A stretch of 30,549 nt of DNA from Muribaculaceae bacterium (lineage in GTDB: Bacteria; Bacteroidota; Bacteroidia; Bacteroidales; Muribaculaceae): NCBI GenBank assembly GCA_017545095.1, contig JAFYCU010000149.1, forward strand, positions 1-30,549, given 5' to 3'. Position 1 is the first letter of the stretch, and every line of letters begins with the position of its first letter. The notes below the pieces were generated by a model. It was not told the origin of the DNA. It made no database searches and saw nothing but the letters and a program-made list of their open reading frames with translations. Positions 1 to 30,549 of this stretch are shown one piece after another. Both the position numbers and the translations under genes were made by a program.

Positions 1-62
1 ATGCACAATGCACAATGCACAATTTTTTAGCTACAAGCTACGAGCTACGAGCTACAAGTAAA
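1..62 (-). repeat. Composite intergenic repeat, GTGCATT and GTAGCTY words
   Basis: Read on the minus strand, this stretch is a run of GTAGCTC/GTAGCTT heptamers, then a short A-run, then three copies of an 8-bp TTGTGCAT unit that reach the window edge. The same words in the same order occur at 27227-27285, just ahead of the pyrH promoter. It is therefore probably the upstream part of a promoter for a leftward gene outside the window. Confidence 0.7.
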
Positions 63-123
63 CGAGAAAACAAGCGTCTTTTGAACACTCGAGCCGAGCA
101 TTCGAGCAATCCTAAAAATGGAG

Positions 124-882
124 TCAGAGATGCTTGAGCAACTGCTGGAGGGTTTCGGGCTCGTTGGTGGTGATGAAGTCGATGCCCTGGTCGATGCACC
201 ACTGCATGGTGGGGGTGTCGTTCACCGTCCAGGCGTTGGTTTTCAAGCCCAACTGGTGGCTCTGGGCCACCCATTCGGGGTGGCGCTGGAACACGCTGTA
301 GTGATAGTCGGCCCCTGCTGCGCCCAGCTGCTTGAGGGTGGTCGGTGGCAGCTCGCCATTCAGGTAATACACCTCGGTGCCACGCGGTGTCTGCTGGATG
401 AGCAGGCGCATGCCGGGATAGGAAAAGGTGATGTAGGTCACACGGTTTTCCATACCATATTTCTTGAACAGCTTGAGCAGCTTTTTCACGGCCTGAGCCT
501 CCTGCTGCTTGTTGTCGTGCGGTTTCAGCTCGCACACCAGCTGCAAGGTGGTGCCGCGCGCCACTTGCATCAGCTCGTCGAGCGTGGGAATGCGTTCGCC
601 ATTGGGGAGCCGCTGGTCGCGCACCTCGCTGGCGCGGGCATTCTGAATCTCAATGCCGTTGATGGTCTCGTCGTGGTTCACAAAGAGCACTCCGTCGCGC
701 GACATCCACACGTCGAACTCGGTGCCCCAGCAGCCGATGCTGTCGGCCTTGACGAGCGAGCGACGCGAGTTCTGAGCCGAGCCTTGGGCTTTCCAATAGC
801 CACGGTGTGCCACCACCTGCGTCTGTGCCAGCGCACACAGCGGCAGGCACAGCAAGATGAGAAGGAATAGTTGCTTTTTCAT
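124..882 (-). CDS. Secreted glycerophosphodiester phosphodiesterase (GDPD family)
   Basis: This 252-residue protein starts with a signal peptide (about residues 1-20, ending CALAQ), so it should act in the periplasm or at the surface. The family hydrolyses glycerophosphodiesters to an alcohol and glycerol-3-phosphate. Visible family residues are H26-R27-G28, E55 and D57 in TEFDVW, H70 in VNHDE, and E118 with K120 in CELK; the C-terminal NAWTVND and ITTNEP strands also fit. Length is normal for single-domain bacterial GDPDs. It is the last leftward gene of the block and lies 93 bp beyond the methyltransferase stop, with palindromic repeats in the gap. No good promoter is visible directly upstream, so it may be read from upstream genes. 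The family assignment is secure; the exact lipid substrate is not known. Confidence 0.9.
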   Translation of the reverse strand: MKKQLFLLILLCLPLCALAQTQVVAHRGYWKAQGSAQNSRRSLVKADSIGCWGTEFDVWMSRDGVLFVNHDETINGIEIQNARASEVRDQRLPNGERIPTLDELMQVARGTTLQLVCELKPHDNKQQEAQAVKKLLKLFKKYGMENRVTYITFSYPGMRLLIQQTPRGTEVYYLNGELPPTTLKQLGAAGADYHYSVFQRHPEWVAQSHQLGLKTNAWTVNDTPTMQWCIDQGIDFITTNEPETLQQLLKHL

Positions 883-901
883 TTTTCTGACTGATTATTT
901 T

Positions 902-980
902 GGGCCGCGATGGAATCGCGGCTTACGGGTTAAGGGAATCCTTTTTTTGACCGCGATGGCATTGCGTCTTGCGGGTTAAT
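902..980. repeat. Two imperfect copies of a palindromic REP-like unit
   Basis: Copy one (902-932) contains a perfect 8-bp hairpin, GCCGCGAT at 904-911 and ATCGCGGC at 915-922, around the loop GGA, followed by TTACGGGTTAA. Copy two (949-980) reads GACCGCGATGGCATTGCG followed by TCTTGCGGGTTAA and has a degraded stem. It runs into the stop codon of the methyltransferase gene. The two are about 47 bp apart in the same orientation. The repeat sits between two leftward genes and could act as a processing or termination hairpin, but no T-run follows on the minus strand. Confidence 0.6.
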
Positions 981-1785
981 GTTCAATATTCTTCACGCGT
1001 AGCTGCCAGAAAGCCACGGCCGAAGCGGCGGCCACATTGAGCGAATCCACGCCGTGCGCCATGGGAATGCGCACCACATAGTCGGCCTCGTGAATCACGT
1101 TGCGTGCCAGCCCGTCGCCCTCGGTACCCATGATGATGGCCAGTCGCGGCTCACGGCACAGCACGGGATGGTCGAGTGGCACCGAATCGTGGGTCAACGC
1201 CATGGCAGCCGTGCGGAATCCCAGCTCGCGGAGCGAGGCAATGGGAGCCTCAAGCCAAGTCCAGGGCACGAGGAACACCGAGCCCATCGACACGCGCACG
1301 GCTCGTCGGTTGAGCGGGTCGCATGCGGTGGGCGTGAGCAGCACGGCATCGATGTCCAAAGCGGCTGCCGAGCGGAAAATGGCCCCAATGTTGGTGGTAT
1401 CGGTCACCCCGTCGATCACCACCACGCGCCGGGCATCACGGCACACCTGCTCCATCGCTGGCGGTGCAGACCGCCGCATGGCGCACAGCACACCGCGTGT
1501 GAGCGTGTACCCCGTGAGGGCCGCCAGCAAGTCGCGCTCGCCAGTATAGACGGGGATGTCGCCACAACGGGCAATGATGTGTGCCGCATCACCGGTGATG
1601 TGTCGCTGCTCGCACAGCAGCGACACCGGCTCATACCCCGCATCCAGAGCCACATCAATCACTTTGGGACTCTCGGCAATGAAAAGCCCCTTCTCCGGCT
1701 CCAAACGGTTGCGGAGCTGCGCCTCGGTGAGCGTGCTGAACACCTCCACCCCTGGCTGCGTGAGTGATGTGACTTCGATAATCAT
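976..1785 (-). CDS. SpoU/TrmH-family RNA 2'-O-methyltransferase
   Basis: This is a 269-residue protein from the ATG at 1785 (MIIEVTSL). An in-frame extension to 2025 would run back across the upstream gap and into hflX, so the shorter start is chosen. An N-terminal substrate-binding region (about 1-115) is followed by a SPOUT knot domain with all three SpoU motifs: motif 1 at 132-141 (NIGAIFRSAA), motif 2 at 217-226 (AIIMGTEGDG region) and motif 3 at 238-255 (RIPMAHGVDSLNVAAA). Such enzymes methylate ribose in tRNA or rRNA using S-adenosylmethionine; the target cannot be read from the sequence. A perfect minus-strand -7 box (TATATTTGC, 1830-1822) lies 37 bp upstream. The gene follows hflX in the leftward block. 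Confidence 0.92.
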   Translation of the reverse strand: MIIEVTSLTQPGVEVFSTLTEAQLRNRLEPEKGLFIAESPKVIDVALDAGYEPVSLLCEQRHITGDAAHIIARCGDIPVYTGERDLLAALTGYTLTRGVLCAMRRSAPPAMEQVCRDARRVVVIDGVTDTTNIGAIFRSAAALDIDAVLLTPTACDPLNRRAVRVSMGSVFLVPWTWLEAPIASLRELGFRTAAMALTHDSVPLDHPVLCREPRLAIIMGTEGDGLARNVIHEADYVVRIPMAHGVDSLNVAAASAVAFWQLRVKNIEH

Positions 1786-1857
1786 TTTGAGATGCGAGAT
1801 GCAAGATCCGAGATGGCTTACGCAAATATAGGGGACGATGGGAATAGATGGGGAACA
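1786..1857 (-). promoter_or_regulatory. Candidate promoter of the SpoU gene, with repeat words in the leader
   Basis: On the minus strand TATATTTGC (1830-1822) matches the Bacteroides -7 box TAnnTTTG. The -33 box is poor (TGTT at 1857-1854, 23-bp spacer). The predicted leader (about 1816-1786) consists of degenerate GATGCRA words, the same as at 3120-3190. A hairpin GGAACAT/ATGTTCC (1852-1858 and 1865-1871) just after the hflX stop overlaps the -33 region and may separate the two genes. Confidence 0.45.
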
Positions 1858-1892
1858 TTGGGGTATGTTCCTCACGGGCGTTAGCGAGCTGT

Positions 1893-3119
1893 CTAAACCT
1901 CGTAGTGCTGGAACAGGAAATCGTTGTAGGGGAAGCGCTCGGTGTGGATGATGCGTGCCTTGTCGTAGAGGAGCTGCTTGAGTTCGGTGATATTGTGCTG
2001 ATGTTTGGCACTGATAAACACACAATTACCTGCCATGCGTGCCATCCAGGTGTCCTTGAGTTCGTCGAGCGAAATGTTCTCGCGCTGGCGCGGCGTGAGG
2101 TCGTCTTCGTCCTTGGGCGTGTAGGAGAACTGGTCCACCTTGTTAAACACCATAATCATCTCCTTGCCGGCGGCATTGCACACCTCTTGCAGGGTGCGAT
2201 TCACCACCTCGACCTGGTCTTCGAACTGCGGGTGGCTGATATCCACCACATGCACGAGCAGGTCGGCATCACGCACCTCGTCGAGCGTGCTTTTGAACGA
2301 CTCCACCAGATGGGTAGGCAGCTTGCGGATAAACCCCACCGTGTCGGTGAGCAGGAATGGCAGGTTGTCGATAACCACCTTTCGCACCGTGGTGTCGAGC
2401 GTGGCAAAGAGCTTGTTTTCGGCAAACACATCGCTCTTGCTGAGCACATTCATGAGTGTGGACTTGCCCACATTGGTGTAGCCCACGAGTGCCACGCGGG
2501 TGAGTTTGCCCCGGTTTTTGCGCTGAATCACCTTTTGCTTGTCGAGGTCGGCAAGTCGCTGCTTGAGCAAGGCTATTTTCGTCTTGATGATGCGGCGGTC
2601 GGTCTCGATTTGCGTCTCGCCCGGTCCGCGCATGCCGATGCCGCCACGCTGCCGCTCCAAGTGAGTCCACAAGCCGGTGAGTCGCGGCAACAGATATTGG
2701 TATTGCGCCAGCTCCACCTGCATCTTGGCATTGGCCGTCTGTGCGCGCTTGGCAAAGATGTCGAGGATGAGGCTTGTGCGGTCGAGCACCTTGACCCTGG
2801 CAGCCTTTTCGATGAAAGCGATTTGCTTGGGCGAGAGGTCGTCGTCGAAGATAATGAGACTCACCTCATGCTCATCGACATAAGCCACGATTTCCTCGAG
2901 TTTGCCTTTGCCCACATAGCTGGTGCTGTTGGGGGCGTCGATGCGCTGTACGAAGCGGCGCACGGTCTCGGCTCCGGCCGTGTGGGCCAGGAACTCCAGC
3001 TCATCGAGATATTCCATCGTCTTGGTCTCGGGCTGCTGGGGCGTGATCAGGCCCACCAGCACCGCCTGCTCCTGCTCGATGGCATTGATGTCGCGTTTCT
3101 TATCGTCGATTAAACCCAT
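1893..3119 (-). CDS. hflX: Ribosome-splitting GTPase HflX
   Basis: A 408-residue GTPase. The N-terminal HflX domain (about 15-115) leads into a helical linker and the family signature GGIGMRGPGETQIETDRR at 159-176. The G domain shows G1 at 213-221 (GYTNVGKST), G3 at 259-262 (DTVG), G4 at 326-329 (NKVD) and G5 at 370-372 (SAK). In other bacteria HflX binds the 50S E-site/PTC region and splits stalled 70S ribosomes during stress. Length is typical. The start at 3119 (MGLIDDKK) is followed after about 18 residues by the conserved AVLVGLI strand. It lies 72 bp downstream of the OmpH-like gene, separated only by repeat words, so co-transcription is likely. Confidence 0.97.
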   Translation of the reverse strand: MGLIDDKKRDINAIEQEQAVLVGLITPQQPETKTMEYLDELEFLAHTAGAETVRRFVQRIDAPNSTSYVGKGKLEEIVAYVDEHEVSLIIFDDDLSPKQIAFIEKAARVKVLDRTSLILDIFAKRAQTANAKMQVELAQYQYLLPRLTGLWTHLERQRGGIGMRGPGETQIETDRRIIKTKIALLKQRLADLDKQKVIQRKNRGKLTRVALVGYTNVGKSTLMNVLSKSDVFAENKLFATLDTTVRKVVIDNLPFLLTDTVGFIRKLPTHLVESFKSTLDEVRDADLLVHVVDISHPQFEDQVEVVNRTLQEVCNAAGKEMIMVFNKVDQFSYTPKDEDDLTPRQRENISLDELKDTWMARMAGNCVFISAKHQHNITELKQLLYDKARIIHTERFPYNDFLFQHYEV

Positions 3120-3190
3120 AGAGATGCAAGATGCGAGATGCGAGATGCAAGATTCAAGATGCGCATTGCGGCTCTTGCATCTTGCGTCTA
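3120..3190. repeat. Degenerate GATGCRA microsatellite between ompH-like gene and hflX
   Basis: The gap is almost entirely made of 7-8 bp words (GATGCAA, GATGCGA, GATTCAA), ending with an inverted version (CTTGCATCTTGCG). The same words occur at 1790-1815 upstream of the SpoU gene. The array fills the only spacer between two co-directional genes. Confidence 0.7.
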
Positions 3191-3191
3191 A

Positions 3192-3785
3192 TCATTTTTT
3201 AGCCACCTTGGTGTAGCGCTTGTTCAGTCCTTCTACCACCTCGTCGGTCACGTCATATTTCGGGTCGATATAGAGCGTGGCCTCCTTCTTGAGCACCATG
3301 TCGTAGCCCTTTTGACGTGCATATTCCTTCATGAAGTTGTTGATGGAGTCGAGCAACTGCTGCTGGCTCTGCCCCAGTTCGTTCTGGATGTTTTGCTGCA
3401 GATTTCCCAAATAGCTCTCGGCCTCGCGCTGTTTCTTGGCCAGCGTGGCCTGGTCGGCATTGAAGCTCTCCTCACTCAGGTAGCCGTTGTTTTTGTATTT
3501 GGTCTGCATTTGGTCTGCAAACTTGTTGATATCGTTGCTGCGCTGCTGCTGAGCGGCATCAAACTGGTTCTGCTTGCGGAGCATGGCTTCGTTGATGTCC
3601 TTGGCCAGGTTGTAGTGTTCCAGAATGGTGTCGACATCCACATAACGGATGGTCATCTTTTCCATGGCTTGGGTGTTTCCACCAGCGGCGGGAGCGGCGG
3701 ATTTCTGGGGTTTCTGATTGCAGGACAAGGCCAGCAGCATCATAGCGACAACAGTCGCCAGCGTTGTGAATCTGTTGAAGTTCAT
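3192..3785 (-). CDS. OmpH/Skp-family periplasmic chaperone, lipoprotein form
   Basis: A 197-residue protein with a lipoprotein signal ending LLALSC, acylated Cys at 22. The mature part begins with a short linker, then IRYVDVDTILEHYNLAKDI, typical of the first strand and helix of Skp. A long charged, Gln-rich helical region (about 70-160) suits the coiled-coil arms, and the C-terminus (ATLYIDPKYDVTDEVVEGLNKRY) matches the closing OmpH strand and helix. Skp-type chaperones hold unfolded outer-membrane proteins in the periplasm; this one is probably membrane-tethered, which is common in Bacteroidetes. It lies between the 56-residue membrane protein gene and hflX, all leftward. The family is clear; whether it handles OMPs or another envelope client is inferred. 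Confidence 0.9.
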   Translation of the reverse strand: MNFNRFTTLATVVAMMLLALSCNQKPQKSAAPAAGGNTQAMEKMTIRYVDVDTILEHYNLAKDINEAMLRKQNQFDAAQQQRSNDINKFADQMQTKYKNNGYLSEESFNADQATLAKKQREAESYLGNLQQNIQNELGQSQQQLLDSINNFMKEYARQKGYDMVLKKEATLYIDPKYDVTDEVVEGLNKRYTKVAKK

Positions 3786-3821
3786 TGCAGTTGTTTGAGG
3801 TATATACCTTATTATAATATA

Positions 3822-3992
3822 TTAGTTAAAAAAATTCGAGTCGTTGGCGCAAGTGATGCCCCGCTTTCTCATCTCCGGGTTGCTGTGAATGTGTGTGTTG
3901 GGGAAGCGTCCGCCGCGTGTGAAGAAAATTTTCACGCCAAGCAGGAGCACCGCCACCAACAATAAAGCCACCGTGAACAATAAAGTTGCCAT
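3822..3992 (-). CDS. Small single-span membrane protein, 56 residues
   Basis: The frame opens further upstream, but the ATG at 3992 (MATLLFTV) gives a compact protein: one hydrophobic helix (residues 2-21), then IFFTRGGRFPNTHIHSN and a tail with MRKRGITC. I recall similar short proteins with a membrane helix followed by a GRFPNTHI-like motif and a Cys in a GI(S/T)C context as conserved and uncharacterised in Bacteroidales. A motif this well kept suggests a real gene. The Cys lies on the side of the Arg-Lys-rich segment, probably cytoplasmic. The function is unknown. A -7-like TATATTTGC lies at 4073-4065 and the leader carries a terminator-like hairpin (4018-4052). Confidence 0.75.
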   Translation of the reverse strand: MATLLFTVALLLVAVLLLGVKIFFTRGGRFPNTHIHSNPEMRKRGITCANDSNFFN

Positions 3993-4017
3993 CGTTTGCG
4001 TTAATTTAACATCGCCT

Positions 4018-4073
4018 AAAAAGCCGTGCCGTGATGCACGAAGAGGCTTTTTGTGCTTTTTGCTGCAAATATA
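4018..4073 (-). promoter_or_regulatory. Candidate promoter box plus attenuator-like hairpin in the leader of the 56-residue gene
   Basis: On the minus strand TATATTTGC (4073-4065) matches TAnnTTTG, but no TTTG is found 19-21 bp upstream. Downstream, AAAAAGCC and GGCTTTTT (4018-4025 and 4045-4052) can pair around an inner CGTG/CACG hairpin, giving a stem followed by a U-run before the ATG at 3992. This is the geometry of a terminator or attenuator inside a leader. The mirror-image T-run means it could also stop transcription on the plus strand. Confidence 0.4.
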
Positions 4074-4206
4074 GCGCAGTTTTGCGGAATTTTGCAGCAT
4101 GGTTCAAAACTTTTTTGTAACTTAGCACGTCAAAAGGCGATGATTTAACAAACTTTCGCCCCATGAAAGAATAACTAACATTTAACCCTTTAAAAATAAC
4201 CGAACT

Positions 4207-5664
4207 ATGACAGTAAGAGAATTGAAACCGACTCGCGTGTGGGAAATCTTCGACGACATCACCAAGGTGCCCCGTCCCTCGGGCCGTCTCGACAAAATCC
4301 GCCAGTGGCTTGTGGACTTCGCCAAGAAGCACAACCTGGAGTACAAAGTTGACGAAGTGGGCAACGTGGCCATGTTCCGTCCGGCCGCTCCGGGCTTTGA
4401 GAACGTGCCCGGCGTGGTGATGCAGGGTCACATGGACATGGTGGCCGAGAAAGCCGCCAGCTCGAAGCACGACTTCGACAACGACCCCATCGAGACCATC
4501 GTAGATGGCGAGTGGGTGCGCGCCAACAACACCACTCTGGGAGCCGACGACGGCATGGGCCTGGCCATCGCCTTGGCCGCCATCACCGACCCCGACATCA
4601 AGTGCGGCCCGCTGGAGGCCCTGGCCACCGTTGACGAGGAGACCGGCCTGACCGGCGCCAGCAACATCAAGGGCGACATGCTCCAGGGCAAGTACCTGCT
4701 CAACCTCGACAGCGAGGACGACGGCGTGATCACCGTGGGCTGCGCAGGCGGCTTGGTTTCGATTTTCAAGTTCAACTACAAGTCCGTGGCAGCTCCCGCC
4801 GACCGCATCTACTTCAAGGTGGGCATGGAGAAATTCCACGGCGGCCACTCGGGCACCGACATCGACAAGGGCTTTGCCAGTGCCACCAAACTCATTGCAC
4901 GCCTGCTGTGCAACCTGGGTATCGACTATGAGCTGGCCTGCATCGACAGCGGCAACCTGCACAACGCCATCGCCTTCAACGCTGTGGCCGTGATCGGCAT
5001 CAAGCCCGAGGACAAGGAGAAACTCGCCGTGGCCTTCAACACCTTTGTGGCCGATGTGAAGAACGAGTATCACGTGACCGAGAAAGCCGTGGAGTTCTTC
5101 TGCGAGAGCGTGGACAAACCCGAGACGGTGATCGACCGCGACACCGCCTGCCGCGTGCTGCGAGCCGTGTATGCCGCCCCGCACGGAGTGACCTCGATGA
5201 GCATGGAGATCAAGGGCTTGGTCGAGACCTCAACCAATTTGGCCAGCATCAAGATGCGCGAGGGCAACCAGCTGGTGGTGGAATCCTTCTCGCGCTCGTC
5301 GGTGGAGAGCCGCAAGCAGGACCTGGTGAACCAAATCGAGACCGTGTTCCGCATGGCTGGAGCCGACGAGGTGGAGCGCGACGGCGACTATCAGGGCTGG
5401 GAACCCCGCATGGACAGCCACATCCTGCAAGTGGCCGTTGAATGCTGGGAGCGCCTCTACGGCGTGAAGCCCGTGGTGGAAGCCATCCACGCCGGCCTGG
5501 AGTGCGGCCTGTTCCTGCAAGCCGCCCCGCACATGGACATGATTTCCTACGGCCCCACGCTGCAGGATGTGCACTCGCCCGCCGAGCGCTGCCACATCCC
5601 CGCCGTGCAGAAGGGTTGGGATTTCACCGTGGCCATCCTCAACGACGTGGCCGCTGGCAAGTGA
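4207..5664 (+). CDS. pepD: Aminoacyl-histidine dipeptidase PepD (M20 family)
   Basis: A 485-residue cytosolic zinc peptidase of the M20C/PepD group, close to the family's usual length. Metal and catalytic residues visible: H75 and D77 (QGHMDMV), D114 (LGADDGMG), E144 and E145 (DEETGL), D168 (NLDSEDDG) and H456 (DVHSPAER). The central lid domain (about 185-390) includes FHGGHSGTDI. PepD cleaves Xaa-His and other dipeptides, releasing amino acids from imported peptides. The gene stands alone: a divergent leftward block lies upstream and a strong terminator 24 bp downstream. A weak promoter is possible (TTTG at 4091-4094, TAACTTAG at 4118-4125, long 23-bp spacer). Confidence 0.96.
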   Translation: MTVRELKPTRVWEIFDDITKVPRPSGRLDKIRQWLVDFAKKHNLEYKVDEVGNVAMFRPAAPGFENVPGVVMQGHMDMVAEKAASSKHDFDNDPIETIVDGEWVRANNTTLGADDGMGLAIALAAITDPDIKCGPLEALATVDEETGLTGASNIKGDMLQGKYLLNLDSEDDGVITVGCAGGLVSIFKFNYKSVAAPADRIYFKVGMEKFHGGHSGTDIDKGFASATKLIARLLCNLGIDYELACIDSGNLHNAIAFNAVAVIGIKPEDKEKLAVAFNTFVADVKNEYHVTEKAVEFFCESVDKPETVIDRDTACRVLRAVYAAPHGVTSMSMEIKGLVETSTNLASIKMREGNQLVVESFSRSSVESRKQDLVNQIETVFRMAGADEVERDGDYQGWEPRMDSHILQVAVECWERLYGVKPVVEAIHAGLECGLFLQAAPHMDMISYGPTLQDVHSPAERCHIPAVQKGWDFTVAILNDVAAGK

Positions 5665-5687
5665 CACACGCCGTGAGCTGAAGAACA

Positions 5688-5724
5688 ACGAGGGCGCAAC
5701 TCGGCAGAGTCGCGCCCTCGTTTT
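5688..5724. terminator. Strong terminator between convergent pepD and dockerin/SUMF gene
   Basis: ACGAGGGCGC (5688-5697) pairs with GCGCCCTCGT (5712-5721), extended inward by ACTC/GAGT after one mismatch, loop GGCA, followed by TTTTG. The genes on either side converge here, so it may serve both strands, although the T-run is better for pepD. Confidence 0.9.
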
Positions 5725-5746
5725 GTTCATGTGGAGCACTATCACA

Positions 5747-6817
5747 TCAGTCCACGAGCACGAGGCGAAGGCCATAGCCGGGCTGCCGGTAATCCTTGAC
5801 GTTTGATGCACGGCCAATAGGCGTGCAGAACCAGTGCGAATAGGGGAAACTGTCTTTGGAAGCGCCACGACTCACGCGATAGTCGGCGGAATTGCTGCCC
5901 GAAGCCATCAGACTGCCACCAGCCATTTCGGGGTCGGTCTGCGAATCCTCGGTGTAGTAACGCGCCTGGTCCAGACACCACTCCTGCACGTTGCCGGCCA
6001 TGTCGTAGATGCCCAACTCGTTGGGCTTGAGGGTCTTGGGTTCCTTAAGCGGCTGTTCGTAGCCGGTCGTGGGGCCGTGCACATTGGCCACCTCATACAC
6101 ATTGTCGCCGCCGGGGAAGATGTAATCCTGGCTCTTGGTGCCGCCGCGTGCGGCATATTCCCACTGTGCCTCGGTGGGCAGGCGGAAGGTGCGGCCGGTG
6201 GCGGCGCTCAGACGGTTGGCAAACGCCACGGCCTGATTCCAGGTGCAGTATTGCTCAGGGTAGGCGTTGTTGCGCGTTTTCACCCACGAGCTGTAGTAAT
6301 AATCGCCTTCATCGGGCACTGTCTCATCGCCCATCAGTGCGTAGAACAGTCCCTGAATCACTTCGGTTTCCATGATTTTGTAGGAGGTGAGCGTCACCTC
6401 GTGGGCCGGCTTGGAGTAATTCAGGTTTCGGTTCAAAGCGTTCAGATAGGGGGCATAATCGGCCAGTTCCACGATTCGGCTCTCGCCACCCATGGTGAAC
6501 GTGCCGCCCTCGACGTAAATCACCTTGAACTCCACACCCTCGACGGTGAAGGTCTCGTCCTCGGGGGTGACGCCCCCGGGCACCAGGCCCAGTAGCACGT
6601 TGATGACCAGGTTCAGGTCGTCCACGTCCACCCGACCGTCGTGGTTGGCGTCGCAGTCCAGCCCGGTCTCCTTGCCGAGCATCTGGTTGATGATCATGTT
6701 CACGTCGTCGATGTCGGCAGTGCCGTCACCGGTCACATCGCCGGTGGCCGCCGAGGCCATCACCGGCAGGCACAGCATGGCCACCGAAGCAATGAGTTGT
6801 TTGTAGATTCTCTTCAT
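5747..6817 (-). CDS. Secreted SUMF1/FGE-like protein with N-terminal dockerin-like repeats
   Basis: A 356-residue protein from the ATG at 6817 (MKRIYKQL); a TTG 12 bp upstream is less likely. Signal peptide about 1-24. Residues 26-80 hold two EF-hand-like repeats, DVTGDGTADIDDVNMIINQM and DANHDGRVDVDDLNLVIN, the type I dockerin pattern. Residues 97-356 form a SUMF1/formylglycine-generating-enzyme-type domain: FTMGG, the TEVIQGLFYAL segment, CTWNQAVAFANRLS, FRLPTEAQWEYAARGG, the MAGNVQEWC motif and terminal YGLRLVLVD. The paired cysteines of true sulfatase-activating enzymes are not evident near the C-terminus, so it is probably a binding or structural relative. The N-terminal dockerin is unusual: the other two in this window are C-terminal. 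A candidate promoter lies at 6889-6919. Confidence 0.88.
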   Translation of the reverse strand: MKRIYKQLIASVAMLCLPVMASAATGDVTGDGTADIDDVNMIINQMLGKETGLDCDANHDGRVDVDDLNLVINVLLGLVPGGVTPEDETFTVEGVEFKVIYVEGGTFTMGGESRIVELADYAPYLNALNRNLNYSKPAHEVTLTSYKIMETEVIQGLFYALMGDETVPDEGDYYYSSWVKTRNNAYPEQYCTWNQAVAFANRLSAATGRTFRLPTEAQWEYAARGGTKSQDYIFPGGDNVYEVANVHGPTTGYEQPLKEPKTLKPNELGIYDMAGNVQEWCLDQARYYTEDSQTDPEMAGGSLMASGSNSADYRVSRGASKDSFPYSHWFCTPIGRASNVKDYRQPGYGLRLVLVD

Positions 6818-6888
6818 AATACTGATCAATTAGAATATGTAGCTGCTGGCATGGCTCCACTTGAGATCCGTGCCAATTGATTTCGCGG

Positions 6889-6919
6889 GCAAAATTAATG
6901 CATTAAGTCCATTGGCAAG
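6889..6919 (-). promoter_or_regulatory. Candidate promoter of the dockerin/SUMF gene
   Basis: On the minus strand TAATTTTGC (6897-6889) is a perfect -7 box. The -33 box is CTTG (6919-6916) with an 18-bp spacer, so it is partial. The predicted leader is about 65 bp. Confidence 0.5.
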
Positions 6920-6963
6920 CTATCATTTTCGCAAAAAGTATTCTCAAAAGGGTGATTTCACGC

Positions 6964-7001
6964 ATTTTTTGCGAATATGAGAATTTTTTGCGAATTTGAG
7001 A
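6964..7001. repeat. Tandem 19-bp direct repeat
   Basis: Two adjacent copies of ATTTTTTGCGAATATGAGA (6964-6982) and ATTTTTTGCGAATTTGAGA (6983-7001) differ at one base. They lie just past the yqgE stop, between two leftward genes. They could be a tandem protein-binding site or a slippage duplication; neither copy forms a hairpin. Confidence 0.75.
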
Positions 7002-7009
7002 GTAGAAAT

Positions 7010-7627
7010 TCAATTCATAGCTGGGTTGGTGGGCCAGTTGAGCCACAGGCGGTAGCGGTCGCCAAAGCGCGCCACGGCCTTGTTCCACAATTGCTCCTGA
7101 GGTTCGGTCAGCAACGCTGCGCCATGGCAGCCGTCGAGCACCACCCAGTCGTGGCGGGCAAGTTCATCGGCGAGCTGCCCGCGCTCCCATCCGCTGTAGC
7201 CCACGAACAACCGCACATGCGAAGCCAGATTATCGCGCGTGGCCAGCAATCGCCCCAGGGTCTCGAAGTCGCCACCTATATGTAATCCGCTGTCGCCTAT
7301 GGCCTCGCCTCCTGTCATCACCGTTGGTGGCAGGTCGTGGACAAAGAGCAGCTCATCGGTTTTCACCGGTCCTCCTAAATAAATAGGTATATCGGCATTA
7401 GCCGGCAGCATGTGCTCGACCATGCCATCAAGCAGCCGCCCGGCAGTGAGATGGGTGATGCGATTGAGAATCAAGCCCATGGAGCCTTCACCCCCATGTT
7501 CCACCACCAGTATCACCGAGCGACCGAAGCAGAAGTCGTCGATGGTGGGTCGCGCCACAAGCAACGACCCGGCAACCGGCTCTGGCTGCACGTCGTGAAG
7601 ATTGAAAATATCGTCAATTTCTTTCAT
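7010..7627 (-). CDS. yqgE: YqgE/AlgH family protein
   Basis: A 205-residue protein from the ATG at 7627 (MKEIDDIFNLHD). This start is preferred because YqgE proteins typically begin just before a PxxGxLLVAxP strand, seen here as EPVAGSLLVARP. Other family landmarks are FGRSVILVVEHGGEGSMGLILNR, the YLGGPV turn, GDFETL and FVGYSGWERGQL, ending near WLNWP. The family (DUF179) is cytosolic, of normal length here, and its molecular role is unsettled. The -7 box (7640-7632) ends only 4 bp before this ATG, so the transcript may be leaderless. It is divergent from the aspartokinase gene. Confidence 0.93.
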   Translation of the reverse strand: MKEIDDIFNLHDVQPEPVAGSLLVARPTIDDFCFGRSVILVVEHGGEGSMGLILNRITHLTAGRLLDGMVEHMLPANADIPIYLGGPVKTDELLFVHDLPPTVMTGGEAIGDSGLHIGGDFETLGRLLATRDNLASHVRLFVGYSGWERGQLADELARHDWVVLDGCHGAALLTEPQEQLWNKAVARFGDRYRLWLNWPTNPAMN

Positions 7628-7631
7628 CACT

Positions 7632-7664
7632 GCAAAATTAGTCATTCCCTGCCAATGACGCAAA
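7632..7664 (-). promoter_or_regulatory. Consensus Bacteroides promoter of yqgE
   Basis: On the minus strand TTTG (7664-7661), a 20-bp spacer and TAATTTTGC (7640-7632) match both boxes of the Bacteroides consensus. The start codon begins at 7627, four bases after the -7 box, implying little or no 5' leader. Confidence 0.8.
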
Positions 7665-7785
7665 TATTTTGGCACGATTTTCGTTATATAGGATAGAAGC
7701 CACGAGCTACAAGTTATATTTAGAGACCTTAAAGACTCTAAAGACCTTAAAGGCTTAAAAAACAACTTTGAAACTACAGCAAAGC

Positions 7786-8673
7786 ATGAAGGTATTGAAA
7801 TTTGGAGGCACATCGGTGGGTTCGATCGAGAGCCTGCGCCATGTGAAAGAGATAGTGGAGTCGTGTCCGGGTCAGGTGATGGTGGTGGTGAGTGCGCTGG
7901 GCGGAGTCACCAATCAACTCATCGAGATGACCAACATGTCAATTGCCCGTGACACGCACTACGAGGCCCTGCTGGAGCAGGTGCGCCAGCGGCATCTCGA
8001 TGTGATTGCCGGCGTGGTGCCCGAACCGCTGCAAGGGCAGTGCAACACCATCGTGGAGCAGTTTATCGACGGCAACCTGCGGTCGTTCTACTCGATGCTC
8101 TGCCTGAACACCGACCTGCGCGAGGCTGACATCATGCGCATCAAAGATGCCATTGTGGCACACGGCGAAATCATGTCGAGTGCCATTGTGTCGTGCCTGA
8201 TCCAAGACGCCGAGCCGCACTTCTCGCCCAACTTCATCAAAACGCATCTGGTGGACGGGCGGCACATCCTGGATGCCGACCTCACGCGCCAGCTCATCGC
8301 CAAAGAGTTGGGCAACTGCCTGGCACAGCGGGTGGTGATGCAGGGTTTTATCGCCGATGATGCCGACACAGGCCACAAGACCAACCTGGGTCGCGGCGGC
8401 AGCGACTACACCGCCGCGCTGGTGGCCGCAGCCCTCGATGCCGAAAGCCTGGAGATATGGACCGATGTGGACGGCTTCATGACCGCCGACCCGCGCACAC
8501 ATCCCGAAGCCACTGTGATTCCCGAGATGACCTATGCCCAAGCGCAACAGATGTGCGATGCCGGTGCAAAGGTCATCTACGCCCCCACGCTGCACCCCGT
8601 GGCCGAACGCCACATCCCCGTGTGGGTGAAAAACACGTTCAACCCCTCCGCCCCCGGAACCGTCATCAACTGA
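7786..8673 (+). CDS. Aspartate kinase, catalytic domain only (no ACT domains)
   Basis: A 295-residue protein from ATG 7786 (MKVLKFGGTSVGS); a TTG at 7768 would add only six residues. It catalyses phosphorylation of aspartate, the first step to lysine, methionine and threonine. Landmarks: K5-FGGTSVG, VVVSALGGVTNQL, AHGEIMSS, NLGRGGSDYTAALVA and EIWTDVDGFMTADPR. It ends at NTFNPSAPGTVIN, where normal aspartokinases continue for about 140 residues with two ACT domains that bind lysine or threonine. Here a TGA is followed with zero spacing by the ATG of thrC, so nothing of the ACT region or a homoserine dehydrogenase remains. The enzyme may be feedback-insensitive, or may rely on a partner protein for control. 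Confidence 0.93.
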   Translation: MKVLKFGGTSVGSIESLRHVKEIVESCPGQVMVVVSALGGVTNQLIEMTNMSIARDTHYEALLEQVRQRHLDVIAGVVPEPLQGQCNTIVEQFIDGNLRSFYSMLCLNTDLREADIMRIKDAIVAHGEIMSSAIVSCLIQDAEPHFSPNFIKTHLVDGRHILDADLTRQLIAKELGNCLAQRVVMQGFIADDADTGHKTNLGRGGSDYTAALVAAALDAESLEIWTDVDGFMTADPRTHPEATVIPEMTYAQAQQMCDAGAKVIYAPTLHPVAERHIPVWVKNTFNPSAPGTVIN

Positions 8674-9981
8674 ATGAGATACTACAACACCAACAACCGC
8701 AGCGAAACCGTCACCCTGGAGGAGGCCATCTTCAAGGGCATGGCCACCGACGGCGGACTGTATATGCCCGAGCGCATTGTGCGCATGCCGCAGGCGTTTG
8801 TCAACAACATGAAGAGCATGACGCTGCCCGAGATAGGCTTTGCGCTGGCCAACTTCGCCCTGCAGGGTGATGTGGAGCCCGATGTACTGCACGACATCGT
8901 GTACGACACGCTCAACTTCCCCATACCGCTGCGCCATGTGGCCGACCGGCACTATGCACTGGAGCTGTTCCACGGCCCCACCATGGCCTTCAAAGACGTT
9001 GGGGCACGCTTCATGGCCCGGCTCATGGCCTACTTCAACAGCCGCCGCCCCGGCCGACACGTGAGCGTGATTGTGCCCACCTCGGGCGACACCGGTAGCG
9101 CCGTGGCCAACGGCTTCGCCCATGTGCCCGGCGTGCACGTGTATGTGCTCTACCCATGCAACAAGGTGAGCAATGTGCAGGAAGCCCAATTCGCCGCCAT
9201 TGGCGGCAATGTCACTGCCATTGAAGTGAACGGCACCTTCGACGAGTGCAAGCAGCTCGCCGAGCAAGCCTTTCTGGACCGCGACCTAAACCGGCGGCTC
9301 ACGCTCACCAGCGCCACCACCATCAACGTGGCACGCCTGCTGCCGCAGACGTTCTACTACTTCTGGGCCTACGCCCAACTGCTACAGCAAGGGCACGATG
9401 GCAACGGACTGGTGATGGCCGTGCCGTGCGCCAACCTGGGCAACCTGGCCTCGGGCTTGATGGCACGGGCCATGGGACTGCCCGTGAAACGCTTCATCTC
9501 GGTCGAGAACGACAACAACATCTTCTATAATTACGTGGTCACCGGGCAATTCACCCCCCGGCCATCAGTGACCAGCATAGCCCCGGCGCTGGATGCCGGC
9601 AACCCCACCAACTTTGCCCGTATCACCGCATTGCTGGGCGATGTGGAACACGTGCGTAAGGCGGTGCATGCGCTGAGCTACAGCGATGCCGACATCCTCG
9701 ACACCATTGCCCGCGTGCACCGCGAGCACGGCTACCTGCTCGACCCGCAGAGTGCCATCGCCTGGCGGGGCATGGAAGTCGACCTGCAGCCCGGCGAAAC
9801 GGGCATCACCCTGGCCACCGCCCACCCAGCCAAGTTCAGTGCCCCCGTCGAGGCCGCCATAGGTCAGCCTGTGCCCATGCCGCTGCAACTGGTGCGGTTC
9901 ATGCAAGGCACGCGACACGTGACACCGCTCAAAAACGGCTACACATCGCTGCGAAAGTTTCTGCTCGAGAATGCTTCGTAA
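8674..9981 (+). CDS. thrC: Threonine synthase
   Basis: A 435-residue PLP enzyme converting O-phosphohomoserine to threonine. The start MRYYNTNNRSETVTLEEAIF is typical of Bacteroidales ThrC and the ATG directly follows the aspartokinase TGA. The PLP lysine is K107 in GPTMAFKDVG; the PTSGDTGSAVANGF loop (about 130-143) binds phosphate and cofactor, and TSATTINVARLLPQ and NLGNLASGLMA fit the family. Full length. With the upstream kinase it forms a two-gene threonine unit; homoserine dehydrogenase and homoserine kinase must be elsewhere. No hairpin terminator is visible after the stop. Confidence 0.97.
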   Translation: MRYYNTNNRSETVTLEEAIFKGMATDGGLYMPERIVRMPQAFVNNMKSMTLPEIGFALANFALQGDVEPDVLHDIVYDTLNFPIPLRHVADRHYALELFHGPTMAFKDVGARFMARLMAYFNSRRPGRHVSVIVPTSGDTGSAVANGFAHVPGVHVYVLYPCNKVSNVQEAQFAAIGGNVTAIEVNGTFDECKQLAEQAFLDRDLNRRLTLTSATTINVARLLPQTFYYFWAYAQLLQQGHDGNGLVMAVPCANLGNLASGLMARAMGLPVKRFISVENDNNIFYNYVVTGQFTPRPSVTSIAPALDAGNPTNFARITALLGDVEHVRKAVHALSYSDADILDTIARVHREHGYLLDPQSAIAWRGMEVDLQPGETGITLATAHPAKFSAPVEAAIGQPVPMPLQLVRFMQGTRHVTPLKNGYTSLRKFLLENAS

Positions 9982-10087
9982 CCATCATGGGCCTTTTTAC
10001 GAAAAATTTGATGTAACAGCCGCCGAGTCACTTTCAATCTCTCATCAAAAAAAGCAAAGAACGAAAAAAATTTTTTTGCACAATCGT

Positions 10088-10118
10088 TTTGCCAATTCAA
10101 AAATAGTGAGTAATATTG
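10088..10118 (+). promoter_or_regulatory. Candidate promoter of the secreted cohesin-like/CarboxypepD-reg protein
   Basis: TTTG (10088-10091), a 19-bp spacer and TAATATTG (10111-10118), one mismatch from TAnnTTTG. It implies a leader of about 155 bp. That leader holds a perfect 14-bp palindrome at 10183-10196. Confidence 0.5.
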
Positions 10119-10182
10119 TGGTCGAAAAAGCAAACGAACAATGGCATTCAACCCCAATGGGCTGATTATCAAAACCTTAACG

Positions 10183-10196
10183 TTTTGCATGCAAAA
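10183..10196. promoter_or_regulatory. Perfect 14-bp palindrome in the leader
   Basis: TTTTGCATGCAAAA is self-complementary and lies about 85 bp before the start codon at 10281. It could be an operator for a dimeric regulator or a small leader hairpin. The rest of the 299-bp gap (9982-10280) is AT-rich with poly-A/T runs and no gene. Confidence 0.45.
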
Positions 10197-10280
10197 TGCC
10201 AATCACTCATCAAAAACGCGAGAAACGGACTACAAATAAATAATTAACCCTATTTAACTATTAATTTTTCAAAAAAAATT

Positions 10281-11669
10281 ATGAAGTTCAAATCATTACT
10301 TTTTGCAGCCGCTGCCGGTATGGCACTGAGCGCAGGTGCTGTTGTTCAGGGCACTCTGACCGCTGACAACATCACGATCACCGATGAGAACGTTGGACAG
10401 CCCATCCGATTGGCCATCAGCTTGTCCGACATGGGTACCATCACTGGCCAGGAGACTGGTTACTGGAAGTACACCATCGACGAGAACACCAAGGACACCA
10501 TCTGGGAGCTTGACGACCAGGGCAACAAGGTGGAGCGTTACACCGCTCGCATTGGCGACAACAAGATGTGGAAGAACATCCAGTTCAACCTTACCTTCCC
10601 CGAGGGTCTGCGTCCCGTGAAGGTGAACTACGATGACAATGACAACTGCTATCTGGATGACTCGGAGGATGGTTTCTACGATGAAGCAGGTTCGGATGTC
10701 GTGATGAAAGGCCGTCCCCCCGTGCCCCAGGTGACTTACAGCAACAACTTTGGCCACCCCGAGAAGTATCCCAACCACATCGTTGTGGGTGCTAACCTGA
10801 CCGCTGTGTGGAACCCCGCTGGCGAGGTCTATGCCATGTACGTGGCTGCTGACGAGGACATGCCCAACGGTGAGTATGACCTGATGGTTTACAGCAAGTG
10901 GATTGACCAGTGCGACGGCGACAACACCATCTTCACCGATGAGGAGCGCGGCGTGCTCTGCCACATTACCGTGGCTCGCACCGTTGAGCCCGAGACCAAG
11001 ACCATCGCTGGTATCGTTGTTGACGAGGAGGATGCTCCTCTGGCTGGCGTGAGCGTAACGGCTACTCCCGAGGAGGGTGAGGCTCTCACCGCTACCACCG
11101 TCGAGGACGGCACCTACAGCATCGAGGCTCCCGCCGATGTCGTTTACACGCTGACCTTCGCTCTCGAGGGCTATGTGACCCAGGAGGGTGTTACCGAAGA
11201 GGAGGCAGTGCGCGTGGTGATGGTGAAGGAAGCTCCCGCAACCCGCGTGATTGAGGGTACTGTGGTTGACAGCGAGACCAACGAGCCCATCGAGGGTGTT
11301 GCCGTCACCGCTACCGAGCTTGGCGAGGATCCCGCTGGCCTGTTCCGCGCTCCTGGCGACACCTTCGACGCTACTACCGATGCCGATGGCCACTACAGTG
11401 TTGAGGTTCCCGCCGACGCTGAGTATCAGCTGACCTTCGCTAAGGACGGTTACCTGCCCCAGACCGTTGGCGAGACCGAGGCCGAGAATGTGCAGCTGGT
11501 GAAGGACATCGACACCGCCGTGAACGACGTCAACGCCGCTAAGGCTGTGGCTAGCGTGAAGTACATCAACGCCGCTGGCGTGGCTTCCGACAACGCATTC
11601 GAGGGTGTCAACATCGTTGTCACCAAGTATGCCGATGGCAGCCAGAGCGTGACCAAGGTTGTGAAGTAA
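10281..11669 (+). CDS. Secreted protein: possible cohesin-like region, two CarboxypepD-reg-like repeats, T9SS-like tail
   Basis: A 462-residue exported protein with signal peptide about 1-20 (LFAAAAGMALSAGA). Residues 22-235 show a pattern like cohesin-type beta-sandwiches: a strand with paired hydrophobics (IRLAISLSDMGTITG), then IQFNLTFPEGLRPVKV and a late NGEYDLMVYSKW strand; this is a fold-level guess. Two carboxypeptidase-regulatory-like beta domains follow at about 238-300 (IAGIVVDEEDAPLAGVSVTA) and 321-395 (IEGTVVDSETNEPIEGVAVTA). The C-terminus (VKYINAAGV, FEGVNIVVTKYADGSQSVTK) resembles a type IX secretion sorting domain. Codon use is skewed to GCT, GGT and GTT, unlike its GCC-rich neighbours, which suggests very high expression. 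It stands alone with its own promoter and a strong terminator. Confidence 0.8.
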   Translation: MKFKSLLFAAAAGMALSAGAVVQGTLTADNITITDENVGQPIRLAISLSDMGTITGQETGYWKYTIDENTKDTIWELDDQGNKVERYTARIGDNKMWKNIQFNLTFPEGLRPVKVNYDDNDNCYLDDSEDGFYDEAGSDVVMKGRPPVPQVTYSNNFGHPEKYPNHIVVGANLTAVWNPAGEVYAMYVAADEDMPNGEYDLMVYSKWIDQCDGDNTIFTDEERGVLCHITVARTVEPETKTIAGIVVDEEDAPLAGVSVTATPEEGEALTATTVEDGTYSIEAPADVVYTLTFALEGYVTQEGVTEEEAVRVVMVKEAPATRVIEGTVVDSETNEPIEGVAVTATELGEDPAGLFRAPGDTFDATTDADGHYSVEVPADAEYQLTFAKDGYLPQTVGETEAENVQLVKDIDTAVNDVNAAKAVASVKYINAAGVASDNAFEGVNIVVTKYADGSQSVTKVVK

Positions 11670-11721
11670 TTCACTCCCCAATCACACTACGGATTAAGTA
11701 ACAACTAATCCACCGATAAGG

Positions 11722-11753
11722 CGACCCGCCCCGCACATCAGCAGGGCGGGTCG
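11722..11753 (+). terminator. Intrinsic terminator after the secreted protein gene
   Basis: A perfect 10-bp stem, CGACCCGCCC (11722-11731) with GGGCGGGTCG (11744-11753), 12-nt loop, followed by TTGGTTTT. Confidence 0.9.
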
Positions 11754-11820
11754 TTGGTTTTAAAGCCAACGAGAAACATGAAAGAAATGGACTCAAGGTG
11801 AGGATAGAACGTTAATTATC

Positions 11821-11840
11821 GTAAACACCGTTTACTTTTG
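11821..11840 (+). promoter_or_regulatory. Promoter -7 box overlapped by an inverted repeat, sigma operon
   Basis: TACTTTTG (11833-11840) is a perfect -7 box 43 bp before the sigma gene. The -33 region (GTTAATT near 11811) is poor, as expected if an alternative sigma factor is used. GTAAAC (11821-11826) and GTTTAC (11830-11835) form an inverted repeat that overlaps the -7 box, a plausible operator or an autoregulated promoter element. A rare Shine-Dalgarno-like GAGGAG lies just before the ATG. Confidence 0.5.
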
Positions 11841-11883
11841 GCCGCGTTGCGCGTCATATAGGCGATAATGAACCGAGGAGCAC

Positions 11884-12381
11884 ATGCAGCAACACCCCTT
11901 TGAGCATCAAGCACCCGCGTGGCGTGCGCAGGCACTGGCCGTGAGCCGAGCCTGCGGAGCCAACGCCACAGAGGCCGATGACGTGGCTCAAGACGTGCTG
12001 CTCAAGCTGTGGCTCATGCGCGATGAGATGGCTTCCTATCGCTCGCCCGAGGCTCTGGTGACTGTGATGGCACGCAATCTCACCATCGACGTGCTGCGGC
12101 GCAACAAGGGCAAAACGGTGAATGCCACCAGCATCGAGCCTGTGGACAACGCCGGCGACCCCATGCAGCGTCTCATCAGCGACGAAGAGGAGCAACGGCT
12201 GCTGGCGTTGGTGCGTTCCTTGCCCACACGGCAGCACGCCGTGCTCGTGATGCGACAAGTGGAACACCGCTCCTACGACGAGATTGGCCGCCTGCTGGGC
12301 ATCGGCGAGGCTTCGGCCAAAACCCTGCTCTCCAGAGCACGACAGACACTGCTGAAGAAGCTGCAAAGTACAAGTAAATAA
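11884..12381 (+). CDS. RNA polymerase ECF-type sigma-70 factor
   Basis: A 165-residue sigma factor. Region 2 (about 10-80) includes NATEADDVAQDVLLKLW and the ARNLTIDVLRRNK segment. Region 4 (about 112-160) includes LPTRQHAVLVMRQVEHRSYDEIGRLLGIGEASAKTLLSRAR, a clear helix-turn-helix. It should direct RNA polymerase to envelope- or stress-related promoters. The next gene encodes a single-span protein with the layout of an anti-sigma factor. Length is typical for Bacteroidetes ECF sigmas. The regulatory signal is unknown; no TonB receptor (SusC/SusD type) lies next to it. Confidence 0.93.
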   Translation: MQQHPFEHQAPAWRAQALAVSRACGANATEADDVAQDVLLKLWLMRDEMASYRSPEALVTVMARNLTIDVLRRNKGKTVNATSIEPVDNAGDPMQRLISDEEEQRLLALVRSLPTRQHAVLVMRQVEHRSYDEIGRLLGIGEASAKTLLSRARQTLLKKLQSTSK

Positions 12382-12463
12382 GTATCAAGTAATAAGGAAT
12401 AAGTAGCGCAATGCGGCATTATCCAATATGAACTGAAAACTGAAAACTGAGATAACTGATAAC
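12369..12463 (+). repeat. Degenerate microsatellite words AAGTA/ATAAG and AACTGAAA/AACTGATA
   Basis: The gap between the sigma and anti-sigma genes contains AAGTACAAGTAAATAAGTA-type words (12369-12405) and an array of AACTGAAA, AACTGAGAT and AACTGATA units (12430-12463). The latter words recur at 17890-17962. Confidence 0.6.
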
Positions 12464-12475
12464 TACATCGATGCG

Positions 12476-13084
12476 ATGAAGAACTACAAACACGACGAAA
12501 TCGACCGCCTGCTGGAGCGGTTCATGGCTGGTGAGAGTACGCTCGACGAGGAACAGCGCCTCGCCCGCTACTTTGCCACCCACAAGGTGAGCAACGACTG
12601 GCTACCCTACCAGCGGATGTTCGCCTACTTTGATGCCGGAATGCACGACCCAGCACCCCACGCAGGCAGCACCACCGCCGCTATGCGCCGATGGATGGTC
12701 TGGTGCTGCGCGGCGGCTTCGGTGGCCCTGCTGCTCACCATAGGCTGGCACACCGTAAACAACACGAGGTCAGCGACATCGGTTATCGACGACACACTCA
12801 CCACCGCCGTGACAGTAACACCTTTGGCACCGCCTGTCGACACGCCTGCCGTGGAGCCACAGCAGCAGCACATCGCATCGGCTTCCTCAACCCCGAGAAA
12901 GGCCAAAAGACGCACCGATGCCACGCCGCGCAAGCAAGACAGCATTGAAATCACCCACACCCAAGCCGCCCTTGAAGTTGCCGAGCAAGAGGTTATTGCC
13001 GACCGCATCCTGCTCGAGCAAGAGCTGCAGCGGGCTCGTCCCGAAACCAGCGGGTGGGTAACCACATCGCTCAACATTCAATAA
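12476..13084 (+). CDS. Putative single-span anti-sigma factor
   Basis: A 202-residue protein. The N-terminal cytosolic part (1-70) has an acidic/basic helical segment (DRLLERFMAGESTLDEEQRLARYF) of the kind found next to ECF sigmas in Bacteroidales. One transmembrane helix spans about 73-92 (MVWCCAAASVALLLTIGW). The periplasmic part (93-202) is Thr/Pro-rich, then has a basic KAKRRTDATPRKQ stretch and a Glu/Gln helix. No zinc-binding anti-sigma motif (HxxxCxxC) is seen. Role inferred from topology and position 94 bp after the sigma gene. The C-terminus lies beside a foldback element whose left direct repeat contains the stop codon. Confidence 0.65.
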   Translation: MKNYKHDEIDRLLERFMAGESTLDEEQRLARYFATHKVSNDWLPYQRMFAYFDAGMHDPAPHAGSTTAAMRRWMVWCCAAASVALLLTIGWHTVNNTRSATSVIDDTLTTAVTVTPLAPPVDTPAVEPQQQHIASASSTPRKAKRRTDATPRKQDSIEITHTQAALEVAEQEVIADRILLEQELQRARPETSGWVTTSLNIQ

Positions 13085-13221
13085 AGCATAATTCAAATTT
13101 CGCTAGTTGTATGAATACTCAAGAGATGACTGTGGTTCAGGCAAATAGCTCCCTCTCTAAGATAGCTCTAAGATAGAGGGGGGAACTATCGCCACAACTT
13201 GCGAAACTTGATAAAGCATAA
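13081..13221. mobile_element. MITE-like foldback element with 11-bp flanking direct repeats
   Basis: The 11-mer ATAAAGCATAA occurs at 13081-13091 and 13211-13221. Just inside are 17-bp inverted repeats at 13094-13110 (CAAATTTCGCTAGTTGT) and 13194-13210 (ACAACTTGCGAAACTTG), 15 of 17 pairing. Further in, ATAG/CTAT, TCCC/GGGA and CTCT/AGAG blocks pair across a tandem 11-bp repeat CTCTAAGATAG (13155-13165 and 13166-13176). The whole region can fold as one long hairpin. It has no coding capacity and separates the anti-sigma gene from the third gene of the operon. A non-autonomous transposon with target duplication, or a structured RNA element, would both fit. Confidence 0.55.
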
Positions 13222-13241
13222 CCCCAAAAAACATCGAAGAC

Positions 13242-14252
13242 ATGAAACACCTTGCAACAATCATGCTGGCTGCCACCATCGCCCTCACCGTCACGGCACA
13301 GCAGCACGTTAACGACGCCCTCGACCGCCTATCCGACAGCTACAATGCCCGGCGAGTGAAAATGCTCCAGGAGAGCGATGCCGACGGCCACATGACGGGA
13401 CAGCTTGTGATTCACACATTTAGCGGCAACAGCCTGCTGCGCGACATGCTTCGCGCATTCGACCAAGACCAAAGTGAGGCCTACTACACCCTCACCGAGC
13501 AAGCCAACGACAACAACCGCCGCACTACTGCCCTCACCTACGGCACCGAGGGCGAGTCGGTGCTGGTGGGCAAAGACCCCGACACCAACTACCGTGTGCT
13601 TTGCTTCATCGATCCGGCCAACGAGGACTTCAGGCACGGCTATGTGGTGGAATGGACCGAAACCGACCAAGGCGACGTGGAAGGACGCGTAATCAGCACC
13701 TATGGCAAACGCCCCTCATCGGCCACCAAAAGCGGCAACAGGAAAAAAGCCCGGGTTTTCTCGCTTGGCGACCTGAATGCCCTCGACAGCCTGCGCATCG
13801 GCGACGATGTGGACCATGTGCTGCGCGAGATTGGCCCCACCCTCAAGGGGGTGATTGGCGACATTGCCGAAAGCGGTGCCGATGTGCTCGACGAGCTCAA
13901 GAACCGAGGCATCGACCTGGAAGGGGTGATCGACAGCGAGACGCTCAAAGGTATCGGTGATGTGGTCGTAGGCACCGCCCAAGATCCCGACAGCGAGTTT
14001 ACCGACGACGTGTCGTGGCTCACCGCTTTCAACCACTACCGCAACGCCTTTCTGCGGGCCGCCAAGCGAGGGAGCAGCTCCACAGCGGCCTATGCCACCA
14101 GCGTGCTCAAATTGTGCAAACAAGCCGGCAAGGTGCATCTCACCGACAACGAGAAACGCCTGTGCACCAAGAGCATCAAAGAAATGCGCAAAGCCACACG
14201 CGACACCTTTGTGCAAGGCCTGCTCGACGAAGCCACCGCACTGCTGCGATAG
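13242..14252 (+). CDS. Secreted protein of unknown function in the sigma operon
   Basis: A 336-residue protein with signal peptide about 1-19 (ATIALTVTAQ). I recognise no domain. Residues 20-150 look like a mixed alpha/beta domain (DALDRLSDSYNARRVKML, then GQLVIHTF and VLCFIDP strands). Residues 170-235 contain an alternating helical/hydrophobic segment (DLNALDSLRIGDDVDHVLREIG, SGADVLDELKNRGIDLEGVI). Residues 255-336 are helical and basic with two cysteines (KLCKQAGK, RLCTKS). It is co-directional with the sigma and putative anti-sigma genes and ends at a terminator, so it is probably the operon's output or signal sensor. Overall shape recalls short secreted proteins encoded with Bacteroidales ECF pairs, but this is not established. 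Confidence 0.75.
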   Translation: MKHLATIMLAATIALTVTAQQHVNDALDRLSDSYNARRVKMLQESDADGHMTGQLVIHTFSGNSLLRDMLRAFDQDQSEAYYTLTEQANDNNRRTTALTYGTEGESVLVGKDPDTNYRVLCFIDPANEDFRHGYVVEWTETDQGDVEGRVISTYGKRPSSATKSGNRKKARVFSLGDLNALDSLRIGDDVDHVLREIGPTLKGVIGDIAESGADVLDELKNRGIDLEGVIDSETLKGIGDVVVGTAQDPDSEFTDDVSWLTAFNHYRNAFLRAAKRGSSSTAAYATSVLKLCKQAGKVHLTDNEKRLCTKSIKEMRKATRDTFVQGLLDEATALLR

Positions 14253-14307
14253 CCATGCAGCGGGCGCGGCAGCACAACCACAATTTGCGTTTTAATGCCA
14301 CATTGCA

Positions 14308-14346
14308 ACACCGTAACAGAGAATTTTGTTGCGGTGTGCGTTTTTT
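14308..14346 (+). terminator. Terminator of the sigma operon
   Basis: ACACCGTAAC (14308-14317) pairs with GTTGCGGTGT (14328-14337) with one G-T pair and a 10-nt loop. TTTTTT begins at 14341. Confidence 0.8.
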
Positions 14347-14348
14347 AT

Positions 14349-14380
14349 TTTGTGGTTTGCAGATTAATCATTACCTTTGC
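14349..14380 (+). promoter_or_regulatory. Consensus promoter of the PD-(D/E)XK gene
   Basis: TTTG (14349-14352), a 19-bp spacer and TACCTTTGC (14372-14380). The start codon is at 14398, giving a leader of roughly 12 bases. The -33 box overlaps the T-run of the upstream terminator. Confidence 0.85.
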
Positions 14381-14397
14381 AAAAACTCTTTTACGCT

Positions 14398-15453
14398 ATG
14401 AACGACGACAACAAACTCATCCGCTTTGACTGGGCCATGAAACGCCTGCTGCGCGACAAAGCCAACTTTGCTGTGCTGGAAGGACTCATCAGCACTTTGC
14501 TTGGCAAAACGCTGAAAATTCACCGATTGCTGGAAAGCGAAAGCAACAAAGATGATGCCGACGACAAACAAAACAGAGTGGACCTGCTGGCCGAAGACGA
14601 AAAAGGCGATTTGTTCCTTATCGAGGTACAGAATGAGAACGAATATGCCTATTACCAGCGCATCCTGTTTGGAACATCAAAACTTGTGACGGAATATATC
14701 AACCAAGGTGAGAATTACGAAAAAGTACGCAAGGTATACTCCATCAGCATCGTATATTTCCAAATGGGTTACAACACCGACTATGTGTACCATGGCAAAA
14801 CCCAGTTTATTGGCATACACAACGGATTACCGCTGAAATTGGCTCCATTTCAACAACAACGTTACGAGGTGAGCGAGGTGAGCGAGCTTTATCCCGAGTA
14901 TTTCATTCTGTGTGCTCATGATTTCAACAAATGGTCGCGGCAACCATTGGAACAATGGCTTTACTTCCTCAGCAACAGCGAGATTCCCGATGATGCCGAT
15001 GCCCCTGGCTTGACCGAAGCCCGCGACAAGCTCAGAGTGATGCGTATGGATGGCGACGAACGCCGCTCCTACTACCGGCATCTCGACAACATGAACGAGA
15101 TGAATCGCGTTATTTCCACCGCATGGGGTGAGGGACAAATTGATGGCTACACCAATGGTTTTGCAGAAGGCGAGGCCAAAGGACGTGCAGAAGGCGAGGC
15201 CAAAGGACGTGCAGAAGGCGAGGCCAAAGGACGTGCAGAAGGCGAGGCCAAAGGACGTGCAGAAGGCGAGGCCAAAGGACGTGCAGAAGGCGAGGCCAAA
15301 GGTCGTGCAGAAGGCGAGGCCAAAGGTCGTGAAATAGAAAAAGAGGCCACTGCCTGCAAGCTTCTCATTATGGGTCTTAGCATCGACCAGGTGTGTGACA
15401 TCACCGGTTTAAGCAAATCAAGAGTTCAGCAAATCAAAAACAAAAACAATTAA
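14398..15453 (+). CDS. Rpn-type PD-(D/E)XK nuclease-family protein with octapeptide VNTR
   Basis: A 351-residue protein of the Rpn/putative-transposase PD-(D/E)XK group common in Bacteroidales. The start MNDDNKLIRFDWAMKRLLRDKANFAVLEGL is the conserved opening of the family, so the ATG at 14398 is chosen. Catalytic core: D62 in NRVDLLAED and E76-V-Q78 in FLIEVQNE. Residues 100-230 hold the usual C-terminal half of the domain (YVYHGKTQFIGIH, YPEYFILCAHDFN). Residues 256-311 are seven exact copies of AEGEAKGR, a long charged helix. The last 40 residues (LIMGLSIDQVCDITGLSKSRVQQIK) look like a helix-turn-helix. Family members promote RecA-independent recombination; the biological role is uncertain. 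It has its own promoter, and the acyltransferase follows after 13 bp. Confidence 0.92.
   Translation: MNDDNKLIRFDWAMKRLLRDKANFAVLEGLISTLLGKTLKIHRLLESESNKDDADDKQNRVDLLAEDEKGDLFLIEVQNENEYAYYQRILFGTSKLVTEYINQGENYEKVRKVYSISIVYFQMGYNTDYVYHGKTQFIGIHNGLPLKLAPFQQQRYEVSEVSELYPEYFILCAHDFNKWSRQPLEQWLYFLSNSEIPDDADAPGLTEARDKLRVMRMDGDERRSYYRHLDNMNEMNRVISTAWGEGQIDGYTNGFAEGEAKGRAEGEAKGRAEGEAKGRAEGEAKGRAEGEAKGRAEGEAKGRAEGEAKGREIEKEATACKLLIMGLSIDQVCDITGLSKSRVQQIKNKNN
15163..15330 (+). repeat. 24-bp VNTR, seven copies, inside the nuclease-family gene
   Basis: Seven head-to-tail copies of a 24-mer starting GCAGAAGGCGAGGCCAAAGG, at 15163, 15187, 15211, 15235, 15259, 15283 and 15307. Copies 1-5 end GGACGT and copies 6-7 end GGTCGT; otherwise they are identical. 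The unit is a multiple of three, so copy-number changes keep the frame and only lengthen the charged helix. Confidence 0.97.
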
Positions 15454-15466
15454 ACACTATAGCATT

Positions 15467-16645
15467 ATGATTGAAGAATTAAACGTGCCCATGCCGGCCG
15501 AATACAGCGACATCTGTCCGATTGCCGACAAGGATTTCCACAACGAGATGTCGATTCTTGTCGAGGAACCTGCCTTCCAGCAGATTGTGGGAATGGTGCT
15601 TCCCAATTACAAATACAGCGAACTCAAGCATGTGCTGCTGAGTGTGAACTCGAAACATGAGTTCCAGCTGAAAGTGATGAAACCCTATCTCGACGGCCTT
15701 GTTGCCAAGACCACCAGCGGCCTCACCGCCAGCGGCATGGAACATATCGACGAAGAGATTCCCAACCTGTTCATCACCAACCACCGCGACATCGTGCTCG
15801 ACTCGGCCCAGCTGGGCTACCTGCTGCTGAAGTCGGGAAGGAAGTCGTGCGAAATCGCCATCGGCAACAACCTGCTCATCTTCGACTGGATCAACAAACT
15901 CGTGCGTCTGAACAAGAGTTTCATCGTCAAGCGCAATCTGGGCCGCATCCAGACACTCAAAGCCGCCATCCAGCTTTCGGGCTATATGCACTTTGCCATC
16001 ACCCAAAAGAAGGAGTGCATCTGGCTGGCCCAGCGTGAGGGACGCTGCAAAGACAGCAACGACCGCACCCAGGAGAGCCTGCTCAAGATGCTCACCTATG
16101 GTGCACGCGACAAGTCGATTGTCGAAGCTCTCAAGGAGCTTAACATCGCCCCCATCGCCATCAGCTACGAATACGACCCCAACGACTACCTGAAAGCCAA
16201 AGAGTTTCTCATGCGCGACAAAAACCCCAACTGGCGCAAGAGTCCGCAAGATGACCTCATCAGCATGCAGACGGGCATCCAGGGCTTCAAGGGAGAGGTG
16301 CACTACAGCTTCACCCCGTGCATCAACGATGAGCTGGACAAGATTCCCGCCGACCTCGACAAGCTGCTCATCATACGTCGCATTTGCCGAATCATCGACC
16401 GAGCCATTCATGAGAACTACAAGATTTTCAAGACCAACTACATCGCACACGACATCCTGTTCGACAACAAAGACTTTGCCGACAAGTACACCGTGGAAGA
16501 CAAAGATGCGTTCACCGACTACCTCACCAAGCAAATCGACAAGACCGACATCAAGCTTAGTGAGTTCGACCGCTTCTACATGTACACCAAGATGTTGCAG
16601 ATGTATTCCAACCCGCTCACCAACCAATTAGAAGCGCTCAAGTAG
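15467..16645 (+). CDS. Glycerolipid acyltransferase-like protein (PlsC/PlsB type)
   Basis: A 392-residue protein. The acyltransferase block I is NHRDIVLDSA with N105, H106 and D112 (spaced HX5D rather than the usual HX4D); block II is FIVKRNLGRIQTLKAAI; block III is WLAQREGRCKDSNDRTQ. These are the family's catalytic, glycerol-phosphate and EG(R) motifs. It has no signal peptide, so it should act at the inner face of the cytoplasmic membrane. I recall the NHRDIVLDSA variant as typical of a Bacteroidetes subfamily annotated as 1-acyl-glycerol-3-phosphate acyltransferase; the true acceptor is not known. It lies 13 bp after the nuclease-family gene and 12 bp before the metallophosphoesterase. 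Confidence 0.85.
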   Translation: MIEELNVPMPAEYSDICPIADKDFHNEMSILVEEPAFQQIVGMVLPNYKYSELKHVLLSVNSKHEFQLKVMKPYLDGLVAKTTSGLTASGMEHIDEEIPNLFITNHRDIVLDSAQLGYLLLKSGRKSCEIAIGNNLLIFDWINKLVRLNKSFIVKRNLGRIQTLKAAIQLSGYMHFAITQKKECIWLAQREGRCKDSNDRTQESLLKMLTYGARDKSIVEALKELNIAPIAISYEYDPNDYLKAKEFLMRDKNPNWRKSPQDDLISMQTGIQGFKGEVHYSFTPCINDELDKIPADLDKLLIIRRICRIIDRAIHENYKIFKTNYIAHDILFDNKDFADKYTVEDKDAFTDYLTKQIDKTDIKLSEFDRFYMYTKMLQMYSNPLTNQLEALK

Positions 16646-16657
16646 CCAAATAGCGAG

Positions 16658-17851
16658 ATGCGCATCTTCTGGATTCCCCTGCTGCTGGTGCTGTGCCTGA
16701 ACATCGCCATCGACTTCTTCATCTGGCACGAGATGAAAAAGAGGGGGTGGCATGTGCTGTCGCGGCTACATGTGGTGCTGGCCGCCGCCTCGCATGTGGC
16801 CATTGTGGGGACACTGCTCGTGCCCTTCAACAACCCTGCAACAACCAACCATGCCATGGTGAACGTGATGCGGCTGATTTGGGTCTATGCCATGCTGGCC
16901 GCCCCCAAACTGGTGTGGGCCATCCTCTACGCCCCGTCGCTCGCCTTGCGGCGGCCACAATGGCTGCGACGAGCATGGAAAGGGCTGGCGGCAGCGGTGT
17001 CGCTGATTGTGCTGGGCCTGATGTGGCAAGGCATGCGCACCACCCCCTACTCCCACACCATCACCGAGGTAGCCATCGCCAGCCAGCGATTGCCAGCCGG
17101 CTTCGATGGTTACAGCATCGTCCACTTCAGCGATCTGCACCTGGGCACCTACGATGGCGACACCGCGTTTGTGGCCTCGTGCATCGATGCCATCAACCAG
17201 CTGCATCCCGACCTGATTGTCTTCACCGGCGACCTGGTGAGCCGCACCACTAGCGAGGCACGGCCATTCCAGTCGGCCTTGTCGCGCCTACAGGCCAGCG
17301 ATGGTGTGCTATCAATCATGGGCAACCACGACTACGATGACTACACCACCATGACAGCCGCCGAGCGCCAGCACGACCACGACGCGCTGTGCCAGCTGCA
17401 GGCCGACTGCGGATGGACCGTGCTCAATGGCTCACACACCACACTGCACCACGCCGGCGACAGCATCGTGGTGGTAGGCACCGAGAACTACAGCACTGGC
17501 CACACGCCCAACTACAGTCATCTCGAAAACGACTTGGCGGGCATCGACGCCAGCAACTATATCGTGCTGCTACAGCACAATCCCAATATGTGGCACGACG
17601 AAGTGCTTAACCATCACCCCGAGGTGGACCTCATGCTCAGCGGGCACACCCATGCCTTGCAGATGATGATTACCATGGGCGGCAAGCACTACTCGCCAGC
17701 CCAATTCGTCTACCCCCATTGGGGCGGGCATTATCAACAAGGTAGCCAGCACCTCTACGTCAACACCGGCTTAGGCATGGTGGGCGTTCCAGCACGTATC
17801 GGCACCAAGCCCGAAATCACGCTGATAACGCTCAAAAACAAGACCCCCTAA
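16658..17851 (+). CDS. Membrane-anchored calcineurin-like metallophosphoesterase
   Basis: A 397-residue protein with four predicted transmembrane helices (about 2-22, 37-57, 68-92, 108-124) and a metallophosphoesterase domain from 148. Metal ligands: D159 and H161 (SDLHLG), D192 (FTGDLV), N223, H224 and D225 (MGNHDYDD), H306 region (LQHNP), H330 and H332 (SGHTHALQ). This layout matches the YkuE/YaeI-type group, some of which act on lipid phosphates such as UDP-diacylglucosamine or phosphatidyl substrates. The domain would face the periplasm or be surface-proximal. Its neighbour is an acyltransferase, which hints at a lipid role. The stop codon lies inside a REP-like hairpin. Confidence 0.9.
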   Translation: MRIFWIPLLLVLCLNIAIDFFIWHEMKKRGWHVLSRLHVVLAAASHVAIVGTLLVPFNNPATTNHAMVNVMRLIWVYAMLAAPKLVWAILYAPSLALRRPQWLRRAWKGLAAAVSLIVLGLMWQGMRTTPYSHTITEVAIASQRLPAGFDGYSIVHFSDLHLGTYDGDTAFVASCIDAINQLHPDLIVFTGDLVSRTTSEARPFQSALSRLQASDGVLSIMGNHDYDDYTTMTAAERQHDHDALCQLQADCGWTVLNGSHTTLHHAGDSIVVVGTENYSTGHTPNYSHLENDLAGIDASNYIVLLQHNPNMWHDEVLNHHPEVDLMLSGHTHALQMMITMGGKHYSPAQFVYPHWGGHYQQGSQHLYVNTGLGMVGVPARIGTKPEITLITLKNKTP

Positions 17852-17870
17852 ATACCCCTAAAGGGGTCTT
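17840..17870 (+). terminator. REP-like hairpin overlapping the metallophosphoesterase stop
   Basis: AAGACCCC (17840-17847) pairs with GGGGTCTT (17863-17870) across CTAAATACCCCTAAA. The stem encodes the last codons of the gene, and the TAA (17849-17851) lies in the loop. The sequence resembles the palindromes at 25938-25996, so it may be a REP-type repeat serving as a 3' hairpin. There is no long T-run. Confidence 0.55.
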
Positions 17871-17883
17871 ACCGTTGAGAAAA

Positions 17884-17962
17884 CAGAAACAAGAACCGAG
17901 AACTGATAACTGATAACCGAAAACTGATAACTGATAACCGATAACCGAAAACTGATAACCGA
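17884..17962 (+). repeat. Degenerate 8-10 bp array, AACTGATA/ACCGATA words
   Basis: About nine copies of AACTGATAACCG-like words fill most of the 181-bp gap before tex. Variants are GAACTGATA, ACCGAAAACTGATA and ACCGATA. Related words occur at 12430-12463 and 29716-29750. Confidence 0.75.
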
Positions 17963-18032
17963 GTCTAACGTTAATTGTCAGTGTAAGGCGAGACGCAGTC
18001 TCGCTCCCCACCACTCACTACCCACCACCACT

Positions 18033-20168
18033 ATGTCCATCACCGACCTCATTTCACAAGAGCTGCATATTCCTGCCCGCCAAGTGGCAGGCACCGTTAA
18101 CCTGCTCGACGACGGAGCCACCATTCCCTTCATCAGCCGTTACCGCAAGGAGGTGACTGGCGGTCTGGATGAAGAATCGATTCAGAGCATCGAGCAGCGT
18201 CTGCGCTACTACCACGAGCTGGAGCACCGCCGCGCCACCATCCTCAAGACCATCGAAGGCCTCGGGCAGCTCACCCCCGAACTGGCTGCACGCATCAACG
18301 CCTGCTGGGATGCCACCGCACTCGAGGATCTGTACCTGCCCTACAAACCCAAGCGCAAGACACGCGCCGAGGCCGCCCGACAACGAGGCCTGGAGCCACT
18401 GGCCAAGGTGATTATGACTCAGCACCACAACGACATCGCCAAGCGGGCCATGGCATTCGTCGACGGCGACCAGGTGAAAAGCCCCGAAGAGGCCATTGCC
18501 GGAGCGCAGGACATCATCGCCGAATGGGTGAGCGAGAACACCAGTGTGCGCAATGCGGTGCGCGCTGCTTTCCGGCGTGAAGCCATACTCAAGTCGCACT
18601 TCGTGAAAGGCAAGGAAATCGAAGGTCGCAACTACGAAAACTACTACGACTTCTCACAGCCATTGCGCCGCGTCTCATCGCACCAGCTGCTGGCCATCCG
18701 TCGTGGCGAAAAGGAGGGTTTCCTGCGCGTGACCATCGACATCAACGATGAGCGCATACTCGACAACATCTCGCGCCATCTGGTCAAGGGCAAGGGCGAA
18801 GCCTCGGTGCTTGTGGACCAAGCCATCGACGATGGCTACAAACGCCTGCTCAAGCCGCAAATCGAGACCGAGTTTGCCGCCTCGTCGAAGCAAAAGGCCG
18901 ATGATGAGGCCATCAACCTGTTCGCCCAAAACGTGCGCCAGCTGCTGTTTGCGCCGCCGCTGGGTCGACAGCGCATCATGGCCATCGACCCGGGATTCCG
19001 CACCGGCTGCAAGGTGGTGTGCCTCGACGAGCAGGGCAACCTGCTGTGGCACGACGTGATTTATCCCACGGCACCGCACAACGATGTGCAGGGAGCCACG
19101 GCCACCCTGCAACAGTTGGCCAAAAAGTTCAACATCCAAGCCATCGCGCTGGGCAACGCCACCGCCAGCCGCGAAACCGAGCGGTTCCTGAGGCGGGTGC
19201 ACTTCGACCGCCACATCGATGTGCATGTGGTGAGCGAGAGCGGGGCAAGCGTCTATTCGGCCTCGAAGCTCGCCCGCGAAGAGTTCCCCGACAAGGATGT
19301 CACCGTGCGCGGAGCCGTGAGCATTGGCCGCCGACTGCTCGACCCGCTGGCCGAACTGGTGAAAATCGACCCGAAATCCATCGGCGTGGGACAATACCAG
19401 CACGATGTGGACCAGACGCGGCTCAAGGAGTCGCTCGACTTCACGGTCGAGAGCTGCGTGAACAGCGTGGGCGTGAACGTGAACACCGCCTCCAAGGAGC
19501 TGCTCACCTATGTAGCCGGATTGGGGCCTGCCCTGGCACAAAACATCGTCAACTTCCGTGCCGAGCATGGCGACTTCACCTCGCGGCACCACATCCTCGA
19601 CGTGCCAAAACTCGGAGCCAAAACGTTCACCCAAGCCGCTGGTTTCCTGCGCATCCCCGAGAGCACCAACCCGCTCGACAACTCGGCCGTGCACCCCGAG
19701 CGCTACGGCCTGGTTGAGCGCATGGCCCGCGACTGCGGATGCTCCGTGGCGGAGCTGATCGCCCACAAGGAGCTTCGCGAAAAAATCGACATCACCCGCT
19801 ATGTGAGCGAGGATGTGGGCGAACCCACCCTGCGCGACATCATGCGCGAGCTGGAAAAGCCTGGCCGCGACCCGCGACAAGGGGTGACCCAAGTGGAATT
19901 TGACGACAACGTGACTCGCATCGAGGACCTGCGCGAGGGCATGGAGCTGAACGGCATCGTCACCAATGTGACCCAGTTCGGAGCCTTCGTCGACATCGGC
20001 GTGCACAAAGAGGGTCTTGTGCACGTGTCACAGCTGGCCGACCGCCGTGTGGAGAATCCCGCCAAGGCGGTGAAACTGAACCAAGTGGTGCGTGTGCGTG
20101 TGCTGAGCGTTGATGTTGACCGCCAACGCATCGCTCTCACAATGAAAGGCCTGACAACAAAAAACTGA
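18033..20168 (+). CDS. tex: Transcription accessory protein Tex
   Basis: A 711-residue RNA-binding protein. Domains in order: N-terminal helical Tex region (about 1-190), central helices, a YqgF/RNase H-like domain from about 315 (IMAIDPGFRTGCKVV, then AIALGNATASRETERFL and VVSESGASVYSAS), tandem helix-hairpin-helix motifs (about 490-550, VNTASKELLTYVAGLGPALAQNIV and ILDVPKLGAKTFTQAAGFL), and a C-terminal S1 domain (about 640-708, GMELNGIVTNVTQFGAFVDIGVHKEGLVH). Tex contacts transcription machinery and nucleic acid. It is slightly shorter than the proteobacterial forms (about 775). It stands alone and is followed after 63 bp by a secreted protein gene. Confidence 0.97.
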   Translation: MSITDLISQELHIPARQVAGTVNLLDDGATIPFISRYRKEVTGGLDEESIQSIEQRLRYYHELEHRRATILKTIEGLGQLTPELAARINACWDATALEDLYLPYKPKRKTRAEAARQRGLEPLAKVIMTQHHNDIAKRAMAFVDGDQVKSPEEAIAGAQDIIAEWVSENTSVRNAVRAAFRREAILKSHFVKGKEIEGRNYENYYDFSQPLRRVSSHQLLAIRRGEKEGFLRVTIDINDERILDNISRHLVKGKGEASVLVDQAIDDGYKRLLKPQIETEFAASSKQKADDEAINLFAQNVRQLLFAPPLGRQRIMAIDPGFRTGCKVVCLDEQGNLLWHDVIYPTAPHNDVQGATATLQQLAKKFNIQAIALGNATASRETERFLRRVHFDRHIDVHVVSESGASVYSASKLAREEFPDKDVTVRGAVSIGRRLLDPLAELVKIDPKSIGVGQYQHDVDQTRLKESLDFTVESCVNSVGVNVNTASKELLTYVAGLGPALAQNIVNFRAEHGDFTSRHHILDVPKLGAKTFTQAAGFLRIPESTNPLDNSAVHPERYGLVERMARDCGCSVAELIAHKELREKIDITRYVSEDVGEPTLRDIMRELEKPGRDPRQGVTQVEFDDNVTRIEDLREGMELNGIVTNVTQFGAFVDIGVHKEGLVHVSQLADRRVENPAKAVKLNQVVRVRVLSVDVDRQRIALTMKGLTTKN

Positions 20169-20231
20169 CTCTCAATTTGCACTTACAAATAGCTCATATG
20201 TCAAAATGTTAAACTCAAATACTACTGGAAT

Positions 20232-21653
20232 ATGAAAAAGATTTTATCTCTCTTGGTATTGTTGTTCGTGGCGACAACAGCTTGGCCCTTGCCATTTGTG
20301 CCCACAACGAGTCCGTCGACAAAGCCCATCCACTGGTATCAGCTGAAAACGGGCAACTTATATGTTTATGCCTCCACCGATTCGTGGGGAGAAAGCGAAT
20401 TAGACGTGAGTTCGTCTGCTTCGACTGATGATAAGTATCTATGGTGCTTTGTGGGCGATGACAGTAGGGGATACAAGATCTACAACCGCGGCACGAAGAA
20501 CTATCTGTATGGCGGTCAATTCCTGGGGTCGGAAACCGAATCCAGTGTAGATTATTATGAAGCAGGCAATGGAAACAATTTCTACATCTATACAATACTA
20601 ACGGTGTGGGGCAGCACACAGACGCTGAAGAATTACCTATGTTATCAAAGTGGCGAGGGATTCTACACAACTCGAGGCAAGGATTCTTATTTCACGGTGA
20701 CAGAAGCCCTTGTCGAAGAAATGGAGAAGACCCCCGACCCTGTGATTCATGTTAATATCGATGACAGAAATTGTGTCATCTCAGCCACAGGCAGTGGCAC
20801 CGTTCGCCTTTATATCAATTACGTGGAGGTGACAAATCCCTACACAATTGCACGAACCGATAAGGATTTGACCGTTACCGTCACCGCCTCGGCGCTGGAA
20901 ACGGGAAAGGAGTTCACCTCGGTATCACAAACGGTGACCATCCCACGTCTGGAAAATCCAGAACCCGATCCCGATCCGACTGTTGAAATCACCCTCACAC
21001 CGTATGCGTTCAACACCCCCAACAATGTAGGCAACATAGACGGAGAGGGTTACGACAAGCTGTTCGACAAGAACAAAAGTACCAAATGGTGTGTGGTCAA
21101 CCCGTCGGGAGCCTGGCAGACCATTTGGGTCGACTTCAAGAGCAATCTGCCCATCATCCCCACGGGCTATATCCTGACCACTGGCAACGACACGTTCTAT
21201 TACAGCGGGCGCAACCCCAAGGTTTGGACCATCTATGGCAAAGCCAAAGAGAGCGATGCCTGGACCACGCTGACAAAGGTGACCGATGGTTCCGCCGCCG
21301 GACTGGGCACCAGCAACAACACCGACTACTCTTTTGCCATCGCAGGCAACACCAACGCCTATCAATACTTCCGCTTCGAAGTGAGCGAGGTTCAGGGCAA
21401 AGACGGCTGGGATCCCAACAACTACGTCTTCCAACTGTCGGAGTTTGAGTTTGTCGCCAGTGCTGCCTCGGTGACCGGCGACGTGAATGGCGACGGCGTG
21501 GTGGACGTAGACGACCTGAACATTTTAATCAATATCATGATACACAAGAACCAAGACCCAAGCCTCGAGACCCGAGCCGATGTGGATGGCAGCGGTGTGG
21601 TGGACGTGGACGACCTGAACCGCATCATCAACATCATGGTGGGAAAGAGCTGA
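20232..21653 (+). CDS. Secreted discoidin-like (F5/8 C) protein with C-terminal dockerin repeats
   Basis: A 473-residue protein. Signal peptide about 1-18 (LLVLLFVATTAWPLP). Residues 19-155 form a Tyr/Trp-rich domain (IHWYQLKTGNLYVYAS, YLWCFVGDDSRGYKIYNR), possibly trefoil lectin-like. Residues 170-245 look like a beta linker domain. Residues 250-412 resemble a discoidin or F5/8 type C carbohydrate-binding domain (YDKLFDKNKSTKWCV, WVDFKSNLPIIPTGYILTT, YQYFRFEVSE, FQLSEFEF). Residues 413-473 are two dockerin-like calcium loops: DVNGDGVVDVDDLNILINIM and DVDGSGVVDVDDLNRIINIM. It is a tandem paralogue of the next gene. No catalytic domain is visible, so a glycan-binding role is inferred. Confidence 0.88.
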   Translation: MKKILSLLVLLFVATTAWPLPFVPTTSPSTKPIHWYQLKTGNLYVYASTDSWGESELDVSSSASTDDKYLWCFVGDDSRGYKIYNRGTKNYLYGGQFLGSETESSVDYYEAGNGNNFYIYTILTVWGSTQTLKNYLCYQSGEGFYTTRGKDSYFTVTEALVEEMEKTPDPVIHVNIDDRNCVISATGSGTVRLYINYVEVTNPYTIARTDKDLTVTVTASALETGKEFTSVSQTVTIPRLENPEPDPDPTVEITLTPYAFNTPNNVGNIDGEGYDKLFDKNKSTKWCVVNPSGAWQTIWVDFKSNLPIIPTGYILTTGNDTFYYSGRNPKVWTIYGKAKESDAWTTLTKVTDGSAAGLGTSNNTDYSFAIAGNTNAYQYFRFEVSEVQGKDGWDPNNYVFQLSEFEFVASAASVTGDVNGDGVVDVDDLNILINIMIHKNQDPSLETRADVDGSGVVDVDDLNRIINIMVGKS

Positions 21654-21725
21654 CAAGTTTCTTTACCTTAGGCTGGGGTTGGAGTGCCCGTGATTTCTAT
21701 GGTTTAATTTAGTAATATTAAAGCT

Positions 21726-22886
21726 ATGAAAGTTTTTAATCGCATTTTTTTAGCGTTGGTGGTGTTTATACTGCCCTTGTTGGCGCAAGCCTATCCGTTT
21801 GTCCCCACCACCGACCCCAATGGCACAGATGTCCATTGGTATCAGTTGATATGCCAAGGCAGATACCTCTATGGTGCACCGGACGACCATACCAAAATCA
21901 GTTACACTGCATCCAATGATGAAAATTATCAGTGGTGCTTTGTGGGTGACGCTGAATCAGGTTATAGAGTCTATAACCGCGCCGTGAAGAAGTATATGTT
22001 TTATGGCAATTGTCTGGGCTTGGAGTCCACCTGTTGGAACTATTGCGAAGAAGGCGCTGATGATGTGTTCTATCTGATTATCCACCTTTATGGTATCAGA
22101 TATTTCGTTACCTTTGATGATGCGGGTACATGTGGATGGGCTGGCTACGGAATGCATAAGTATCAAGTCGTTGAAGTCACCGGCGATGTTCCTGAGTCTG
22201 AACCTGAACCAGCCCTTGATGTGACACTCACTCCTTACGACTTCAATATCCCGTATAACGCGTTGAACAACAACGGCGAGGAGGGATATAGGAGTTTGTT
22301 TGACAAAAATGTGACGACCAAAATCTGTGTGGTGGACAACACCGGGTCGTGGCACGCCATCTGGATTGACTTCAAGAGCGACCAGCCCATCACACCCACA
22401 GGTTATATCCTCACCACAGCTGGCGACACCAGGCGCTTTTCGACTCGCAACCCGAAGGCGTGGACCATCTATGCCAAGGTCAAAGAAAGTGATAATTGGA
22501 CCACTTTAGACAAGGTGACCGATGGAGCCGCTGCCGGACTGGGAACGAACGACCTTACCGCTTATCGTTTCCCCATTGCCGACAACAACACAAAGTATCA
22601 ATTTTTCCGCTTCGAAGTGAGTGAGATTGGTGGTGCCGACAAATGGGATTCGAACAATCACGTTTTCCAATTGGCAGAGTTCCAGTTTATGGGCAAGAAC
22701 ACAACGGTGACCGGCGACGTGAATGGCGACGGCATGGTGGACGTGGACGACTTGAACATTTTAATCAACATCATGCTCAGGAAAGCCTCCATCACCCAAT
22801 GGCCGCAGGCCGATGTCGACAACAACGGCGTGGTTGACGTGGACGACCTGAACCGCATCATCAACATCATGGTGAGGAAAGGGTGA
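21726..22886 (+). CDS. Secreted discoidin-like protein with C-terminal dockerin repeats, tandem paralogue
   Basis: A 386-residue protein 72 bp after its paralogue. Signal peptide about 1-22. The N-terminal domain (YPFVPTTDPNGTDVHWYQL, YQWCFVGDAESGYRVYNR) matches that of the upstream gene, but the middle beta linker of about 75 residues is missing. The discoidin-like domain (about 160-325) retains SLFDKNVTTKICV, IWIDFKSDQPITPTGYILTT and FFRFEVSEIGG. The C-terminus carries DVNGDGMVDVDDLNILINIM and DVDNNGVVDVDDLNRIINIM. The dockerin-coding DNA is nearly identical to that of the upstream gene, pointing to recent duplication or conversion. Confidence 0.88.
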   Translation: MKVFNRIFLALVVFILPLLAQAYPFVPTTDPNGTDVHWYQLICQGRYLYGAPDDHTKISYTASNDENYQWCFVGDAESGYRVYNRAVKKYMFYGNCLGLESTCWNYCEEGADDVFYLIIHLYGIRYFVTFDDAGTCGWAGYGMHKYQVVEVTGDVPESEPEPALDVTLTPYDFNIPYNALNNNGEEGYRSLFDKNVTTKICVVDNTGSWHAIWIDFKSDQPITPTGYILTTAGDTRRFSTRNPKAWTIYAKVKESDNWTTLDKVTDGAAAGLGTNDLTAYRFPIADNNTKYQFFRFEVSEIGGADKWDSNNHVFQLAEFQFMGKNTTVTGDVNGDGMVDVDDLNILINIMLRKASITQWPQADVDNNGVVDVDDLNRIINIMVRKG

Positions 22887-23117
22887 CGGCTTGACACCTA
22901 CCCGCTCATCGCACACAGCTATGTTTTGGAACTGAAATATCGTCACACCCATGCTTCGGCTGGCGAGATTGAAACTACCCGCCGACAAGCCACCGAGCAA
23001 CTTCTACGTTACGAGCAAAACAGCGAGGTCATCACCCGCACTGTGGGGCACACACATTTGCACCGCCTGGTGCTCGTGTGGTGAGGCATGAACCTCGACG
23101 TAGCAGAGGAAATATAG
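22887..23117 (+). pseudogene. Remnant of the 3' end of an AAA-ATPase-like/PD-(D/E)XK protein gene
   Basis: The frame directly after the previous stop reads IAHSYVLELKY, then RRQATEQLLRYEQNSEVI, VGHTHLHRLVLVW, a TGA at 23082-23084, and GMNLDVAEEI ending at TAG 23115-23117. The ELK core of the nuclease fold, the RxQAxEQLxxY helix and the TxLHxLVLVxxGMEL-type final strands are the C-terminal half of the DUF1703 (AAA-ATPase-like with PD-(D/E)XK) family abundant in Bacteroidales. The ATPase part is absent and no start codon fits. The TGA sits where an Arg/Lys codon is expected, a single C-to-T or A-to-T change. This is a decayed fragment left after deletion. Confidence 0.72.
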
Positions 23118-23166
23118 AAAACCTTGACTTTAAAAATTTTATCTTTTTTCAACCCACACAACCATT

Positions 23167-24318
23167 ATGAAAAACTTAATCTCTATTTGCTTGATTTTCG
23201 GCGCATTCATGGCCATCATGGCATCATGCGCTGGTTTCACCAAGAGCGAGCCTACGCTGGAGGAAAAATTAGATTCCATCCTCAGCCCCATTTTTACGGC
23301 CGACAAACCTGGAGCCGCCGTGCTCATCATGCAGGGCGACAGCGTGCTCTTTGAGCGCTGCTACGGGCTGGCCGACATCGAGAAGAAGACTCCCGTGACG
23401 CCTACCACCAACTTCTGCATCGCATCGGTGTCGAAGCAATTCTCGGCCATGGCCATTCTGCAACTGGTGGAGCAGGGCAAGCTGAGCCTCGACGACCCGT
23501 TCACCAAGTTTTTCCCGCAATGGCACAATCCCGTGCTGCGCAAAATCACCCTGCGCCAGCTGCTCACCCACACCAGCGGCATCCCCGATGCACGCGACCG
23601 ACTCGACTCCACCTTCCGGCTCTATGCCAACGATGTGGAATCGCCCAGCTACATGGCCACACTTTCGGGGCTTTACTTCGAACCTGGCACCGAGTATAAC
23701 TACCAAAACCCAACCTACCAGCTCATCTATCAGATTGTGCCCAAGGTGACGGGTGAAGATTTCGAGACCTATATGCGCGAGCATATCTTCAAACCCGCCG
23801 GCATGGAGCACACCGTCTATTTCGAGAAAGACCGCGACATCCCGGAGATGGCTCATGGCTACCGGCCGGGCGACGGCTCCTACGAGGAGTATGACTACGG
23901 CGAGGAAAACTTCTTCGGCACCAAGGCCGATGGCGGCCTCTATACCAGCATACGCGAATTTGCGTTGTGGGAGCGTGCGTTGAGGAGTGGCAAGATTGTG
24001 AGCGACAGCATATTGCAGCTGGCCTACACACCAGCCATCCCCGTGAAGATGGGTTCGAACTATGGGTTTGAGTACCCCTACGAAACCAGCTACGGCATGG
24101 GATTCTTCATCAAGCAACGCGCCGGATGGCCCACAATCATCTCGCACACGGGCGACAACGGCGGTTTCACCATCTATGCTGGCAAAATTCCCGAGCGCAA
24201 CATCACCATCCAGATTTTCTCGACACGCTTAGACATCGACCGCAAGGCCATCGTCAATGCCGTGTTGGAAACATTGCTCGGAAAACCCGACGACAAGCAG
24301 CAGAAACCCGCAGCGTAA
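23167..24318 (+). CDS. Serine beta-lactamase-fold lipoprotein (class C/PBP4* type hydrolase)
   Basis: A 383-residue protein with a lipoprotein signal ending MASC, Cys at 21, so it should be membrane-anchored in the envelope. Catalytic motifs: S87-V-S-K90 (SxxK) in CIASVSKQFSAM, Y179-Q-N181 (YxN) in YNYQNPTY, and H327-T-G329 in ISHTGDNGGF in place of KTG. LLTHTSGIPD and HIFKPAGM are further landmarks of the beta-lactamase-related (PF00144) family. Members include esterases, D-aminopeptidases and DD-peptidases; true beta-lactamase activity is not implied by sequence. It is solitary, preceded by a pseudogene and followed by a hairpin. Confidence 0.92.
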   Translation: MKNLISICLIFGAFMAIMASCAGFTKSEPTLEEKLDSILSPIFTADKPGAAVLIMQGDSVLFERCYGLADIEKKTPVTPTTNFCIASVSKQFSAMAILQLVEQGKLSLDDPFTKFFPQWHNPVLRKITLRQLLTHTSGIPDARDRLDSTFRLYANDVESPSYMATLSGLYFEPGTEYNYQNPTYQLIYQIVPKVTGEDFETYMREHIFKPAGMEHTVYFEKDRDIPEMAHGYRPGDGSYEEYDYGEENFFGTKADGGLYTSIREFALWERALRSGKIVSDSILQLAYTPAIPVKMGSNYGFEYPYETSYGMGFFIKQRAGWPTIISHTGDNGGFTIYAGKIPERNITIQIFSTRLDIDRKAIVNAVLETLLGKPDDKQQKPAA

Positions 24319-24322
24319 CCAC

Positions 24323-24344
24323 CTCGGCATATCGCCGAGCGTTT
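24323..24344 (+). terminator. Hairpin after the beta-lactamase-fold gene
   Basis: CTCGGC (24323-24328) pairs with GCCGAG (24334-24339), loop ATATC, then CGTTT. The T-run is short, so termination is uncertain. Confidence 0.5.
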
Positions 24345-24394
24345 AAAAAAATTAAAAATCGTGCATTGCGCAGGACGCATTGTGCATGAAATCG

Positions 24395-24427
24395 TTGTGC
24401 ATTGTGCATTAATTAGTAACTTTGCAG
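24395..24427 (+). promoter_or_regulatory. lepB promoter embedded in GTGCATT repeats
   Basis: TTG of TTGTGC (24395-24397), a 19-bp spacer and TAACTTTGC (24417-24425) form a Bacteroides promoter 29 bp before the ATG. The -33 region and spacer consist of TTGTGCAT words. The 33-bp block matches 27268-27300 upstream of pyrH at 31 positions. More words of this kind lie upstream (24360-24395). Confidence 0.85.
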
Positions 24428-24455
24428 TTTCATTTGCAAAAACAATTCTTCCCTT

Positions 24456-25901
24456 ATGACTTCAACCGACAAGAAAGACAAGAATCAAGAGCAAGAATAT
24501 GTGCGGCAGACGGGCAGTCTGCGCGAGCGTTTGGCACGCGTGAAGGGCACGCGCTGGGTGCGCTTTGGCATCGTGGCGGCCATCTATGTGGGCTGGACCA
24601 TTTGGATGGGCAACCCCTGGCTGCTGCTCGCACTGCCCCTGCTGACCGACATCTACCTCACCCAATTCATTCCTTGGGGAGCGTGGAAGGGCTGGAAACC
24701 CGGCATTGCACGCACCATCATGAGCTGGGTCGATGCCATCATCTATGCCCTGGTGCTGGTCTATTTCCTGTTCCTGTTCGTGGGGCAGAACTACCAGATT
24801 CCCTCGTCGTCGCTCGAAAAGACGCTGCTCACGGGCGACTTCCTGTGGGTGAACAAGATGGTGTACGGTCCGCGTGTGCCGCAAACGCCGCTGCACTTCC
24901 CGCTGGCGCAGAACACCCTGCCCATCCTGAACTGCAAGAGTTACATCGACAAGCCGCAGCTGGAGTACCACCGCCTGAAAGGCGTGCGCAGCGTGGAGCG
25001 CGGCGACATTGTGGTGTTTAACTTCCCCGCCGGCGACACCGTGGCGCTCAAGTGCCCAAACCCCGACTACTACACCCTGTGCTATGATAAGGGGCGCGAG
25101 GCCGTGTGGGGCAACCCCGAGATGTTTGGCGAGGTCATCTACCGCCCCGTGGACCGGCGCGACAACTACGTGAAGCGTTGTCTGGGCTTGCCCGGCGAGC
25201 GGCTGAGCATCCGCGACGGTGTGGTGTTCATCAACGACCAGGCACTGCCGCAGCCCGAAAACGTGCAGTTCCGCTATGTGGTCATGACCGACGGCACGCC
25301 CATCAGCAATGCCCTCTTCGACGAACTGGGTGTGAGCCGCGATGACCGCAATGGCAACGGCCAGCTCTATGAACTGCCGCTGACCAATGCCATGAAGCAA
25401 CGACTTGAGAGCATGTCGTGGGTGAATCACGTGGCGCAGGTAGATGACGAATTCATCCGGCTCAACAACCCCGAGTATCTAGTCTACGAACACCAGATTA
25501 CCTACCCCATCGGCACCGACTTGGGATGGACGCACGAGAACTATGGTCCGATATGGGTTCCAAAGCGCGGGGCCACCATCAAGCTCGACATGCAGTCGCT
25601 GCCGCTCTATGAGCGGTGCATACGCAACTACGAGGGCAACACGCTGGAGGTGAAAGGCGACAAAATCTTCATCAACGGCCAGGAGGCCAACACCTACACC
25701 TTCAAGATGGACTACTACTGGATGATGGGAGACAACCGCGACAACTCGCTCGACTCGCGCTACTGGGGCTTTGTGCCCGAGGATCACATCGTGGGCACAC
25801 CCATGATAGTGCTCATCTCGTTCGACAAGGACAAGTCGCTCTTCCATGGAGGCATCCGCTGGAACCGCGTGTTCAAGAAGCCCAACCCCGACAAGAAATG
25901 A
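24456..25901 (+). CDS. lepB: Signal peptidase I
   Basis: A 481-residue membrane protease removing signal peptides from exported proteins. It has two or more N-terminal transmembrane helices (about 36-66 and 91-110). The catalytic serine is S119 (YQIPSSSLEKTLL) and the lysine K240 (DNYVKRCLGLPGERL). The box E motif is MMGDNRDNSLDSRYWGFV near residue 426. The enzyme is far longer than E. coli LepB (324) because of inserts after the lysine region (about 255-395), normal for Bacteroidales LepB. It starts from a repeat-embedded promoter and its stop overlaps the start of the WbqC-like gene (ATGA), so the two are translationally coupled. Confidence 0.97.
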   Translation: MTSTDKKDKNQEQEYVRQTGSLRERLARVKGTRWVRFGIVAAIYVGWTIWMGNPWLLLALPLLTDIYLTQFIPWGAWKGWKPGIARTIMSWVDAIIYALVLVYFLFLFVGQNYQIPSSSLEKTLLTGDFLWVNKMVYGPRVPQTPLHFPLAQNTLPILNCKSYIDKPQLEYHRLKGVRSVERGDIVVFNFPAGDTVALKCPNPDYYTLCYDKGREAVWGNPEMFGEVIYRPVDRRDNYVKRCLGLPGERLSIRDGVVFINDQALPQPENVQFRYVVMTDGTPISNALFDELGVSRDDRNGNGQLYELPLTNAMKQRLESMSWVNHVAQVDDEFIRLNNPEYLVYEHQITYPIGTDLGWTHENYGPIWVPKRGATIKLDMQSLPLYERCIRNYEGNTLEVKGDKIFINGQEANTYTFKMDYYWMMGDNRDNSLDSRYWGFVPEDHIVGTPMIVLISFDKDKSLFHGGIRWNRVFKKPNPDKK

Positions 25902-26626
25902 AGGATAGGCCTCCCCTAACCCCAAGGCCTCCCCTAACCCCTCCTAAAGGAGGGAAATCTGACTCTGCATCGACCGCAAGTCCCCCTTTAGGGGGATTTA
26001 GGAGGCCTGAATTTAGGGGGCCGTTTCCTATCCGCTGGTGGGCAATGGCATTTCGGGCTGGCAGGGTGGTGATCGACGTTGACGAGCGTGGGCTGAACCG
26101 CCGGCACGAGCATCATCGCTATGCCATCATGGGCCCAGGGGGCGTACAGTGGCTCACCATCCCCCTTACCGGCGACACACGCACACCACACACCGCACTG
26201 AGCGAGATTCGCATCAGCGAGCACGCCAACTGGCGACGCACCCACTGGGGCGCACTCTACTCGGCCTATGGCCGCACACCCTATTTCGACTATGTAGCCG
26301 ACGACTTGCAACGAATTATCCACGGCAATCAAACACTCCTGCTCGACTTCATCCAACAGCTCACACAACTCATCACCGAGTTCATGCAGCTGCCCATAAC
26401 CTTTGAATATAGGAATCTAGATAATTTAGAAAGTTTAGAAAATCTAGCTCTCCACGATGTGCCTTACCACCAGCTCTGGGCCGACCGACATGGCTTCCAA
26501 CCCAATCTGAGCATCCTGGACCTGATGATGAACCAAGGACCCGAGGGCATCTTCACCTTATTCAGCATGACTACCACCACGCAAACCCGTGATGGCGCAA
26601 TTGACGTATTCAAACGCATTAAATAA
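25898..26626 (+). CDS. WbqC-like family protein with REP-derived N-terminus
   Basis: A 242-residue protein whose ATG (25898) overlaps the lepB TGA as ATGA. WbqC family sequence starts at about residue 41: PIRWWAMAFRAGRVVIDVDE, HHRYAIMGPGGVQWLTIPL, ISEHANWRRTHWGALYSAYGRTPYFDY, then LSILDLMMNQGPEG near the end. These match the PF08889 family of O-antigen-cluster and Bacteroidales proteins; the biochemical role is unknown. Residues 5-40 (PPLTPRPPLTPPKGGK, SPPLGGFRRPEFRG) are encoded by palindromic CCCCTAA/TTAGGGG repeats, which replace the expected conserved AYFGP-like opening. Either this is an expressed chimera, or translation begins at an internal ATG (26045) and the N-terminal strand is lost. 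Confidence 0.78.
   Translation: MKDRPPLTPRPPLTPPKGGKSDSASTASPPLGGFRRPEFRGPFPIRWWAMAFRAGRVVIDVDERGLNRRHEHHRYAIMGPGGVQWLTIPLTGDTRTPHTALSEIRISEHANWRRTHWGALYSAYGRTPYFDYVADDLQRIIHGNQTLLLDFIQQLTQLITEFMQLPITFEYRNLDNLESLENLALHDVPYHQLWADRHGFQPNLSILDLMMNQGPEGIFTLFSMTTTTQTRDGAIDVFKRIK
25908..26013. repeat. REP-like CCCCTAA/TTAGGGG palindromes inside the WbqC-like reading frame
   Basis: Direct copies of CCTCCCCTAACCCC at about 25910 and 25928, then the palindromes CCCTCC/GGAGGG (25939-25944 and 25949-25954) and TCCCCC/GGGGGA (25981-25986 and 25991-25996), then GATTTAGGAGGCC and GAATTTAGGGGGCC. Palindromes of this type are widely dispersed in Bacteroidetes as I recall. A relative lies at 17840-17870. Confidence 0.8.
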
Positions 26627-26859
26627 CGTTAAATCACCATCAGAAAGGTGTTTCACAGCATTGTTTTGCAACATAAAAATGCCAAAATTGCGACACAGCA
26701 CCTTCACATCCAATCGTTGCACGGGCTGAAACAGCCCAAAAGAAATGCGCATACCATACTATGCGTCAAATATTTATACAACCACAACGGCTACTTCGCT
26801 CCGTGCGGTTCCTCTCTGGCCACCATAGGTCACTCCTACTCCATTGGCAGCAGAGCGAT
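26627..26859. other. Non-coding stretch with a GGGCTG hairpin
   Basis: After the WbqC-like stop I see no gene. GGGCTG (26723-26728), AAA and CAGCCC (26732-26737) form a perfect hairpin followed by AAAAG, possibly a 3' processing hairpin or a dispersed repeat. GCATA/TATGC (26748-26763 region) is another small inverted repeat. The rest shows no recognisable element. Confidence 0.5.
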
Positions 26860-26890
26860 TTGGTCATTTCATTTTAATTACCTACCTTTG
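26860..26890 (+). promoter_or_regulatory. Consensus promoter with no downstream gene
   Basis: TTTG (26860-26863), a 19-bp spacer and TACCTTTG (26883-26890) match both boxes exactly. The next start codon of a real gene is more than 430 bp away, beyond a terminator, and has its own promoter. Confidence 0.8.
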
Positions 26891-26896
26891 TCATAT

Positions 26897-27068
26897 CGTA
26901 TAGATTTCTATCCAAAGCTCTCATTTCTCGTGATAGCGAGAAATTTTGAAATCATTTTAGTCTAAATTTCCCTACGCCACAAGCGTCGCCCCAACATGGG
27001 AATGCGAGTGCGGTGCAAAATGGCAACATGGAGGCTCGCCGGTCAAGTCGGCAGGCCTCCATTTTTTT
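26897..27068 (+). ncRNA. Candidate small RNA gene of about 170 nt
   Basis: It lies between the consensus promoter at 26860-26890 and the intrinsic terminator at 27028-27068, with no plausible open reading frame. Predicted hairpins: ATAG/CTAT (26900-26911), the 8-bp ATTTCTCG/CGAGAAAT (26923-26930 and 26937-26944), and ACGC/GCGT (26974-26977 and 26983-26986). GAAATTT (26940-26946) could pair instead with AAATTTC (26964-26970), excluding the second hairpin, so two folds are possible. I see no SRP-like apical motif and no long end-to-end pairing of the kind expected for 6S RNA. An attenuated long leader of pyrH is the main alternative. Confidence 0.6.
27028..27068 (+). terminator. Intrinsic terminator of the candidate small RNA
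   Basis: ATGGAGGC (27028-27035) pairs with GCCTCCAT (27055-27062), with an inner GCCG/CGGC stem and 7-nt loop, followed by seven T. Confidence 0.92.
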
Positions 27069-27226
27069 GCCGAATACATTAGTCACCGCCCCACGACCAC
27101 CCCAGCGGCGTATGGCCACGTTAAACCCTGGATGACTACACCTTGGAACGCTTGGTACACGGAACACACCCCGAACACACAGCAAAGTAGCACGAAGCCC
27201 GTTTACTGAACTCGTCACTCACGACA
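27069..27226. other. Non-coding stretch between small RNA and pyrH promoter region
   Basis: No gene, tRNA or clear hairpin is seen here. A minus-strand open frame (26952-27218) crosses the terminator and looks incidental. The segment is more GC-rich than other gaps and might be part of a dispersed repeat, which cannot be judged from one copy. Confidence 0.4.
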
Positions 27227-27285
27227 GTAGCTTGTAGCTCGTAGCCTAAAAAATTGTGCATTGAGCATTGTGCATTGTGCATTAA
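27227..27285 (+). repeat. Composite GTAGCTY and GTGCATT repeat upstream of pyrH
   Basis: Three GTAGCTT/GTAGCTC/GTAGCC heptamers, then TAAAAAATTGTGCATT, then further GAGCATT/GTGCATT words leading directly into the pyrH -33 and spacer. It has the same order of parts as the minus strand of 1-62. Confidence 0.85.
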
Positions 27286-27300
27286 TTCGTACCTTTGCAG
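27268..27300 (+). promoter_or_regulatory. pyrH promoter embedded in GTGCATT repeats
   Basis: TTG (27268-27270), a 19-bp spacer and TACCTTTGC (27290-27298). The start codon follows at 27325. The block is nearly identical to the lepB promoter at 24395-24427. Confidence 0.87.
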
Positions 27301-27324
27301 GTTGAATCTTTAACCACACTGAAA

Positions 27325-28041
27325 ATGAAACCTATCTATAACCGCATCTTGCTCAAACTGAGCGGGGAATCGCTGGCAGCCGGCCAAGGACACGGCATCG
27401 ACCCGCAACGGGTGGCCGACTACTGCCAACAAATCAAACAAATCGTGGACCTGGGTGTGCAGGTGGCCATCGTAATTGGCGGGGGCAACATCTTCCGTGG
27501 CCTGGCCGGAGCCGCACGCGGGGTGGACCGCGTGAAGGGCGACCAAATGGGCATGCTCGCCACGGTGATCAACTCGCTGGCCCTGTCGTCGGGGCTCGAT
27601 GCCGTGGGACAGCCATCGCAAGTGTTCACCGCCATCGCCATGGTTCCCATTGGCGAGCAATACACCAAGTGGCGCGCCATCGAGGCCATGCAGCAGGGCA
27701 AGGTGGCCATCCTGTCGTGCGGCACCGGAAACCCGTTCTTTACCACCGACACCGGCTCGGCACTGCGCGGCATCGAGGTGGAAGCTGACGTGATGCTCAA
27801 GGGCACACGCGTGGACGGCATCTACACCGCCGACCCCGAAAAGGACCCAACAGCCACCAAGTTCGACCGCATCACCTACGACGAAATCTATCGCCGCAAC
27901 CTGAAGGTGATGGATATGACAGCCACGGTGATGTGCAAGGAGAACAACCTGCCCATCCACGTGTTCAACATGGACGTGGTGGGCAACCTGCTCAAAGTGC
28001 TCACCGGCGAACCTATTGGCACGGTGGTGACAGTGGAATAA
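27325..28041 (+). CDS. pyrH: UMP kinase
   Basis: A 238-residue bacterial UMP kinase of the amino-acid-kinase fold, converting UMP to UDP for RNA, DNA and cell-wall precursors. The ATG at 27325 (MKPIYNRILLKLSGESLAG-like opening) is chosen over in-frame TTG upstream. Motifs: K11-LSGE, VIGGGNIFRGLAGA, RVKGDQMGMLATVINSLAL, LSCGTGNPFFTTDTGSALRGIE, MLKGTRVDGIYTADPEKDPTA and MDMTATVMCKENNLPI. Length is normal. In many Bacteroidetes frr follows pyrH; here a membrane protein gene does instead. Transcription probably starts at the repeat-embedded promoter. Confidence 0.97.
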   Translation: MKPIYNRILLKLSGESLAAGQGHGIDPQRVADYCQQIKQIVDLGVQVAIVIGGGNIFRGLAGAARGVDRVKGDQMGMLATVINSLALSSGLDAVGQPSQVFTAIAMVPIGEQYTKWRAIEAMQQGKVAILSCGTGNPFFTTDTGSALRGIEVEADVMLKGTRVDGIYTADPEKDPTATKFDRITYDEIYRRNLKVMDMTATVMCKENNLPIHVFNMDVVGNLLKVLTGEPIGTVVTVE

Positions 28042-28260
28042 CTTAGCAATGTGCAAAAACAAGGGGGTATAATATTATAGGACATAAGAACATAAGCCTT
28101 TGATTGCAGTTGGCAAAAGAACATAAGATTTTTATCATCAAAGCTTTCATGCCAATTCTAATATTCTTGGCTTTTGTTCAATTGGTCTGAAAATCACCCC
28201 CGGTTGTTTTTGCGACTACTCAAAAAGCATCCTTTGTTAAGCAGCATCGACAACAACCCT

Positions 28261-29709
28261 ATGCATCGGTGGCAGCTACTTGCTGAGGTAGCCGCCTTTG
28301 CTGTGCTGGCCGCTGTGAGCGCACGCATCTTCACCCCGGCCGATACGGCCACGGTGATAGCCGGCGCTGTGGTGGCCTATGCGCTGCCACGCGTGGCCTA
28401 CACCACGCGCTCGTGGTGCACCACCACCGGCCGGTGGATATTCACCGCGCTGGGCTTACTCATGGCCGCGCTCATGGTGTACACCGTGTGGCACTGCACG
28501 GTGGGTGTGGGGCTACCGCTCGATGCCCCTCGTCTCATATCCGACGATGGAGGTTACTTCCGGTGGGCGTTGCACCACTACGATGGCCGCTGTCCGTTGC
28601 CTCGGGTGGCATTCCCCGGCTTTCCGATGATGATGCTTTGGTCGTGGAAGCTGCTGGGGGTGAGCGTGGTGTGGCCGCTGGCCATGAACGTGATGTTCAC
28701 CTTGCTCACCGTGGTGGTGGGAGCAGCCACCACCCGGCGGCTGCTAACGGGTGTCACCCAGCAAAGCGACACCTGGCATGCCACCGTGGGGCTGGGCATG
28801 ACTGCGGTGCTGTTCTACTTCCTGTCGCAAGGCCTGCGGGTGCAGAAAGAGGCGATGGTGTATCTGTCGATTGCGCTCATCGGCTACACGCTTGCCGGCA
28901 TCAACAACCGCCACGCCAGTGCTGCGCGTCCACGGTGGCGCGACGGCCTGCTGTGGGCAGCTGGATGCCTGCTGCTGGCCCTAGCGCGCACCACCTATCT
29001 CTACTTCGCCCTCATTGGTCTGGCTCTGGTGTGCCTGCCGCAGTGCCGCCGCTGCTGGCGCACGCTGCCGGCAGCTCTCGCCATCATGGTGCCGGCATTT
29101 GTGCTGGGCAACCAGCTGGCCTCCTACTCGGTCGACGGGCACATCGACATTGTGAAGGGAGGCTATTATATGCAAAAGGCTTTCATGGGTTCGCCCAAGC
29201 AGCAACCTTACCTCGAACTCATTGGCCACTACTTCATGTATCCGTTTTGGAAGCGCCTCCCCATCTTACCGCTGGCCTGCTGTGTGCAATTCGTGATCCC
29301 CTTTCCGTGGGTCTACGACACCCCAACCGTGCTGGGCGTGCTCCCACGCTTGGGATGGGGATGGTATGCCGTGGGCGGACTCACCTTGTTTTATTATATG
29401 AAGATGCTCACGCGCAGCGGCCGAGAGCTGGGTCTGGGAGCATGGGCCTGGTGGCCGGCAAGCATCTATGTGATTATCGCCTATGTGGTGGCCGGTTCGG
29501 TGAGCCGCTACCTGCTGCCAGTGGAGCCCATGGCTGTGCCGCTGGCCGTGCTGGTGGCGGCACGCCTGCGCGAACACCACTGGCGGAAACCGTTCAAGTG
29601 GTGGGTCATGGCCTACGTCCTCGTGCTGGTCGTCACGCTCGTGGTGTGCTATCATGTGCAGCTATCCTATCTGCAAGACCTCAACGATTTCTACCGTGCC
29701 CACATGTGA
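28261..29709 (+). CDS. Polytopic membrane protein, possibly GT-C-type glycosyltransferase
   Basis: A 482-residue protein with about ten or more transmembrane helices. The start is uncertain: ATG at 28261 (MHRWQLL) is given, but a TTG at 28174 would add 29 residues. After three N-terminal helices an external loop contains LISDDGGYFRWALHHYDG, with acidic residues placed like the first-loop aspartates of GT-C lipid-linked sugar transferases. Later loops include GYYMQKAFMGSPKQQPYLELIGHYFMYPFWKRLP and PFPWVYDTPTVLGVLP. The terminal helices are VIIAYVVAGSVSRYLLPVEP and WWVMAYVLVLVVTLVVCYH. I do not recognise a specific family, so a polymerase- or flippase-like role is equally possible. Confidence 0.75.
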   Translation: MHRWQLLAEVAAFAVLAAVSARIFTPADTATVIAGAVVAYALPRVAYTTRSWCTTTGRWIFTALGLLMAALMVYTVWHCTVGVGLPLDAPRLISDDGGYFRWALHHYDGRCPLPRVAFPGFPMMMLWSWKLLGVSVVWPLAMNVMFTLLTVVVGAATTRRLLTGVTQQSDTWHATVGLGMTAVLFYFLSQGLRVQKEAMVYLSIALIGYTLAGINNRHASAARPRWRDGLLWAAGCLLLALARTTYLYFALIGLALVCLPQCRRCWRTLPAALAIMVPAFVLGNQLASYSVDGHIDIVKGGYYMQKAFMGSPKQQPYLELIGHYFMYPFWKRLPILPLACCVQFVIPFPWVYDTPTVLGVLPRLGWGWYAVGGLTLFYYMKMLTRSGRELGLGAWAWWPASIYVIIAYVVAGSVSRYLLPVEPMAVPLAVLVAARLREHHWRKPFKWWVMAYVLVLVVTLVVCYHVQLSYLQDLNDFYRAHM

Positions 29710-29715
29710 CGGATA

Positions 29716-29791
29716 CAAGAACCGAGAACCAAGAACCAAGAACCAAGATGGCTAACGCACGATATGCCGCCGGAATTGTGCATTGTGCATG
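29716..29791 (+). repeat. AGAACCRAG array and GTGCATT words
   Basis: AGAACCGAGAACCAAGAACC words (29718-29745) repeat a 7-bp unit three to four times. TTGTGCAT words follow at 29776-29790. The rest of the 244-bp gap holds a perfect 14-bp palindrome TTTTTCGCGAAAAA (29811-29824) and the promoter at 29879-29910. Confidence 0.65.
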
Positions 29792-29878
29792 GACAAAGGC
29801 ATAGCGTGCTTTTTTCGCGAAAAATCGGCACTTTATCGGCCAAAATCGTTGCGAATCTTAAAAAAATCGCGCCAAAAA

Positions 29879-29910
29879 TTTGCCAATTTACAATTATTTT
29901 GTACTTTTGC
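29879..29910 (+). promoter_or_regulatory. Consensus promoter of the final acyltransferase gene
   Basis: TTTG (29879-29882), a 19-bp spacer and TACTTTTGC (29902-29910). The ATG is at 29954, giving a leader of about 37 bases. Confidence 0.88.
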
Positions 29911-29953
29911 GCCCGCATAGTGTCAAAAAGCCTTTAGAGGGCTATATCACATC

Positions 29954-30549
29954 ATGGCAGAGAGCAAAAGCGAAATCATCCAAATCGACATCGCCAGCGT
30001 GCTGCGCGAGCGCGTCCCCCGCTACTACCGGTGGATGCCCCGCTTTGTGGTTCGCTGGCTGGAACGCCTGATCCATCAGGACGAAATCAACGCCCTGCTG
30101 CGCAAGGTGGGCGACCGATGCAACGAGGAGGCCGCGCAGATTGCCCTCGACGAGCTGGGCATCACCGTGCATGTCGAGGGGCTGGAACACGTGGCCCCCG
30201 ACCATCGCTACATCTTTGCCAGCAACCACCCGCTGGGTGGACTCGACGGCCTCGCGCTCATCGCCACCTTTGGACGCATCTACAACGGCAACATCTGCTT
30301 TCTGATCAACGACCTGCTCATGGCCGTGACCCCGCTGCGAGGTGTGTTCTTGCCTGTGAACAAATATGGCAGTCAGAGCCGCCAAGCTGTCACCGACATC
30401 GAACAGGAATATGCCAGCAACCACCAGATGTTCACCTTCCCCGCCGGACTGTGCTCACGACAAAAGACCGCCAAAGCACCCGTTGAGGACCTGCGGTGGA
30501 ACAAATCGGTGGTGTCGTTGGCCGTGCGTAGCCAGCGCGACGTGGTCCC
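29954..30549 (+). CDS. Lysophospholipid-type acyltransferase, partial (possible GlsA)
   Basis: The frame is open from the ATG at 29954 to the window end: 198 complete codons, 3' part missing. The acyltransferase motif is N91-H92-PLGGLDG with D98; block III-like FTFPAGLCSRQ is at about 160. There is a short basic N-terminal helix (RYYRWMPRFVVRWLERLI) and no signal peptide. This variant belongs to the Bacteroidetes glycerol acyltransferase subgroup which, as I recall, includes the O-acyltransferase GlsA of glycine-lipid synthesis; its partner GlsB (GNAT N-acyltransferase) would be expected just downstream. The GlsA assignment is tentative; the acyltransferase fold is secure. Confidence 0.85.
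   Translation, partial: MAESKSEIIQIDIASVLRERVPRYYRWMPRFVVRWLERLIHQDEINALLRKVGDRCNEEAAQIALDELGITVHVEGLEHVAPDHRYIFASNHPLGGLDGLALIATFGRIYNGNICFLINDLLMAVTPLRGVFLPVNKYGSQSRQAVTDIEQEYASNHQMFTFPAGLCSRQKTAKAPVEDLRWNKSVVSLAVRSQRDVV

Follow-up and report, generated by a model that had tools for sequence, protein, structure and literature searches.

A candidate class of 7-bp-periodic promoters upstream of lepB, pyrH and other genes in a Muribaculaceae bacterium and its relatives

In the window (the whole stretch of 30,549 nt that was analysed), the blocks upstream of lepB and pyrH were found to be nearly identical, and by their sequence they would represent, with a probability of about 0.5, a lineage-specific class of housekeeping-type Bacteroidetes promoters carrying a 7-bp array that is homogenised per genome. 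The figure is not set higher because just 13 of the 29 elements found in the nearest relative keep four clear units. The layout was found to consist of an A/T-rich block at -42 to -36 followed by up to four tandem heptads at -35 to -8, a seven-base spacer and a -7 box TAnnTTTG. The elements recur before many genes of the nearest relative, and in the next relative the same geometry was found with a different word.

The lepB and pyrH blocks in the window

The lepB block (24395-24427) and the pyrH block (27268-27300) were found to be equal at 31 of 33 positions, as the original prediction had stated. Each block stands at the end of a GTGCATT-type array, with four units in register at pyrH and two at lepB, where further GTGCATT-type words are scattered out of register. 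The composite TTGTGCATTnnTTnnTAnnTTTGC was found in two copies with 0 mismatches in the window, against 0.04 expected even with up to 3 mismatches, and 0 of 100 shuffles gave two copies. The features were as follows.

1..23, minus strand: GTGCATT array, continuing past the left edge of the window (pattern match)
29..58, minus strand: GTAGCTY array, with an A-run between it and the GTGCATT array of 1..23 (pattern match)
24360..24388, plus strand: GTGCATT-like words, out of register, upstream of the lepB heptads (matches with 2 mismatches)
24375..24427, plus strand: putative lepB promoter element (sequence)
24396-24409, plus strand: lepB proximal heptads, the sole in-register pair (sequence)
24410-24416, plus strand: spacer of the lepB element (sequence)
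24417-24424, plus strand: -7 box of the lepB element, TAACTTTG (sequence)
24456..25901, plus strand: lepB, signal peptidase (Peptidase_S26; Pfam PF10502, E 5.5e-40)
27227..27246, plus strand: GTAGCTY tandem words upstream of the pyrH element (tandem repeat and pattern match)
27248..27300, plus strand: putative pyrH promoter element, full layout (sequence)
27248-27254, plus strand: A-rich block of the pyrH element (sequence)
27255-27282, plus strand: four heptads of the pyrH element (sequence)
27283-27289, plus strand: spacer of the pyrH element (sequence)
27290-27297, plus strand: -7 box of the pyrH element, TACCTTTG, followed by CAG up to 27300 (sequence)
27325..28041, plus strand: pyrH, UMP kinase (AA_kinase, PF00696)

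The PWM score was 76.4 for the pyrH element and 47.1 for the lepB element, both copies being among the 16 on which the PWM was trained. The pyrH element was found to contain at least 15 of 22 equal bases at period 7 within -35 to -7. The orthologue of pyrH in the nearest genome found (G021; PyrH 97% and LepB 87% identical) exceeds the TIGR02075 pyrH cut-off.

On the minus strand of 1-62, GTAGCTY words are followed by an A-run and then by GTGCATT words, the order also found at 27227-27285, in agreement with the earlier description. The GTAGCTY part is not a general feature of the elements, and within 120 bases upstream none of the 29 elements of G021 had more than one GTAGCT word. No GTGCATT doublet was found at the GDPD-gene loci of G019, G030 and G021; the neighbour of the GDPD gene was alike in G019 and G030, where it presumably begins like queA, and different in G021. 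Spread by phage was considered and rejected as a candidate, the exact composite being found in 10 stretches of viral contigs, 0 of which were preceded by a GTGCATT array within 80 bases. In a plasmid collection, 27227-27330 (104 bases) matched nothing at E 1e-5.

Related elements in the nearest genome

Further copies, which the original prediction had called for, were found in G021, where 29 elements with a PWM score of at least 22 were present in the 431 kb read; nearly all of this sequence was picked because the search had placed matches there, 12 contigs were selected by a register-specific model, and 14 of the 29 elements belonged to the PWM training set. The reversed and complement-only controls contained 0 elements even at a score of 15. 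Model R1 was applied to no more than 80 candidates in each genome.

All 29 elements were found to be followed by a same-strand ORF at a distance of 1-89 nt, with one at 247 nt, which bears out the expected position before start codons. An ORF was required to start with ATG within 260 nt and either to have at least 80 codons or to be open at the locus end, and the first ORF of at least half the length of the longest was chosen. With a cruder ORF picker, a same-strand ORF was found for 24/29, and 2/29 elements lay inside a longer opposite-strand ORF. Two of the five ORFs missed by the cruder picker were named by family (aminotransferase, RsmA); the other three, L141 and L146 (NCBIfam) and L202 (86 codons; Pfam), contained no family match and are less sure. 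Family assignment was run on 28 of the 29 proteins, all but L196 (1524 codons).

The pairwise identity was 0.68 within the 53-base element, and for the 40-nt flanks it was 0.26 and 0.31. Heptads 1 to 4 were found to match the word at 6.3, 6.2, 6.0 and 4.6 of 7 bases, respectively, followed by 1.5 at the next position. With a unit taken as 5 of 7 matches, three units were found in 12/29 elements and two in 4/29, besides those with four; the missing units reflect point divergence, chiefly in the distal one, and not a frame shift. At least three contiguous 7-bp units were present in 25/29 elements of G021 and in 11/12 promoters of the next relative (G019) by the same 5 of 7 rule.

The -7 box was found at the fixed place in all 29 PWM hits, for which it was weighted and not required, and a TTG nucleotide triplet was present 19 nt before TA in 27/29 elements and in both window copies. 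The spacer, predicted to be common as a whole, contained T-W-W-T as its first four bases across 14 copies (the first T being part of the search pattern), followed by three variable bases, which weakens spacer identity as proof of copying. Conservation downstream was found to fade after +10 with no sharp stop, and A/T was also preferred at +15 to +17.

Among the genome-wide matches of G021, 14/16 were found at one of nine allowed spacings (P about 4e-12) and 2/16 at others, and one GTGCATT doublet (C93) lay away from any -7 box. The spacing of 28/32 units was 6 modulo 7, a count biased by the choice of sequence. A tuning of promoter strength by repeat number, as had been proposed, is unsupported since the arrays end by about -42; the array was confined to -42 to -8, and the frame was constant at pyrH (window, G021, G019) and rplY (G024, G048, G059), with two to four recognisable units per element in G021.

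The genes behind the elements were found to contain four aminoacyl-tRNA synthetases (4/29; P 1e-4 to 6e-4 under assumed gene numbers) as well as secA, rsmA, pyrH and mfd. The suggested link between core genes gains a little from this share and loses by the metG orthologue of G019, which was found without an element.

Geometry, words and gene turnover among relatives

The word was found to be G[TC]GCATT in G021 and C[AT]T[AC]ATT in G019, at pyrH as well as at other promoters. GTGCATT at promoter spacing was present 16 times in G021 and 0 times in G019, whereas the word of G019 at promoter spacing was found genome-wide 50 times in G019 against 4 in the control, and 5 times against 5 in G021. One spacing accounted for 12/15 of the G019 matches. 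The G019 sample consisted of 12 promoters in 314 kb, of which 10 were found with an ORF and 8 passed the period-7 cut given below. Their heptads 1 to 4 matched the word at 6.8, 6.3, 6.2 and 6.2 of 7, respectively, and four units of at least 5 of 7 were present in 10/12. The -33 place contained TTC in 8/12 and TTG in 0/12 promoters of G019, so that, compared with G021, the -33 contact has not simply been kept. In 8/12 promoters of G019 the A-block itself was found to share 5 of 7 bases with the AT-rich word, and because it thus resembles the word, the upper boundary of the array is less clear than in G021.

At least 15 of 22 equal bases at period 7 within -35 to -7 were found in 14/77 promoters of G021 and 8/75 of G019, and none passed the same cut at periods 4-6 and 8-10. 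In other Bacteroidales the period-7 cut was passed by 1/305 promoters. Among the promoters sampled from G043, G030, G004 and G028, it was passed by 0/33, 0/50, 0/24 and 0/23, respectively. With the test region slid elsewhere upstream, 0-1/77 promoters of G021 passed, and beyond -50, 0/75 of G019. The promoters without arrays in both genomes were found to contain T peaks near -23/-22 and -16/-14, in a cleaner set than an earlier generic one that still included at least 2 of the 29 elements.

The pyrH promoters of the window, G021 and G019 were found to share the geometry with differing words or variants, and the same geometry was present at rplY in G024, G048 and G059, four heptads being spanned at both genes; the rplY loci of G066 and G043 were left out as their ends lie too close to the gene. 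Arrays of a similar kind were found in some further relatives, in part with a second register. The ATTCTCA-type word was found in two registers, at spacings 9 and 11, in G024 and G043, and the register is therefore not unique in these genomes. The spacing tally was made from 47/55 rows of G043 (8 set aside as extra matches to a promoter already counted) and 58/69 rows of G024 (10 set aside likewise, and a row at spacing 21 missed). Several words were present side by side in G024. Regular expressions with a wrong spacing gave few matches.

At lepB, an array was present in the window and absent in G021, the two sequences being 60% identical from -7 to +30 and 32% identical in the 60 bases upstream. 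The search for orthologues covered 27 of the 29 element genes of G021 (L194 and L202 left out), and a heptad promoter was found at 1/5 of those with a readable orthologue in G019, namely pyrH only. Of the portable promoter that had been proposed, what was recovered is a family of putative promoters that is dispersed and whose member genes turn over; movement as an insertion cassette was not.

Candidate mechanism, rival explanations and known systems

Under the preferred reading of a 7-bp-periodic promoter class, the A/T-rich block would serve as a putative UP-like contact of RNA polymerase. The heptads would place T where ordinary promoters of the lineage prefer T (about -22 and -15 from TA), so that an array in register may supply both the -33 contact and a spacer contact, and the room between the A-block and the -7 box would be that of four heptads. 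The arrays may have been born or lengthened by 7-bp slippage and then held in this register, followed by per-genome homogenisation to one word through selection or short recombination between promoters, by which the word and the gene membership would differ between species while the geometry stays. We only tentatively extend this to concerted evolution, in which dozens of unlinked promoters would keep one word per genome and the same geometry in a sister species with another word. If true, it needs genome-wide homogenising of blocks of about 50 bp or, alternatively, an unknown regulator or polymerase contact with a 7-bp periodicity and a fast-shifting preferred word. Bacterial heptamer repeats have been noted before with no evident function; in the present elements they occupy one fixed promoter place, with a bounded length and a species-specific word, and a function is therefore directly testable by promoter fusions. 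The change of word at kept geometry lets one follow, as in a natural experiment, the spread and homogenisation of short regulatory sequences within a genome, with relevance for promoter building in rumen and gut Bacteroidales.

A promoter-carrying cassette, mobile or copied, that was inserted before genes as a unit is improbable. Similar copies are dispersed with unrelated flanks, and lepB has gained or lost its array between the window and G021, as a cassette would predict, but the 29 elements contained neither terminal inverted repeats (2.17, 2.69 and 3.45 matches at 8, 10 and 12 bases against 2.36, 2.85 and 3.38 in shuffles) nor target-site duplications (2.69, 3.03, 3.52 and 4.31 in own flanks at 4, 5, 6 and 8 bases against 2.84, 3.22, 3.58 and 4.23 in mismatched flanks), so that the predicted insertion as a unit found no trace. 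Moreover, every element lies before an ORF, the identity pattern at lepB fits a replacement upstream of a native -7 box, and at pyrH in G019 the word has changed in place. Like MITEs, the elements are short, dispersed and repeat-containing, and unlike MITEs they lack both of these terminal signatures; a MITE with a minisatellite is reportedly present in Porphyromonas gingivalis (PMC4596501).

Period-7 arrays of many words are frequent in these genomes, also beside gene ends. Heptameric simple sequence repeats are named STRR in cyanobacteria. The chance presence of neutral heptamer microsatellites beside promoters, for which this frequency and the over-representation of heptameric repeats in bacteria, with slippage proposed (PMC4692102, in its available part), can be cited, is very improbable given the single spacing of 14/16 and 12/15 matches in G021 and G019, the upper boundary near the A-block and the near-absence of arrays in the slid test region. 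It is less improbable, and still unlikely, that the heptads are operators of a DNA-binding regulator of a growth regulon, with the change of word due to co-evolution of regulator and site. One word is dominant in each of G021 and G019, the genes include those for aminoacyl-tRNA synthetases, secA, rsmA, pyrH and mfd, and heptameric direct repeats near the promoter are described as SARP operators of Streptomyces in the accessible text of PMC5930380. However, several words coexist in G024, and the poorly conserved gene membership leaves the regulon as a rival only. The SARP operators contain two or three repeats with 4-bp spacers and an 11-bp period, as far as that text goes, whereas the elements contain up to four contiguous units at period 7, which would put neighbouring sites on different faces of the helix.

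The consensus of Bacteroidetes sigma-ABfr promoters is given as -7 TAnnTTTG and -33 TTTG with variable spacing between the boxes, and repeats are not mentioned in the available part of the source (PMC7366714). The elements resemble these promoters in the -7 box, the TTG of G021 and the nearness of the start codon, and differ from them in the A/T-rich block and tandem heptads at -42 to -8 and in the mostly TTC nucleotides at -33 in G019. TAACTGA repeats are reported from Beggiatoaceae, cyanobacteria and five Bacteroidetes (PMC4679880, as accessible), and GGGAATC from Xanthomonas in the accessible heptamer-repeat literature (PMC4679880, PMC4692102). According to these two papers, such repeats are contiguous 7-bp units, intergenic, many per genome and patchy across relatives, as are the elements. 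TAACTGA occurs in sets of two to six copies or more, which in the main species mostly stand directly ahead of start codons, with a post-transcriptional action proposed (PMC4679880), whereas the array of the elements was found to precede the -7 box, in a fixed register, and to reach no further than about -42.

Heptad promoter blocks in the window and in G021

The two promoter blocks of the window, followed by genes for a signal peptidase (Peptidase_S26) and UMP kinase, respectively, were found to be the same at 31 of 33 positions:
24395-24427, + strand, promoter block of lepB
27268-27300, + strand, promoter block of pyrH

GTGCATT and TAnnTTTG, combined at a fixed distance, were present twice in the window against 0.04 expected, and the near-identity noted in the original prediction was thus correct. 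Several other 7-bp tandem arrays of various words were also present in the window. In the window and 80 pyrH loci, period 7 was the top one among periods 4 to 15 with 30 long perfect tandem matches, followed by period 14, a multiple of 7, with 14. The pyrH scan covered at least 80 Bacteroidales loci, many of them from gut and rumen metagenome genomes. The PyrH identity to the window was 97% in the relative G021 and 91% in the relative G019, and G021 was the nearest (87% identity) of the 101 genomes searched for LepB.

The whole G021 genome was searched for GTGCATT-N{2,10}-TAnnTTTG, which allows nine spacings, and was found to contain 16 matches against 0 in the control. Six bases separated the two motifs in 14 of the 16 (P about 4e-12 for so many at one of the nine), and five and eight bases in the other two. 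Aligned on the -7 box, the 14 copies, whose GTGCATT and TAnnTTTG motifs were fixed beforehand by the search pattern, had an A-rich stretch from -42 to -36; after it came more heptads, then T-W-W-T, three bases that varied, and TAnCTTTGCAG. On the upstream side the boundary was sharp, and the downstream signal faded after +10. For sigma-ABfr, the -7 box and the -33 consensus are given in the accessible parts of PMC7366714; for a flavobacterium, a -7 box at -12 to -5 is given in those of PMC9723704.

With a 53-column PWM built from these 14 copies and the two window copies, 431 kb of G021 gave 29 elements, or 35 at the lowest cut, and reversed or complement-only G021 sequence gave none; the 29 are a count and not a density, because nearly all of the contigs were chosen through earlier matches. 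The predicted recurrence of the block was thereby supported more strongly than the window alone could do. All 29 elements were followed by a same-strand ORF (second ORF rule), and from the sequence we infer that these candidate promoters are active. The named genes included alaS, metG, valS, leuS, secA, mfd, rsmA, ddl, pyrH and sdhC; one further gene encoded a protein with RsbW and SpoIIE-like matches, and others encoded membrane proteins or had no name.

Four units matching the word at 5/7 or more were found in 13 of the elements, three in 12 and two in 4, and the distal heptad was the most diverged. Tuning of strength through repeat number, as had been proposed, was not supported. Neither was insertion as a cassette, since terminal inverted repeats and target-site duplications were not found in the 29 elements, and their flanking sequences were unrelated to one another. 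One GTGCATT doublet of G021 (C93) lay away from any -7 box.

The same geometry with other words

The pyrH promoter of G019 was found to contain AAATAAT followed by four heptads, the spacer and the -7 box, as in the element, with CTTAATT-like and not GTGCATT-like heptads. Genome-wide, this G019 word (one mismatch allowed) occurred at promoter spacing 50 times against 4 in the control in G019, and 5 against 5 in G021; GTGCATT at this spacing gave 0 matches in G019. Among 12 such promoters in 314 kb of G019, 10 contained four units of C[AT]T[AC]ATT at 5/7 or more and all contained the A/T-rich block at -42 to -36, which resembled the AT-rich word itself in 8. The mean match of heptads 1-4 was 5.8/7 to their own word and 4.0/7 to the other word in G021, and 6.4/7 and 3.6/7 in G019. 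Both words close with ATT. The -33 place was occupied by TTG in 27/29 G021 elements and by TTC in 8/12 G019 promoters.

For the period test, promoters were defined solely by TAnnTTTG before an ORF, and the cut was at least 15/22 equal bases in -35 to -7 (68% for other periods). Period 7 passed in 14/77 promoters of G021, 8/75 of G019, 4/46 of G024, 2/11 of G048 and G059 pooled, 1/7 of the window, 1/58 of loci L001-L009 and 1/305 of other Bacteroidales loci, and in none of those of G043 (0/33), G030 (0/50), G004 (0/24) and G028 (0/23). At periods 4-6 and 8-10 no promoter passed in any set, except for one in the window at period 10 (1/7), and in the control region at -110 no more than one passed for any period in any set. 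In G019 contigs chosen otherwise than via lepB, pyrH or rplY, period 7 passed in 4/52. When the test region was slid, arrays were found in G019 only from about -43 down, and in G021 at -36 (13), at -29 (5) and once each at -99, -78 and -71.

G024 contained one promoter with a TCAATTC-type array and one with a TAAGAAT-type array. An ATTCTCA-type word was found 9 or 11 bases before TA in 26/58 and 20/58 rows of G024 and in 14/47 and 17/47 rows of G043, counts that take in one extra period; the two spacings may represent separate promoter subclasses. GTGCATT doublets were patchy, with 1 to 71 matches in each of 20/63 genomes, and rplY carried a GTGCATT element in G024, G048 and G059, that is, in 3 of 29 rplY loci, 2 of which were unreadable.

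Gene turnover and a possible mode of action

The G019 sample contained readable orthologues of five G021 element genes (pyrH, metG, rsmA, an M16-like gene and DUF4954), and only pyrH had a heptad promoter there; the reverse search, from G019 to the G021 sample, which counted orthologues above 55% identity, likewise gave pyrH alone. No four-heptad array was found at pyrH and metG in G030, secA in G024, or pyrH and aspC in G043, where aspC had one lone ATTCTTA unit at the usual spacing. The predicted linkage of core genes was weak: aminoacyl-tRNA synthetases were above expectation in G021 (4/29; P 6e-4 to 1e-4, assuming 22 in 1500-2400 genes), but metG of G019 lacked a heptad promoter. Over the stretch between the -7 box and +30, the lepB regions of the window and G021 were 60% alike, against 32% over the 60 bases upstream, so the array was apparently acquired or lost while the -7 box downstream of it was retained.

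In the array-less promoters of the lineage, T was preferred at -23/-22 (with G or T at -21) and again from -16 to -14, and positions -42 to -37 were weakly A/T-rich. An array of heptads that end in ATT, in the register of the element, meets these preferences, and four units take up the gap to the A-block, so that register and length could be accounted for without a new protein. This does not explain the use of one word at many promoters of a genome, which would require either that a particular word is selected for, as by a regulator, or that promoters exchange short stretches by recombination. Heptamer repeats are already known in bacteria (PMC4679880, PMC4692102), with polymerase slippage cited as a possible cause (PMC4692102); the fixed promoter register of the present arrays is not described for them in the accessible parts of these papers. 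The present arrangement was not found among the matches listed in the titles and abstract openings of open-licence literature on heptamer or 7-bp repeats in Prevotella, Bacteroidetes and rumen Bacteroidales, on promoter architecture in Bacteroidales and on TAnnTTTG.

Other arrays and repeats

Non-promoter GTGCATT arrays were often present at gene ends in loci L165-L184 and the G024 and G043 loci. Outside ORFs, as drawn by a crude picker, 14 of 19 (one row per array) had their midpoint within 41 nt of an opposite-strand ORF end, thus reading AATGCAC after the stop codon, and 4 more rows lay inside ORFs. GTGCATT-like words were also found at a common site about 145 nt before pyrH in L258, L261 and L263 (G048, G043 and G024, respectively), with no TAnnTTTG box at the usual distance. 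The window contained the following further repeats:
3120-3162, heptamer array of the AGATGCA type that takes up the gap from the stop of a presumably OmpH-like ORF to the abutting ATG of an ORF that we take to be hflX-like
15162-15331, seven in-frame copies of a 24-bp repeat in an ORF of the PD-(D/E)XK transposase family (PDDEXK_2)
17890-17963, AACTGAT/AACCGAT heptamer array of about ten units, 39 nt past a stop codon and 70 nt ahead of a presumably tex-like ORF
29715-29750, CAAGAAC-type heptamer array beginning 6 nt past the stop codon that closes the 28174-29709 ORF
25907-26020, stretch between lepB and a WbqC-like ORF with direct copies of the CTAACCCC type and an inverted counterpart seen by eye

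The word of the 17890-17963 array is close to the TAACTGA word given in the accessible part of PMC4679880.
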